57,250 nucleotides of DNA from assembly GCA_020854815.1 (NCBI GenBank), contig JAHKLW010000044.1, positions 1 to 57,250 on the forward strand. Direction: 5' to 3'. Of the stretch, positions 1 to 57,250 are shown piece by piece (the first letter of the stretch is position 1; each line of letters opens with the position of its first letter). The stretch comes from Methanofastidiosum sp. (GTDB taxonomy: Archaea > Methanobacteriota_B > Thermococci > Methanofastidiosales > Methanofastidiosaceae). A model generated the notes under the pieces. That model did no database searches, was not told the origin of the DNA, and was given only the letters and a program-made list of their open reading frames with translations. The position numbers and the translations under genes are program-made.

Positions 1-711
1 ACGTGCTTTTGCCTTCTTTTTGGAGGCTTATCCTTTAAATTTAGAGCTGTTGACCTTTCTGGGTTTCTCGCCGGTGTTTTTGTTGGGATTCCGATTATTG
101 TTTTTGGTGGATTTAAGTTCTTTTTCATTCTTGCATTCTTTTTTATAACTGCTTCTATAGCAACAAAATTTAGATATGAAGAAAAAAGTAGAAAAGGAGT
201 TGCTGAGAAAAATAAAGGTGCGAGAAGTTATATTAATGTATTTGGCAATGGTATTGTGGCTTCTTTTTTTGCTGTTTTGTATTATATTGCTCCAATCTAT
301 CTTAATCTAGATAGTAATATATTTCTACTAGGATTTCTCGGTGCGCTAGCAACTGCAGCTGCAGATACTGCGGGAGGAGAAATAGGAAGACTTTCTAACT
401 ATAAACCAAGATTGATTACTAATTTTAAGGTAGTAGAAACTGGGGCAGATGGAGGAGTAACACTATTGGGAGAGTTCGCAGAGCTTATTGTTGCTTTTTT
501 AATAGGAATAATGGCATATCTTGCAGGGCTTGGAGACGTGCGTATTATTTTGATAACTGGTATAGCGGGATTTGTAGGCTCTAACATTGATAGTATAATT
601 GGTGCAACTCTTGAAACTTGGTATGACTTTTTTGGAAACAATCATACAAATATTGCGGCAACTATAGCAGGTGGAATTTTAGGTTCTATTTTACACTTTT
701 TTAACATTTAG
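1..711 (+). CDS. DUF92/TMEM19-family integral membrane protein (5' partial)
   Basis: The frame is open from the first base of the window, so the start lies upstream; 236 residues are visible. They are strongly hydrophobic with several membrane segments and carry two marks of the DUF92 (TMEM19) family: a KGARSYINVFGNG stretch at visible residues 72-84 and an ADTAGGEIGRLS stretch at 121-132. The GTG at 256 lies inside this conserved body, after the first motif, and is not the real start. The biochemical role of the family is not settled, so I assign none. The gene ends 11 bases inside the 3' end of the convergent RNA methyltransferase gene. Confidence 0.85.
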   Translation, partial: TCFCLLFGGLSFKFRAVDLSGFLAGVFVGIPIIVFGGFKFFFILAFFFITASIATKFRYEEKSRKGVAEKNKGARSYINVFGNGIVASFFAVLYYIAPIYLNLDSNIFLLGFLGALATAAADTAGGEIGRLSNYKPRLITNFKVVETGADGGVTLLGEFAELIVAFLIGIMAYLAGLGDVRIILITGIAGFVGSNIDSIIGATLETWYDFFGNNHTNIAATIAGGILGSILHFFNI

Positions 712-1648
712 AAATTTTGGCCATAAAGAGGCCGTTGGTATTATGGATATGGGGAAGGGATCTTCTGCATAAAGAAATTTCATCAGATAGTTTTCTTCCA
801 AAGATTTCAGTGAATCCCTTTTCAAGAGGGATTCCATCAATATCTGTATCAATCTTCATAAGTTTAATATCAAAATTTTCTAGTGCCCACTGAACAACAA
901 ATTCATTCTCTTCTGGCTCTAAGCTACATGTAGTATAAAGAAGAGTTCCTCCGCTTTTTAAACTGTCAATTGCTGCTTTTATGAGTTTTTTTTGGATTTC
1001 ACTTAAGAAAATCACATCATGCGTGCTCTTTAAGGATTTTCTCAAACTATCCTTCCTCATTATACCGCTACCAGTACAAGGTGCATCAAGGAGAATTTTA
1101 TCAGGGCTATTTTTTATTTTAATTATATCTTCACCGTTTATATTAAAGACAGCTATGTTCAAGCACCCGAGCCGGGAAATATTATTCTTGAGTGCAGAAA
1201 GCCTTCTCTTATTTATGTCAAAAGCATATATTATTCCTTCATTTTCCATAATTGCAGATAAATGAGTTGTCTTGCCTCCGGGCGCCGCACACATATCTAT
1301 CACAAAATCATTCTTATGGGGAGAAAGAATCGGAGAAACGTTCATTTCAGCAACACCTTGAATGTATAAATATCCAAGAAGGTTTTCCTGGGTAGAAGAG
1401 ACCGAAAATTTTGATTTTTCAATAATAAAACCAAAATCTTTGACATCTTTTAATAAGAATCCATTTTCGGTAAGTCTTTCATGTAACTCTTTTCTTGATA
1501 TTTTTATCGTATTAATTCTAATTGAATCTTTGTTCTCAACTTCATTTGCTTTCAAAAAATCTGGGAGTTTATCCCCAAACATTTCGTTATATCTCTTAAG
1601 ATTATCAAAGCTATATCCATATTCTCTCGCTATCTCACTCAACTTCAT
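701..1648 (-). CDS. RsmB/NOP2/Sun-family RNA m5C methyltransferase
   Basis: SAM-dependent cytosine-C5 methyltransferase acting on tRNA or rRNA. The Rossmann-fold SAM motif reads DMCAAPGGKT, the motif IV cysteine sits in DAPCTGSG and the catalytic motif VI cysteine in YTTCSLEPEENE; the C-terminus ends with the usual RxLPHxHxTxGFF-like block (RRSLPHIHNTNGLFMA). Archaeal members are mostly tRNA m5C enzymes, but the target cannot be read from sequence. A longer frame reaches 1726, but that would run into the divergent gene at 1692; the ATG at 1648 (MKLSEIA) follows an AT-rich box around 1676-1685 on this strand, and 1663 is a second option. Confidence 0.88.
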   Translation of the reverse strand: MKLSEIAREYGYSFDNLKRYNEMFGDKLPDFLKANEVENKDSIRINTIKISRKELHERLTENGFLLKDVKDFGFIIEKSKFSVSSTQENLLGYLYIQGVAEMNVSPILSPHKNDFVIDMCAAPGGKTTHLSAIMENEGIIYAFDINKRRLSALKNNISRLGCLNIAVFNINGEDIIKIKNSPDKILLDAPCTGSGIMRKDSLRKSLKSTHDVIFLSEIQKKLIKAAIDSLKSGGTLLYTTCSLEPEENEFVVQWALENFDIKLMKIDTDIDGIPLEKGFTEIFGRKLSDEISLCRRSLPHIHNTNGLFMAKISKC

Positions 1649-1660
1649 TAAATCAACAAA

Positions 1661-1670
1661 CATATAAAAT
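1661..1670 (+). promoter_or_regulatory. TATA box of the CYTH gene
   Basis: CATATAAAAT lies about 26 bases before the ATG at 1692, the spacing expected if transcription starts at or next to the start codon (leaderless mRNA). Confidence 0.5.
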
Positions 1671-1691
1671 AGAGTGATATTAAAATAACTT

Positions 1692-2201
1692 ATGCTTGAA
1701 CTCGAGATGAAAGCTAGAATTGACAAGTATAGTAGAGGGAGAATTGATCAAATCTTAAAGAAATCAGTTTTTCTTGAAGAAAGATTAGAAGAAGATATAT
1801 ATTTTTCCTCGCCGATGAGGGATTTTAAACAAACAGATGAAGCACTAAGAGTTAGATACTCAGGAAATAAAGCTATATTAACATATAAAGGACCAAAGCT
1901 TGATAAGATATCCAAATCAAGAGAGGAGTTTGAGGCTTTTGTTTCGGGCGATATAGAGCTAATTCTTCAGAAGCTTGGATATACAAAAATAATGGATATA
2001 AGGAAGAAAAGAAAGGTTTACCAATATAATGATTTCACTTTGTTGATTGATGATGTTGAAGACCTAGGTGAGTATATTGAAATAGAGTTAAAGTCAGAAA
2101 ATATTAAAGACATTGCAAAAATAGAAAATCTGTTTGATTCCCTTTTTCTAGAAAGTGAAAGAAGATCCTATCTTGAACTATTGCTTTTTGAAAAAAAATA
2201 A
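1692..2201 (+). CDS. CYTH-domain protein (class IV adenylate cyclase CyaB-like)
   Basis: A 169-residue CYTH domain spanning the whole protein. The signature ExExK reads E-M-K after LE at residues 3-7 (LELEMKARI). The alternating basic and acidic beta-strands expected of a triphosphate tunnel follow (LRVRYSGNKAILTYKGPK; a strand with EYIEIELKSE near residue 128). Archaeal members are usually annotated as class IV adenylate cyclases, but CYTH proteins may also hydrolyse thiamine triphosphate or inorganic triphosphate, so the substrate is open. It is divergent from the m5C methyltransferase and probably leaderless. Confidence 0.82.
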   Translation: MLELEMKARIDKYSRGRIDQILKKSVFLEERLEEDIYFSSPMRDFKQTDEALRVRYSGNKAILTYKGPKLDKISKSREEFEAFVSGDIELILQKLGYTKIMDIRKKRKVYQYNDFTLLIDDVEDLGEYIEIELKSENIKDIAKIENLFDSLFLESERRSYLELLLFEKK

Positions 2202-2202
2202 A

Positions 2203-2604
2203 TTAATAAATTTTAAATCCTTCTTTAGAAAGGATCTTATTTGCAAGTTCAATATTGTCCACTTTTAATACCAATATCTTTTCGTTGTCAATGAATCCAA
2301 ATCCAAGTGCATCTTCAATATTGACGTTGTTTTCTCCAAGAATTTTAGCTATCTCTGAAATAGTTGTTTTATTTACGTTAACACCAACTACATTCTGTAT
2401 ATTTGCTATCATTTCATGTTTTGAAAGTATTGAGGCTGCTTTTGTTACATCATCTAGGATAAGTCTTACTATTCCAAAGTCACCTGCATCTGCAATTGCA
2501 AGTCCTGATATAGAGATTCCTCCTTTGGATAGCTCTTCAATTATCTTCGAAAGCCTTTTTGGTTTGTTTTCAATGAATACGGATAGTATTTCCAAGTAGT
2601 TCAC
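2203..2604 (-). CDS. Tandem ACT-domain protein
   Basis: A 133-residue protein made of two ACT-type modules (about 1-68 and 69-133), small-ligand sensing folds that usually bind amino acids or related acids. No catalytic domain is attached. The GTG start overlaps the stop of the symporter gene (GTGA), so the two are translationally coupled. Its position behind an aryl-acid CoA ligase and a symporter suggests it senses an aromatic amino acid or aryl acid; archaeal phenylacetate-CoA-ligase-like genes often sit next to such ACT genes. The ligand is inferred, not shown. Confidence 0.8.
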   Translation of the reverse strand: MNYLEILSVFIENKPKRLSKIIEELSKGGISISGLAIADAGDFGIVRLILDDVTKAASILSKHEMIANIQNVVGVNVNKTTISEIAKILGENNVNIEDALGFGFIDNEKILVLKVDNIELANKILSKEGFKIY

Positions 2605-4115
2605 CTTTTCTTTGTCTGGATGAATGGACCGGTCAAAGTATCTTTCAAGACTTTGTCTGATGGATTCTTTGTAAGTAGACTTACAACAACCATTGTAATT
2701 ACAGCTAAAACGAAGCTAAACATGCTGAAGTGCATTGGTAACTTCATTATGAATTGATGGACAAATCCAAAGAGTATTGCAGTTGAGAATCCAACGGCCA
2801 TCGATGCAAGTGCTCCTTCTCTTGTAGCTCTTTTCCAGTAAAGACCAGCGAGTAAAGGCATTACAAATGTTGAAAGCATCACTCCTATTCCCATCCAGAT
2901 TAATAGTGCTAGGAGTTGTGGCGGTTTTACGGCAAGGTAAAGTGTTAATGCTGCGGCAACTATAACTACTGCCCTGCTAACGGCGGTGATCTTTTTGTCA
3001 TTGGCTTTTGGATTTATTAGATTCTTATAGATGTCCCAACTCACTGAAGTTCCTATTGTAAGCATGAGCCTATCTGTAGTTGACATGACCGCCGATAAAA
3101 CCATTACGGCAAACAAAGGCCATACAATTGAAGGTAATGCATAGTTAACTGCTGCCACAAAAGAATAATCTGCATAAGGAACGTTAATAATTCCATCTGA
3201 TACCATTGTCTTTGCTCCAAATCCAACAATCTTTACTAGGTACATTATTACAACGTATATCCCGAATGCTACAAAAGGTGCAAATTTAAAGTATTTGTCC
3301 TTTTTAACAGCAAGTACGTTGTTAACAATATGTGGAGCAGATCCAAGTCCTATTGCCAGTAGGAAAAAGAACGATACTAGATATAATGGAGTCATAAATG
3401 CATAACCTGCATATGGTGGATGCATCTGTGGATAAGCGAGATTTACCATGTTTGGATCTATAGATGCCAATACTGTGTTTATGTGTGTAAGTCCTCCAGC
3501 AGCCTTTATAACGAAGGGGGCCACTATAAGAACTCCACCTATCATGAACGCTCCTTGAATCATATTTGTCCATGCAACTGCATATAATCCGCCTAATGTT
3601 ACATACATTAAAACTATTATACCTGCTATTAAAAGTGCTTCAGTATGAGTTATACCAAAGAGCCATACAAGTATTATACTTATTGCAGTATATTGACCAA
3701 CAAGATAGATACCGCTAGTAACAACTACTGCTAGTCCTGAAAGTGCTCTCATTAGTTTTGGGCTGTAAAATCTGTGTGCAAAATAGTCTTGAACGGTCAT
3801 ATAGCCCATTTTTTCTGAGATTTTGTGCAATTTTGTTCCGTAGAACAATATACAGATTGCAGTAGTCAATGGAACAAATATCTGCTCCCATATGCTAGGC
3901 CATCCTGCAGTATATCCTAACCCTGCAACTCCCAATATAGTCATACCACTTGTTGTAGAAGCAACAATTAATATAACAAAAAACCAAAATCCTAAACTCC
4001 TTCCAGCTACTATGTAATCTTCACTGCTCTTTACTTTCTTAGATGCCCAGGCACCTATTGCAAGCATCGCAATAAAGTAGATTACAACTAGGGAGGTCGT
4101 CATTATTGATGCCAT
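2601..4115 (-). CDS. Sodium:solute symporter (SSS family)
   Basis: A 504-residue protein with about 13 membrane segments and the SSS-family layout: N-terminal helix, a KKVKSSEDYIVAGRSLGFW segment at residues 26-44, then glycine-rich helices and a hydrophilic tail. The family imports organic acids, amino acids, sugars or urea with Na+. Its neighbours are an aryl-acid CoA ligase and an ACT protein in the same operon, so an organic acid such as an aryl acid is a reasonable inference. The ATG overlaps the stop of the preceding 37-residue peptide by one base and has a strong GGAGGA ribosome site inside that peptide gene. Confidence 0.88.
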   Translation of the reverse strand: MASIMTTSLVVIYFIAMLAIGAWASKKVKSSEDYIVAGRSLGFWFFVILIVASTTSGMTILGVAGLGYTAGWPSIWEQIFVPLTTAICILFYGTKLHKISEKMGYMTVQDYFAHRFYSPKLMRALSGLAVVVTSGIYLVGQYTAISIILVWLFGITHTEALLIAGIIVLMYVTLGGLYAVAWTNMIQGAFMIGGVLIVAPFVIKAAGGLTHINTVLASIDPNMVNLAYPQMHPPYAGYAFMTPLYLVSFFFLLAIGLGSAPHIVNNVLAVKKDKYFKFAPFVAFGIYVVIMYLVKIVGFGAKTMVSDGIINVPYADYSFVAAVNYALPSIVWPLFAVMVLSAVMSTTDRLMLTIGTSVSWDIYKNLINPKANDKKITAVSRAVVIVAAALTLYLAVKPPQLLALLIWMGIGVMLSTFVMPLLAGLYWKRATREGALASMAVGFSTAILFGFVHQFIMKLPMHFSMFSFVLAVITMVVVSLLTKNPSDKVLKDTLTGPFIQTKKR

Positions 4116-4228
4116 TATTTATCCTCCTCCGCTTTATATTTAAATCCCCAAAACAAAAGTAAAAGGGATATTACCACTGGAACTATTAAAACAACGTAAA
4201 ATGTTGTTTCGGGTAGACCAAATATCAT
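4115..4228 (-). CDS. 37-residue single-span membrane peptide, symporter partner
   Basis: A short gene that automatic callers easily miss. The peptide begins MIFGLPETTFYVV, has one hydrophobic helix (residues about 9-27) and ends in a charged KYKAEEDK tail. It has a strong ribosome site (AGGAGG, 5 bases before the ATG) and its TAA shares its last base with the ATG of the symporter. Several bacterial SSS transporters are accompanied by a small membrane protein in the same position, so I read it as a small subunit or stabiliser. No residue-level match to a named family was recognised. Confidence 0.7.
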   Translation of the reverse strand: MIFGLPETTFYVVLIVPVVISLLLLFWGFKYKAEEDK

Positions 4229-4238
4229 TTAATTCCTC

Positions 4239-5528
4239 CTATCTTTCTAAATTTCTTTTATCGATGACTCGTTGAGCTTTACCTTGGGACCTTGGTATTG
4301 TTCCTTCTTCAACGAGCTTAACATTTGCTTTTACTAAAAGAACGCTCTTTAGATCTTCTTCAACTTTATCTTTGAGTTGAATCAAATCTTTAAGATTCCC
4401 TGTAAAAAGATTTTTTGTTACCTCTATCTCAATTGTCAAGTGATCAAGAGGCCCTTTTCTTTCAACAATTATGGCATAATGTCCTTTAAATGTTGAATTT
4501 TTTAGAATTACTTCCTCAATTTGACTTGGGAAAACATTAACTCCCCTTATGATGAGCATATCATCACTTCTTCCATGGAGTCTTTCAATTTTTCTAAAAG
4601 GAATGCCACAATTGCATTTGTCTTCGTATATTACAGAGATATCCTTAGTGCGATACCTAAATAGAGGCATTGCTTCCTTCCATAATGGCGTAAAAACTAG
4701 TTCTCCCCTCTCACCTTCACCAAGAATTTCTCCAGTTTTTGGATCGATTATTTCCATTATGAAATGATCTTCCCAGACATGAAGCCCATCTTTTTCTTTG
4801 CATTCAACAGCTACTCCGGGACCACATAGCTCTGAGATTCCGTAGTTATCGTAGGCATTAATATTAAACAGTTCTTCGATTCTCTGTCTCATACCCTCTC
4901 CCCAAGGTTCTGCTCCAAAGACGCCAATCTTTAATTTAAGATCTTTTTCGGGATTGATTCCCATTTCTTCTATTGCTTCCCCAAGATATATTGCATATGA
5001 GGGTGTGCTTGTGAATGAGGTTGTACCAAAATCACGCATTATCTCAATTTGTTTCTTGGTGTTACCAGACCCTGTTGGAATTACGGAAACTCCAAGTTTT
5101 TCAGCGCCATAGTGAAAACCAAATCCTCCTGTAAAAAAGCCATAATTGTATATAATCTGCATAGAATCTTTTTTTGTTAAGCCCGTAGCTGCCAGAACTC
5201 TCGCCATCAAATCAGACCAGGTATTAAGGTCATTTTTTGTATAGTAAACAACAGTAGATTTTCCTGTTGTTCCAGAAGATGCATGAAATCTTACTATCTC
5301 CTCCATTGGTACTGCCACAAGCCCAAAGGGGTAGTTGTCCCGAAGGTCATTTTTTGTTGTGAATGGAAGCTTGTGAAGGTCATCGATATTTTTTATATCG
5401 TCAGCTTTCAGATTGCATCTTTTCAAGGTATCTTTAAAAAATCGAGAGTTTTTCGAAGCGTAATCTACGCAACATCTTAGTTTTTTATTCTGATATTCTA
5501 TTATCTCCTCTCTGGATTTAAACTCCAA
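4239..5528 (-). CDS. Phenylacetate-CoA ligase-like (PaaK family) AMP-forming ligase
   Basis: An adenylate-forming enzyme of 429 residues that activates an aryl acid (phenylacetate, indoleacetate or similar) with ATP and CoA. The ATP loop reads ASSGTTGKSTVVYYT near residue 93, followed by NYG...GGFGFHYG and YDNYGISE; the C-terminal lobe has FRYRTKD and the GRSDDMLIIRGVNVFPSQIE hinge typical of PaaK. The TTG start is supported by GGGGTG six bases upstream and by the family N-terminus (REEIIEYQNKKLR). It heads an operon with the 37-residue peptide, symporter and ACT protein. In archaea such enzymes serve aryl-acid salvage into aromatic amino acids or work in amino-acid fermentation; which applies here is not visible. 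Confidence 0.85.
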   Translation of the reverse strand: MEFKSREEIIEYQNKKLRCCVDYASKNSRFFKDTLKRCNLKADDIKNIDDLHKLPFTTKNDLRDNYPFGLVAVPMEEIVRFHASSGTTGKSTVVYYTKNDLNTWSDLMARVLAATGLTKKDSMQIIYNYGFFTGGFGFHYGAEKLGVSVIPTGSGNTKKQIEIMRDFGTTSFTSTPSYAIYLGEAIEEMGINPEKDLKLKIGVFGAEPWGEGMRQRIEELFNINAYDNYGISELCGPGVAVECKEKDGLHVWEDHFIMEIIDPKTGEILGEGERGELVFTPLWKEAMPLFRYRTKDISVIYEDKCNCGIPFRKIERLHGRSDDMLIIRGVNVFPSQIEEVILKNSTFKGHYAIIVERKGPLDHLTIEIEVTKNLFTGNLKDLIQLKDKVEEDLKSVLLVKANVKLVEEGTIPRSQGKAQRVIDKRNLER

Positions 5529-5540
5529 AAAAACACCCCG

Positions 5541-5706
5541 TTAAATTTCCCTAAATAGGGATAAATTTCACGAGGGAATTCAATAGCCATAATAATAATA
5601 GCAATAAACGGAAGAGAGAGCATTCTCAAAAAGAACATAAGTAGGTTTGAATAAATTCTCCCTCATTGAATCCCTCATAGTAAAAACAAATAAGATATTT
5701 ATAAGG
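5541..5706 (-). promoter_or_regulatory. Promoter and possible structured leader of the aryl-CoA ligase operon
   Basis: On the minus strand CCTTATAAATA (5706-5696) is a good TATA box, placing the RNA start near 5675 and giving a leader of about 145 nt. That leader would begin with GAGGGATTCAAT (5676-5665), which pairs with ATTGAATTCCCTC (5584-5572; one bulged T) around an 80-nt interior. A second GAGGGA (5664-5659) could compete for the same TCCCTC. Just before the ribosome site is TCCCTA-TT-TAGGGA (5561-5548). The pairing is seen in sequence; a regulatory role is inferred. Confidence 0.4.
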
Positions 5707-5926
5707 TTTTCTAATTTTTTGAGATTTATTTGAACACTGTTCTATCAATCAATGATAAATTATTTCTAATAACTAATAAGTAAAGAGATTTATTTAAACA
5801 ATTGAAATATTAAACATATGGATGGAAGAATTTTAGAACAGATTTTGGAAAGACAATAAAAAAGAAGTTGTCAAAATATTCAAAGAATATGTTGTTGAAG
5901 ATATAATAAAATAAATATAAAAAATA
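5707..5926. other. AT-rich intergenic stretch with a short gene-like remnant
   Basis: No recognisable gene. At 5822-5914 (+) a 30-codon frame reads MEEF, then an in-frame TAG at codon 5, then NRFWKDNKKEVVKIFKEY and a few more codons to TAA. TTTATTTAAA at 5789-5798 would serve as a TATA box, but it best fits the overlapping ATG at 5818, whose frame encodes only 13 residues. It looks like a decayed or very short gene; it is too short to name. Confidence 0.3.
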
Positions 5927-6325
5927 TTATTTTATTTTAATTTCAAATGACTTCTCATCTATTGGAGGAACGCTTTCCCATGGCCTAGCATAAGAGAACT
6001 TGATATTAGTGTCTGTGTTAGATCCAATTACCTTGAATTCAAATATTTCAATTCCGCCACTTCCCATAAGTTGTGGCTCATCGGCTTTGTAAGATGAATC
6101 GACTAGTTGGATTATAGTTTCATCAAAATCTGCATTCCATTGGTATCCAGTAGTTGGATTGGATTTGAGAGTAATTTTGAATATATCTCCTTTTTTTACA
6201 GTAATAGCCCCTTGTGTATCTTCAGTGTAAGTTTTTTCTTGGGCTCCAAAGAAGGCGAAATATGCAGCTATTGCAATTAGGATAATAACGATTCCTCCGA
6301 TTAATATTTTTTTGTTTTTTTCCAT
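5927..6325 (-). CDS. Chagasin-type (I42) cysteine protease inhibitor, membrane-anchored
   Basis: A 132-residue protein with an N-terminal hydrophobic segment (residues about 7-26) acting as signal or anchor, then a single immunoglobulin-like domain. The three inhibitory loops of chagasin are all present: NPTTGY (residues 56-61), GSGG (88-91) and RPWE in the last third. I42 proteins block papain-like cysteine peptidases, so this one would act outside the cell surface, against host, competitor or self proteases. The ribosome site AGGTGAT precedes the ATG. It is monocistronic. The target peptidase is unknown; none is encoded in the window. Confidence 0.88.
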   Translation of the reverse strand: MEKNKKILIGGIVIILIAIAAYFAFFGAQEKTYTEDTQGAITVKKGDIFKITLKSNPTTGYQWNADFDETIIQLVDSSYKADEPQLMGSGGIEIFEFKVIGSNTDTNIKFSYARPWESVPPIDEKSFEIKIK

Positions 6326-6492
6326 TTATATCACCTGTTCGACATATTCTAAATATCTTTTATATTTTTAAATATAATGATATAGTTCAATATATTTTGA
6401 AGCTAAATAAGTAAAAATTATAGATTAATTAATGACTGTAAATAAAATCAATTAATATTAGATTTATCTTTGTTTAAGGATTTTTTAGAAAA

Positions 6493-8943
6493 TTACCTTC
6501 CTACGATGTTCTCTATCTCTTTTATTGTGGCTTTTCGCTGTTTCTCCTTACCGTATAAGGCAAATATCTTCTCTGCTGTTTCAAGAGTTCTTATTGCAGA
6601 ATCTAGCCAATTGATTAAATCTGCCGAAAATATTTTAAGGCCATAATCTTTTCTGAACTCTTCACTAACTCTGTGGGGCGATAATTTTGCTTTTCTTAAA
6701 TCTAATAATCTTTTCCCAATCTCAATCTTTGGACAATTACAATATGGGGCGTCTTTACAACCACAGGCAAAAAATTCAGTTAAAAGATTTATCAAGACTT
6801 CTTCACCGTGCCTAGATAGGGCTTCCTTTCTATTCTGGAAGTAAATTTTTTCTAGAGTTGTTCCAGAGAAAAGAGAAGACGAATCAATTTTTAGAATAGC
6901 TTGGAGTTTACTTGTGAGGTAAGTATTGGGCAATGGTAAAGTTTGAAAAATAATTTCCCTAACGTCCTCTCTATTAAATTTCTTCATGAAAAGTGCATGA
7001 GGTATTTTAAGAAAATTTGAGGAGACTATCCTACCAAATTTAGTAATATTTGCCTTATCTGCCCTGATATCGATCAATCCTTCCTTTCGTAAAGTATCAA
7101 TAAATACATTGTCAAAAGATGGTGCAAATCCCATTTCAAAATTTCTTTTTATTTCACCAACGGATAAATTGGAAAATGTGGAAATAATCGATAATATTCT
7201 TTCTAGGGATGTATCACTATCATATTGAATATCTACCTTCTCAGATTTATTATCTAAAAGATAAAAACAATGTTCTTCTTCAGAAACATCGCCGTACTTT
7301 TCTTGTGGATCTACCAAAAGGTAAGCTTTTCCTTTATCATGAAAAGATGGTCTGCCAGCCCTACCTATCATCTGCTGAAATTCAAATATCTTAAGTGGCT
7401 CTATCCCCATGGAAAGCGTTTCGAAAGTTACTGCTGATGCTGGAAAGTCAACGCCTGCAGCAAGTGCTGCCGTAGTGACGACTGTATCAAGCTTTCCTTT
7501 CCAAAATTTATTTTCTATTTCTCGTCTCTCCTTAAAAGGAAGGCCAGAATGATAAGCTGCTGCATTTATCCCTCTTGTCTTAAAATGTTCAGCAAGAGAG
7601 TGACAATTCTTTCTTGAATTAGAAAAAACAATTACTTGCCCTCTGTGGCCTTTTGAAGAGATTTCTGAATTTTCCTTTCTTATTAATCTAGAGATAGTAT
7701 GAAGTTTCCCACCGTGACCAGTGCAGAAAATAACATGCCTTTCAAGTGGAACAGGCCTCTTGTCATAACTGACAAGTTCCATTTTGAGTATATCTGAGAG
7801 TTCTTTTGGATTTCCAACAGTTGCAGATAATCCAATAAACTGAGCCCTTGGGCACAAAATATATAGTCTTGATATTAAGCTGTCTAATAAAGGGCCTCTT
7901 TCTTTGTCTTGGAGCATGTGAATTTCGTCTATTACAACAGTAGAAATACCGCTAATAGTAATCCCAGATCTAAAAATCTGGTCTATGCCTTCATATGTTC
8001 CAATTATTATGTCTGAATCTAAAGACCTGTTTATATCTTTTGGATTTTCGGCAATTCTAGATAACCCAACTCTCAAGGAAATGCTGTTATCAGGATAGTT
8101 CTCTTTAAAGTCCTCATACTTCTGTAAAGAAAGTGAAACTAGAGGGGATAAATAAAGTAATTTATCTCCCTTTTTATATTTTGAAAAAAATGATAATTCT
8201 CCAATCAAGGTCTTTCCTGAAGCAGTTTCGCTCATAATGAGAAAATTTTTACCATTAAATAGTCCCTTTTCTATTGCAATTGATTGTACCGGTGTAAGTT
8301 CGTTGATGCCTCTTGAAAAAAATCTTTCTTTGAATTCATTAGATATACCAAGATCAGATATTTTATGGATTTTAATGTCAAGGCGAGAAGCGTCAATTCT
8401 ATCGTACATCGTGATAGATGAATCTCGTGTAGGATCAAACTTTGGATCAAAAACCATAAGCACCCTGTCAACGTCAGAATATCTTTTCAGTAATTTCTCA
8501 GCAAGTTTTGTATCTTTGATCCCTTTATAGTTCAAATCTTTTGTAATTTCAGATTTTGCACATATTTCACATATTGGCTCAGAGTGATAGGTGTAGGGCG
8601 TTCCTTTAGTATTGATTCTATTTTCAATCAAGCAGAACTTGCATAAAGAAATAAAATCAAATTTAGCGCCATAAGATTTTAGCATGTTGATAAATAAATT
8701 CAATATATCCTCGGTGAAGTGGTCTTTTGATATGTAAATGGTATCACTTCTCAGAAGTTTAAGTGATTCTTTTGGCATCAAGATTGTTTCTTTATCATCT
8801 TCAAGTTTTCTAAATTTTTTAGGAACAAATCGCTCTCCGTCTTGGACAAGAACAAGAAGGTATTTTGTAGCAATCTTCCCACTAAGAACTTCTAGGATTT
8901 CAACTTCATCTTTTTTCTTCTTGTTCCTTACGGCAATGAGCAT
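6493..8943 (-). CDS. Ski2-like SF2 DEAD/DEAH helicase with zinc-binding N-terminus
   Basis: A superfamily 2 helicase of about 816 residues. It has an N-terminal region with two CxxC pairs (CKFC, CEIC), a Q-like patch (LTPVQSIAIEKG), the Walker A motif ETASGKT, the DEIH box (VIDEIHML), motif III GLSATVGN and the C-terminal motifs VFSNSRKN, AALAAGVDFPA and QMIGRAGRP, then a helical tail with another cysteine cluster (CGCKDAPYCNC). This layout matches an archaeal helicase group of unclear RNA or DNA role. A longer frame starts with TTG at 8964, but ATG 8943 lies 27 bases after the TTTATAAA box at 8967-8974, so a leaderless start there is better. Confidence 0.85.
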   Translation of the reverse strand: MLIAVRNKKKKDEVEILEVLSGKIATKYLLVLVQDGERFVPKKFRKLEDDKETILMPKESLKLLRSDTIYISKDHFTEDILNLFINMLKSYGAKFDFISLCKFCLIENRINTKGTPYTYHSEPICEICAKSEITKDLNYKGIKDTKLAEKLLKRYSDVDRVLMVFDPKFDPTRDSSITMYDRIDASRLDIKIHKISDLGISNEFKERFFSRGINELTPVQSIAIEKGLFNGKNFLIMSETASGKTLIGELSFFSKYKKGDKLLYLSPLVSLSLQKYEDFKENYPDNSISLRVGLSRIAENPKDINRSLDSDIIIGTYEGIDQIFRSGITISGISTVVIDEIHMLQDKERGPLLDSLISRLYILCPRAQFIGLSATVGNPKELSDILKMELVSYDKRPVPLERHVIFCTGHGGKLHTISRLIRKENSEISSKGHRGQVIVFSNSRKNCHSLAEHFKTRGINAAAYHSGLPFKERREIENKFWKGKLDTVVTTAALAAGVDFPASAVTFETLSMGIEPLKIFEFQQMIGRAGRPSFHDKGKAYLLVDPQEKYGDVSEEEHCFYLLDNKSEKVDIQYDSDTSLERILSIISTFSNLSVGEIKRNFEMGFAPSFDNVFIDTLRKEGLIDIRADKANITKFGRIVSSNFLKIPHALFMKKFNREDVREIIFQTLPLPNTYLTSKLQAILKIDSSSLFSGTTLEKIYFQNRKEALSRHGEEVLINLLTEFFACGCKDAPYCNCPKIEIGKRLLDLRKAKLSPHRVSEEFRKDYGLKIFSADLINWLDSAIRTLETAEKIFALYGKEKQRKATIKEIENIVGR

Positions 8944-8966
8944 TATAAGAAACCTTTTCCACAATA

Positions 8967-8974
8967 TTTATAAA
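8967..8974. promoter_or_regulatory. Symmetric TATA box between the helicase gene and ribL
   Basis: TTTATAAA is a perfect palindrome. It lies about 27 bases before the helicase ATG (8943, minus) and about 35 before the ribL TTG (9006, plus). One box could serve both divergent genes: leaderless to the left, and with a short leader carrying AAGGTGAT to the right. Confidence 0.5.
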
Positions 8975-9005
8975 ATAACCTTTTTAATAAAATAAAGGTG
9001 ATCGT

Positions 9006-9440
9006 TTGAAGGTTCTTATAGCCGGTAATTTTGATGTTGTTCATCCGGGGCATATCTATTTTTTAAAAGAGGCATCAAAATTAGGAAAGGTCACCGTTAT
9101 TATAGCAAGAGATGAAACTATTAAGAAATTTAAAGGTCGTGCCCCAATATTTAATGAGAATGAACGTAAATTGATTCTTGAAAGCCTTAAAATGGTCGAA
9201 AAAGTTATACTTGGAGATCAAAAAGATTTTTTTGCGCCAGTTTTAGAAGAAAATCCCGATATAATTTTTCTCGGACCTGATCAGTATTCATCATGGATTG
9301 AGCAACGGATAAGCAAAAGTGGACTTACTACAAAAATAATGAGACTTGACAAGAGATTGCCCTATAGTTCAAGCGAACTTAAGAAGAGGTTTTTAAAGGT
9401 ATATGCCCTAGATTCTTTAAAGAGTGACACTGGGATATAA
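9006..9440 (+). CDS. ribL: Archaeal FAD synthetase RibL-like cytidylyltransferase-fold enzyme
   Basis: A 144-residue nucleotidyltransferase of the cytidylyltransferase fold. The nucleotide motif HPGH sits in GNFDVVHPGH near the N-terminus and is followed by a VIIARDETIKKFKGRAP stretch typical of RibL, the archaeal FMN adenylyltransferase that makes FAD. The length fits RibL (about 150). The TTG start has the ribosome site AAGGTGAT four bases upstream (8995-9002). A glycerol-3-phosphate or other cytidylyltransferase is a less likely reading. It is followed closely by NOG1 in the same direction. Confidence 0.78.
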   Translation: MKVLIAGNFDVVHPGHIYFLKEASKLGKVTVIIARDETIKKFKGRAPIFNENERKLILESLKMVEKVILGDQKDFFAPVLEENPDIIFLGPDQYSSWIEQRISKSGLTTKIMRLDKRLPYSSSELKKRFLKVYALDSLKSDTGI

Positions 9441-9457
9441 TTAACAAGGATTTTCAT

Positions 9458-10459
9458 ATGTTTAAACAAATACCTCGTATTGATATAGATGAGATAGTGG
9501 ATAAGGCATTCAAAAATGCCAAGAAAAAGGCCCTTTCTAGTAAAAAGAACATTAATGAGATGGTTAAAGAAAAGGAATCAATTAGAGTAACAGTTGCCGG
9601 TGAGACTTTGGCAGAATCTCTTTTCAAGGTTGTGGATAGATATCCCTCGTTTGATAGATTGCCCCCCTTCACACGAGAACTGATAGATGTAATTGTGGGT
9701 ATAGATAAATTAAGGCACAATCTAGGTGCTGTTTCTTTTGCTGTGAATACAATTAACTCAATTAAAATAGAGTATATAAAAAATATTAGAAGAGCTAAGT
9801 CTTCTCAGGATGCATCAATTCTAAGAAAACAATGTTATGGTCGGTACATATCAATATTAAAACAGGTAGAAAAAAATCTAAAATTTTTAAATCATGCTAG
9901 AGATAGATTAAAAAATCTTCCTTCAATAAATCCAGAATTATACACGGTTGTTATTGCAGGATTTCCTAATGTTGGAAAATCATCACTCATGAAAGCTCTT
10001 ACCAATTCTGAGCCAGAAATAAATTCTTACCCTTTTACAACAAAAGGAATCAATGTTTCTTCATTTAGTTACAACAGAAGAAAGATACAGGTTGTAGATA
10101 CGCCCGGGCTATTGGATAGAGAACTTAGTTACAGAAATCCAATTGAACTACAAGCTATATCTGCATTGAAGTATCTTGCAAAATTAATTTTATTTGTCTT
10201 TGATCCAACTGAATCATGCGGTTACAGTATGGAACAACAGACTAGCCTATATAACGAAATATCTGAGAATTTCATAGGTGTGCCCTTTATAAAAGTCTTA
10301 AATAAAACGGATTTAAATGAATGGGGTTTTAGAGAAGAAATAGGAGGCATAAAAATATCTGCTCAGGAAGGAACAAATATAGATATTTTGAAAAAAAATG
10401 TTGAAGAAATACTTTTTAAATATTTTGAAGAAGAGGTAGATTACTTTGGAGAAGATTGA
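9458..10459 (+). CDS. NOG1-family ribosome-assembly GTPase
   Basis: A TRAFAC GTPase of the OBG/NOG1 group, 333 residues. An N-terminal helical bundle (about 1-160) is followed by the G domain: G1 GFPNVGKSS (168-176), a switch with YPFTTKG, G3 DTPG and G4 NKTD. NOG1 acts in large-subunit ribosome biogenesis; the archaeal form is the short core version. The start ATG follows AAGGAT. The last 14 bases overlap the DUF2124 gene, which suggests coupling. Confidence 0.88.
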   Translation: MFKQIPRIDIDEIVDKAFKNAKKKALSSKKNINEMVKEKESIRVTVAGETLAESLFKVVDRYPSFDRLPPFTRELIDVIVGIDKLRHNLGAVSFAVNTINSIKIEYIKNIRRAKSSQDASILRKQCYGRYISILKQVEKNLKFLNHARDRLKNLPSINPELYTVVIAGFPNVGKSSLMKALTNSEPEINSYPFTTKGINVSSFSYNRRKIQVVDTPGLLDRELSYRNPIELQAISALKYLAKLILFVFDPTESCGYSMEQQTSLYNEISENFIGVPFIKVLNKTDLNEWGFREEIGGIKISAQEGTNIDILKKNVEEILFKYFEEEVDYFGED

Positions 10460-10934
10460 ATCAATAACTAAAGGAATTACGGGTTTTTTAAGAAGCTTCA
10501 AGAAAGTTGTTGAAGACATTAACAGTGAAAAAGAAATTAAAAAAATAGTATATACTGGAAATCCTTACACATGCACCCCGATAATTGAACTATTATGTTA
10601 TTCTATTAGAGAGATGAATAAAGAAATTATATATGTCCCGTCACTTAATATCGATAATCCTTACAAAGTCAATCTTTCTGATATTGATTATAATTTTTCC
10701 AAGGGAGGAGACCCCCTTAATCCAGATTTGGTAGTTATAATGGGTGGCCTAGCTATGCGCGGAGGTCCCGATGTAGAAAACGTTCAAATATTCTTAGATA
10801 AGATAGGTAACAAACAAAAAAAGGTAATTGGCTTTTGTTTTATGAGTATTTTTGATAAAGCAGGTTGGTGTAATGTTGTACCTTTTGACTATCTGATTGA
10901 TATCCAGATGGATGGTTCATTATACGGTAGATAA
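10446..10934 (+). CDS. DUF2124-family protein
   Basis: A 162-residue soluble protein matching in length and character the methanogen protein family DUF2124, of unknown function. It shows a Rossmann-like alternation (KIVYTGNPYTCTPIIELL; PDLVVIMGGLAM) and two cysteines in a hydrophobic setting (VIGFCFMSIF, AGWCNVVP). The TTG start overlaps NOG1 by 14 bases and has GAGGT eight bases upstream. Its stop is one base from the YcaO start, placing it in the YcaO/TfuA transcription unit; a link to McrA modification is conceivable but not shown. Confidence 0.72.
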   Translation: MEKIESITKGITGFLRSFKKVVEDINSEKEIKKIVYTGNPYTCTPIIELLCYSIREMNKEIIYVPSLNIDNPYKVNLSDIDYNFSKGGDPLNPDLVVIMGGLAMRGGPDVENVQIFLDKIGNKQKKVIGFCFMSIFDKAGWCNVVPFDYLIDIQMDGSLYGR

Positions 10935-10935
10935 A

Positions 10936-12186
10936 ATGGAATTAAAAAGCTGTAAAAAACAATATATGAAGGATACTCACAGAGCTATTCCTCCAGAAGA
11001 TACACTTAAAATTGTCAAACAAAAACTAGAGATATGTGGAATTACAAGAGTTGCAGATATAACGGATCTAGACAGACTTGGAATCCCTGTTTTCTCAGCC
11101 ATCAGACCTGATGCTACTTTGGGATCAGTTTCTGTCTACAATGGAAAAGGTGTTTCAAAAATTGAAGCAGAGGTATCTGCAATAATGGAAGGAATAGAAA
11201 GATATTCTTCTGAAGTTAATGAAGAGATGATTTTAGATTCTTCACAATCTGAATTAGATGGAAAAGTAAATTATTTATCTCCTTATGAATTATCATTACC
11301 TGCCAAAGAGATGTATAATGAATATATAAAACTAGGTTGGGTCAAAGGTTATGACCTGATTAGAAAAGAAGAGATTTATGTCCCAGCAAATTCAGTTTTC
11401 CACCCATATCCTCTAAAAAGAGATTATCCTCTTTTCAGAACAAATACAAATGGGTTGGCTTCTGGAAATACTTTGGAAGAAGCAATTTTTCACGGATTAT
11501 GCGAAGTTATTGAAAGAGATGCATGGTCTCTTGTTGAGATGAAAAGAACTTTTCCAAAGAGTCTTGTAATTGAGATAAATGATCCTTTGCTTGATGATTT
11601 TATTAATAGATTTAAGGAAAATGAAATAGAAATTATTTTTAAAGATATTACATCAGATATCATGGTTCCTACAATTCTTGCTGTTATTGATGATTTGAGA
11701 TTAAAGGATCCAACTCTTATGGTAATGGGGATGGGGACCCATATCGACCCAAAAGTAGCCTTATATCGCGCTATAACGGAAGCGGCACAGTCAAGATTGA
11801 CTCAAATTCACGGCGCAAGAGAAGATACGCAGAAAGCAGAAATGAAAAGAAAGATAGGATACGACAGAATTAGAAGATTAAACTGGTATTATCTTAATGA
11901 ATTTGATATAAAGTCAAAAACATCTGATTTCACAATTAAAGCTTCAGATGATATACTTAAAGATATTAATACGTTATTGGAAATTTTGACTAAGAATGGA
12001 ATTAATAGAGCCATAGTTGTTGATCTTACAAGGAGCGAACTTCAGATACCCGTAGTTAGAGTTCTTGTTCCACAGCTTGAACAATATGGTATTGATAATT
12101 CAAGGATCGGATCAAGAGGGCGGATGAAAGAAGTTGATAAAAATTATTATCTATTTGGGCCCAAGCCTCCCAATAGAAGAGGCTAA
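10936..12186 (+). CDS. YcaO-domain protein (candidate McrA-glycine thioamidation enzyme)
   Basis: An ATP-dependent YcaO enzyme of 416 residues. The ATP-binding YcaO elements are visible: RPDATLGSVSVYNGKG, then AEVSAIMEGIERYSSE with the glutamates that bind Mg-ATP, GNTLEEAIFHGLCEVIERDAW near residue 180, and AITEAAQSRLTQIHGARED. In methanogens a YcaO with a TfuA partner converts the McrA active-site glycine to thioglycine. The next gene is TfuA, so that role is the best guess, although the mcr genes are not in the window. The upstream reading frame continues to 10897, but ATG 10936 directly follows the DUF2124 stop and fits better. Confidence 0.85.
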   Translation: MELKSCKKQYMKDTHRAIPPEDTLKIVKQKLEICGITRVADITDLDRLGIPVFSAIRPDATLGSVSVYNGKGVSKIEAEVSAIMEGIERYSSEVNEEMILDSSQSELDGKVNYLSPYELSLPAKEMYNEYIKLGWVKGYDLIRKEEIYVPANSVFHPYPLKRDYPLFRTNTNGLASGNTLEEAIFHGLCEVIERDAWSLVEMKRTFPKSLVIEINDPLLDDFINRFKENEIEIIFKDITSDIMVPTILAVIDDLRLKDPTLMVMGMGTHIDPKVALYRAITEAAQSRLTQIHGAREDTQKAEMKRKIGYDRIRRLNWYYLNEFDIKSKTSDFTIKASDDILKDINTLLEILTKNGINRAIVVDLTRSELQIPVVRVLVPQLEQYGIDNSRIGSRGRMKEVDKNYYLFGPKPPNRRG

Positions 12187-12796
12187 ATCGATTTTGTCTT
12201 CAAATAAAAAAAGAGAAGTTATCTATGCACCCCCTATTAGGCGAGGGGACATCCCAAATGCTATTTCAGAAAGTATGGATGTAATTGGGATTATTGATGG
12301 CGTTTTCTTTAGAGAGAGTGCAGTGTCGCCAAGAGAGATAATGGAAGTTCTAAAGACGAATGGTGCAAGAATATACGGCTCATCAAGTATGGGTGCATTA
12401 AGAGCTTCAGAACTCGATAGGTACGGCATGGTAGGAATTGGAAAGATTTACCAATATTACAAGGATGGAATCATTAATTCTGATGACGAAGTTGCCTTGT
12501 CATTTGACAGTGAAGAATTTATTCCAATATCAGAACCACTTGTCAACATTAGAGAAACAATAAAAAGAGCTGTTGATGAAAATATAATAAATCAAGAAGA
12601 ATCTGAGATAATCTTCAAATCCGCAAAAGTCTTGTATTTCCCAGAAAGACGGTGGGACAAAATAATAAAGAACTCAGAAAAACAATTAGGAGCGTGTCTC
12701 TCTAATTTTTCTATATTTGTTAAGGAAAAAAAGGTAGATTTGAAGAAAGAAGATGCAATTCAGCTTCTTAAAAAGATAGATAGTGATTCGAAATAG
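12134..12796 (+). CDS. TfuA-like protein, partner of YcaO
   Basis: A 220-residue TfuA-family protein: the N-terminus MIKIIIYLGPSLPIEEAK, APPIRRGDI, then YGSSSMGALRASEL and FDSEEF are hallmarks of the family. TfuA is thought to assist YcaO thioamidation by supplying sulfide or binding the substrate. It starts with TTG at 12134 inside the YcaO gene, an overlap of 53 bases in another frame. The start is fixed by the family N-terminus. Together the pair makes up the methanogen-type McrA modification module. Confidence 0.83.
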   Translation: MIKIIIYLGPSLPIEEAKSILSSNKKREVIYAPPIRRGDIPNAISESMDVIGIIDGVFFRESAVSPREIMEVLKTNGARIYGSSSMGALRASELDRYGMVGIGKIYQYYKDGIINSDDEVALSFDSEEFIPISEPLVNIRETIKRAVDENIINQEESEIIFKSAKVLYFPERRWDKIIKNSEKQLGACLSNFSIFVKEKKVDLKKEDAIQLLKKIDSDSK

Positions 12797-12804
12797 TTAT
12801 AAGT
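12797..12804 (+). promoter_or_regulatory. TATA box of the hemL operon
   Basis: TTATAAGT lies about 25 bases before the hemL ATG (12825), at the end of tfuA. Spacing suggests a leaderless mRNA and a separate transcription unit for the tetrapyrrole genes. Confidence 0.5.
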
Positions 12805-12824
12805 TTCTATCTTGAAGATTATTC

Positions 12825-14087
12825 ATGCGAAATAATAAAGATCTTTTTAACGAGTCTAAAAAGTATCTATGTGGAGGAGTTAATAGTCCTGTAAGAGCCA
12901 TGAAACCTTACCCCTTTTTCACTGAAAGGGCCAAGGGGGCAATGTTATTAGATGTAGAGGGTAACAGCTACATAGATTACTGTTTAGGTTATGGGCCAAT
13001 GATGTTGGGCCATAAAAATCCAGAAATTCTTGATGCTGTAAAACATCAACTTGAAAAGGGAACTGATTATGGAACACCGACAGAAAATGAGATTATCTTT
13101 GCCAAGAGATTATCTCAAGTTGTGCCTAATGTTGAAAAGATAAGGTGTGTTAACACTGGTACCGAAGCAACTATGAGTGCAATAAGACTTGCTAGAGGTA
13201 TAACTGAAAGAGATAAAATTGTGAAATTTGATGGAGGCTTTCATGGAGCTCATGATGTAGTTTTGGTAAAGGCTGGATCTGGAGTAATGACTTCGTCCAT
13301 CCCAGGTTCAAAGGGGATACCAAAAGCTTCTATAAAAAATACTATTTCTGTCCAATTTAACAACATCGGGGCATTGTCATCAATAATTGAAAAGGGTGAT
13401 GTGGCAGGAATTATTATAGAGCCAATTATAGCTAATGCTGGTTGTATTTTACCTGAAAAAGGATATTTAAAGGAAGTAAAAAGAGTTGCAAAACAGAATG
13501 GAACGTTAATGATTATGGATGAGGTTATCACTGGATTTAGGGTAAGCTTAGGTGGTGCCCAAGAATACTTCAAAGTCAATGGGGATATTATCACTATGGG
13601 AAAAATTATTGGAGGAGGCTTCCCTCTTGCTGCATTTGGTGGGAAAAAGAAGATAATGAATGAAGTATCTCCTGAAGGTCATGTATATAACGCAGGTACT
13701 TTCAATGGAAATCCTGTTTCTATGGCTGCAGGATTAAAAACACTAGATATATTAGAAAGAAAAGAAACATACACAAAAATAAAGGAAAGAACGGACAAAA
13801 TTGTGGATGGAATTTATGACATGACTTCAAAAATGAAAACTGCTTTATACAGTGCACCAGGAATGTTCTGTTTATATTTCGGTGTCAATGAAGTTAAAAA
13901 TTATGAAAATGCTAAAAAAGCAGATACGGAAATGTTTAAGAAATTCCACAAAGAATTATTGAAAAGGGGAATATTTTTACCTCCTTCTCAATTTGAATGT
14001 AATTTTTTGTCAGTAGACCATGACGAAGAAGTGATAGATAAAACACTAGAAAGCATGAGTGCTGCACTAAAAGCAATTAAAAGATGA
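12825..14087 (+). CDS. hemL: Glutamate-1-semialdehyde 2,1-aminomutase
   Basis: A PLP enzyme of 420 residues that converts glutamate-1-semialdehyde to 5-aminolevulinate, the committed tetrapyrrole precursor. Family marks: GGVNSPVRAM at the N-terminus, NTGTEATMSAIRLARG, FDGGFHGAHD, MDEVITGFR and the PLP-lysine region MGKIIGGGFPLAAFGG. Length matches the family. It is followed by hemC and the SUMT-HemD fusion, so three of the steps from glutamate to sirohydrochlorin precursors are clustered; hemA and hemB are not in the window. Confidence 0.93.
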   Translation: MRNNKDLFNESKKYLCGGVNSPVRAMKPYPFFTERAKGAMLLDVEGNSYIDYCLGYGPMMLGHKNPEILDAVKHQLEKGTDYGTPTENEIIFAKRLSQVVPNVEKIRCVNTGTEATMSAIRLARGITERDKIVKFDGGFHGAHDVVLVKAGSGVMTSSIPGSKGIPKASIKNTISVQFNNIGALSSIIEKGDVAGIIIEPIIANAGCILPEKGYLKEVKRVAKQNGTLMIMDEVITGFRVSLGGAQEYFKVNGDIITMGKIIGGGFPLAAFGGKKKIMNEVSPEGHVYNAGTFNGNPVSMAAGLKTLDILERKETYTKIKERTDKIVDGIYDMTSKMKTALYSAPGMFCLYFGVNEVKNYENAKKADTEMFKKFHKELLKRGIFLPPSQFECNFLSVDHDEEVIDKTLESMSAALKAIKR

Positions 14088-14094
14088 GGATAAA

Positions 14095-14991
14095 ATGAAA
14101 CTTATTTGTGGTACAAGAGGTTCAAAGTTAGCTTTGACTCAAACTGATGAGACCATTGATGCTTTATGTAAAAAAACTGGGATAAATGTTGAAAAAAAGA
14201 TAATAAAAACTAAAGGGGATCAAATTCTTGATCTTCCTTTACACAAAATTGGAGGAAAAGGATTATTTATCAAAGAGATAGATGATGCCCTTATCAACAA
14301 TCAAATAGATTTTGCCATTCATTCTCTGAAGGATTATCCTACAGATATCCTGCCTGAACTTGAGATTTGTGCAATTACGAATAGGAGACCTCCTTATGAC
14401 GCCTTAATAAGTCTTGAAGCGTCTATGGATGATCTTCCTGAAGAGTCTACAGTTGGTACCTCCTCTTTGAGAAGAAAATCAGAAATATCAAGGATACGTC
14501 CTGATCTTAATATTAAAGATATTAGAGGAAATTTAGATACAAGAATTAGAAAACTGAAGGAAGGCCAATATGATGCAATAGTAGTTGCAGAAGCTGGATT
14601 CTCAAGATTATATGGAGAAATAAAAGAAATTGAAGGTTACAAATTTTCTCGAATTAGTTCTGACATTATCATTCCTGCGCCAGGACAGGGAGCTTTGGCT
14701 ATTGTATGCAGAAAAGATGATGTTGAAATAAAGGAAGTGTTAAAAGCTATTGATCATGAGAAGACAGAAATAGAAACGATGTGTGAGCGACAATTTATGA
14801 TTGATGTAGGCGGAGGGTGTAATCTTCCTGTAGGAGCACTTTCTTTTATAAATGAAAATGAAATTGAGTTGAAAGCATTTGTAGGGAATTTAGAAGGAAC
14901 TAAATCTGTTAGGGGCGAAATTAAAGGAAAGAAGGAAGATTATATAAAGATGGCAAAAGAACTTGCTAAGAGAATTAATATCAGAGAGTGA
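14095..14991 (+). CDS. hemC: Hydroxymethylbilane synthase (porphobilinogen deaminase)
   Basis: Polymerises four porphobilinogens to hydroxymethylbilane. The sequence begins with GTRGSKLALTQT, has the KGLFIKEIDDAL and HSLKDYPT segments, TSSLRRKS and DIRGNLDTRIRKL, and the cysteine that carries the dipyrromethane cofactor in GGGCNLPVGA. Length (298) is typical for archaea. It follows hemL by seven bases with GAGGATAAA before the ATG. Confidence 0.93.
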   Translation: MKLICGTRGSKLALTQTDETIDALCKKTGINVEKKIIKTKGDQILDLPLHKIGGKGLFIKEIDDALINNQIDFAIHSLKDYPTDILPELEICAITNRRPPYDALISLEASMDDLPEESTVGTSSLRRKSEISRIRPDLNIKDIRGNLDTRIRKLKEGQYDAIVVAEAGFSRLYGEIKEIEGYKFSRISSDIIIPAPGQGALAIVCRKDDVEIKEVLKAIDHEKTEIETMCERQFMIDVGGGCNLPVGALSFINENEIELKAFVGNLEGTKSVRGEIKGKKEDYIKMAKELAKRINIRE

Positions 14992-14995
14992 TTAT

Positions 14996-16417
14996 TTGGT
15001 TGTATACATAGCGGGGGCAGGTCCAGGTGATCCAAAACTTATTACAGTTAAAGCTCTTGAACTAATTAAAAAGGCAGACGTTATTCTATATGATAAACTT
15101 GTAAGTAAGGATTTACTTTCATACTCTAAGAAAGAGTGTATTAAAGTTTATGTGGGAAAAAAATCAGAAGGATCGAGCCAGTTTCAAGATGACATAAATA
15201 AAGAACTTTATGATTACGGAAAAGATTACAATATCGTTGTTAGACTTAAGGGGGGAGATCCCTACATATTTGGGAGAGGTGCGGAGGAAGCAATGTACCT
15301 CTATGATAAGGGAATACCTTTTGAAGTAATTCCAGGAATTTCATCAACAGTTTCCTGCCCAATGTATTCTGGGATACCTCTTTCTTATAGAGAGTCAAAC
15401 TCAGCTTTTGCGTTTTTAACTGGTCATGAAGCGGAAAATAAATCATTTAGTCTAAACTGGGATAGACTTCCAGACACATTAGTAATAGTAATGGGGATAA
15501 AAAATAGAGATGCGATAGCCAAAAATCTAATTAACTCAGGATTTGACCCGAACACACCAGTTGCAATAATAAAAAATGGAACAACATTGCTCCAAGAAAC
15601 ATCAATCTGTGACCTGGGTACTTTAGGAAAAACTCCTGCCGATCCTCCTTCTGTTATATTTGTAGGAAAAAATGTTTTGTTTAGAGATAAACTTGACTTT
15701 TTTCAAAAAAAAATATCTTTAATCAAAGGCAGAAAAATATTTGTTTCTAGAGAAAGTGGGGAAGAACTAGATATTATGCAAAAAATGGGGGCAAAAATAT
15801 ATGCTTACTCCCTAATCGACATAATAAATATTGATTTTAAACTTCCTAATTTATCATATTATGATGTCATTGTTCTTACAAGTGCAACGGGTGTTGATAA
15901 GCTTGAAGGTGTCGACTTGCCAATAGAAAAAGAATATTACACGATAGGCCCCAAGACTGAAGAAAAATTGATTGAAAGGGGAATATACCCCAGAAGACCC
16001 GAAAAATACAATTCAAAGGAACTTGCAAGATTTATGATTTCAGAATTTAAGGAAAGAAAAAAGATTTTGACTTTGAGATCCCATGAAGCCCCTGGTTATC
16101 TGGAAGATAGATTAAAAGAATTTCACGATGTTACAAGGATTGATGTTTATAAAGTAAAAATGAGAGATAATATACTCGATAAAAAGAATTTTGACATAGC
16201 ATTTATTTCGAGCTCTTCAAATGCAGAAGCCTTTAAAAAGATGGGATTAAATGCGGGAATCATTGTCTCAATTGGGCCTGAAACAAGTAACGCTCTATTC
16301 AAAAATGGAATAACTCCTACAATCGAAGCAGATACTCATACCTTGTCTGGCATGCTTGAAGCCTTATTAGACCATCTAATTGGATGTGATACTTTTGACA
16401 AAAATAAAAGATCCTAA
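14996..16417 (+). CDS. Fusion of uroporphyrinogen-III C-methyltransferase (CobA) and uroporphyrinogen-III synthase (HemD)
   Basis: A two-domain enzyme of about 473 residues. The N-terminal half is a SUMT: YIAGAGPGDPKLITVKAL at the start, VRLKGGDPYIFGRGAEE, PGISS and LTGHE. From about residue 240 (KGRKIFVSRESGEE) the fold becomes HemD-like, ending in ISSSSNAEAF and SIGPETSNAL. It would close hydroxymethylbilane to uroporphyrinogen III and then methylate it to precorrin-2, on the way to F430, siroheme or cobalamin. A longer frame reaches 14963, inside hemC; TTG 14996 matches the family start. Confidence 0.88.
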   Translation: MVVYIAGAGPGDPKLITVKALELIKKADVILYDKLVSKDLLSYSKKECIKVYVGKKSEGSSQFQDDINKELYDYGKDYNIVVRLKGGDPYIFGRGAEEAMYLYDKGIPFEVIPGISSTVSCPMYSGIPLSYRESNSAFAFLTGHEAENKSFSLNWDRLPDTLVIVMGIKNRDAIAKNLINSGFDPNTPVAIIKNGTTLLQETSICDLGTLGKTPADPPSVIFVGKNVLFRDKLDFFQKKISLIKGRKIFVSRESGEELDIMQKMGAKIYAYSLIDIINIDFKLPNLSYYDVIVLTSATGVDKLEGVDLPIEKEYYTIGPKTEEKLIERGIYPRRPEKYNSKELARFMISEFKERKKILTLRSHEAPGYLEDRLKEFHDVTRIDVYKVKMRDNILDKKNFDIAFISSSSNAEAFKKMGLNAGIIVSIGPETSNALFKNGITPTIEADTHTLSGMLEALLDHLIGCDTFDKNKRS

Positions 16418-16907
16418 GAATATAGGAATAGTTGCAGTTTTTTCAGCACTTGCATTTGTAGCTACTAGATTTATTCAGATACCAATTCTCCAGACAGGAG
16501 GCTATCTAAACTTTGGCGAAGCTATAATATATGTCGCTGCCATATTTTTTGGGCCTTTTGTTGGCGGATTAGTCGGTGCGATTGGTCCAGCTCTTGCAGA
16601 TGTTACATCCCCATATGCTGCCTTTGCTCCTTTTACATTTATCATAAAAGGCATCGAAGGATTCATAGTAGGCAAAATATCTTCTGGCAATCAGAATAAA
16701 ATTAATAAAGCAATAGGCATATTAGCTGGCGGAAGTATAATGGTTGTTGGATATTTTATAGTTGAAATATTCGTATTTTTGATACCACCTCCAATTGCAC
16801 TTATAGAAGTCCCATTTAACGTATTACAATTTGTAGTTGGGGGAATAATAGCTATAGTAATAACTGAAAGACTAAAAAAAAGTGTGGATAGAATAATTTA
16901 TAGGTAG
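16395..16907 (+). CDS. ECF transporter S component
   Basis: A small membrane protein (about 170 residues, six membrane helices) of the ECF vitamin-transporter substrate-binding class. The pattern GGYLNFGEAIIYVAAIFFG, then GGLVGAIGPALADV and FIIKGIEGFIVG is typical. The ECF A/A' and T components are not in the window, so it probably shares a module encoded elsewhere. The substrate cannot be read; position behind SUMT-HemD hints at a tetrapyrrole-related or other vitamin, which is only context. The frame is open from 16380, but TTG 16395 follows GTGATAC and is preferred. Confidence 0.78.
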   Translation: MTKIKDPKNIGIVAVFSALAFVATRFIQIPILQTGGYLNFGEAIIYVAAIFFGPFVGGLVGAIGPALADVTSPYAAFAPFTFIIKGIEGFIVGKISSGNQNKINKAIGILAGGSIMVVGYFIVEIFVFLIPPPIALIEVPFNVLQFVVGGIIAIVITERLKKSVDRIIYR

Positions 16908-16908
16908 T

Positions 16909-17475
16909 ATGAAAGACAAATCTAGATATCTTGAAGATTTAAAAAAAGTAATTGATGAAGGCGAAGTAGACTTTAGAATAATCGATACGCTAAACATTCT
17001 AAACTCTAAACAGAGCTACTATACTACATCCAGTTGCGCAGGCAGGATAATTTTAATTGAACTTGGAGAAATAGGAGACAAAAGGGAATCAAATTTTATT
17101 TTTAAAAGTCATGAAAGAGTAGATTACAAGGATATCTGGAGAATTATAAATGAATACAGCGGAAATAAAATGCTTTTTTTAATAGTCAACTCGCCTATAA
17201 TTCATGTAGTTTGTAGAGATATAGAATCTGCTAAGAAATTGATTAATATTTCAAAAGATTCTGGATTTAAATATTCCTCAATTTTCTCTATAGGGGAAAA
17301 AATAATTGTTGAAATAAGATCCACTGAAAAAATGGATATACCGGTCGTAAAAAATCGTAAAGTGTATCCTAGCGAAGAATACGTAATAATGTTAGTTGAA
17401 ATAGGAAACCAATTGATTGAAAGGATTAAGAAGAAGATAGAAAAGCTTAACGAAAATTTGAGGAGTATAGAATAG
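16909..17475 (+). CDS. taw3: tRNA wybutosine-synthesizing protein Taw3
   Basis: A 188-residue TYW3/Taw3 methyltransferase. It acts on the wyosine derivative at G37 of tRNA-Phe, methylating N4. The family signature SSCAGRI is at residues 41-47 (TTSSCAGRIIL), preceded by the basic N-terminus and followed by the conserved FKSHE segment. It starts two bases after the ECF S-component stop, with AGGT upstream. It converges on the end of the ehb operon 14 bases away. Confidence 0.85.
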   Translation: MKDKSRYLEDLKKVIDEGEVDFRIIDTLNILNSKQSYYTTSSCAGRIILIELGEIGDKRESNFIFKSHERVDYKDIWRIINEYSGNKMLFLIVNSPIIHVVCRDIESAKKLINISKDSGFKYSSIFSIGEKIIVEIRSTEKMDIPVVKNRKVYPSEEYVIMLVEIGNQLIERIKKKIEKLNENLRSIE

Positions 17476-17489
17476 AAAATAATAAAATA

Positions 17490-17804
17490 TTATTTTTTTA
17501 TAGTCTTTTTCTTTTTTGGTATATCGTAGTTCTTCATGTCTTTTAGATTATCAGTTTTTACAATTGCTTTTACCTTATCTAGAGCGGAGATTAAGGATTC
17601 ATCGGTCTTCATTCTGTAGACAATTATCCCAAGCTGTTCATAGCTTTTAACAATGTCTTCATTGTATACTGGTATTTCAATTTTAATGGGTTCATCGGTT
17701 GGGTTTCCTACGATTATATCTCTATAACCTAGTTTTGCAACGTTTTCTACAATATACCCGCCCATATTCTGAACATCTTTTGGAAAAAGTATAAATTTTG
17801 CCAT
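17490..17804 (-). CDS. ehbP: Energy-converting hydrogenase B, subunit P-like
   Basis: A 104-residue soluble protein, last gene of the hydrogenase operon. The stretch VENVAKLGYRDIIVGNPTDEPIKIEIPV agrees in character and place with EhbP of Methanobacteria and Methanococci, a small accessory subunit. The C-terminus is lysine-rich (PKKKKTIKK). It has no metal-binding cysteines. The name rests mostly on gene order and on recall of the family, so it is less certain than the catalytic subunits. Confidence 0.65.
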   Translation of the reverse strand: MAKFILFPKDVQNMGGYIVENVAKLGYRDIIVGNPTDEPIKIEIPVYNEDIVKSYEQLGIIVYRMKTDESLISALDKVKAIVKTDNLKDMKNYDIPKKKKTIKK

Positions 17805-17807
17805 TTT

Positions 17808-18863
17808 TTACACCACCGTTAGTAGAGACATTACCATTGCAAGGAAACCTAAAGCTGTGAATCCCATTGAAACTGGATACACTTGTTTAAAGGTAAATAT
17901 TGGTGAGAATGCAGATACTATAGAGAATAGTATTGGCATAATCAAGCAGAGTAGGCAGTGTAGAACTAGTAAGGGCAAGTTAAGTGTTGGGGGAAGTCCT
18001 ATGAATAATGTTATGAAAACACTTGATAGAACAAATAGTATTGATTCCCTCATCAGATAGTAACCTCCTCTAGCCCAAGCTGCGTATTCTAATGATGGCC
18101 CTTCAATTACATCAGATTTAGCTTTTTCAATGCTGAATGGATATTCGTTTAATAGCATTATATACCCAACAAAATAAACAAATCCAGCTAACATACCTGG
18201 AAATGTAAATAAAATTGGTTTTAGACTCATAATTTTTTCTAGGTACATTAAATCAATTATTCCACCAGGATAGATAAATGATGTATCAAATCCTTGGAAT
18301 TGAACTATATCTGAAAAATTAATTGATTTAACTAAGATTACGGGTACGAACATTGCAAGGTATAGTGGAAATGAGCCTACTGTAATCATCTTAAATGCTC
18401 TGAGTACACTCTGTTGCTCAAAGAATCTCCTGTAATCTCCTTTCATTACGGCCCCTTTTATCTGGTCAGCATAAGGCATTGAAACAGACAAAATAGATCT
18501 TGAAAAGCTACCAATTGCCATGAACAAGAACTCTATTACTTTTAGTAATCCTACTACAGCGACAACTGTTCCCAATGCATTTACGCCCCACCATTCTGGA
18601 GTTGTAAAGAGTACCGCAAAGAACATCACGAATATTCCTATTATAGGTAGACTATGGAATAATCTTGGCATTGGTGAATTTGGTTTTATCTTTTCTTTAT
18701 AAAAGAATTTAAGAATTGCCCAGAATCCAGGTGTGAGTATAGGTGGACCTATTCTTTGTTGTATTCTGGCCTGAACTTTTCTTTCAAGTCCAGGAATAAG
18801 AAATCCAGTAATTAATGCTGCTAATGGAATAAGTATGGTTGCAAGTATTAGTTTAATCATCAT
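17808..18863 (-). CDS. ehbO: Energy-converting hydrogenase B, NuoH-like membrane subunit
   Basis: A 351-residue membrane protein with about eight helices. The quinone-site-like signature of NuoH/HyfC appears as GLERKVQARIQQRIGPPILTPG near residue 25, which links the hydrogenase head to the membrane ion pump. The gene begins with overlapping ATGs at the stop of ehbN (ATGATGA) and has GGAGGGG upstream. Membrane anchoring subunits of Ech, Mbh, Eha and Ehb all have this protein. Confidence 0.88.
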   Translation of the reverse strand: MMIKLILATILIPLAALITGFLIPGLERKVQARIQQRIGPPILTPGFWAILKFFYKEKIKPNSPMPRLFHSLPIIGIFVMFFAVLFTTPEWWGVNALGTVVAVVGLLKVIEFLFMAIGSFSRSILSVSMPYADQIKGAVMKGDYRRFFEQQSVLRAFKMITVGSFPLYLAMFVPVILVKSINFSDIVQFQGFDTSFIYPGGIIDLMYLEKIMSLKPILFTFPGMLAGFVYFVGYIMLLNEYPFSIEKAKSDVIEGPSLEYAAWARGGYYLMRESILFVLSSVFITLFIGLPPTLNLPLLVLHCLLCLIMPILFSIVSAFSPIFTFKQVYPVSMGFTALGFLAMVMSLLTVV

Positions 18864-20050
18864 AGACCCCTCCTAATTAGGCTCTTCACATCTTCCTCTG
18901 TAAAAATCCTCTCCTTTCCATTTTCAACTACAATGGCTCTATTAGTGCAAGCAAGACATGGATCACAGCTTGCCATGGTAAGCATACCATCAGTTAATTG
19001 ATCCCCTATACATGCAACTTCCATTGCGGCTAAAGCAGTTAAAGTTGGAGTTCTGTTTTGGTAGTTTCGTATTCTGCCAGTTTCATCAAGAGCTAGAGAA
19101 TCATAAATCTCTCCTCTTGGTGCTTCAATATAAGAGGTTGAAAATTTCATTTCCTTTAATTCAAAACTTCTGTTGGATATTGGGCCGGAAGGTAAAGATT
19201 CGAGCGCCTGTTCAATAATCTTAATGGCTTCAATTGATTCAAGGGCTCTTGAAACAACTCTATCTTTATTATCTCCGTCGTCTAATACTATAACATTGAA
19301 ATCAAAGTTTTTGTATTCTTTCATTTTCTTTCTAAGATCCACGCCCCAGCCACTTGCTCTTCCTGTTGGTCCAGGTGCGGCATATTTTATAGCTTCTTCT
19401 TTAGTTAATACGCCACTTCCTTTGATCCTTGACATGATCATTGAATCGTTAATAACTCTATTTGCATAATCGCCTATTTTTATTTTTAATTTAGCCAATC
19501 TTGTCTGTAATTCAGATAGCCTATATTCATCAATGTCACACCTTGGTCTTACACCGCCTAATATAGGAACTGCATAGTGAACCCTGTTGCCTGAGATTAT
19601 ATATAGAAGATCCATTATATCTTCCCTCAAAGTAAAGGCCCTCATACACATTGTTTCGTGACCCAAAACTTCTGTTGCGTGGGCCAAGTAAATCAAGTGG
19701 CTGTGAAGCCTCTCAAGTTCAGCCATTATAACTCTAATATAATCTGCTCTTTCTGGAACTTTAATCCTAAGTCCTCTTTCAACGGCTCGTGTGCCATTCC
19801 AAAGGTGTATATGTGAACATATACCGCAAATTCTCTCAGTAATTATAAGTCCTTTGTGAACGGGCATCCCTTCCATGATTCTTTCAATACCCTTATGGTA
19901 AGGATCAAGAGTAAGTTCACAATCTACAATTACTTCGTCTTCAACAAAGAATCTTGCTCTATAAGGTTCAAGCATTGCAGGATGTAAAAGACCCACCGGG
20001 ACTTCTACTTCTGCCTTGTCTTTTCTAGCATTTTCTCCCACTCTTATCAC
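18860..20050 (-). CDS. ehbN: Energy-converting hydrogenase B, [NiFe] large subunit
   Basis: The catalytic [NiFe] subunit, 396 residues. Both active-site cysteine pairs are intact: RICGIC (C75, C78) and DPCLAC near the C-terminus (C365, C368), in DPCLACTNR as in other group 4 hydrogenases. It therefore should bind Ni-Fe and be active. The end of the protein extends some 28 residues past DPCLAC without the cleaved C-terminal histidine motif of group 1 enzymes. The GTG start overlaps the small-subunit stop (GTGA). Confidence 0.92.
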   Translation of the reverse strand: MIRVGENARKDKAEVEVPVGLLHPAMLEPYRARFFVEDEVIVDCELTLDPYHKGIERIMEGMPVHKGLIITERICGICSHIHLWNGTRAVERGLRIKVPERADYIRVIMAELERLHSHLIYLAHATEVLGHETMCMRAFTLREDIMDLLYIISGNRVHYAVPILGGVRPRCDIDEYRLSELQTRLAKLKIKIGDYANRVINDSMIMSRIKGSGVLTKEEAIKYAAPGPTGRASGWGVDLRKKMKEYKNFDFNVIVLDDGDNKDRVVSRALESIEAIKIIEQALESLPSGPISNRSFELKEMKFSTSYIEAPRGEIYDSLALDETGRIRNYQNRTPTLTALAAMEVACIGDQLTDGMLTMASCDPCLACTNRAIVVENGKERIFTEEDVKSLIRRGL

Positions 20051-20490
20051 CTCTCCAACAATAAGGGTATACCTGCTGCAATTCCTGCAATGATGTCTTC
20101 AGGCCTTGCTGGACACCCAGGAATATAAGCGTCAACTGGTATCACTTCATCTACCCTACAAAGTACTTCGTCACTATCTCCAAGTTCTCCGCCAAAATCT
20201 TTGAATATGCCGCATCTAACTCCACATGAGCCTACAGCGGCAACAATCTTTGGATCAGGGATTGCCTCATAAAGTTTCTTTAAAGGTTCGATAGTCCTTC
20301 TTAATACTGGACCAGTTACTGCAAGTACATCTGCTTCCCTTGGATTCCATGTTAAGATAACTTTGTACTGTTCAAGATCGTACCTGGGTGACCAAGCGAC
20401 GTTTGCAATCTCAATATCGCAACCATTGCAACCACCTGTGTAAAACAACATGACATGAATTGCGTTTTTTCTGGAAATTTTCTTTAACAT
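20047..20490 (-). CDS. ehbM: Energy-converting hydrogenase B, small (NuoB-like) subunit
   Basis: The [4Fe-4S] small subunit of a group 4 hydrogenase, 147 residues. The four-cysteine set is C21, C24 (TGGCNGCDIE), C89 (GSCG) and C126 (PGCPARPEDI). It has no Tat signal, as expected for a cytoplasm-facing complex. It sits between the two-cluster ferredoxin and the large subunit in the usual ehb order. Confidence 0.92.
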   Translation of the reverse strand: MLKKISRKNAIHVMLFYTGGCNGCDIEIANVAWSPRYDLEQYKVILTWNPREADVLAVTGPVLRRTIEPLKKLYEAIPDPKIVAAVGSCGVRCGIFKDFGGELGDSDEVLCRVDEVIPVDAYIPGCPARPEDIIAGIAAGIPLLLER

Positions 20491-20492
20491 TT

Positions 20493-20978
20493 TTACACCT
20501 CACCAAAATATTTTGAGGAATCCTTAGCCATTATATCAATGATTTCTTTTATCTGAGCTTCTTTGAGTTTTATTGGTTCTTTTAAGAGCTTAGCAGGGTC
20601 GGCTTTAAATTCTCCAACTTCTCTTGGATGAATTGCACCAGGTTTTCCATAGAATGCATAAATTGGACAGTTATCATGACACCAAAAACAGTAAAGACAC
20701 TTTAAAGGGTCATATTTTGGAGTTTGTGTTTTTGTATATCCCTTTACTATTTCAATCGGTTTCTTAATAGGTACCATTTCAATAGCTTCTACAGGGCAGA
20801 TATTCGCACATCCCCCACATCCTATGCATGATTCATCATTAATAACTTCGGGATATTTTACCTTGCCTTGAAGTATGGAATTTCTGATATCTTTACTTGT
20901 TACTCTATCAGCGGCAAAAAGTATTCTAAGGATATTCACATATATACCCTTAAGAAATATTAAAAAAATACTTTTCAT
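20493..20978 (-). CDS. ehbL: Energy-converting hydrogenase B, ferredoxin subunit
   Basis: A NuoI-like ferredoxin, 161 residues, with two [4Fe-4S] motifs: CIGCGGCANICP near residue 52 and CLYCFWCHDNCP near residue 94. It should pass electrons from the polyferredoxin to the small subunit. The N-terminal 30 residues are hydrophobic and carry no motif. The ATG has a strong GGGAGGTC ribosome site inside the end of the polyferredoxin gene. Confidence 0.88.
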   Translation of the reverse strand: MKSIFLIFLKGIYVNILRILFAADRVTSKDIRNSILQGKVKYPEVINDESCIGCGGCANICPVEAIEMVPIKKPIEIVKGYTKTQTPKYDPLKCLYCFWCHDNCPIYAFYGKPGAIHPREVGEFKADPAKLLKEPIKLKEAQIKEIIDIMAKDSSKYFGEV

Positions 20979-21958
20979 TATTTTGACCTCCCGTTAATGG
21001 TTCTGTCTTCAAAATCTGTCTGCACATTTATTGCATATGCAGGACAAATGTTATCACAAGCACCGCATCTAATACATGTATCCATATCAAAGACAAGTTT
21101 TTTTGCCTTGACAGAAATTGCATCTGATGGACAAATTTTAACACATTGCTCACACATTATACATAAATCATCATTATAAGTTAGAGTTCCACCTTTGATT
21201 TCTTTGTGATATCTTGTCTTTCTTGGAAGACATTTGACAGGACAATATGCACCACAGTTTTCACACATTACGCATTTTTCAAGATTTACTCTAAATCCGT
21301 TCAAATCGACCTCAATGCACTTAGTTGGACAGACTTCTTTGCAGATACCACATTGGATACATCCTTCGTGTTCTCCTTGCCATTCTCTGTAGTTTAACTT
21401 AATTGCATCTTTTTTACAAGCTGTTGTACAAATTCCACAAAGGATACAGTGGCCAGTGAACATCTTCTCTCTTTCACTTGTCTTAATTTTTGTTGGACAA
21501 GCTTTAACACAAAGATTACAATTGATACATGTTACTGTGTCAAATCTTATTCTTCCTCCTTCCCACTTTAAAGCATCATTTGGACAGGCATCCACGCATA
21601 GTCCACATTGATTACAATAATAGAGTTTTCTTTTTGATTCGCCCTTAATTATCTTAGGTCTATGATTTTCAATGACTATTGCATTATTAATACATTCTCT
21701 AACACATGTGTAACAAGAAACACATTTACCATAATCGATAAAAGAATTTTTTATTGCCCCAACTGGGCAGACATCCATGCATACGTCACAATGTGTACAA
21801 ACTCCAGGTGTTGCTTCATATTTTATTGCTTTTGCAGGGCAGTAGTAAGTACATCGGCCTCCTTTATCACATCTTTTTTCATCTATAGCTATGCTTAAGA
21901 GCTTGGATTTTCCTTTAGCCTGAATTGGGCCCCCGTCTCTATCTTTTTGCTTTGGCAT
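20978..21958 (-). CDS. ehbK: Energy-converting hydrogenase B, polyferredoxin
   Basis: A 326-residue polyferredoxin with ten cysteine cluster motifs in tandem (from CDKGGRCTYYCP at the N-terminus through CIMCEQCVKICP to CIRCGACDNICP). It gives the complex a long electron wire, as in Ehb of methanogens. Several motifs lack the trailing proline (CVSCYTCVREC, CILCGICTTAC), so a few may be variant. The start overlaps the preceding ferredoxin gene. Which EhbK-type gene each of the two polyferredoxin genes corresponds to is not decided by sequence alone. Confidence 0.85.
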   Translation of the reverse strand: MPKQKDRDGGPIQAKGKSKLLSIAIDEKRCDKGGRCTYYCPAKAIKYEATPGVCTHCDVCMDVCPVGAIKNSFIDYGKCVSCYTCVRECINNAIVIENHRPKIIKGESKRKLYYCNQCGLCVDACPNDALKWEGGRIRFDTVTCINCNLCVKACPTKIKTSEREKMFTGHCILCGICTTACKKDAIKLNYREWQGEHEGCIQCGICKEVCPTKCIEVDLNGFRVNLEKCVMCENCGAYCPVKCLPRKTRYHKEIKGGTLTYNDDLCIMCEQCVKICPSDAISVKAKKLVFDMDTCIRCGACDNICPAYAINVQTDFEDRTINGRSK

Positions 21959-22347
21959 TATCTCTTCACCTCTTCAATAGTCATTGACTCAAGATTAAAC
22001 CTAAGCTTTCCTTCGGCATTGACTCTGGCGCCCATTGGACAAACGTCTCTACAAACATTGCACATTGCACATATGCCCTCTGGAACTTTCTTATCCTTGT
22101 ACTTGATCATTTTTATAACACTGACAGGGCAGTTCTTTTCACATATGGAGCATCCAATGCATTTTTCTTTGTCTACGATATACCCTCCATATCTATTTTT
22201 GAATATAGCATCGACAGGACATACTTCCATGCATTTGCCACATGTAACACAACTGAAAGCTTTGTCATTAATTATTCTAGTACTCTTCGTAGGGCATGCT
22301 TCTACGCACTTCTTAGCTAGATTACATTTATCAGTGGTAATGTACAT
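21958..22347 (-). CDS. Four-cluster ferredoxin of the Ehb operon
   Basis: A 129-residue protein with four cysteine motifs: CNLAKKCVEACP (spacing CX5CX3C, unusual), CVTCGKCMEVCP, CIGCSICEKNCP and CAMCNVCRDVCP. It is a second polyferredoxin placed directly before the ten-motif one. Either it is a split part of a longer EhbK found elsewhere or an extra input module. The end of the gene overlaps the start of the next by one base. Confidence 0.8.
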   Translation of the reverse strand: MYITTDKCNLAKKCVEACPTKSTRIINDKAFSCVTCGKCMEVCPVDAIFKNRYGGYIVDKEKCIGCSICEKNCPVSVIKMIKYKDKKVPEGICAMCNVCRDVCPMGARVNAEGKLRFNLESMTIEEVKR

Positions 22348-22348
22348 C

Positions 22349-22627
22349 TTATTGCCTCCTTATGACCATTGCAATGAAGACTCCAATCACGGTTGAAAAG
22401 AATGCTTCTGAGAATCTGATTATATGTCCAAATAATGTCCATTGATAATCTGGATACGTGCCTAATGCCATTGCAATAAGTACTGAAACTAATAAAATTA
22501 TAACATAATTTGCTTTGCTTATCTCTTCAAAGTTGACTTTGTATCCAATAATAATTCCATAAATAAGGCCAAATAATATTGGCCCCCATTGATTTGCAAG
22601 TCCAAGAGCCACAACTTCACCGCTCAT
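22349..22627 (-). CDS. ehbJ: Energy-converting hydrogenase B, small membrane subunit (EhbJ-like)
   Basis: A 92-residue membrane protein with three hydrophobic helices and no recognisable catalytic motif. It overlaps the end of the preceding MnhB-like gene by 11 bases. I place it as EhbJ by position between the MnhB-like subunit and the first ferredoxin. The function is presumed structural in the membrane arm. Confidence 0.6.
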   Translation of the reverse strand: MSGEVVALGLANQWGPILFGLIYGIIIGYKVNFEEISKANYVIILLVSVLIAMALGTYPDYQWTLFGHIIRFSEAFFSTVIGVFIAMVIRRQ

Positions 22628-23417
22628 CTTTCTTCGCCTCCATCAAGAACATCACTATTAGCGAAAGACCTGCCAACACGTTTAATCCTACTCCAATATT
22701 GAGGTAAGGTATAATACCAGGATGAGTTGGGTCTGGATAATCAAGAATATTGTCCCAACCAAATGCTCCAACATTTATTATATCATATGGATCGACACCA
22801 GTGTTGTATAGGTAGTAACCTGTTCCATAATAATAGGAAGTAAAGACAAGTCCAACCACTCCTATTAGTAAGAATATCAATGCTCCGATAGTGGACAGAT
22901 TTACAAGATATCTGTGGGTAAACCTAAGGGGTGTTTTTTTGAGCCCATATATAACAACAGTCAAGAAATATCCAGTAGCTATTACTGCTCCACCGGGGAA
23001 ACCTCCTCCCGGTGAAATGTGCCCACCAAGAACGATTGTAACACCAAAAGCTACAAGGAATATAGCTAGAGGAAATGCCATCAATCTTTGAATAACTGTG
23101 GATTTCTCGGTCATTTCTGGAGTTTCTTTTTTCTTGTATCCTTTTAGAGATCCCCATCCGAATACAACTGTTGTGGTTATTACTGCAGTTATTAAAATAA
23201 AAGTTTCGCCTAGAGTATCGTAACCTCTGAAATCGAATAGGATTACTGTAATAACATTTGGCGCAATGTTACCGCTGTACAGATTATAAAGATGACTCAT
23301 TCCAGGTATTACATAATCGCTGAACTGATAGAGAGTTCTCAGGATAACGAATGACGCTATCAGTAGTGATACTCCTGCAATTATATTTCTTCCTTGTTGG
23401 TAGTCACTTGTTTTCAC
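22617..23417 (-). CDS. Energy-converting hydrogenase B, MnhB/MrpB-like membrane subunit
   Basis: A 266-residue membrane protein. The C-terminal half has the MnhB/MrpB signature GGHISPGGGFPGGAVIATG near residue 130, as in the Na+/H+ antiporter subunit B. The N-terminal half adds two or three helices with a soluble loop. The GTG start has GGAGGGA upstream. In Ehb clusters this slot is split between EhbH and EhbI; here one protein covers it, so it may be a fusion of both. Confidence 0.72.
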   Translation of the reverse strand: MKTSDYQQGRNIIAGVSLLIASFVILRTLYQFSDYVIPGMSHLYNLYSGNIAPNVITVILFDFRGYDTLGETFILITAVITTTVVFGWGSLKGYKKKETPEMTEKSTVIQRLMAFPLAIFLVAFGVTIVLGGHISPGGGFPGGAVIATGYFLTVVIYGLKKTPLRFTHRYLVNLSTIGALIFLLIGVVGLVFTSYYYGTGYYLYNTGVDPYDIINVGAFGWDNILDYPDPTHPGIIPYLNIGVGLNVLAGLSLIVMFLMEAKKDER

Positions 23418-23729
23418 TTAAATCCCTCCTAAGAATATGGTAAATAAGAGTGCAAGTGTTAACGCCACATAAAATGAAGATAAATTTATGGAATCGGTGT
23501 TTTCTTTCTCTAACCTAAACACATTAGGCACTGTAAATAGGATTCCTGCCAGAATTATCAACGCCCCGAAACTCAATATGATTGAATTTGCAGTTCTTAA
23601 GACTAGTATTGCACCTATTAAGAGGAATGATAACATTAGAAATTCTGATGTTAGGGCACTTCCTATACCCATTCCCTGTCCTTTATCTTTCATTTTTTCA
23701 TGGAATATTTCGTATACTTTATCTAACAA
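23418..23729 (-). CDS. ehbG: Energy-converting hydrogenase B, small membrane subunit (EhbG-like)
   Basis: A 103-residue protein with three membrane helices. It starts with TTG behind GGGGGTGTGATAA. There is no motif to give a function; the letter follows from its position after the NuoN-like subunit. Confidence 0.6.
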   Translation of the reverse strand: MLDKVYEIFHEKMKDKGQGMGIGSALTSEFLMLSFLLIGAILVLRTANSIILSFGALIILAGILFTVPNVFRLEKENTDSINLSSFYVALTLALLFTIFLGGI

Positions 23730-23732
23730 TTA

Positions 23733-25202
23733 TCACACCCCCAAAGAAACAACAAAGTTGTATATCGGATCATAGATAATATTTGGGAACAATCCTATTG
23801 CGAGACAAGCTAGGATCAATACAACGATGATGGCTTTCAAAATATTTCCACTAAATTCGGTATCAACTTTAATATTTGATCCTGGTTTCATGAATATCAT
23901 GTAAAACGCTTTGATTATAGCAACAAACGTTGCTACACTCAGCAATATAACTAGTACCCCTAGTTCTGGTACACCTGCTTGAGTTGCAGCCTGAATTAAT
24001 CTCCATTCGCTCTGGTAGGAGTTAAACGGCGGAACCCCTGATATTGCAAGTGTGGCTAATAGCATTATAAATCCAACTAAAGGAAAAGTCTGTAATCCAT
24101 TCCCAAGTTCATCGAGTTTTGTAGTTTTGTATTTATCATAAACAAAACTTGCAATGAAGAATAGAATTGCCATACTTAAAACATCATTGACCGCATGGAA
24201 AATACCTGCTGCAATACCAAATGACGTTCCAATCCCCAAACCTACTGCTACAAGACCTGCTTGAGATACAGCTACAAAAGATAGAAGCTTTCTAAGTTCT
24301 ATCTGTTGTAATGCCATGACTGAGCCTATGACAACAGTGAATATAGCAAATCCCAACATTACAGATTTTATAAGTGCATATCCAGAGAAAACTCTGAATA
24401 AGATTATAGCCATAGCTACAAGAACAAACTTAGACTGAACTTGTAATAATGCGGATATTTCAGGTTTTGCATTTTCATATATATTGGATTTTATTATATG
24501 GAACGGGAAAAGACCTGATTCGTATAGCCATCCTAATGTTAGTAAAGCTACGGCAGATAGTCCAATTGGAGTTAATTGTCCTCCGGCTTGTATAGCCTGT
24601 GATAAATCTGTTATGTTCAAAAGTCCATATGACCCCAATAGGAGGGCTATTCCTAATAAAATAGAAGCTCCTGAAACCGTTCCAAATACCATGTATTTGA
24701 ACGCTGCTTTGAAGCTTTTAGCATCTTGAACAGCTATTACTAGTGCAGCTTGAGCAACTACTAGGATTTCAGTGAAAACAAAGAAGTTGAATATATCGTC
24801 AGCCAATATTATCGCACTTGTTGAAGCTAAACTAATGAAAATCATGGCCATGTATACCCCGGAAATCATCTTTTTATTTATCACTGTCAAAACGCTAAAT
24901 CCTGTTAGGATAGTTAAAACAACCATTAAGATTTTCTGGACAGATCCATATGAATATACAATTCCCATGTAAACTTCAGGAATTAATATTTTAGATATTT
25001 CAGGGAAACTCCCAGTTCTTAGATGGCCACTGAATAGATGCACCCCATACAAAGTCACTATTGGTATAAATACAAAGACAATCAAAGAGACTATGGAGAT
25101 AAATTTTACGGATTTGTCTTTTTGATGAAGAAAGTTTACTAATATCGCCATTATAAGCGGGAGTACAACCATCAATGGGATCAAAGTACTATTGTTTAAC
25201 AT
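23733..25202 (-). CDS. ehbF: Energy-converting hydrogenase B, NuoN/MrpD-like antiporter subunit
   Basis: A 489-residue membrane protein with about 14 helices of the NuoL/M/N-MrpA/D family, the ion-pumping unit of the complex. The family region around residues 125-150 (ADDIFNFFVFTEILVVAQAALV) and the later LRKLLSFVAVSQAGLVAVGLGIG with the channel lysine are present, plus a GIFHAVNDVLSMAILFF helix. It should translocate Na+ or H+ as ferredoxin and H2 are interconverted. Confidence 0.88.
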   Translation of the reverse strand: MLNNSTLIPLMVVLPLIMAILVNFLHQKDKSVKFISIVSLIVFVFIPIVTLYGVHLFSGHLRTGSFPEISKILIPEVYMGIVYSYGSVQKILMVVLTILTGFSVLTVINKKMISGVYMAMIFISLASTSAIILADDIFNFFVFTEILVVAQAALVIAVQDAKSFKAAFKYMVFGTVSGASILLGIALLLGSYGLLNITDLSQAIQAGGQLTPIGLSAVALLTLGWLYESGLFPFHIIKSNIYENAKPEISALLQVQSKFVLVAMAIILFRVFSGYALIKSVMLGFAIFTVVIGSVMALQQIELRKLLSFVAVSQAGLVAVGLGIGTSFGIAAGIFHAVNDVLSMAILFFIASFVYDKYKTTKLDELGNGLQTFPLVGFIMLLATLAISGVPPFNSYQSEWRLIQAATQAGVPELGVLVILLSVATFVAIIKAFYMIFMKPGSNIKVDTEFSGNILKAIIVVLILACLAIGLFPNIIYDPIYNFVVSLGV

Positions 25203-25607
25203 TTATTCTTCCCCCTCAAACATTTTTTGAACGCTAAGAGTATGATATTTGTTATATAATACAATTGCAAGTGCCAGCATTACTGAGAGTGTAGATGCTC
25301 CAATAACAATGTTTGTAAGAACTAATGCAAACGGAAGGGGGTATGAAGCGTTGCTTGCAAATTCACCAAATTCTAGTAAATGAGAATAATTTGATGGTGT
25401 CGCAGAAGCGTGGAAGTGATGCATTACCTCAGGAATAAATCCTCCAGGCCTATAACCAATGGTAATCAAAACAAGATTTACTCCATCACCAATCAAGTTA
25501 GCACCAATTATTTTTTTCAGGATGTTGTCCATCATTAATAATGCCCATAGCCCTGTTACAATCAGTATACCTGCTGTAAGGAAAGAAGCTACTTGAAATG
25601 GTTCCAT
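25203..25607 (-). CDS. ehbE: Energy-converting hydrogenase B, NuoK/MrpC-like subunit
   Basis: A 134-residue membrane protein with three helices, matching the NuoK/MnhC family (GANLIGDGVNLVLITIGYR near residue 34; ALVLTNIVIGASTLSVMLALAIVLY in the C-terminal helix). It sits directly before the MrpD-like subunit, as in Mrp operons. A loop with two histidines (EVMHHFHASA) lies between helices two and three. Confidence 0.82.
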   Translation of the reverse strand: MEPFQVASFLTAGILIVTGLWALLMMDNILKKIIGANLIGDGVNLVLITIGYRPGGFIPEVMHHFHASATPSNYSHLLEFGEFASNASYPLPFALVLTNIVIGASTLSVMLALAIVLYNKYHTLSVQKMFEGEE

Positions 25608-25844
25608 TTATTCATCCCTCCCCTGTGTCGTTTTGTAGAGTGCTACTATGAAAAGACCGGGAAGTAGTGCTGCACCTAAAATTGCTTGTACCGCAGCCAC
25701 ATCTGTAGCAAGTAAGAAATGGAATATTGCTGCTAAGGAAAAACTTTCGAAAGTAAGGATAATTATACTCTTGTAAAGATTTTCCTGAATTATTGCCATT
25801 AAGGCTGACAAAGCCACCGCAAATAACAATATATAATCAAACAT
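25608..25844 (-). CDS. ehbD: Energy-converting hydrogenase B, DUF4040/MrpB-N-like subunit
   Basis: A membrane protein of 78 residues with three helices ending VALYKTTQGRDE; the AAVQAILGAALLPGLFIVALYK segment resembles the DUF4040 part of MrpA. The frame is open up to 25892, but the ATG at 25844 (MFDYILLF) has GGAGG nine bases upstream, while the longer frame overlaps the preceding gene. The gene reads on from the MrpG-like subunit. Confidence 0.68.
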   Translation of the reverse strand: MFDYILLFAVALSALMAIIQENLYKSIIILTFESFSLAAIFHFLLATDVAAVQAILGAALLPGLFIVALYKTTQGRDE

Positions 25845-26124
25845 AATCATCTGCCTCCGTAAAGTCTGCCCAAGATATAGAATGGACTGCAAAAGGCATT
25901 AGGAAAAAATGGGCTAAAGCAGCTAGGATAGCCACTGGACTTCCAAGGAAGATAATGACAAGTATACAGACGACATCCATTACACCTAAAATATGAAGTC
26001 TTGCATACACTATATTTTTTCTCTGCCCAAATCTAAAAAGTCCTAAAGCCACGCCAATAAGTCCCATTCCTGCTATTAGATAGAAATAAGGGAGTATCAA
26101 TTCCATAAAAGAATATATGTTCAT
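25837..26124 (-). CDS. ehbC: Energy-converting hydrogenase B, MrpG-like subunit
   Basis: A 95-residue membrane protein with three helices resembling MnhG/MrpG (YLIAGMGLIGVALGLFRFG; YARLHILGVMDVVCILVI, where MrpG has a similar RLH segment). It overlaps the MrpF-like gene by four bases and the MrpB-like gene by eight, a tight translational cascade. Confidence 0.75.
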   Translation of the reverse strand: MNIYSFMELILPYFYLIAGMGLIGVALGLFRFGQRKNIVYARLHILGVMDVVCILVIIFLGSPVAILAALAHFFLMPFAVHSISWADFTEADDYV

Positions 26125-26453
26125 TCTGCAATCCCTCCTCTGAAGAACCTTGATATAATCAATGTTCCTACTGGCCCAAGTAAAAGTAAATATATTGCTA
26201 TATCAGAAAAATATGGAATTCCATACATTTTTCCTACAATCATGAAACCCGTCGCAACACCAATTTCGGCAGCGCTTGCACCTGCTAGAGAATTACATAC
26301 ACCTCTAAAAGTTGTAACTCTAAGGCCAGAAATTATGGCAACAGCGAGTCCTATCAACATGACGTAAACGTAATAATCTTTAAGCTGGAGATAATGGCCG
26401 GCAATTAATATAACAGCTAAAATCAGCACCAATAAAATATTATTTTTGTTCAT
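26121..26453 (-). CDS. ehbB: Energy-converting hydrogenase B, MrpF-like subunit
   Basis: A 110-residue membrane protein with three helices, resembling MnhF/MrpF (region GLRVTTFRGVCNSLAGASAAEIG). It stands directly after the MrpE-like first gene, one base downstream, which fits the E-F-G order of Mrp antiporters. Confidence 0.75.
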   Translation of the reverse strand: MNKNNILLVLILAVILIAGHYLQLKDYYVYVMLIGLAVAIISGLRVTTFRGVCNSLAGASAAEIGVATGFMIVGKMYGIPYFSDIAIYLLLLGPVGTLIISRFFRGGIAE

Positions 26454-26771
26454 TTAATCCTCCACCATCTTTTTTATCCATCCCTCAAAAGGAATAACAT
26501 CTTTTTGAGTTCTTGGAGAAATAACAGCTACAAGTAATTTCTGCTTTTCGGGAAATATATCAATCGTAAGAGTTCCTGGGGTAAGAGTGATACTGTTAGC
26601 AAGAATCGTCATTGAAACAGGTCGCTTAAGAACTGTATCTATCTCCATGACTTGCGGATCAATTTTACCATTAATACATTGAATAAAAACGTCTCTTGCT
26701 GAAACAATAATATAATACACCAATCCTATAAAATAAATAATACCCCAAAATGGTCTCATGGCTTTGCTCAT
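26454..26771 (-). CDS. ehbA: Energy-converting hydrogenase B, MrpE-like subunit (first gene of the ehb operon)
   Basis: A 105-residue protein with one or two N-terminal helices and a soluble part resembling MnhE/MrpE (ANSITLTPGTLTIDI near residue 60). It is the first gene of the operon: AAGGTG lies before its ATG and a TATA box lies at 26813-26820. The operon runs uninterrupted to 17490 with gene spacings from overlap to four bases. Confidence 0.78.
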   Translation of the reverse strand: MSKAMRPFWGIIYFIGLVYYIIVSARDVFIQCINGKIDPQVMEIDTVLKRPVSMTILANSITLTPGTLTIDIFPEKQKLLVAVISPRTQKDVIPFEGWIKKMVED

Positions 26772-26812
26772 TTTTACACCTTCAGGAATTTGAGTAAAAG
26801 GTTTATTTATAG

Positions 26813-26820
26813 TTTATAAA
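26813..26820 (-). promoter_or_regulatory. TATA box of the ehb operon
   Basis: TTTATAAA on the minus strand lies about 45 bases before the ehbA ATG (26771), so the mRNA would start near 26790 with a leader of about 20 nt carrying the AAGGTG ribosome site. Confidence 0.55.
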
Positions 26821-26831
26821 TGTTTCGTCAA

Positions 26832-26845
26832 TCGTTAATTAGCGA
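26832..26845. promoter_or_regulatory. Palindrome upstream of the ehb promoter
   Basis: TCGTTAATTAGCGA is a 14-bp palindrome with one mismatched pair, 11 bases upstream of the ehb TATA box, between ehbA and leuS. It fits an operator for a dimeric regulator of the hydrogenase operon; the regulator is not known. Confidence 0.35.
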
Positions 26846-26935
26846 CAATTACTTAAAAAAAATATTATTTATTAAACATAAAAACAATAAAAACCTTTAA
26901 ATATAGCTTAAAAAACGTGTTTTAAATAAAGGTAG

Positions 26936-29767
26936 ATGGTTCTCTTGGAAATCGAAGATAAATGGCAAAAAAGATGGGAAGAAGCAAAAATCTTTTATTC
27001 TGATCCCAACAATAAGAAAAAATTTTTTGTAAACTTTCCTTATCCATATGTTAATGGATTCATGCATTTAGGTCATTCTTTTTCCCTTATGAGGGCCGAA
27101 GTTTTTGCTAGATACAAAAGAACGTGTGGGTATAATGCAATCTTTCCTTTTGGATTTCATGCAACAGGTACACCCATAGTTGCAGCTGCCGAGAGAGTAA
27201 GAGATGGAGAAAAGTCCCAGATTGATATTCTAGAAAAGATGGAAGTTCCAAAAGAGTTAATTCCAAAATTTTCTGATCCAGAATTTTGGGTTACTTATTT
27301 TCCAGAAGAATCGATTAAAGATCTAAAGCTTCTGGGTCTTTGCGTTGACTGGAGAAGAAGCTTCATAACAACTTCACTTAATCCCTATTATGATAAATTT
27401 ATCAGGTGGCAGTTTAACAAATTAAAAGAAAAAAACTTTGTTGTTAAAGGAGAGCACCCAGTTACCTGGTGTCCAAAATGCAATAATCCAATAGGCGATC
27501 ATGCAAGGCTTGAAGGAGAAGGGATTACTCCGGAAGAAATAATCTTACTTAAATTCAAATTCGAGGGTAAGATACTGCCTGCGGCCACATATAGAGTTGA
27601 AACTGTATTTGGCGTCACAAATATGTGGATGAATCCAGATGTAAAATATGTAGAAGCAGAAGTTGACGGAGAAGTTTGGATTATCTCTCCCGTTGCTTCT
27701 GACAAACTAGGTAATCAAAAACATGAAATTAAGGTTATTAGAGAATTAAACGCTAAAGAGCTAATTGGAAAATCATGTGTAAATCCTCTGACTGGAGAAG
27801 ATATCCCGATTCTTCCTGCAACTTTTGTTTCTCCTGAGATAGGAACAGGTGTTGTAATGTCTGTTCCTTCACACGCCCCATATGATTATATTGCATTAAA
27901 GGACATACAAACTAATCCATCAAAATACGAGGTTTCTGAAGATCTGGTCAAAAATATAACGCCGATATCATTGATAGTTGTAGAAGATTTTGGAAAAAAT
28001 CCAGCGATTGATATCTCTGAAAAGATGGGAATTTCTTCCCAAGAAGACGTTGATAAACTTGAAGAAGCAACTAATATCATCTATAAGAAAGAATTTCATC
28101 AGGGTATATTAAACGAGAGAACTGGGAAATATAAGGGCATAAAAGTTTCTGATGTAAAGAAAGTAATTGTTACTGATTTTACTAATGATGGCGTTGCAAC
28201 TCTATTTCACGAACTCCCTGGAAAAGTAGTATGTAGGTGCCTTACCCAAGGAGTAGTTAAAATAGTATCTGACCAGTGGTTTTTAGCATACGGAAGCCCA
28301 GAGTGGAAAGATCTGGCCAAGAAATGTCTAGCTCAGATGAACATTTATCCTGAAAAGGCTAGAAAACAGTTTGAGTACGTTCTTGATTGGTTAAAAGACT
28401 GGGCATGCACCAGAGAGTTTGGGCTTGGAACAAAACTCCCTTGGGATGAAAAGTGGATTATCGAATCACTATCAGATTCTACAATTTACATGGCGTATTA
28501 TACTCTGGCAAAGTACTTTGAAGATCCATCTTACAAAATTGACTCCGAGAAACTTGAAGATTATTTCTTTGATTATATTTATTTGAATAGAGGCAACATA
28601 GAAGAAGTTTCTCCCAAAAGTGGATTATCCAAAGAACTAATTTCCGATATGAAGAAGGAGTTTGAGTATTGGTATCCTTTTGACTTTAGAAATAGTGGGA
28701 AAGATCTAATCCAGAATCATCTTTCTTTCTGTATTTTCAATCATGCTGCAATCTTTCCAGAAGAGCTCTGGCCTAAGGGATTTGGAGTTAATGGCTGGGT
28801 TCTTGTAGATGGAGAAAAGATGAGTAAATCCAAAGGTAACTTCTATACTATTAAACAAATTGTGAAGATGTACGGTGCTGATGCAGCAAGGATTACCCTA
28901 ATGAATGGGGGAGAGGGACTAGATGACCCCAACTGGGACAGTGAATTTGCAAGAACTGTCACAGACAAATTAAAGAATTGGCAAGATTTCTGTATTGAAA
29001 ACTACGGAAAAGGTAGAACTGAGAAGTTGTACATAGACAGATGGTTTTTATCTGTACTACACAAGGCCATAAAGGAAACAACTGAAGCTATGAATGATAC
29101 TAATTTCAGGACAGCTCTCTCAAAAGGATTCTTTGATCTACAGAGAGACCTTAAATGGTATCTCAAGAGATGCCTTAACTCGCCTAACAAAGAAGTCATT
29201 TCTGAAGTCATTAAAGCTCAAACACTTATGCTGACCCCATTTACACCCCATATATGCGAGGAAATTTGGGAGAAACTAGGATTTGAAGCATTTATCTCAA
29301 ATGCATCCTGGCCAGAATACAAGGAAGAAATGATAGACAAGATTTCTGAAGAAAGTGAATACTACGTTGAAGAAGTTGTTAATGATATAAGGGAAATAAT
29401 AAATGTTCTCTCAAGAGGGGAGCAGAAGATTTTAGAAAAAGTTGAAATCTTTACATCAGAAAACTGGAAATGGGATCTTATCGAAATCATAAAGACAAAA
29501 GACAATATGGGTGAAGCAATTAAGGTCGCAATGTCAAATGAAGATTTCAGGGAAAACGGTAAGGATGTAAATCTCATAATCCAAAGGTGCTTTAAGAATA
29601 GATACTTCCCAGAAAGATTCAATGAAAAAGAAGTCTTGAAAGAAGCAGAAGCATTTCTAAGGGAAGAGTTCAAAGTAAATATTAACATAGACCCTCAAGA
29701 AGATCCTGGAAACTATAGAAAGAAGGCCCTACCAAGAAAACCAGGGATACATATCTATTTCAAATAA
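26936..29767 (+). CDS. leuS: Leucyl-tRNA synthetase (archaeal/eukaryal type)
   Basis: A class I aminoacyl-tRNA synthetase of 943 residues. HLGH in YVNGFMHLGHSFSL is the HIGH motif and KMSKSKGNF the KMSKS loop; between them lies the editing domain (CP1, about residues 170-420) with a GFHATGTPI segment before it. The C-terminal anticodon-binding region is present. The ATG at 26936 is one choice; TTG 26945 has a better ribosome-site spacing behind GGTAG and matches the family start (EIEDKWQKRWEE). TTTAAATA at 26896-26903 is the likely TATA box. Confidence 0.95.
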   Translation: MVLLEIEDKWQKRWEEAKIFYSDPNNKKKFFVNFPYPYVNGFMHLGHSFSLMRAEVFARYKRTCGYNAIFPFGFHATGTPIVAAAERVRDGEKSQIDILEKMEVPKELIPKFSDPEFWVTYFPEESIKDLKLLGLCVDWRRSFITTSLNPYYDKFIRWQFNKLKEKNFVVKGEHPVTWCPKCNNPIGDHARLEGEGITPEEIILLKFKFEGKILPAATYRVETVFGVTNMWMNPDVKYVEAEVDGEVWIISPVASDKLGNQKHEIKVIRELNAKELIGKSCVNPLTGEDIPILPATFVSPEIGTGVVMSVPSHAPYDYIALKDIQTNPSKYEVSEDLVKNITPISLIVVEDFGKNPAIDISEKMGISSQEDVDKLEEATNIIYKKEFHQGILNERTGKYKGIKVSDVKKVIVTDFTNDGVATLFHELPGKVVCRCLTQGVVKIVSDQWFLAYGSPEWKDLAKKCLAQMNIYPEKARKQFEYVLDWLKDWACTREFGLGTKLPWDEKWIIESLSDSTIYMAYYTLAKYFEDPSYKIDSEKLEDYFFDYIYLNRGNIEEVSPKSGLSKELISDMKKEFEYWYPFDFRNSGKDLIQNHLSFCIFNHAAIFPEELWPKGFGVNGWVLVDGEKMSKSKGNFYTIKQIVKMYGADAARITLMNGGEGLDDPNWDSEFARTVTDKLKNWQDFCIENYGKGRTEKLYIDRWFLSVLHKAIKETTEAMNDTNFRTALSKGFFDLQRDLKWYLKRCLNSPNKEVISEVIKAQTLMLTPFTPHICEEIWEKLGFEAFISNASWPEYKEEMIDKISEESEYYVEEVVNDIREIINVLSRGEQKILEKVEIFTSENWKWDLIEIIKTKDNMGEAIKVAMSNEDFRENGKDVNLIIQRCFKNRYFPERFNEKEVLKEAEAFLREEFKVNINIDPQEDPGNYRKKALPRKPGIHIYFK

Positions 29768-29832
29768 TTTATTTAAATCTAATAGAAATCAATTTATACT
29801 GATAGTGATTTTGATGTATCAAGAGGGACTCT

Positions 29833-30420
29833 ATGCTTGGAACATTAATACAGCTTATTATTTTATTCTTTGTTGTTATTGATCCTCTAGCAAGTTTCTT
29901 CGTCTTTTATGCCACTTCTTCAACAATGGTCCCAAAAGAAAGACAGAAGACAGGCGTTCTGGCTATATTAATTGCTGTTTTATTGTGTTTCTTGGTGCTT
30001 ATCTTAGGTCAGAGTTTATTGGAACTATTCAGCACGACTCTGGATGAATTCAGGATAGCAGGAGGGATAATACTGACAATTCTCGGAATAAAAATGGTTC
30101 TAGGGGAACCTTTGATAAACACACATGACAAAAAAGAAAACTCTGCCCGAGCCTTAGCATCTATTATTGCAACACCCCTTATTACTGGACCCGCTACTAT
30201 TTTCACAATTATTATAGCAAGTAACGATTATGGAAAAGTTCTGACAGGTATTGCTGTTGGTATTGTTCTCTTAGTAACGGTCTTATTATTCCTTATGTCT
30301 AATAAAGTGAAAAAAGTATTGGGTGACACGGCCACCCAAATTGCTATGACCATACTTGGGTTAGTAACACTTTCTTGGGGAGTGAAGTTCATAATCCTTG
30401 GGATAAAAAATATCTTCTAA
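29833..30420 (+). CDS. MarC-family integral membrane protein
   Basis: A 195-residue protein with six helices. DPLASFFVFYATSSTMVP near residue 18, GGIILTILGIKMVLGE and ATPLITGPATIFTIII match the MarC/YchE family (old name multiple antibiotic resistance protein; the transport function is unproven). An AGAGGGA ribosome site lies just before the ATG. It converges on the MgtE-like gene. Confidence 0.87.
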   Translation: MLGTLIQLIILFFVVIDPLASFFVFYATSSTMVPKERQKTGVLAILIAVLLCFLVLILGQSLLELFSTTLDEFRIAGGIILTILGIKMVLGEPLINTHDKKENSARALASIIATPLITGPATIFTIIIASNDYGKVLTGIAVGIVLLVTVLLFLMSNKVKKVLGDTATQIAMTILGLVTLSWGVKFIILGIKNIF

Positions 30421-30440
30421 TTTATTCTAGGAATAAAACT

Positions 30441-31700
30441 TCAAAAAAGAACAGCGGATGAAACTAAGATTAAAATAACGACACTTGCTATATCCATCAC
30501 ACTGGTAAGTAAAGGTATTACCACATTATCAGGATCGAAATTTGTTCTAATTGAGAAATATGTAAGGTAATATGAAGTCAGCATACCGGCAAATGAAGAT
30601 ATAATTGCTACAAGAATCGATATCTTGAAAAGTGTCAAGAAAGCCATCGAGGGTATATTAAGTAAGGTTGATAATCCAAATGCCATTATGGCTAATAAAG
30701 GAAATAAAATTATAGTAATTGCAAATGTATATGAAAACTCCTTCAATATTTTTATTTTTGGGAGAAACGTTATCTCTGCCTGGCCTAAATGAAAGCTAGT
30801 AGAAATCCTTGCAGAGAGAATACTTCCAATATTCCCATTCTCCGCATTGAAAAGAGGCGACAAAACAAGTAATAACGGGAAAATGCCTATGAACTCCAAA
30901 TTCTTGTCAAGAAGTGAACCTGCAAGAGTACTCAAAAAAGCACATACAGCTAGAAAAGCCATTGATTCTTTTAATATTTTTTTTGCATAATAACTGTTTC
31001 TCACAGAAAATAGTGAGAATAAAACAATGATAGTACTTATTGTAAGGCTAGAAAATATCATAAAATTTTTGCTTAAAGAGAATGATAAAATGCCTACCGC
31101 AAAAAGAGATACGACGTTTAGAATATCGCCAATTGATGCAATCAAAGGTGAAGACATATTGTCAGGATCAAGACCTTTCTTAAAAGAGAAAACGGCAACC
31201 AAAATTGTAGTTACAATGAGACCAATTGCAGCGACAAGAGATGCAAATAGTGAAATAAAAAAGAGATGGATAAATCCTATCGTTTGATTGCCAATAAGGA
31301 AGCCCCCCAACATCGCAAAAAAAGCGATTACAGTGGCCATTGTGACAGTCTGGATAAGAGAAGAATAAACGTTTTCTGCTATCAACTTTGAGTCTCGTAG
31401 ACTAGGAGTTATTTCACCGGTATGAAGACCTGTTGAAAGTCTTGAACCCATTGAAGCATAAATATTTCCCCTCATGTCAATTGTGGCCGGAAGCATGGTC
31501 AATATTCCAGGCAATAAAATCAAGAAATCAATCATTTTTGTTAGGTAAATACCCGCAAAAATATCGGCAAAAGCACATATTATGAGTGCAAACATGCTTT
31601 GCTTAATTATAGTAGAAAAATCAGAAAAGTCTAGTTTCGGGGGCCATGTTCCAAACCTCTTTGTAGATACCTTTACTGGAAAGGTCCTTTTCTTTTTCAA
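30441..31700 (-). CDS. SLC41/MgtE-like divalent-cation transporter, duplicated domains
   Basis: A 419-residue membrane protein made of two tandem MgtE-type membrane domains, as in archaeal SLC41-type magnesium transporters. Each half has the family's loop: DMRGNIYASMGSRLSTGLHTG (about residue 75) and NAENGNIGSILSARISTSFHLG (about 280). The N-terminal cytoplasmic CBS module of bacterial MgtE is missing, as usual for this class. Start TTG 31700 is preceded by GGGGAGTG seven bases upstream; there is no better ATG. Confidence 0.85.
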   Translation of the reverse strand: MKKKRTFPVKVSTKRFGTWPPKLDFSDFSTIIKQSMFALIICAFADIFAGIYLTKMIDFLILLPGILTMLPATIDMRGNIYASMGSRLSTGLHTGEITPSLRDSKLIAENVYSSLIQTVTMATVIAFFAMLGGFLIGNQTIGFIHLFFISLFASLVAAIGLIVTTILVAVFSFKKGLDPDNMSSPLIASIGDILNVVSLFAVGILSFSLSKNFMIFSSLTISTIIVLFSLFSVRNSYYAKKILKESMAFLAVCAFLSTLAGSLLDKNLEFIGIFPLLLVLSPLFNAENGNIGSILSARISTSFHLGQAEITFLPKIKILKEFSYTFAITIILFPLLAIMAFGLSTLLNIPSMAFLTLFKISILVAIISSFAGMLTSYYLTYFSIRTNFDPDNVVIPLLTSVMDIASVVILILVSSAVLF

Positions 31701-31872
31701 CTACATGCACTCCCCTTTTAAATGCCAATTTATGGATCAAAGATCCTCTAAGCCTCGACCGATGACCCAATAAATCGTCTTCTTCCATTTTTCATCACTT
31801 AATAATAGCCTACATATTTTAAAAATACTTAAAAAGATTTCTGTGAATAGTTCTTTTGAATATAAGAATAAG

Positions 31873-31880
31873 GTTTATAA
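31873..31880 (+). promoter_or_regulatory. TATA box deciding the start of the 31904 gene
   Basis: TTTATAAA lies 27 bases before ATG 31904, inside what would be the coding region if the TTG at 31856 were used. This argues for ATG 31904 and a leaderless mRNA. Confidence 0.5.
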
Positions 31881-31903
31881 ATTTAGTTAGTAATTTGAAT
31901 TTA

Positions 31904-32236
31904 ATGAAGAGAATAAGGCCTTTTATCAAGAACAGCACTAAAGTTAGAGTTCTGACAAGATATCTTAATAACAACAGGGAAGTAAAGGAATACATGGAGA
32001 GGGTTAATCCTGTTTTTTATGAGATTTCATTTCTTGACTGTTATGTTGAAAAAAGCATAAGCGAGGAAGTCAAAAAAACATTGGAAGCCTATGAAGGCCT
32101 TGAAATAACAACAGCTGAGATCAAGGATAACAAATACACATTTTACATAGATAGTAAAGAAGGCGAACCAATTATTTGGATGAAAAACGAAGACCAGAGG
32201 ATTAGATTCTCCAAAATACCTGTAGAGTTATCATAG
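31904..32236 (+). CDS. Unknown 110-residue protein
   Basis: Not recognised. The protein begins MKRIRPFIKN and is mixed basic and acidic, without membrane segments, cysteine motifs or obvious repeats; the predicted pattern is helix, then strands (LEITTAEIKDNKYTFYID; EPIIWMKNEDQRIRFS). A longer frame from TTG 31856 adds 16 residues but would place the TATA box inside the gene. It is followed ten bases later by a metallo-beta-lactamase-fold protein, so the two are probably co-transcribed. Confidence 0.55.
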   Translation: MKRIRPFIKNSTKVRVLTRYLNNNREVKEYMERVNPVFYEISFLDCYVEKSISEEVKKTLEAYEGLEITTAEIKDNKYTFYIDSKEGEPIIWMKNEDQRIRFSKIPVELS

Positions 32237-32246
32237 ATGATATAAG

Positions 32247-33008
32247 ATGAGTTCAAAGTTTTTAGGATCTGTAAGGTTACATGCACCTTACCACCCTTCT
32301 ATAGTCATTAAACTTGACAAAATAGAGTTCAGGATAGATAGCTCCTGCGGGGCAAAAAACGAGAACAAAGTCTATCTTTTAACACATTTTCATTTTGATC
32401 ATGTTAGGTCATGTATGGCTGGCGGAGCAGACTTTCTAAGCCTTTCCGAAAATCCAATAAAAATCTATGCGCCTTATGATGGCAGAAAAGAGTATTGTGA
32501 AACTGAGAATGTCTTTGATATTCATTCTAAGATGATTAACTTTCATTCTAAAGGAAGAAGAAAACTTGTTCCGATACAGGAAAATGAAAATCTTCGATTT
32601 AATGGCACTACAGTTGTTCCTGTTCCATTTAAGCATACAGTACCTAACTTTGGATATTACATCAATAATCTAGAAACAAGCGTCCTTGTTACAGGGGACT
32701 GGGAAGGGTCAAATCATAAAAACAGACAAAAAATAATTTCTTTGGCTCCAAGGGTATTTATAACAGAATGCAGATATTTTTTCGACGAAGAAATAGAGAT
32801 TGCAGAGGAGAGAATGCATGTTCATGTTGAAGATCTTCTTGACCTAAAAGAAGAGCTTGAGAATACAATGATTATTTTGACCCACATATCCCATAGATAC
32901 CGCGAACTTGACGATATTATCAAATTAACAAAGGAAAAGGACTTAATATTTGCAAAGAATATATCGTTTAACAACGCCGGTTACCGTATCCGGGAACGAT
33001 TCAAATAA
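32247..33008 (+). CDS. Metallo-beta-lactamase-fold hydrolase
   Basis: A 253-residue MBL-fold protein. The metal-binding motif HFHFDH (LTHFHFDHVRSC) is near residue 48; the next histidine is in VPFKHT, the bridging aspartate in VLVTGDWEG and a late histidine in ILTHISHRY, so the metal site is complete. It lacks the beta-CASP insert and is closest in layout to tRNase Z or phosphodiesterase-like hydrolases. The substrate is unknown. A CHRYRE-like ending (ISHRYRE) is not diagnostic. Confidence 0.75.
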   Translation: MSSKFLGSVRLHAPYHPSIVIKLDKIEFRIDSSCGAKNENKVYLLTHFHFDHVRSCMAGGADFLSLSENPIKIYAPYDGRKEYCETENVFDIHSKMINFHSKGRRKLVPIQENENLRFNGTTVVPVPFKHTVPNFGYYINNLETSVLVTGDWEGSNHKNRQKIISLAPRVFITECRYFFDEEIEIAEERMHVHVEDLLDLKEELENTMIILTHISHRYRELDDIIKLTKEKDLIFAKNISFNNAGYRIRERFK

Positions 33009-33061
33009 AAGATATAATCTATAAACAATATAAATTTTTCTAGATATTTGATAACGGAAAA

Positions 33062-33070
33062 TTTTAAATA
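33062..33070 (+). promoter_or_regulatory. TATA box of the candidate ncRNA
   Basis: TTTTAAATA lies 29 bases before the base where the terminal stem of the structured RNA begins (33091-33092), the distance expected for an archaeal TSS. It sits 54 bases after the stop of the preceding gene. Confidence 0.6.
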
Positions 33071-33090
33071 AAGTTAATTGAATAATTAAT

Positions 33091-33387
33091 GTTGCACAGG
33101 TCGAAACTTCGCTGGTAACAAAGTCTTTCATTCCTTGCATCTGGGCCGCTTAGGCGGATTTGAGTTTCACGCTCCACCCGCATTCAAGGCTCTTGGACAA
33201 GGGTATTTCCGGGATGGCTAAGTCTTATCGGAAAGTATTTGAGCCACGCTCAAAATTACCCGGTCCTTGACATTGAAAAAAATGTCTCTATCGGACACCG
33301 AAAGGCAATAGCCGCTTCGAGAAGTCGAAGCATCCGGCTATGAAAGACCTACTCCTTCGAAGCGACAAACTGTGCAATTTTTTCTTT
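33091..33387 (+). ncRNA. Candidate structured non-coding RNA, class unknown
   Basis: A GC-rich island in an AT-rich intergenic region with its own TATA box. The ends pair: TTGCACAG (33092-33099) with CTGTGCAA (33370-33377), GTCG (33100-33103) with CGAC (33363-33366), CTTCG (33107-33111) with CGAAG (33358-33362), 17 pairs in all. Next, GTCTTTCAT (33123-33131) pairs with ATGAAAGAC (33340-33348). Inside are hairpins at 33146-33157, 33238-33254 (TTTGAGC-CAC-GCTCAAA), 33269-33286 and 33308-33341 (CTTCGA-GAAG-TCGAAG core). A further arm at 33184-33270 has GGGTA (33201-33205) paired with TACCC (33257-33261) and TTTCCG (33206-33211) with CGGAAA (33229-33234). I did not find RNase P (GGAAAGUCC-type) or SRP helix 8 signatures. 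There is no coding frame of note. Confidence 0.7.
33370..33387 (+). terminator. Putative T-run terminator of the ncRNA
   Basis: The closing strand of the terminal stem (CTGTGCAA) runs directly into TTTTTT, C, TTT (33378-33387), which is the type of signal that ends archaeal transcription. Confidence 0.5.
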
Positions 33388-33423
33388 ATAGAATTAAAAC
33401 TAAATAATAAGAACTAGCTTAGG

Positions 33424-33770
33424 TTGGCGTTGTTATATTTCCACTTGAAGCAAATATTTTGGGAAAAAGTTGCACTAATTACAAATGTGCTCAATTTCTT
33501 TGCAGCAATTATTATCGGATTATTGATAGGAGTGATAATGTCAATAAATATCTTAAAGAATATGGATTCATCTTTATTTTCATATTTCTTGGATGCTTCT
33601 CATCTCTAAAAATACCAATGCTAACAATTGAAACTGGGTACCTTGGTATTGAATTTACTCTAGCAAGAGCCGCCATCGCCGTCCCATTGTTCATTGGAAT
33701 CGGGCACTTAATGGATTATTACCTAAAAGGAAAAGACTTTCAGGTCACAGACCCAACTGAAGCAAATTAA
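33424..33770 (+). pseudogene. Frameshifted remnant of a permease-like membrane protein
   Basis: Two hydrophobic reading frames join across a one-base shift near 33535-33560. The first (from 33424) gives VALITNVLNFFAAIIIGLLIG, the second gives YLKEYGFIFIFIFLGCFSSL and then LGIEFTLARAAIAVPLFIGIGHLMD, ending at 33770. Together they look like the C-terminal part of a predicted permease (DUF318/ArsP-like, with LGxxFxxARxxxxxPxxxxxG), missing its N-terminal half. It begins about 37 bases after the ncRNA. A sequencing error is an alternative to decay. Confidence 0.5.
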
Positions 33771-33807
33771 GACGTATGTTTTTAAAGGATTAGAAAAATA
33801 AATTATT

Positions 33808-34866
33808 ATGAAGCAAATTTTATGTTTTTTTGTTTTTGCTGTAATTATCTTTTCAAGCCAATCTTTTCTTTACTCTGAGGATAATATTTTGTATGTATTA
33901 GATGACGGCTATATCATCAAAGACGTTTCATTTGATACAAACATAGATAATTTTTATCTAGCAGGAGGAATAAAAGGCACTAATGATTCATTTATAATTA
34001 AGTCAAAAGATGGCCAATTATTAAGAGAACATATAATTGAAAACTTCAGGATTATAAAAATTATAACTGATAAATTTTCTAACACTTATATATTAGGGTC
34101 GTCAGGAGACGGAAATAAAATACTTATAAAACTTACTTCAAGCCTCAGCAAAAGATGGGAGGTACAAATAAGATTTTCCGATATGGATGTTTTATCTTCT
34201 TTTACGGTAAATGATAATCAGGAGATTACAGTTGTAGGCTATTCGAGCTACAAAAGAGAATCTGATTCTTTTGTTATAAATATAGATCGTAATGGAAAAG
34301 TCATTACAGAAAAAGTACTGGACATCGGACCATTTGAAAGGCCCTATCAGATTCTCGAGGACAAAGAAGGCAACTTTTATATTACCGGAGAATCTAAAGA
34401 TAAGAATTTTGACCTGTTTGTTTGCAAAGTAACCAAAGATTTTGAACTACTTTGGATTGACTATTTTGACAATCAAAATTGGGAAGATGGAGGTCTTGCT
34501 CTTGAGTTTATTGATGACGAGATTATTGCTTGTGGTTATTCTGGGAAGGAAGGCTGGTATGTTTTTGACACGGTTTTCATTAGATATTCCAAAGAAGGTA
34601 ATGTAAGCATATTCGACAGAAAGAATTATTCTGGTGGAAGTGATTGGATTAAGCACTTCCAAAGAAAAGATGAACACTACTATGTCATATTATGGGATAT
34701 CCTCACAGGGAAAGAATATACTCTAAAACTGGACAACAACTTTAATATTTTAAGAAAAAATGAAATCCAGAAAGAAGAAACGCCAATCAAAATAATCAAC
34801 ATAGGGGATAAAACCTATTTTGTATCTACAAAAGGGAATACAATATATATCAGAGATTTAGAATGA
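33808..34866 (+). CDS. Exported beta-propeller-like protein
   Basis: A 352-residue protein with a signal peptide (about residues 1-22, MKQILCFFVFAVIIFSSQS) and a repeated beta-rich body. Repeating units with D-G-x and ITxxGYS or ITGES patterns (for example NFYLAGGI, TYILGSS, ITVVGYS, NFYITGES, IIACGYS) at about 45-residue spacing suggest a propeller of WD40 or SBBP type. There is no catalytic motif. It should lie outside the cell; the ligand is unknown. Confidence 0.65.
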   Translation: MKQILCFFVFAVIIFSSQSFLYSEDNILYVLDDGYIIKDVSFDTNIDNFYLAGGIKGTNDSFIIKSKDGQLLREHIIENFRIIKIITDKFSNTYILGSSGDGNKILIKLTSSLSKRWEVQIRFSDMDVLSSFTVNDNQEITVVGYSSYKRESDSFVINIDRNGKVITEKVLDIGPFERPYQILEDKEGNFYITGESKDKNFDLFVCKVTKDFELLWIDYFDNQNWEDGGLALEFIDDEIIACGYSGKEGWYVFDTVFIRYSKEGNVSIFDRKNYSGGSDWIKHFQRKDEHYYVILWDILTGKEYTLKLDNNFNILRKNEIQKEETPIKIINIGDKTYFVSTKGNTIYIRDLE

Positions 34867-34867
34867 G

Positions 34868-35272
34868 CTATTGGATTTTATCCATATATTCTTCATTTGC
34901 AATGTGGTAAACCGTTCTAAGAGGGATCTTCAAACTTTTTGATATCTCTTTTACCGGAACCCCTAGTTCATACATCTTTTTTAATTTGCCGACTGTTTCA
35001 TCGTCATATTTGTTTGGTCTTCCGGCACCTTCTCCAAAAGGAACGAGAAGTACTCCGACACGCTCCAATGCTTTTTTGACACGAATTGAGGTCAGAGAAT
35101 AGAGACTTTTTGGGCACAGGATATATTTTACGTTTGGCGCATGTTCTAAGACTTCAACCATTATATCAACTGATGGCCTCATATTAATATAGATTTTTTC
35201 ATCATTATTAGAAAGATCAGCTCTTAACTTTTTTATAAGGTCTCTTTTATCCTTTGCAATTATCTTTTTCAA
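34868..35272 (-). CDS. DUF1699-like protein with C-terminal helix-turn-helix
   Basis: A 134-residue protein. The N-terminal part (IYINMRPSVDIM... NVKYILCPKSLYSLT) resembles DUF1699, a small family of methanogens. The C-terminal 45 residues form a recombinase-like HTH (GRPNKYDDETVGKLKKMYELG, then VKEISKSLKIPLRTVYHI), so the whole is likely a DNA-binding regulator. It overlaps the upstream gene by four bases, so the two are co-translated. Confidence 0.65.
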   Translation of the reverse strand: MKKIIAKDKRDLIKKLRADLSNNDEKIYINMRPSVDIMVEVLEHAPNVKYILCPKSLYSLTSIRVKKALERVGVLLVPFGEGAGRPNKYDDETVGKLKKMYELGVPVKEISKSLKIPLRTVYHIANEEYMDKIQ

Positions 35273-36426
35273 TCTTGAGCCCCCTTGAGTTCTTGTAAAA
35301 ATTTCTTTGTTATATCCTTTTTTTCCCCACTTTTAACTACTCTTTCAAGAAGATATTTACGTTCTTTTGGTATTACTCCATAATTTTCAGCCCGTATCAA
35401 GGCAGATTCAAATTCATTATTATCTAAAGAGAAAAATAATAATGCTTTGTCATAATCTTCGGATATTAAATAATATGAAATTGCAGCAACTAGGCTGTTT
35501 TTTTCTTTTAGATTCATGTCTTTGAGTGTGTTCATCATTTCTTCTTTCAATAATACAGTCTTATAGAACCTTCCTAACAAAGCTTCGTTTGGTTCTGGAT
35601 CAATTGTTGGAAAAGGCCCGCCGTATATCTTTCTCTCCATATATGTCTTTTTCAGATAGAAGAGTGCTATATCCTCGCATATTGCATCAATTCCAAATGG
35701 TGCATAGGCTATAGAAAGGACTTTTCTTATGTGTTTATCATATATTGGGGGCCTACCCAGATCAATCGCCTCATCATAAAAATCACGTTTATATGGAAAA
35801 TTCTCTTTTTTGAAAGGTGAATAATCTTTTGGACCCCCCATCATCCCATATTCTTGAGGAATTCTCTTTTTAGAAGATGGCTTGCTCTTTGATTTATCCC
35901 CTAACATATCCATTATCTTCCGGTAGTTTTCTCTCTCCGTCTTATCTAATGAGAAAAGAGTCTTCATATATTCTCCAGAAAAAGAAAGATATTTCATTAT
36001 TCCCAATCTATACACTCCATCAGGGCTAAAAATAAATTTCCCTTCGCCACCTTCCTCTGTGAACTTTATGGCTTCGTGACCAGCATATATCACGCCATCT
36101 TTTTCAAATCCCATTGCATCTATTAACTGACCTATAGCAACTCTGTGTGCCGCAATGGCATGCTGGATATTGTCAAAACATATCTTCTTTTCCATTGCTC
36201 TTTTTCTAAAATAAGGATCTTGCGCATCCTTGATACCTTTAATAACAAAATAGGGATTTTGGTATCCCAAGAACTCTATCTTTCTCCTAATCGAGATTAA
36301 TTCTTCATAATCTTTTTTTAGTTTTAGGTATGTGACAAGAAAGTAGTCACTATCATTTAACTTATCAGGGTTTACACTATACTTTAACGTATCAAGATAA
36401 CTAGAAATCCTTGATATTAGACTCAT
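35269..36426 (-). CDS. Unknown 385-residue protein coupled to the DUF1699/HTH gene
   Basis: Not recognised. The protein is soluble and mostly helical, with no membrane segment, metal motif or nucleotide-binding loop. A basic, proline-rich linker (about residues 180-220, KSKSKPSSKKRIPQEYG) separates two halves; the second half has helices rich in charged residues and ends at KFLQELKGAQD. It overlaps the downstream DUF1699/HTH gene by four bases, so the regulator may act on or with it. Confidence 0.6.
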   Translation of the reverse strand: MSLISRISSYLDTLKYSVNPDKLNDSDYFLVTYLKLKKDYEELISIRRKIEFLGYQNPYFVIKGIKDAQDPYFRKRAMEKKICFDNIQHAIAAHRVAIGQLIDAMGFEKDGVIYAGHEAIKFTEEGGEGKFIFSPDGVYRLGIMKYLSFSGEYMKTLFSLDKTERENYRKIMDMLGDKSKSKPSSKKRIPQEYGMMGGPKDYSPFKKENFPYKRDFYDEAIDLGRPPIYDKHIRKVLSIAYAPFGIDAICEDIALFYLKKTYMERKIYGGPFPTIDPEPNEALLGRFYKTVLLKEEMMNTLKDMNLKEKNSLVAAISYYLISEDYDKALLFFSLDNNEFESALIRAENYGVIPKERKYLLERVVKSGEKKDITKKFLQELKGAQD

Positions 36427-36520
36427 TTGTTTCGCCGGGATTTAATTTAATTGCAATAATCTTATAAGTCTATCCTTGAAAAAATATTGCAAAATAAAAA
36501 CTAAAATAAAATAATAAAAA

Positions 36521-37369
36521 TTAATACTGTTTATATATCTTGTAATCAAGTCTAAGGCTATCGGGCGAATCGATGTTTCTGAATACGATATAGTACAGTC
36601 CTTTTTCGGGTACAGTCCATTTTAGTTGCTCATGGCTTCTCTCTCTTTCATTTGTTGAGTTAAGGTATATTTTTCCAGAATAGTCTTCAGGAGATAATCT
36701 GAAACTCTTGTATCCGCTACTGTCAAGTACATACATCCTAATAAATAAATTACGATAGTCATTCTGTCTGACACTGTAATAAATATTGACTACGTCTCCT
36801 TTTTGCAAGTTAGTTGCATAAGCTCTCCACCCGCCTTTACTGTAGCTTACATTATTTCCTTGTGCTATAATATACTCATATTTGTCTAGTTTTTCTCCAG
36901 AATTGAGAATTGCAGAATACAAGTACTGTATTTGAAAATTGTTTATATTATGAATCATGAAATAATATACGCCATCTTCAGGAAAAGTATATTCGAATTC
37001 TGACTTTGTACCGGAGTAAAATCTCAAGTATTGATTATTCTTTTTCATGTTACTAAGAGCGTATACTGAAAGATAGTTGTGTTGTGTGCTATTCAATATG
37101 TATACATCTAAAGTTTCATTGTCCAGAGATTCATAAGAAAATTTCACTTTGCTGCCTTTCGAAACTGGTATTAGATAAGTTCTATAGTAATTACCATTCA
37201 AAGAATTTTTTTCATTGAAAAGAACCTCTACTGTGTCTGAAGTTTCTGGTTCTGTTGTCGCTTCAGTTTGCTGGGTTCCTGTTGATTGTTGATTTGAGCC
37301 AGGTGTTGCACACATGGCTGCTATTGCTACCAATGCTATCAATCCAAAAGTAATGAATATTTTTTTCAT
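36521..37369 (-). CDS. Exported lipoprotein with two beta-sandwich-like domains
   Basis: A 282-residue protein starting with a lipoprotein signal (LIALVAIAAMC: lipobox with C20), then a serine/threonine/glutamine-rich linker to about residue 48. Two similar domains follow (about 50-155 and 160-282), each with a KGxxVxxxYxx start and ending in a FPEDGVYYFMIHN or VPEKGLYYIVFRN strand. This looks like the PPC/emp24-like sandwich used in bacterial and archaeal surface proteins. ATG 37369 lies about 27 bases after a TTAAATATTTAAAC box. Confidence 0.65.
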   Translation of the reverse strand: MKKIFITFGLIALVAIAAMCATPGSNQQSTGTQQTEATTEPETSDTVEVLFNEKNSLNGNYYRTYLIPVSKGSKVKFSYESLDNETLDVYILNSTQHNYLSVYALSNMKKNNQYLRFYSGTKSEFEYTFPEDGVYYFMIHNINNFQIQYLYSAILNSGEKLDKYEYIIAQGNNVSYSKGGWRAYATNLQKGDVVNIYYSVRQNDYRNLFIRMYVLDSSGYKSFRLSPEDYSGKIYLNSTNERERSHEQLKWTVPEKGLYYIVFRNIDSPDSLRLDYKIYKQY

Positions 37370-37410
37370 CGCCGCTACTAAAAATTTGAAGTTTAAATAT
37401 TTAATCTTTA

Positions 37411-38133
37411 TCAGTAACTATAGAGTCTTTGGAAGGGTCTGGAGTTTAATGGACTTAGTTTTACAAATTCATCTAGGGCATATATCTCTTTAGAGTTCAT
37501 GTCTGAAGAATATTCGGATAAAACATTTGTTAAGAAATTAACATCCCATTCATCGAGAGGAGATACTGCAACACCCTTCCCAAGATTATATTCATCAACA
37601 TTTCCCCTAATATATATTGCCCCTCCATGCATCCCTACTCCAATATAATTGCTTTCAAGTTTAGTTTTATTTTTACATAAAACAACTATGATACCTGAAG
37701 CCATATACTCTCCAAGAAAATCACCTGCGTTCTCTCCTATTACTATTACGGGAATCTTTTTTCCAAATGCTTTCATGTGAATACCACATCTGTAACCGAC
37801 TTTTCCCTTGACGAATATCTTTCCGCCCCTCATAGCATAACCTAAAATATCTCCCGCATCTCCATGCACAACTATCTTGCCATTGTTCATTGTATTGCCA
37901 ACACAGTCTTGTATATTGGCATTGACAAATATATTTGGGCCGTCCATCATTCCCCCAAGATCGTTTCCCGGCACGCCGTTTATTATTGCTCTTATGTCAT
38001 TCTTTATTCCTGCAAATAGGTATCCTTGACCGTTGATATTGTTCAATGAGATCTCTTTTTCACCATTTTCTATTGCCTTACGTATCGATTTATTTATTTC
38101 AGAATAATTGAGTCCTTTGCAATTGAGAATCAT
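37411..38133 (-). CDS. Archaeal glutamate synthase, GXGXG structural subunit (GltB C-terminal domain)
   Basis: A 240-residue right-handed beta-helix protein with the GXGXG repeats (for example GNDLGGMMDG, GDILGYAMRGG, GYRCGIHM, GDFLGEYMASG). In archaea glutamate synthase is split: this is the C-terminal structural part of the large subunit, found with separate GATase and FMN subunits. It overlaps the FAD oxidoreductase gene by four bases. Confidence 0.87.
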   Translation of the reverse strand: MILNCKGLNYSEINKSIRKAIENGEKEISLNNINGQGYLFAGIKNDIRAIINGVPGNDLGGMMDGPNIFVNANIQDCVGNTMNNGKIVVHGDAGDILGYAMRGGKIFVKGKVGYRCGIHMKAFGKKIPVIVIGENAGDFLGEYMASGIIVVLCKNKTKLESNYIGVGMHGGAIYIRGNVDEYNLGKGVAVSPLDEWDVNFLTNVLSEYSSDMNSKEIYALDEFVKLSPLNSRPFQRLYSY

Positions 38134-39386
38134 TTAATTCCCTCGGTATATAATTTAACTATGCCTTCTCTCATCTTGCGAGGAATGGCATAAAAATTAA
38201 TTTTATTGTTTAATAACTCATCCTTTATAGAAGATATATCCAGGTTGTTTCGGATAAGATTGTTTAGAATGCCCGCACGGTCAATATCTCCTAGGAGTGC
38301 AGCACCAATTAATTTTCCATCCCTAATTACGAGTTTTCTATAAATTTTCTTTTCGGAATTGAATAAATATAGCACTTCATCTTTTTCAGAAGGTCTTAGT
38401 AATCCCATAGTAATCATCTGGACATCAAAGATTTGGAGAGAATTCATAGGATAAATTGTATCCATCTTAATATCGCCACCGGACATGTTAATGCCTGCAC
38501 AATAACCGCCACTGTAAGCATTTGGAAGTATTGGAATATTGCAATAGCTATTCTCAAAATGATTGTACACTTCAGTTACGTCACCCGCAGCATAAACATC
38601 TTCAATGTTGGTTTTCATATTCTCATCGACTTTTATGCCGTGATTAATTGAAAGTTCTGTTTTCTCAAATGGAAATATTTCAGGTTTTACACCTTTACAA
38701 GACACTATTGCATCACAGACAATTATATCCTTTTCAAGTTTAAGTTCTATTTTTGAACCTTCTTTCTTAGCCTCAATTACTTTTGTCGAAAGCAATAATT
38801 TGACTCCTTTTTCAATAATCTCATTGTTAAGGATTTCAGAAATCTTTTGGTCTCCTATTGAGCTTAAGACACCTTCAGAACTTACTATAAGAATCACTTC
38901 TTTTCCCATCTTATGTAGGTACTCGGATAATTTGACGCCAATTAAACCACCCCCAAGAATAGCAATCTTGTCTTTATTCACAAGGGATTCTTTGAGTTTT
39001 AGAGCTTCCTCAATATTTGTAAATGAATAGATTTCACCTTCAAAGCCTTTTATCTGCGGCACATTGGCTTTGGCTCCAGTTGCAATAAATAATTTATCGT
39101 ATTTTATTTTGTCGTCTTCCAATAATAAAATTTTTTTATTGAAGTCAACTGATTTTAGGCATTTATTTAGCATTGTTGTGACTTTATGAAATCTATAGAA
39201 CTCTTCATCTCTATAATATATACTCTCTAAACTATCTTGATTTAGCATTTTATATAGTTGAGGTTTTGAGTAAGATAAGCAATTTTCCTTTGAGATTAAT
39301 ATAATTTCATTTTCCTTGTCATTTACCCTTATACCTTCAATGGCTCCAATTGCTGCCGCCCCATTTCCAATAATAACATATCGCAT
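38130..39386 (-). CDS. FAD-dependent oxidoreductase of the split glutamate synthase
   Basis: A 418-residue pyridine-nucleotide-disulfide-type oxidoreductase. The FAD loop is VIIGNGAAAIGAIEGI at the N-terminus, the NAD(P) loop ILGGGLIGVKLSEYL near residue 150, and VYAAGDVTE near 275 binds FAD. It lacks the CxxxxC disulfide motif. It probably passes electrons from NAD(P)H to the adjacent ferredoxin for GOGAT; a pure ferredoxin-driven enzyme is the alternative. Confidence 0.83.
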   Translation of the reverse strand: MRYVIIGNGAAAIGAIEGIRVNDKENEIILISKENCLSYSKPQLYKMLNQDSLESIYYRDEEFYRFHKVTTMLNKCLKSVDFNKKILLLEDDKIKYDKLFIATGAKANVPQIKGFEGEIYSFTNIEEALKLKESLVNKDKIAILGGGLIGVKLSEYLHKMGKEVILIVSSEGVLSSIGDQKISEILNNEIIEKGVKLLLSTKVIEAKKEGSKIELKLEKDIIVCDAIVSCKGVKPEIFPFEKTELSINHGIKVDENMKTNIEDVYAAGDVTEVYNHFENSYCNIPILPNAYSGGYCAGINMSGGDIKMDTIYPMNSLQIFDVQMITMGLLRPSEKDEVLYLFNSEKKIYRKLVIRDGKLIGAALLGDIDRAGILNNLIRNNLDISSIKDELLNNKINFYAIPRKMREGIVKLYTEGIK

Positions 39387-39821
39387 CTAATCTGCCTCGT
39401 ATATCAGTGCTTTATTTGGGCAATTAAGAACGCATATAGGTATTTTCTCTTCGTGGCAATGGTCACACTTGAAAGCTTTTTTATCGCCACGTTTTATAGC
39501 CCCGAATGGACATACCATGACACACATCCAGCAACCGACGCATCTTTCTGTGTCTAGTATAACAGTCGCATCTTCAATTTTTATTGCCCCCATCGAACAT
39601 GCTTTAATGCATAAAGGATCCTTACAGTTCATACATACAATAGATCCGCAAATATGCTCCTTTTCCTCAAAAGACATTCGAGAAGGTTCTTTGTTCTTCT
39701 CAAAATTATATGCCAGAATAATATCCCCGGATTTAGAATGTTTAACATTACAGTGAACTTCACATAGTCTACATCCGATGCAGAAATCCTCATCACAAAT
39801 TATTCTTCTTTTCATTTTCAC
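39387..39821 (-). CDS. HycB-like 4Fe-4S ferredoxin of the glutamate synthase operon
   Basis: A 144-residue ferredoxin with four cysteine motifs: CIGCRLCEVHC near residue 13, CMNCKDPLCIKAC near 62, CVGCWMCVMVCP near 92 and CDHCHEEKIPICVLNCP near 117. The HycB/DMSOR-type four-cluster layout suggests an electron carrier between the FAD subunit and the FMN subunit. It overlaps the FMN-subunit gene by four bases. Confidence 0.85.
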   Translation of the reverse strand: MKMKRRIICDEDFCIGCRLCEVHCNVKHSKSGDIILAYNFEKNKEPSRMSFEEKEHICGSIVCMNCKDPLCIKACSMGAIKIEDATVILDTERCVGCWMCVMVCPFGAIKRGDKKAFKCDHCHEEKIPICVLNCPNKALIYEAD

Positions 39822-41326
39822 ATCCCCACATGTTCAATTCCTAAGATCTTAGATTCCAATTCAGTTAATCCAACTCCTCTTAATCTAAGTCTATTTCCTC
39901 GAAGAGCTTCTATCGCATTTATCCCCATGCTTCCTAGAATTTCTTTTATTTCGAGATTCCAGCTAGTCACAAGGTTTGTCAATTTTTCAGACCCGACTGC
40001 AGGGTTTAATCTTCTTGTTAAAGCAGGATCTTGAGTTGTAAGCCCCCAGTTACATTTTCCCTTGTAGCATTTCTGACATAATGTGCATCCCATTGCAATT
40101 AATGCTGCAGTTGCAATGTATACTGCGTCTGCTCCAAGGGCCATTGCTTTGACAGCGTCGGCACTTGATCTGATCCCACCTGCTGCGACAATTGAAACTT
40201 CGTTCCTGATGCTTTCATCCCTCAATCTTTGATCAATAACGGCAAGTGCAACTTCAATTGGTATTCCTGTGTTATCTCTTATGACAGAAGGTGCTGCACC
40301 GGTACCTCCTCTAAATCCATCAATCACGATCACATCTGCACCAGCTCTTACAATGCCAGAAGCTATTGCGGCAGAATTATGAACAGCTGCTATTTTTACA
40401 AAAACGGGTTTTTCATAATTAGTTGCTTCCTTTATTAGTGATATTAGTTGTTTTAGATCTTCTATTGAATATATGTCGTGATGTGGCGCAGGAGATATTG
40501 CATCAGTACCGGATGGAATCATTCTTGTCTCAGATATTTCTACTGTGACTTTTTCTCCGGGAAGGTGTCCACCTATACCTGGTTTTGCTCCTTGTCCTAT
40601 TTTAATTTCAATTGCTCCGCACGCAGCAAGATAATCTGTATCAACTCCAAATCTTCCGGAAGCTATCTGGCCAATAGTATTTTTTCCATACTTATACAGT
40701 TTTTTATGAAGTCCTCCTTCTCCAGTGTTGTAAAAAGTACCAAGTCTATAGGCTGCTGATGCGAGAGATTCGCACGCGTTAAGACTTATAGATCCATATG
40801 ACATCGCCGAAAACATTATTGGAGTTTCAAGCATTATCTGAGGAGATAGCTTAGTCTCAAGAGATACTTCACCATTTTCTTCCTTGAGAGTAATTTTATC
40901 GGGTTTCTTACCCAAATATGTCCTTAATTCCATTGGCTCTCTTAGAGGGTCTATCGGAGGATTTGTAACTTGTGATGCATCAAGTAACATTCTATCCCAG
41001 TAAGAAACATATGCCTTATCATTACCACTACCTATGAGGATCATCCCTCCAGTTTCGGCCTGTTTTTTTATACTGTTAATAGTGTATGAGCTCCAATGAA
41101 AGTTTTCTTTGTAAAGGGCATTATTTTTAGTGATTGTTAAAGCGTCTGTTGGACACATCATTTCACATCGATGACATCCTACGCATTTGTCATTGTAAAT
41201 ACGAATTAAATCAAACTCCTCAAAATACTTGAAGATTTCTTCAGAGCATTGTCTTACACAGACCTTACATTTGATGCATCTGTCTTCATTTTTATCTACG
41301 ATAAATTCAGGAATAATATTAGACAT
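39818..41326 (-). CDS. Archaeal glutamate synthase, FMN-binding synthase subunit with N-terminal ferredoxin domain
   Basis: The central catalytic subunit, about 502 residues. Two [4Fe-4S] motifs (CIKCKVCVRQCS, CVGCHRCEMMCP) start the protein. The TIM-barrel part holds PIMFSAMSYGSIS, GEGGLH, the ammonia-channel and FMN part GARPGIGGHLPGE-like (here KPGIGGHLPGEKVT), VIDGFRGGTGAAP, and the 3Fe-4S loop CTLCQKCYKGKCNWG near residue 415. It makes glutamate from 2-oxoglutarate and ammonia. ATG 41326 has GGATGAT upstream; ATG 41335 is possible. Confidence 0.9.
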   Translation of the reverse strand: MSNIIPEFIVDKNEDRCIKCKVCVRQCSEEIFKYFEEFDLIRIYNDKCVGCHRCEMMCPTDALTITKNNALYKENFHWSSYTINSIKKQAETGGMILIGSGNDKAYVSYWDRMLLDASQVTNPPIDPLREPMELRTYLGKKPDKITLKEENGEVSLETKLSPQIMLETPIMFSAMSYGSISLNACESLASAAYRLGTFYNTGEGGLHKKLYKYGKNTIGQIASGRFGVDTDYLAACGAIEIKIGQGAKPGIGGHLPGEKVTVEISETRMIPSGTDAISPAPHHDIYSIEDLKQLISLIKEATNYEKPVFVKIAAVHNSAAIASGIVRAGADVIVIDGFRGGTGAAPSVIRDNTGIPIEVALAVIDQRLRDESIRNEVSIVAAGGIRSSADAVKAMALGADAVYIATAALIAMGCTLCQKCYKGKCNWGLTTQDPALTRRLNPAVGSEKLTNLVTSWNLEIKEILGSMGINAIEALRGNRLRLRGVGLTELESKILGIEHVGM

Positions 41327-42401
41327 ATTTATCATCCAACAAAAATATTGCAGGCTCTCCGCCTTTTGGCCTATAAACTAAATCAAGATCAGGGCAAATT
41401 TTCCTTACTGCACATTCTTCACTTGACATATAGACTGTATTTTCATTTTTTCCTACAAGAAGCGGTCTTAGTTTTAACCTGTCTCCAAGACCCATTATAC
41501 CATTTTCAAATCCTAAAATAACTGAGAATGGCCCTGTGAGTAGGGCTCCTGCATAAGTCATCCTCAATGCTTTTAGTACCTCTCTCTGTCTTTCTTCCAT
41601 TCTGTCTATATCTACCCACATTGGACTCGCAAGGACCTTAGAGGCCAAAGGTAGAGTTAGATTATTTTTTCTAACTAAGAAATCTAAAAGATAAGTTATT
41701 ACTTCAGTATCAGTTACAAGATTACACTTGTAGCCATACATCTCAAGATATCTTCTATTTGTATCGTAAGAAGAGATTTCACCATTATGAACTATAGTCC
41801 AGTCAAGTAATCCAAATGGATGTGCTCCCCCCCACCATCCAGGAGTATTGGTGGGGAATCTTCCATGGGCGGTCCATATGTAGCCACTGTAATCTTCGAG
41901 ACGATAAAACTTACTGATATCTTCGGGGTATCCTACGCCCTTGAAGACACCCATATTTTTCCCGCTTGATATTACATATGCTCCTTCAATGTTATTATTG
42001 ATGTCCATTACGGCCTTGAATGTCTCTTCTCTTTCGGAATCTTTGGACAAGATATTCCTATTTTTAACAAAGTATCGCCACAATAGTGGTTTATTGGGGA
42101 GAATAATAAAATTATCAGTTCTAATCTTTTCATCGTATTCGATTAAAAAGTGTTTATTGATCAACTCTTCAGTTTTCTCTTTTGCTTTTACAGAATCAAA
42201 AAATAAATGAAATGCATAATCGTCCGGATAATCCGGATAAATTCCATAACCAGAAAATCCACCACCTAATCCATTGGCCCTATCATGCATTACAGAAATT
42301 GCATCTGTGATGACGCTGCCACTGACCTTTTCTCCGTCAGTATTTATTAATCCGAATATAGAGCAGCCTGAAATATCCTTTTCTTTCGGAAATTTGTTCA
42401 T
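41319..42401 (-). CDS. Archaeal glutamate synthase, class II glutamine amidotransferase subunit
   Basis: A 360-residue class II GATase (Ntn hydrolase). The nucleophile is expected at C13 in DISGCSIFGL, which requires removal of 12 residues; the residue after Cys is Ser where most relatives have Gly. Further family blocks are HGRFPTNTPGWWGGAHPFG and WTIVHNGEISSYDTNRRYLE, which bind glutamine, and TDTEVITYLLDF. It is the first gene of a five-gene operon (GATase, FMN subunit, ferredoxin, FAD subunit, GXGXG subunit) and may be leaderless, with an AT-rich TATA box at about 42418-42430. Confidence 0.88.
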   Translation of the reverse strand: MNKFPKEKDISGCSIFGLINTDGEKVSGSVITDAISVMHDRANGLGGGFSGYGIYPDYPDDYAFHLFFDSVKAKEKTEELINKHFLIEYDEKIRTDNFIILPNKPLLWRYFVKNRNILSKDSEREETFKAVMDINNNIEGAYVISSGKNMGVFKGVGYPEDISKFYRLEDYSGYIWTAHGRFPTNTPGWWGGAHPFGLLDWTIVHNGEISSYDTNRRYLEMYGYKCNLVTDTEVITYLLDFLVRKNNLTLPLASKVLASPMWVDIDRMEERQREVLKALRMTYAGALLTGPFSVILGFENGIMGLGDRLKLRPLLVGKNENTVYMSSEECAVRKICPDLDLVYRPKGGEPAIFLLDDKYV

Positions 42402-42417
42402 AATAAAAGCTTAAAAG

Positions 42418-42463
42418 AAAATATATATATTAATTTCTATAACAAATTGGCCATTATAGGCCA
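42418..42463 (-). promoter_or_regulatory. Glutamate synthase promoter with palindromic operator candidate
   Basis: TATA-like AT run (42418-42430) about 25 bases before the GATase ATG, and upstream of it TGGCC-ATTATA-GGCCA (42448-42463), a palindrome with 5-bp arms and a 6-bp spacer. A similar AGGCC-N6-GACCT stands before glnA. A TF binding here is inferred from the shared motif. Confidence 0.5.
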
Positions 42464-42515
42464 GAATTAATGTCAAAAATGCCTATTAAAGTCATATTTG
42501 AGTATAATAAATAAT

Positions 42516-44189
42516 CTAAAGTAGACCTATTATGTTTCCTTTGTCATCAATATCCATTTTTACAGCGGCAGGCAACCTTGAAAGACCGGGCATTAGGTTG
42601 ATGTTACCACAAACGATAACAATATAACCTGCACCACTTGCAAGTTCAACGTCTGTGACTTCTAAATCAAATGGAGGTGGAACTCCAATTAGATTTTTAT
42701 CATCTGATAAAGACAGTTGAGTTTTCGCGATACATATGGGAAGATTCCCATATCCAAGTTTTTTATATAATTCAAGTTTTTTCTTGGGTTTAGTTTCAAA
42801 TATCACACTTTTTGCCCCGTAGATTTTTTTAGCAATTATCTCAACTTTTTTTTCAATGTCGTCAGTTAGTTCGTAAAGTGGTTTGAAATTATTCTTTTTC
42901 TTAGATAATTCCAATACCCTATTTGCAAGCTCTATGCCACCTTTACCTCCTTCTGAAAACATATTGGACAATGAAACAGGCACTTCTTTTTTTGAGCAAA
43001 GTGATTTTATCATTTCAATTTCTTGATCTCTGTCAAAATTGAATTTATTTATACATACTACAACTGGAACCCCAAATAGTTTGAGATTATCAATATGTTT
43101 TTCAACATTTTTTAGACCTTTTAAAAAAGCCTCTTCATCGTGGTATGTAATAATATCCTTTAATCCACCATGGTATTTTATTGCCTTGCATGTCACGACT
43201 AACACTACGGCGGATGGAGAAAAATTACCTTTTCTTGAAACTATATTAAGGAACTTTTCTGCACCTAAATCTGCACCGAATCCAGCTTCAATTATGACAA
43301 AATCGGCCAATTTTAGAGCAATATTGGTCGCAAGTATCGAATTCGTACCTATGGAGATATTTGCAAATGGCCCTCCATGGATAATCGCAGGTGTGTGCTC
43401 AATTGTTTGAACAAGATTTGGTTTAAGAGCTTCTTTTAGTATTGCTGCCAGTGCTCCTTCAACTTTTAATTTCCCTGCATTTATGGGATTTCCTTTTCGA
43501 TCAAATGCAACGGTGATTTTAGAAAGTTTTTCCTTAAGTTCTATTATATCGTGTGAAAGGCATACAATAGACATTATCTCCGATGCTGCAGTAATAATAA
43601 ATTTGGATTCACGGGGTATGCCATTACCTGAACCTCCAAGACCAATAACGATATTTCTCAGAGCTCGATCATTCATGTCAATTGCTCTCGGCCAAACAAT
43701 ATTATTAATATCAATATCCAGTTCATTACCCATTAATATATGTGTATCAAGCATTGCTGCCAAGAGATTGTGTGCGGCTTGTACTGCATGAATATCGCCG
43801 GTAAAATGTAAGTTGATGTCCTCCATTGGAAGAATTTGTGAGTGCCCGCCGCCAGTAGCCCCTCCCTTCACGCCAAATACAGGCCCCATGGAAGGTTCTC
43901 TTAAGGTAATCATTGTTTTCTTTCCAAGAAGCGATAGAGCTTGTCCCAATCCGATGGTGGTAAGTGTCTTTCCTTCTCCATGTGGAGTTGGATTCATTGC
44001 AGTTACTAGGATTAAATGGCCATTATTGTTTTTTTCTGTTTTCTTTAGAAGCGATAGATCTATTTTTGCTTTATGTTTACCATACGGTTCAATATATAAT
44101 TCGTCGATTCCTGCTTTTTCAGCAATTTTTTCTATTGACCAGATGTCTGCTTTTTTAGCTATCTCAACGTCACTTTCCATCATAACCAT
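42516..44189 (-). CDS. fhs: Formate-tetrahydrofolate ligase
   Basis: Joins formate and THF to 10-formyl-THF with ATP. The protein (up to 557 residues) has the P-loop PTPHGEGKT near residue 65, REPSMGPVFGVKGGATGGG, and later GFGADLGAEKF and AGAGYIVIVCGNINLMPGL-type blocks (here ASGAGYIVIVCG). These are all typical FTHFS motifs and the length is standard. The frame starts MVMMESDVEIAKK; the fourth codon ATG (44180) matches the family start. It is divergent from the 5-formyl-THF cyclo-ligase across one symmetric TATA box. Confidence 0.93.
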   Translation of the reverse strand: MVMMESDVEIAKKADIWSIEKIAEKAGIDELYIEPYGKHKAKIDLSLLKKTEKNNNGHLILVTAMNPTPHGEGKTLTTIGLGQALSLLGKKTMITLREPSMGPVFGVKGGATGGGHSQILPMEDINLHFTGDIHAVQAAHNLLAAMLDTHILMGNELDIDINNIVWPRAIDMNDRALRNIVIGLGGSGNGIPRESKFIITAASEIMSIVCLSHDIIELKEKLSKITVAFDRKGNPINAGKLKVEGALAAILKEALKPNLVQTIEHTPAIIHGGPFANISIGTNSILATNIALKLADFVIIEAGFGADLGAEKFLNIVSRKGNFSPSAVVLVVTCKAIKYHGGLKDIITYHDEEAFLKGLKNVEKHIDNLKLFGVPVVVCINKFNFDRDQEIEMIKSLCSKKEVPVSLSNMFSEGGKGGIELANRVLELSKKKNNFKPLYELTDDIEKKVEIIAKKIYGAKSVIFETKPKKKLELYKKLGYGNLPICIAKTQLSLSDDKNLIGVPPPFDLEVTDVELASGAGYIVIVCGNINLMPGLSRLPAAVKMDIDDKGNIIGLL

Positions 44190-44214
44190 CTTGATTTCAG
44201 ATTCAATTGTAAAT

Positions 44215-44226
44215 CTTTTTAAAAAG
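44215..44226. promoter_or_regulatory. Symmetric bidirectional TATA box between fhs and 5-formyl-THF cyclo-ligase
   Basis: CTTTTTAAAAAG is a perfect 12-bp palindrome. Its centre lies 31 bases before the fhs ATG 44189 (minus) and 23 bases before the cyclo-ligase ATG 44244 (plus), so the same box can drive both divergent genes, the right one leaderless. Confidence 0.55.
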
Positions 44227-44243
44227 TTTTCGTTATTTAGTAT

Positions 44244-44807
44244 ATGCTTTCTAAGTCTGAGCTAAGGGCTGCAATTAAAGAACAAATTGTTAATCTAGAT
44301 TATGCCAAAAAAGAGGTTATGGACGAAAAAATAAGAAAAAATATCTATAATCTTAATGAATATTGGGTAGCAAAGACTATTTTTTCATATGTTTCAAAAG
44401 ATAAAGAAGTAGATACACTTGATTTAATTAACCATTCAATAAGTCTTGGAAAAACAGTTTGTGTTCCCTTGACTAAGAAGGAGAATAATTCTCTTGAAAT
44501 GAGAAAAATCGAAGATTTAATGGACCTAAAAATCGGAAACTTCAATATTCTAGAGCCAAATGATCATGCTAAATGTGTCAATTCTAAAGAAGTAGAAATA
44601 CTTTTTATCCCAGGTCTTGCATTTGGAATTGGGCGTGAAAGACTCGGAAGAGGGGGAGGTTATTTTGACAGATTCTTAGTACAATCAACTGGCCTTAAAG
44701 TGGGTCTTGCCTATGAATTTCAGATCTTTGATTCGTTACCAGTTCAAAAGCACGATATAAAAATGGATATGATAATCACTGATAAACGAATTATCAACTG
44801 CGTTTAA
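44244..44807 (+). CDS. 5-formyltetrahydrofolate cyclo-ligase
   Basis: A 187-residue enzyme (MTHFS/YgfA family) that converts 5-formyl-THF to 5,10-methenyl-THF with ATP, recycling an inactive folate. Family marks: the basic N-terminal helix, CVPLTKKENNSLEMRKI and the ATP loop FGIGRERLGRGGGYFDRFL near residues 135-153. It converges with the MFS gene (14-base overlap). Together with fhs, folD, glyA and folC it makes a complete C1-folate set. Confidence 0.87.
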   Translation: MLSKSELRAAIKEQIVNLDYAKKEVMDEKIRKNIYNLNEYWVAKTIFSYVSKDKEVDTLDLINHSISLGKTVCVPLTKKENNSLEMRKIEDLMDLKIGNFNILEPNDHAKCVNSKEVEILFIPGLAFGIGRERLGRGGGYFDRFLVQSTGLKVGLAYEFQIFDSLPVQKHDIKMDMIITDKRIINCV

Positions 44808-45915
44808 AAGAATAAATAAGGATTATTGCGGGGAAGAGAATCATCGAAGCAAAAGGATTTATTGCTAAAAATGACGCAAGGGCTGGCAGGCTTGATCCTG
44901 TTATCGTAGAAAGATCCTGGCTGAGGGAAAATGTAGAAAATATTGTTCCTCTTTTTGAAACTTCTATATTTTCACACAAGAAGGAATAACACCAAACATC
45001 AATGAATGCTCCGGCTAATCCAATAAGTCCAGATGATAGAAAGAACAAAACAATATTATTGGAAATAACTAAGAATACAATCCCTGTTATGTGGATTAAT
45101 GCCCCCCATTTAATCCAAAATCTTTTAGTTTCAACTTTTGCGTAACGTCCAATAAGAATCTCAGAAACACCAAAAACAAGAGATTCGAATGCGACTATCA
45201 AAGAAACTATAGATCCTGACATCCCAAGTTTTCCTATGGCAAATCTAACAAAGAATATCAAGAAAGCAGAGAATACTGCAATATCAAAAGTCTTGTACAC
45301 TAATGGATCTAATACTTTTTTGAGTGTATTAATAGAGGGGTAACTCTTTTCGCGTAATTCAAATTTAAATTCTTTCATGAAGTATAGATACAACACAGAG
45401 ATAGATGCCCCAATTAAGAATATGGTGTAAAATGTCCACTTCAATCCGAGTAGATCAACAAATATACCTGGCAGCAGAAGTCCAAATACCCATCCTAGGC
45501 CTGAAACTCCTCCAAAGATACTGACTTTCTTTTCCGGTTTTTGTGTAATAGGTCTAAGGGAAAAAATTATAACTACTGTAAGAAAAGTAGCAAGAGAAAC
45601 AGCTACAAAAACTTGAAGTAGTGCGAGATGCAAGATATTATTTGTAAATGAAATGAGAAAAGCTGATATTGAAGAGAGTATCAAAGCGGCCAGCAATAAA
45701 TATTTCTCTCCAATTCTATCAGAGAGAACTCCTACTACAGGTTTCAAGAAAAATGAAACACCGTCCCCAATGACAAATAGCAATGCATAAGGCAAGAGAG
45801 ATATTCCTATTTTAGTAAAATATATCCCGAAGAGAACCATTGTGAATCCATGAAAAAATGATTTATAGAATCCCAACATTGATCCAAAGAACAATCTTTT
45901 AGTTTCAACTGCCAA
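44794..45915 (-). CDS. MFS transporter, possible folate or folate-precursor carrier
   Basis: A 373-residue major facilitator protein with about 12 helices and the MFS loop GVLSDRIGEKY between helices two and three. It begins with TTG inside the end of the folC gene, with GGAAGGAAATTA before it. Its place between folC and the cyclo-ligase in a folate gene block suggests a folate or precursor carrier. The substrate is not visible in the sequence. Confidence 0.72.
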   Translation of the reverse strand: MAVETKRLFFGSMLGFYKSFFHGFTMVLFGIYFTKIGISLLPYALLFVIGDGVSFFLKPVVGVLSDRIGEKYLLLAALILSSISAFLISFTNNILHLALLQVFVAVSLATFLTVVIIFSLRPITQKPEKKVSIFGGVSGLGWVFGLLLPGIFVDLLGLKWTFYTIFLIGASISVLYLYFMKEFKFELREKSYPSINTLKKVLDPLVYKTFDIAVFSAFLIFFVRFAIGKLGMSGSIVSLIVAFESLVFGVSEILIGRYAKVETKRFWIKWGALIHITGIVFLVISNNIVLFFLSSGLIGLAGAFIDVWCYSFLCENIEVSKRGTIFSTFSLSQDLSTITGSSLPALASFLAINPFASMILFPAIILIYSFKRS

Positions 45916-47215
45916 ATAATTTCCTTCCTTTCAATATGTATCCCGCTATATATATGGACCCAGTAATAAGTAATTTTTCATCGTTTTTAAGGTTTGACAG
46001 GCAATAGTCAAACGCGTTTAAAGGATCTTCAAAAGACTTAATTTCATTGAAATACCGTCTTGCTTTTTCTTCAAGAGTATTAATATTGGCGCATCTTGGA
46101 GGAATTGTTGTCAAGACTATTCTCTTTGAAATTTTGGAAAATTCTTTTAGGATTCCTTCAATATCTTTGTCCTGAGAAATTCCAACGAGTAAAATTGTTT
46201 TTGCATCTAGAAATAAATTGTTGTAAGTTTCTGAAAGCGATTTTGCACCGGCAATATTATGTGCAACGTCGACTAGAATCATTGGATTTTTTCTTACTAT
46301 CTGGAATCTCCCTGGCCATGTTGATTTTTCAAGGCCTTCCCTAATCGAACTTTCTTTTATTTCAAATCCATAAGAAGATATCGATTCTGCCAAGCTGATT
46401 GCACAGGCTGCGTTTACTATTTGATGACTGCCAATCATCTTAATTTTAACATCACTAAACATATTGTCACTGGATTTGTAATCAAAAATAGACCCTTCAA
46501 AGTTAATTTTTTTCTCAATTGCATCAAAATCTCTTTTGTATAATTTTAATGAAGCTCCTTTTTCAAGACAGATTTTTTCAAGTAATGGTGATAGCTCCAA
46601 ATCAATGCAAGAAGATACTGATGATCCTTTTTTTATTATGCCTGCTTTTTCAATTAATATTTCCTCTTTACTGTGGCCCAATATTTCTTGATGGTCAAGA
46701 GAGATATTTGTAATGGCTACGGATTTACCATTTAAAACGTTAGTAGCGTCTAGCCTTCCACCAAGCCCAACTTCGGAGATTATAAAGTCGACTTTTTTAT
46801 CGGCAAAATAGATAATTGAGATTGCAGTTAGAACTTCAAAAAATGTTGGACTACCAATGCCCTTGATTTTTTCTGCTTCTTCGCAGTAATATTTTAGATC
46901 TAAAAGGATTTTATCAAAATCTTTCGAGGGGATATTTTTATCTCCAATCTTTATTCTTTCGTAAATGTCAATTAGATGGGGAGATATATAAGACCCAACT
47001 TTGTAGTTAGATTGGGACAATATTCCAGAAATAAAAGTGACAACTGAGCCTTTTCCATTTGTTCCGGCAACATGAACTACGGGGATATCTTCCCATTTTC
47101 TTCCACTTTTTTCAAGTAGAAATCTTATTCTTTCAAGACCAAGTTTTGAATTTAATCGTTCTTGCCCAGGTGTAGAACCAATAAGTTTTAACGACTCTAA
47201 AAAATCATCTTGCAC
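45905..47215 (-). CDS. folC: Folylpolyglutamate synthase (FolC/Mur-ligase family)
   Basis: A 436-residue ligase that adds glutamates to THF (and possibly makes dihydrofolate). The P-loop AGTNGKGSVV is near residue 50, then SEVGLGGRLDATNVL near 145 and the Mur-ligase histidine block VDVAHN near 310. Length is normal. The GTG start overlaps the stop of folD by 11 bases, and the MFS gene overlaps its end. Bifunctional FolC enzymes and the single-function form cannot be told apart here. Confidence 0.88.
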   Translation of the reverse strand: MQDDFLESLKLIGSTPGQERLNSKLGLERIRFLLEKSGRKWEDIPVVHVAGTNGKGSVVTFISGILSQSNYKVGSYISPHLIDIYERIKIGDKNIPSKDFDKILLDLKYYCEEAEKIKGIGSPTFFEVLTAISIIYFADKKVDFIISEVGLGGRLDATNVLNGKSVAITNISLDHQEILGHSKEEILIEKAGIIKKGSSVSSCIDLELSPLLEKICLEKGASLKLYKRDFDAIEKKINFEGSIFDYKSSDNMFSDVKIKMIGSHQIVNAACAISLAESISSYGFEIKESSIREGLEKSTWPGRFQIVRKNPMILVDVAHNIAGAKSLSETYNNLFLDAKTILLVGISQDKDIEGILKEFSKISKRIVLTTIPPRCANINTLEEKARRYFNEIKSFEDPLNAFDYCLSNLKNDEKLLITGSIYIAGYILKGRKLFGS

Positions 47216-48059
47216 AGTCGTTCTGTTTTAAAAAGCAGATTATAAGGTTTTCCAGAAGCATGGCTCGAGTCATAGGGCCGACCCCACCTGGAACTGGGGT
47301 GATATATGATGTTATTTTACTGACCTCATCATACTTAACATCCCCTTTAATACCGTCCACATCTCGAGTTATACCAACATCTACCACTACAGCCCCTTCT
47401 TTCACCATATCTGCAGTCAAGAAATCAGTTTTTCCTACTCCGACTATAACTATATCTGCATGCTTTGTCTTTTCTTTCAGATTTTTAGTTTTGGTGTGTA
47501 CGACGGTTACTGTTCCACCTTTATTTATCATCATAGCTGCCAAAGGCTTTCCAATAATATTACTCCTATTTATTATTGTTATGTCAGCACCTTCTATCGG
47601 TATGTTGTATTCTTCAAGAATTTTAACTACTCCTTTAGGCGTGCATGGAAACAAGTCTGAGATGTTTAGGAGTATTCTACCAACATTGATGGGTGTAAAT
47701 CCATCTACATCTTTTAATGGGTCTATTCTTTCTAAGATCTTGTTACTATCTATGTGTTTTGGTAAAGGTAATTGGACAAGGATTCCATGAACATCTTTTC
47801 TTTTATTTAATTTATCAATTAACAAAAGAAGATCTTCTTCACAGATATCATCATAATAGAACTCTTCATAATCAATTCCAATTTTCTCTGAATCCTTCTT
47901 CTTTAAAGTAACATAAACTCTAGATGCAGGATTGCTTCCTACTAACACAGTTGCCAATTTAGGATGAAGGCCTTTTTTATTATATTCTGCTACTTTTTCT
48001 GAAAGTTCATTTGCTATTCTCAGAGATAGTGCCTTGCCATCAAGTATTTTTGTGGTCAT
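47205..48059 (-). CDS. folD: Methylenetetrahydrofolate dehydrogenase/cyclohydrolase
   Basis: A bifunctional enzyme of 284 residues. [20 protein letters not shown] holds the catalytic Tyr-Lys; [13 protein letters not shown] and [14 protein letters not shown] follow; the NAD(P) site is [33 protein letters not shown] ends the protein. It links 10-formyl-THF and methylene-THF. It overlaps glyA by four bases. Confidence 0.94.
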
Positions 48060-49288
48060 AAGTTCAATGGGAATTTTTTGCAGAGATCCCTTACCTCCAC
48101 TCTTACTTTTTCAGGAGCGCAGTCATCCTTCTTCTGAAGAACACGATGAATCATTTGGGCTATCAATTTCATCTCTTGCTCCTTCATTCCTCTGGAAGTA
48201 ATTGCAGGGACACCGAGTCTAAGACCTGATGTAACATTAGGTGGCTTTGGATCGTAAGGTATAACATTTCTATTTGCTGTAATGCCTGCAGCTTCCAATA
48301 ATTCCTGCGCTTCTTTTCCAGTTATATCATTTTTTCTCAAATCCAACAAGAGTAAGTGATTATCAGTGCCTCCAGTGATAAGCTCATATCCTAATGACAT
48401 TAACTCCTCAGATAAAACTTTACAATTATTGATAATTTGTCTCTGATATTTTATGAAATCTTCACCCATTGCTTCCTTAAAGCAAACTGCCTTTGCAGCT
48501 ATTGTATGCATCATGGGACCGCCTTGAGCAAATGGGAAAACAGCTTTGTCAATTGCCTTCTTATGTTCTTCTTTGCAGAGTATTAGTCCCCCTCTTGGAC
48601 CTCTTAAGGTCTTATGGGTAGTAGAAGTTACAAAGTCACAATAAGGAATAGGAGATTTATGAAATCCGCACGCGACAAGTCCTGCAATGTGCGCCATATC
48701 TGCGAGTAAAAGAGCGCCTACTTCATCTGCAATTTCTCTGAATCCTTCAAAATCTATCTCTCTTGGATAAGAACTAGCACCTGTTACAATAAGTTTAGGC
48801 CTTAATTCGATAGCTTTTTCTCTTACCTCGTTTAAATCAATCCTATACGTATTTTTATTGACACCATAAAAATGGAAGTTGTAAAATTTTCCAGAAAAAT
48901 TAACAGGGGACCCATGTGACAAATGTCCTCCACAAGATAAATCCATCCCGAGAACTGTATCCCCGACATCTAAACATGCAAAATATACTGCCATATTAGC
49001 CTGTGTTCCTGAGTGTGCCTGAACATTTGCATGGTCTGCTTTGAAAAGCTTCTTTGCCCTTTCGATTGCAAGAGATTCTGCAACGTCGACAAATTTACAG
49101 CCTCCATAGTATCTCTTGCCAGGATAGCCTTCGGCATATTTATTTGTCATAACAGATCTTTGTGCTTCAAGAACTGCATTACTTGTAAAATTCTCACTGG
49201 CTATAAGTTCAAGCCCTTCATTTTGACGATTTTTTTCATCTTCAATTGCATTAAAAATTTCAACATCAACTTGATCCAATGATTTCAT
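48056..49288 (-). CDS. glyA: Serine hydroxymethyltransferase
   Basis: A 410-residue PLP enzyme. [16 protein letters not shown] binds serine, [16 protein letters not shown], and the PLP lysine lies in [17 protein letters not shown] near residue 225; [21 protein letters not shown] and the late [11 protein letters not shown] are present. The folate-type signatures favour a THF rather than tetrahydromethanopterin partner, in agreement with folD and fhs next door. TATTTATAAG about 38 bases upstream is its probable TATA box. Confidence 0.94.
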
Positions 49289-49400
49289 AAAATCACGACA
49301 TGATTAAAAAGCCTAAATCTCTTATAAATATTTTGCTATTTTCTAATCTCAAGATATTTTTATAATTCCATATTATGGCAATAATATTTCATAATAGTTA

Positions 49401-49421
49401 ATTTTATATACCTATTAGGTA
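49401..49421 (+). promoter_or_regulatory. Promoter of the Lrp/AsnC gene with a palindromic operator candidate
   Basis: ATTTTATATA (49401-49410) is the TATA box; a perfect inverted repeat TACC-TATTA-GGTA (49409-49421) overlaps its downstream edge. A repressor bound there would block polymerase, a layout that suits autorepression. Confidence 0.5.
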
Positions 49422-49460
49422 GGATAATATAATATTCTGGCATGAAATAGAGGAATTACT

Positions 49461-50063
49461 ATGGTAAAAGATATTTGTATTCTAAGAGGAAGGACTATAG
49501 ATGAGCAAGAGAAATTAATCATCAAAGCTTTGATAAGAAATCCTAGAAGCAGTGATAATCAAATAAGCAAAGCGACCAGAGTTCCAGTAAGAACTGTCTA
49601 CAGAAAAAGGAAAAAATTAGAAGAAGAAGGCATTATACACTATTATCTAAATGTAAATCTAGATAAATCAGGTATTGGTAAAATAAATGCCAGACATCTC
49701 TATATCATTAAATTTAAACTTGGTCTTCCATATACTCAGTTTATCCGAGAAATTAATGAAGAAAATAACGTGAGAACTGTCTTCACCGAACATATCTACC
49801 AATCTTTCCTTGCAGAAGTCGATGGGAGAGTTGCCCTTGTAATGATTTTGGAAGGAGAAAGAGATGAGGACATAGTAGAAAACTTTAATAAAATAATAGT
49901 TCCGTCATTGAAGAAAAATCATGGTCCAGAATCAATCGAAGATGTTCAGACTATAAGACTCTCAGATCCTATCAGATTCTTCCACAATTACCTGCCGATG
50001 TTAAACATTAAAAACGGAAGAATTCGTGATGACTGGAGAGATGAATTAATTTTTATTACCTAA
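49461..50063 (+). CDS. Lrp/AsnC-family transcriptional regulator
   Basis: A 200-residue regulator. An N-terminal winged HTH (about 15-60: DEQEKLIIKALIRNPRSSDN, then QISKATRVPVRTVYRKRKKLEEEG) is followed by a ligand-binding RAM-like domain. Residues 150-200 are longer than in simple Lrp proteins. It is placed directly before glnA. With the palindromes in the neighbouring promoters it is the most likely local regulator of glutamine and glutamate synthesis. Confidence 0.8.
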   Translation: MVKDICILRGRTIDEQEKLIIKALIRNPRSSDNQISKATRVPVRTVYRKRKKLEEEGIIHYYLNVNLDKSGIGKINARHLYIIKFKLGLPYTQFIREINEENNVRTVFTEHIYQSFLAEVDGRVALVMILEGERDEDIVENFNKIIVPSLKKNHGPESIEDVQTIRLSDPIRFFHNYLPMLNIKNGRIRDDWRDELIFIT

Positions 50064-50080
50064 TTATCTTTGATTATTCT

Positions 50081-50135
50081 AGGCCATTTTTTCTTTTTAT
50101 TAGGCCTTATTAGACCTAAATTAGCCATTATAAAA
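50081..50135 (+). promoter_or_regulatory. glnA promoter with palindrome copies
   Basis: AGGCC-TTATTA-GACCT (50102-50117), flanked as TTAGG...CCTAA (50100-50119), resembles TGGCC-N6-GGCCA before the glutamate synthase genes; extra half sites are AGGCCATT (50081-50088) and TTAGCCATTA (50121-50130). TTATAAAA (50128-50135) can serve as TATA box, giving a leader of about 70 nt with the ribosome site GGAGG at 50216-50220. Confidence 0.5.
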
Positions 50136-50226
50136 CAGTAAGTATTAAATAGTAGATGATACTTCTCTTTTCTATCAAATACCTAGACAAATGGGTAAAT
50201 ATAAAAAATAATTTTGGAGGAATAAA

Positions 50227-51537
50227 ATGGACAAAGAGCAGGTAAAGAAAATAATTAAGGAAAAGAACATAAAATACGTAAGATTGCAGTTTGTGGACAT
50301 GCTAGGAATACCAAAGAACTTTTCAATATCTGTAGACCTACTAGACTCTGTATTTGAATCTGGGATGGGTTTTGATAGTTCTTCAATTAAAGGATTTACA
50401 GATATCTCGCACAGTGACAGTGTTTTGATGCCAGACCCGGATACATTTAAGATAATCCCGTGGCTTGATGAAGCAAGAATAATCTGTGATGTGTGCTACC
50501 CAACAACATTGAAGCCTTTTGAAGGTGACCCAAGAAGTCTTTTGAAAAAAGAAATACAAAAACTTGCAGAAGAAAAAATGGAGTTTTATGTTGGTCCAGA
50601 GATAGAGTTTCACTTATTAAAGCAAGAAAATGGAAAACTTGTCCCACATGATTCTGGAGGATATGCAGATTTTTCACCTCTTGATTTAGGGGAAGAAATC
50701 AGAAACAAAGCCGGACTATACATGCAAATGATGGGTGTAAAAAGTGAGATTACCCATCACGAGGTAGGAAGCGGCCAGCACGAAATTGATTTTAGATTTA
50801 AAGAAAGTGCTCTTGAAGCAGCCGATGATGTTATCACATATAAGCAGGTCGTAAAAAACATAGCTGCTAAAGAAGGTCTTGTAGTTACATACATGCCAAA
50901 ACCGTTTTATGGACAAGCTGGAAACGGTATGCACTGTCACCAAAGTGTTTTCCAAAATGGAAGAAACGTATTCTATGACCCAAAGACAAAAAATTTATCC
51001 GATAAAGGCCGATGGTACATAGGTGGAATTTTAAAACATGCAAAAGCACTTACTGCTATTTGTTCTCCATCTGTTAACTCCTACAAGAGATTAGTTCCAG
51101 GATACGAAGCGCCAGTATATATTGCATGGGGATGGTCTAACAGAACAACTTTAGTGAGATTGCCTGGATACGATCCAACTAATGAAAAGGCTTTAAGGAT
51201 AGAATTTAGATCTCCTGACCCAACTTGTAACCCATATCTTTCATTTACTGCCATGTTAAAAGCTGGGATGGACGGAATCGAAAATCAGATTGAGCCTCCT
51301 GAGCCAGTTGACTATGACTTATTCGAATTATCATTAGCCGAATTAGAGGAAAGGGGTATAGAAACATTGCCAATAAACCTAGGAGAAGCAATAAAGGAAC
51401 TTGAAAATGACAAGGTAATAAGAGATTCATTAGGTAAGCACATTTCTACAAAATACATTGAGCACAAGAAAAAGGTTTGGGAAGAATATTCAATGTATGT
51501 TACTGACTGGGAGTTCCAAAAATACCTCAGATACTAA
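50227..51537 (+). CDS. glnA: Glutamine synthetase (type I)
   Basis: A 436-residue type I glutamine synthetase. It shows the D-S-S-S catalytic loop early (GFDSSSIKGF at residues 49-58), GPEIEFHLL, HHEVGSGQHEIDFRF (metal ligands), GQAGNGMHCHQSVFQNGRNVF with the His-Asn-Gly loop, NSYKRLVPGYEAPVYIAWG and RIEFRSPDPTCNPY. The adenylylation Tyr motif is not evident, as is usual for the alpha form. A strong TTTTGGAGGAATAAA site precedes the ATG. Confidence 0.96.
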   Translation: MDKEQVKKIIKEKNIKYVRLQFVDMLGIPKNFSISVDLLDSVFESGMGFDSSSIKGFTDISHSDSVLMPDPDTFKIIPWLDEARIICDVCYPTTLKPFEGDPRSLLKKEIQKLAEEKMEFYVGPEIEFHLLKQENGKLVPHDSGGYADFSPLDLGEEIRNKAGLYMQMMGVKSEITHHEVGSGQHEIDFRFKESALEAADDVITYKQVVKNIAAKEGLVVTYMPKPFYGQAGNGMHCHQSVFQNGRNVFYDPKTKNLSDKGRWYIGGILKHAKALTAICSPSVNSYKRLVPGYEAPVYIAWGWSNRTTLVRLPGYDPTNEKALRIEFRSPDPTCNPYLSFTAMLKAGMDGIENQIEPPEPVDYDLFELSLAELEERGIETLPINLGEAIKELENDKVIRDSLGKHISTKYIEHKKKVWEEYSMYVTDWEFQKYLRY

Positions 51538-51655
51538 TAAAATTTTAATTTTTATTATTTTTCTCACAGATATGATTTACAACAGAAAATTTTCATATAT
51601 TTTAAAAAATGGCCGAAATCAATCTAAAATCTTTTATATTTAAACTACTTTTATA

Positions 51656-52429
51656 ATGCAGATGTTATACCTTATAGGCCTTGGACTGTCAGAAAAAGAC
51701 CTTTCGTTGAAAGCCTTTGAAGTATTGAGTAAAGTTAAGAATATTTATGTTGACACTTATACTAATTATTTTGATTTTGACCTTCTGTGGCTTGAAAAGA
51801 AATTAGGTACTAAAGTGATCCCTCTTTCTAGAGAAGACATAGAAAAAAATCCTTTATTCTTAGATATTGCGAAATCTGATGATGTTGCACTTCTTGTATC
51901 GGGAGATCCTCTTGTTGCTACAACCCATACAGATATCCTCTTAAGGGCAATTAAAAGAGGCATCCAAACAAAAATATTTCATGCTTCATCAATTTATTCA
52001 GCCATTGCTGAAACAGGCCTCCACATATATAGATTTGGAAAAACTGCCAGCATCCCCTATCCTGAAGAAAACTTCTCCCCAAGAAGCTTTTATGACGTGG
52101 TAATTGAAAATAAAGAAAGAAATCTCCATACAATGCTATTGCTAGATGTAAAAAAGGAGAAAAATCTTTTTATGGATCCAAAGGAAGCCATGGATATATT
52201 AAAAAGAATTGATGAAAGTAGAATTATTGGAGAGATTATTATAATTTCTAGGATTGGGCATGAAGATCAAAGAATCATATATGGAGATATAGATGAATTA
52301 GTCAACTTTGATAAAGAATTCTATGGCTCACCCCCTCATACTTTAGTAATTCCTGCAGAGTTACACTTTGCAGAAGAGGAATATCTGATAAGTCTTGCAG
52401 AAATACATAAAAACAGTAAAAATAAATAA
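51656..52429 (+). CDS. dphB: Diphthine synthase
   Basis: A SAM-dependent methyltransferase of the diphthamide pathway on elongation factor 2, 257 residues. It starts with LYLIGLGLSEKDLSLKAFE, has the SAM loop VSGDPLVATTH near residue 83 and later FHASSIYSAIAETGLHIYRFGK and the late GSPPHTLVIPAELHFAEEEYL. The second ATG (51662, MLYLIGLGL) matches the family N-terminus and is about 30 bases after TTTATATT (51632-51639), so it may be the real leaderless start. Confidence 0.92.
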   Translation: MQMLYLIGLGLSEKDLSLKAFEVLSKVKNIYVDTYTNYFDFDLLWLEKKLGTKVIPLSREDIEKNPLFLDIAKSDDVALLVSGDPLVATTHTDILLRAIKRGIQTKIFHASSIYSAIAETGLHIYRFGKTASIPYPEENFSPRSFYDVVIENKERNLHTMLLLDVKKEKNLFMDPKEAMDILKRIDESRIIGEIIIISRIGHEDQRIIYGDIDELVNFDKEFYGSPPHTLVIPAELHFAEEEYLISLAEIHKNSKNK

Positions 52430-52468
52430 AAAATATTACGATAATAAAATAGCCTTGGTGTTATCATT

Positions 52469-55273
52469 ATGCCATTTGAAAATAAAAAAATAGATGAATT
52501 GACTGAAAAAATATCCGCAGTTGAAACATCTAACGAAGAAAGAATTTTGGAAATATCAAGATTACTTGATGGGTATAAAGAATTTCTCGATACATTAAAA
52601 TCACATAATGTTGAAGCTATTAAACAGTGGGAAATTGAAAAGTTTGAAGAAAAACTTCAGCAGATTATAAAAAATGTCGATATTGTTAGTGAAAAAGAAA
52701 GAACTGAATTAGAAGAGCAGCAAATCTACGATGACATTGATGAGTTAAAAGTTATTGTTTGGGATATTCAGAAAAAAATTGACTCAAATTTATTAGAGCT
52801 TAAACACAGAATTGATGAAACAGAAAAAGAACAAGAACTTACACTCCTTAATTTTTTAAGAAAAGTAAAGAACAAAGATGATATCTTTACAGAGGAATAT
52901 GTTCTTAACAATTATACTGAAGTCCTTGAAATATTCTCACTTCTTGATGTAGAAAATAAAAAACTTCCAAAAAATATATCCCCCGAACTTGAAGGTGAGA
53001 TAAATCGATATTTGTCAAATATTGAATACAGGATTGAAAAAGTGGAGGACATTCTAAAAAAGGACTATGAAATATTTTTGAAGGAAATTGAAGAAAAAAA
53101 CAAGTGCCTAGATGAGGAATTTATTTCAGAAAACTTTGATCAGACTAGAGAGATTTATTCTTCTTTGATTGAAAAGAAGAAACAGCTTAAGGGTGGAAGA
53201 GTTACACTTATTGAGAATAATCTTAAAATTTTAAGCGAGAGGATAAAAGAAATTGAAGATAGAAAAAGAATGGACCTCTTAACTATACTTGATGAAGTTG
53301 AAAAACTACTCCCTATTTTCACAGAACAATATATATTGGATAATCCCCTTGATTCGAGAGAAGTGTATGAGAAATACAGCAAAATAGGAAATACTTTGAA
53401 AGGGACAATAGACTCTAAAATTGAAGAAAAAGTTAGTAAATCTATCAATAATATACTTTCAAGGATTGAAAACGTTGAAAAGAGAGAAATTGAAAATCTT
53501 TCTTTCGTCTATGACAGGACTGGAAGAGCCCTCGAAAAATATACTGAAGATTATATTGCTGGAAACTTATCCGAGGCAGAGAGAACTTATGTTGCATTGT
53601 CAAGAGATATGCAAAGGCTATACCCAAGATTCTCCAATGAATTGAGTAAAAATATCGAGAGAAACTTAAATGATTTGTACTTGAGAGTTAAAAATATTGA
53701 AGAACTGAAGAAAAGAGAACTCGAGAACTTTCTAGAGAATTCTTACAATGCTTTAGAAGAATTTGACTATTCTAAAATTAATACAGATTTGGAGTCTGCA
53801 AGACAAATGTATCAAAAACTTCTTGAAGAAAAAAAGAGATTGCCCGCAGATCTTGAGATAGTAATTGAAAGTAATCTATCTGAAATACAGGAAAAAGTCA
53901 TCAAAACTGAAGAAGCAAAAATCAAGATATTAGAGAATTTCTTGGACAAGACCATCAATAGTCTGGAGAAGTATCCTAGAGAAAGTATAGATGCCAACAT
54001 CAAAGAAGCAGTTATTCTATACAACAGCCTCAGAAGAGAGCAAAAAAATCTCCCTGTGGGAATTGATTATGAACTTGAAAAGGCAATTAATGTGAATCTT
54101 AACGCCTTCGATAACAGAATAAAGGATATCGAAGATGGAAAGAAGGGATATGTGGATGAATTTATTGAATATCTCAATCAGAAAATGGGAGACTTCACAG
54201 AAGAAAAAATACTCGATAATCTTGTGAATGCAAAGGAAGATTTCCAAAAACTTCTGAAAGAAAAAGATGATATAGTTGTGTTTGCAAATTCAGAACAAGA
54301 AATTGAGATTGAGAAAAGGATAGAAAAAATAAGTGCAAAGTTAAAAGATGTCCAAGAAGACGAGCTTCAAAAGATTGATATTCTTTTAAGAAGAGCACAA
54401 ACTTTTGATATTAAATTTGATCAGGGTTATATTAACTCAAATCTTTTTGAAGTAAGGGATCTCTACAAAGACCTAATGAAAACAAGAAATGAAATACTTT
54501 CCATAATTGCTGAAGACAAAAGAGATGAAATCGATGAGATTCTTGGTAGGCTCAAAAAAAGAGTAGAGCACGCAGAAATAGTGAAAGAAGAAGAACTCCA
54601 ATACTTTATTAGAAGAGTTAAAGGATTATTGGATAAGTACAGTTTCGCACAGGTTCTAAGGAGTGCATCTGAAGCTAAGGACGAGTATCAGACCTTAGTT
54701 AAAGAAAAGCAGGGATTGTTACTAGAGTATGATGATCAACTCAGGCTTGAAATAGAAGCTTTAATGTCTGAATTTAGCAATAGGATAAAGGATGCTGAAA
54801 AAGAAATTGTACAGAGTAAAATCGATAAGATTGTTAATAAAATAGGTGGATTTGTTACAAGATACTCTTATGTTGAACCTTCAGACAAAGCCCTTGTTAT
54901 GGCAATGATAGAAGAATATAAGGACATAGTTGCCAATTATAAACAGTTCGAAAATGAACTTGATATGAAATCCCAAGAACTCCTAAAGGAAAGAATTCAA
55001 CAGTGCCAGAATCTAATAAAACAGATAGATTACGAAATACAGTATGAAAGGGACATCATGGAAATAAAAGAAGGATGTGTCGAATTTATAAAGATGTATC
55101 GGGACAAAGAAGTTCTGCTTTCCAAAATATGGGAAGCACAAAACAAATATAATACACTACTTCAAAAATTCGAAAGCATTCCCTTCCACAAAGATTCAGC
55201 AACTGAGCACGAAATAGTAAAGAAGTTACAGATTTGTTATGGCTTAATTGACAAATCCTTTAAGGGACTATAA
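52469..55273 (+). CDS. Large helical repeat protein, about 11-12 units of about 70 residues
   Basis: A 934-residue soluble, highly charged, helix-rich protein without signal peptide, membrane span or enzymatic motif. It is built of roughly 11-12 degenerate units of 67-78 residues: a hydrophobic first helix (for example ENFLENSYNALEEF), a turn (FTEEYVLNN-like), a helix with EAxxxYxxLxxEKKxLP, then an acidic helix ending RIKxIED. The unit edges fall near residues 116, 192, 262, 335, 411, 480, 554, 628, 703 and 775. It could be a spectrin-like scaffold or coiled-coil rod. Function is unknown; it precedes pus10 by 16 bases. Confidence 0.75.
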   Translation: MPFENKKIDELTEKISAVETSNEERILEISRLLDGYKEFLDTLKSHNVEAIKQWEIEKFEEKLQQIIKNVDIVSEKERTELEEQQIYDDIDELKVIVWDIQKKIDSNLLELKHRIDETEKEQELTLLNFLRKVKNKDDIFTEEYVLNNYTEVLEIFSLLDVENKKLPKNISPELEGEINRYLSNIEYRIEKVEDILKKDYEIFLKEIEEKNKCLDEEFISENFDQTREIYSSLIEKKKQLKGGRVTLIENNLKILSERIKEIEDRKRMDLLTILDEVEKLLPIFTEQYILDNPLDSREVYEKYSKIGNTLKGTIDSKIEEKVSKSINNILSRIENVEKREIENLSFVYDRTGRALEKYTEDYIAGNLSEAERTYVALSRDMQRLYPRFSNELSKNIERNLNDLYLRVKNIEELKKRELENFLENSYNALEEFDYSKINTDLESARQMYQKLLEEKKRLPADLEIVIESNLSEIQEKVIKTEEAKIKILENFLDKTINSLEKYPRESIDANIKEAVILYNSLRREQKNLPVGIDYELEKAINVNLNAFDNRIKDIEDGKKGYVDEFIEYLNQKMGDFTEEKILDNLVNAKEDFQKLLKEKDDIVVFANSEQEIEIEKRIEKISAKLKDVQEDELQKIDILLRRAQTFDIKFDQGYINSNLFEVRDLYKDLMKTRNEILSIIAEDKRDEIDEILGRLKKRVEHAEIVKEEELQYFIRRVKGLLDKYSFAQVLRSASEAKDEYQTLVKEKQGLLLEYDDQLRLEIEALMSEFSNRIKDAEKEIVQSKIDKIVNKIGGFVTRYSYVEPSDKALVMAMIEEYKDIVANYKQFENELDMKSQELLKERIQQCQNLIKQIDYEIQYERDIMEIKEGCVEFIKMYRDKEVLLSKIWEAQNKYNTLLQKFESIPFHKDSATEHEIVKKLQICYGLIDKSFKGL

Positions 55274-55289
55274 AGAGATAAAGATTTAC

Positions 55290-56486
55290 ATGATATTGAA
55301 AACTTCTAAGGAGATCCTTGGAGAATATATTCTTTGTGATAATTGCCTTGGAAGACAGTTTGGAAAAATTTCAATATCCACAAATGAAAGAAGAGGGAAA
55401 GTAATAAGAAATCTATTGAACTGTTTTAATCCAGAAATAATTCCTAATATAAACCAACAAAAGCCTTGTTTTCTTTGTGATAATATTTTTGAAAAGACCG
55501 AGGACATCGTAAAAGATGTATCACCAGATTTCGAGTTTTCTACTTTTCATGCAGGTACAAAGATTCCTGAAGAAATCATGAAAAAAGAGGGAATGCTAAA
55601 AGAGAAATATAATCTTCAGTACCAGGAAAACCTTAAACAAGAACTTAATAGGGAGCTTGGAAAAAAGATAGGGGCCATCATTGGCAAAGAGTTCAAAAGG
55701 GAAAAAGAAGATGTAACAATACTTCTACATCCTTATGAATCAAAGATCGAGTATGTAATTAATCCATTATTTATCTATGGCCGATACAATAAACTAATTA
55801 GAGGGATCCCACAGACTAAATGGTTTTGCAGAAAGTGTAAAGGCAGGGGTTGTTCAAGATGTGGGCATACTGGAAAAATGTATGATGAAAGTGTTGAGGA
55901 ATTGATATCCAAATTATTTTTAGAAGAAACTAAAGGTCAAGATTCCTCTTTTCATGGGGCAGGTAGGGAAGATATCGATGTTTTAATGCTTGGAAATGGT
56001 CGACCTTTTGTTCTGGAAATAAAATCCCCTAAAATCCGAGATATCGATCTTCAAAGAATAGAGCTTGAAGTAAACCAAATGAATGAGGGAAAAGTAAAAA
56101 TTTCAGAGCTTTGCTTTGTGGGCAAGGAAGTAGTTGAGAAAATAAAAAATACTAATTTTAGAAAAACTTACCTAGCAGAGATAGATGCATGCCTGACTGA
56201 AGAAGAAAAGAAGAAAATAGAGGAATTTTTCATTGACAGAGACATATACCAAGAAACCCCAAATAGGGTCATACATAGAAGAGCCGATAAAACTAGAATT
56301 AGAAAGGTTTATAAAGTTCTTACCTCTAAGGAAAATTGCTCGTCACTAGAGATATACTGTGATGGTGGACTTTATATAAAGGAACTTATCTCTGGAGATG
56401 AGGAGAGGACAAATCCCAGTATTGCAGAATTATTGGGTAAGAATATAAAGTGTATATTGCTAAATGTAATTAGTATTGAAGAGTAG
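55290..56486 (+). CDS. pus10: tRNA pseudouridine synthase Pus10
   Basis: An archaeal Pus10 of 398 residues that makes pseudouridine 54/55 in tRNA. N-terminal CDNCLGRQFG and CFLCDNIF and the later CRKCKGRGCSRCG supply zinc-type cysteines; the catalytic aspartate is in AGREDIDVLMLGNGRPFVLEI. A RTYLAEI-like block and KVLTSKENCSSLEIYC... lie in the C-terminal half. A longer frame starts at 55248 within the repeat-protein gene; ATG 55290 (MILKTSKEILGEY) is the better start. Confidence 0.9.
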   Translation: MILKTSKEILGEYILCDNCLGRQFGKISISTNERRGKVIRNLLNCFNPEIIPNINQQKPCFLCDNIFEKTEDIVKDVSPDFEFSTFHAGTKIPEEIMKKEGMLKEKYNLQYQENLKQELNRELGKKIGAIIGKEFKREKEDVTILLHPYESKIEYVINPLFIYGRYNKLIRGIPQTKWFCRKCKGRGCSRCGHTGKMYDESVEELISKLFLEETKGQDSSFHGAGREDIDVLMLGNGRPFVLEIKSPKIRDIDLQRIELEVNQMNEGKVKISELCFVGKEVVEKIKNTNFRKTYLAEIDACLTEEEKKKIEEFFIDRDIYQETPNRVIHRRADKTRIRKVYKVLTSKENCSSLEIYCDGGLYIKELISGDEERTNPSIAELLGKNIKCILLNVISIEE

Positions 56487-56494
56487 GTGTAATT

Positions 56495-56791
56495 ATGTCT
56501 AGAAAATCTCATGGTTTCAAACTCAAGACAAGAGGTAAACTAACAAAAGATGTCAGAACAAGGGGGAAAGTCCCCGTATCAAGAATTCTTCAGAATTTTG
56601 ATGTTGGAGACTCCGTGCACATTATTTTAGAACCCTCGGTCCATAAAGGCATGCCTTTCCCAAGATTTCACGGGAGAACGGGCAAGGTAGTAGGAAAGAG
56701 AGGTTCAGCTTATCTGCTTTCTATAATGGATGGAAACAAGGAAAAGACTATTATTTCAAGACCTGAACATATGAAAAAGCAGGTTTTTTAA
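56495..56791 (+). CDS. rpl21e: 50S ribosomal protein L21e
   Basis: A 98-residue basic protein matching eL21: MSRKSHGFKLKTRGKL at the N-terminus, VHIILEPSVHKGMPFPRFHG and GRTGKVVGKRG in the middle. It is followed directly by rpoF, the usual archaeal order (pus10, rpl21e, rpoF, DUF655). A GTGTAA stretch precedes the ATG. Confidence 0.95.
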   Translation: MSRKSHGFKLKTRGKLTKDVRTRGKVPVSRILQNFDVGDSVHIILEPSVHKGMPFPRFHGRTGKVVGKRGSAYLLSIMDGNKEKTIISRPEHMKKQVF

Positions 56792-56804
56792 AAGAGGTTC
56801 GTTC

Positions 56805-57146
56805 ATGATAGGAAAGGAAATAATCTCTGAAGATATTGTTCCAATAACAAAAGTTAAAGAGATACTTTCCAGTAGAGCTGAAAAAATCGAATTGGGATAT
56901 GAACAAGGAATTTCATTAGATTATACAAATAAATTCAGCAAAATGGAAATTGAAGATATAGAAAAAGCTACTGAAGAACTTACAGAAAAAGTTCCAAGAT
57001 TAAAAAAGGAAAATATAATCAAAATAGTCGATATTGTTCCAGAAGACAAGAAAGACATCGAAGTAATATTCTCAAAAGAAAGGTTAATATTGGACGAAGA
57101 TGAAGTTAAATCCATATTGGAAATTATTGCAAAATATAAAAAATAA
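56805..57146 (+). CDS. rpoF: DNA-directed RNA polymerase subunit F (Rpo4)
   Basis: A 113-residue RPB4-type subunit of the stalk of archaeal RNA polymerase. The N-terminal GKEIISEDIVPITKVKEIL and the C-terminal DEVKSILEIIAKYKK are typical; the middle is helical (IEKATEELTEKVPRL). It follows rpl21e by 13 bases and precedes DUF655, a conserved archaeal neighbourhood. Confidence 0.92.
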   Translation: MIGKEIISEDIVPITKVKEILSSRAEKIELGYEQGISLDYTNKFSKMEIEDIEKATEELTEKVPRLKKENIIKIVDIVPEDKKDIEVIFSKERLILDEDEVKSILEIIAKYKK

Positions 57147-57155
57147 GTGAAATTT

Positions 57156-57250
57156 ATGATGATGAGAACTAGTGTTTTTGAGGAGTATGGGATAGTTCTG
57201 GATTACCTGCCACAAGGTCTTCCAGGGGAAAATCTCCCACCTCATAAGAG
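57156..57250 (+). CDS. DUF655-family protein (3' partial)
   Basis: Only the first 31 codons are visible. They read MMMRTSVFEEYGIVLDYLPQ, then GLPGENLPPH, resembling the start of archaeal DUF655 (YxxVLDxLPxG). The place after rpl21e and rpoF is the family's usual location. Three ATGs in a row occur; AAGTGA lies upstream. The family is predicted to bind nucleic acid. Confidence 0.75.
   Translation, partial: MMMRTSVFEEYGIVLDYLPQGLPGENLPPHK

Follow-up and report, generated by a model that had tools for sequence, protein, structure and literature searches.

An undescribed family of structured RNA genes in Methanofastidiosum with bulge-helix-bulge ends, probably processed by the tRNA splicing endonuclease into circular RNAs

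The canonical form of the archaeal bulge-helix-bulge (BHB), hBHBh', has a published definition (PMC7714728, PMC6379350) and serves as a substrate for the tRNA splicing endonuclease (EndA). The known circular RNAs of archaea that are excised at such motifs are by-products of tRNA and rRNA splicing or single cases of known RNAs, namely SRP RNA. In Thermoproteus tenax and T. uzoniensis, a circular and permuted SRP RNA is made by way of a BHB and the tRNA splicing endonuclease (PMC4731332). Its gene is free-standing, with a TATA box and a short leader; leader and trailer form the BHB, and after cleavage the RNA is circularised, RtcB being the proposed ligase. In Haloferax volcanii, the 5' UTR of HVO_1309 yields a BHB circRNA and is an EndA substrate outside tRNA and rRNA (PMC7714728).

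This study concerns a stretch of 57,250 nt from Methanofastidiosum sp. (GenBank assembly GCA_020854815.1, contig JAHKLW010000044.1, forward strand), the whole of which is called the window here. The element at 33062-33387 of the window is a member of an undescribed RNA gene family. A previous sequence-only reading had described it as a GC-rich island with a TATA box, a terminal helix, a second helix inside it and a T-run, and all of its coordinates were correct on re-checking. TATA-like TTTTAAATA lies at 33062-33070 and the T-rich run TTTTTTCTTT at 33378-33387; the terminal helix joins 33092-33111 to 33358-33377 through 8 + 4 + 5 = 17 pairs and is interrupted by AAA bulges at 33104-33106 and 33367-33369, and the second helix (33123-33131 with 33340-33348) is present. 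The G+C content is 0.41-0.51 within the element versus 0.17-0.35 around it. The fold of the + strand has an energy of -107.3 kcal/mol compared to -76.6 +/- 5.0 for shuffled sequences (z = -6.1; 0 of 200 shuffles). While the pairs and bulges of the terminal helix stand, its description as a plain closing stem does not, and it is better regarded as a site for processing by EndA. That reading missed that the AAA bulges, 4 bp apart, make a BHB, and it missed the paralogues elsewhere in the genome. The features of the element are as follows.

33051-33070, + strand: promoter element ATAACGG-AAAATTTTAAATA, an ATAACAG-like box plus BRE/TATA (from the upstream regions of the 26 family members and a genus-wide pattern search)
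33090-33105, + strand, 5' end approximate: predicted 5' 'exon' stub that would remain after EndA cleavage, made of helix h, GUCG and the first two bulge A's (from the sequence, the BHB scan and the TATA spacing)
33092-33111, + strand: 5' strand of the BHB, UUGCACAG-GUCG-AAA-CUUCG (GUCG and AAA identical in 26/26 members)
33106-33368, + strand: predicted excised RNA of 263 nt, presumably circularised (from the canonical hBHBh' geometry; PMC7714728, PMC6379350, PMC4731332)
33123-33131, + strand: class A inner helix, 5' strand (partner 33340-33348)
33314-33331, + strand: family-wide hairpin GCUUCGA-GAAG-UCGAAGC (present in 26/26 members)
33340-33348, + strand: class A inner helix, 3' strand
33358-33377, + strand: 3' strand of the BHB, CGAAG-CGAC-AAA-CUGUGCAA (CGAC in 25/26 members, CGAU in one; AAA in 26/26)
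33369-33377, + strand: predicted 3' 'exon' stub ACUGUGCAA (from the sequence)
33378-33387, + strand: T-rich run, probable archaeal transcription terminator

The family has 26 members in 10 Methanofastidiosum genomes, with genes of about 276-293 nt that fall into four paralogous classes: A (8 members, including the window copy), B (6), C (9) and D (3), the last closely related to B. No genome has more than four copies or more than one of each class, and the genome of the window (G000) has one of each, at C44:33085 (A), C102:24890 (B), C71:5432 (C) and C15:4843 (D). A blastn search of 61 genomes with a 301-nt query found class A orthologues in seven further genomes of the genus, 86-95% identical to the query, and also shorter matches to both ends of the RNA elsewhere in those genomes, which belong to full paralogues. 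Together with further copies recovered by a covariance model, these make up the set of 26 genes. Model R1, derived from classes B, C and D without any class A sequence, recovered all eight class A copies at E-values of 2e-6 to 3e-4, values that are rough due to a short calibration. This indicates that class A is kin to the other classes and is not merely similar to them at the ends. When 105 other genomes of the taxonomic class were searched with the covariance model and a two-ended exact pattern, 11 genomes of the same order among them also with laxer filters, no member of the family was found outside the genus. Searches for phage, plasmid or viral homologues found none, and three pattern matches in IMG/VR were chance matches without the remainder of the RNA. 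No description of the family was found in open-licence papers, a scope that may miss subscription work.

Judged by its sequence and pairing, the terminal helix with its two AAA bulges is a canonical archaeal hBHBh'. The closing stem reads CACAG-GUCG-AAA-CUUCG with CGAAG-CGAC-AAA-CUGUG as its 3' strand, so that a 4-bp central helix carries 3-nt bulges at its 3' side on opposite strands and has longer helices on either side. Both AAA bulges were invariant in all 26 members. The central helix GUCG/CGAC was Watson-Crick paired in 25 of the 26, and the remaining one, the class A member of G003, has a G-U pair there as well as a mismatch at the start of its inner helix. The helices that flank the central helix vary with compensation, and in the 25 canonical members the outer helices were at least 4 bp (h) and at least 3 bp (h') long, where two Watson-Crick pairs in each is the minimum required. 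A loose scan of the window for BHB motifs gave 157 matches, one of which outscores the element by helix length; the case for a BHB therefore rests on its conservation over 26 members and four paralogous classes. The positive control was the 16S processing stem in another genome of the genus (G007), which has the identical geometry, GGUG-AAU / CACU-AUA (in full, AAGUCCAAUAUCUU-GGUG-AAU-UUUAGG... / ...CCUAAA-CACU-AUA-AAGAUAUUGGACUU), and a scan of the 23S for a BHB found no convincing stem. The interval between the predicted cuts is 251-268 nt in all 26 members (263 nt in the window copy). The ligated stubs, listed for every member, would form only a hairpin, which in the window copy is UUGCACAG-GUCGAAA-CUGUGCAA. 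The window's genome encodes a single EndA of 168 aa with both domains, a size typical of the homotetrameric enzyme, and a gene for RtcB is present as well.

The sequence-only reading had called for a search for homologues and a test of the helices for covariation, and the helices of the 26 members covary strongly. In the alignment of the closing stem and the common hairpin, 93.8% of cells were paired, seven pairs had two-sided changes, and none of 500 shuffles attained the covariation score. The interior of class C had two-sided changes in 25 of 90 pairs, compared to 11.1 +/- 2.3 when shuffled and 6-11 with partners slid. Circular alifold found compensatory changes in 27 of 90 pairs for class C, 20 of 85 for B and D together and 4 of 83 for class A, the low number for A being due to the close relatedness of its members. 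The class A inner helix in particular is nearly invariant, which makes the covariation test for it a weak one. In the class C fold, the closing stem is accompanied by an inner stem and a long 5' arm, and there is a junction with two branches, namely the hairpin GUUUCGA-GACG-UCGAAAC and a compound arm that begins with GGUC/GACC; classes B and D agree with this. Class A broadly follows this plan, with an arm of its own that is richer in G+C. Classes B-D have the three-way junction in common, and beyond the closing stem and the common hairpin all four classes differ elsewhere. The hairpin, with 99.4% of its cells paired, is GUUUCGA-GACG-UCGAAAC in most members outside class A. One of its pairs is C-G in class A versus U-A in B-D, and its closing pair is A-U in one member.

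The resemblance of the element to known RNAs was also assessed. The sequence-only reading did not find the conserved cores of RNase P or SRP RNA, and covariance models likewise gave no match. Running the Rfam search that it had recommended against Rfam 15, no family reached its gathering score in the window and nothing was credible at E <= 10; nine other family members had no match either, the best sub-threshold ones being at chance level. The archaeal SRP RNA model (RF01857) had no match in the element at E <= 10, nor in the other members searched at E <= 5 or E <= 10, and the genome's own SRP RNA is on G000:C72 (166.8 bits), while the archaeal RNase P RNA model (RF00373) had no match and the genome's own RNase P RNA is on G000:C78 (165.8 bits). 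With ordinary genes for both in the genome, the suggestion of a divergent essential RNA is unsupported for SRP and RNase P. An archaeal tRNA intron was rejected since its exons would form a tRNA, and there is no tRNA in the window. A second SRP RNA, of bacterial type, was seen on G000:C75 (L117, 1-2567) beside bacterial-looking DNA with a dnaX-like ORF and a tRNA-Ser, followed by a transposase-like ORF; this contig is likely a contaminant in the MAG.

A TATA box is located 26-29 nt upstream of the start of the RNA, taken as the first helix, in 26/26 members, and a T-rich run follows the 3' stub in 24/26, being weak in two class C members. The earlier proposal of a new structured non-coding RNA that has a promoter and a terminator of its own is supported by the existence of the family, its covariation, the TATA spacing and the T-rich ends. 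Most copies are preceded by a promoter-like block, ATAACAG-AAAWTTTAARTA, and the block of class D differs. A genus-wide search for the promoter pattern found matches mostly ahead of family members. The use of the box as a regulon mark was rejected; the few other matches precede unrelated protein genes. In classes A-C the ATAACAG box lies some 10 nt ahead of the TATA box. Class D lacks it, as do the genes for SRP RNA and RNase P RNA in the window's genome, and the box is possibly the site for a specific regulator.

The model proposed here is that transcription would proceed from the TATA box, starting near 33090 and ending in the T-rich run, and that the ends of the transcript would pair into hBHBh', a folding supported by covariation. 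Going by the motif, EndA would cut each AAA bulge between its second and third A (33105/33106 and 33368/33369) and release a heavily folded RNA of 263 nt, which RtcB or another RNA ligase may close into a circle. Circle formation is expected because BHB-excised archaeal RNAs, including the Thermoproteus SRP RNA, behave this way (PMC4731332). Ligation of the leftover ends could give a U-tailed hairpin of about 25 nt, and these ends would be 'exons' without a tRNA. Overall, it is quite probable that the element is a gene standing on its own, that it encodes a structured non-coding RNA with BHB ends, that EndA cuts these ends and that the excised part is circularised.

The organization of the gene is similar to that in Thermoproteus in being free-standing, with a TATA box, a short leader, and a leader and trailer that form a BHB, while the cleavage and circularisation reported there, and the ligase proposed there, are predictions for this family. 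However, the Thermoproteus product is a known RNA in permuted form, whereas this family matches no known RNA, has up to four paralogues per genome and, in the window's genome, coexists with a separate SRP RNA gene. Archaeal tRNA and rRNA introns and pre-rRNA stems (hBHBh') share with the family the geometry of the motif, the predicted cut after the second bulge nucleotide and the expectation of a circle. In contrast to these introns, the family has no tRNA or rRNA exons; its predicted 'exons' are short stubs, and it is the excised part that is conserved and looks functional. The HVO_1309 case differs in being a 46-nt intron in an mRNA leader rather than a stand-alone structured RNA with several paralogues.

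One alternative is a structured linear non-coding RNA that stays uncut, with the two bulges of the terminal helix serving to bind a protein and not as a site for EndA. The bulges and the central helix are invariant in sequence too, beyond the reported needs of EndA, which fits a sequence-specific protein, and the promoter and the T-rich end both belong to the element itself. However, the shape is exactly that of the published hBHBh', its strands are arranged as in the 16S processing stem of the genus, and EndA recognises such a shape outside tRNA, so a linear RNA is considered unlikely. A circular or linear modification guide (C/D or H/ACA) is less likely still. Archaea are known to have C/D RNAs that are circular and C/D introns that are excised at a BHB (PMC12558985), but when a box C/D sRNA was sought as RUGAUGA plus the D box CUGA, the RUGAUGA C box was found in 0/26 members, and complementarity to the 16S and the downstream rRNA region was no better than that of shuffles.

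Two further alternatives are judged against the genes around the RNA, as each class keeps its own neighbourhood. Class A always follows a metallo-beta-lactamase-fold gene (8 genomes), class B retains its own neighbours, and class C is always convergent to a MarC-like gene wherever the contig extends far enough. The sequence-only reading had mentioned a leader for a damaged permease gene, and the remnant is real: on the same strand downstream, at 33459-33770, is a 103-aa ORF with 89% identity over 64 aa to the ArsP_1-type permease of G001, and intact relatives, present as two permease halves, come after the RNA in G001 and G004. However, an unrelated minus-strand gene is found there in G009 and none in the others. 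Because the RNA is kept in 8/8 class A genomes while the downstream gene varies, it is not tied to one gene as its leader, nor is it a repeat that moves about. A T-rich run also follows the RNA, and the class C copies face a convergent gene. A role in cis, with the element as leader or riboswitch of the ArsP-type permease or of some other flanking gene, therefore has a probability close to negligible. A small mobile element of the MITE type, with the conserved ends as terminal inverted repeats, seems just as implausible. About 25-30 nt at both ends are common to the copies, in inverted orientation, and the middles differ, but no genome carries a second copy of any class and the loci are conserved, the copies also have the promoter ahead of these 'ends' in common, the interior helices covary, and the ends are imperfect inverted repeats with AAA on each of their own strands.

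For the favoured reading of an excised and circularised RNA, the near-invariant common hairpin points to one protein bound by all classes, and the divergence of the arms to partners that differ. The circles may be stable scaffold or regulatory RNAs that share a bound protein and use class-specific arms to reach different partners, and the best guess for their function is a structured RNP scaffold. More tentatively, and with somewhat less than even confidence, the family may represent a new class of archaeal RNP, in which paralogous circular structured RNAs with a common protein-binding core and class-specific arms come from dedicated genes via the tRNA splicing machinery. The processing route is already known; a dedicated multi-copy family of 'introns without hosts' is new, as far as can be told. 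If true, the tRNA splicing machinery would serve archaea as a means of making functional circular RNAs. The prediction gives the exact bonds to be cut and the back-junction, which for class A would be ...GAAGCGACAA/ACUUCGCUGG... (...GCGACAA/ACUUCG..., the slash marking the joint).

Several minor observations concern the surroundings of these genes. The ArsP_1-type remnant can be followed over 33424-33770 of the window, where the 103-aa ORF consists of an N-terminal piece fused to the counterpart of the C-terminal third of the G001 homologue; the two-gene versions at this place in G001 and G004 are larger. Genes for MarC-family membrane proteins are located at 29833-30420 of the window, about 3 kb upstream of the class A RNA, and at 835-1467 of L115, directly convergent to the class C RNA; this proximity to both classes may be a coincidence. 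In G003 (L106, 1-793), a transposase-like ORF ends just upstream of the class B RNA, and the ATAACAG/TATA block is intact there, which is consistent with a role as promoter.
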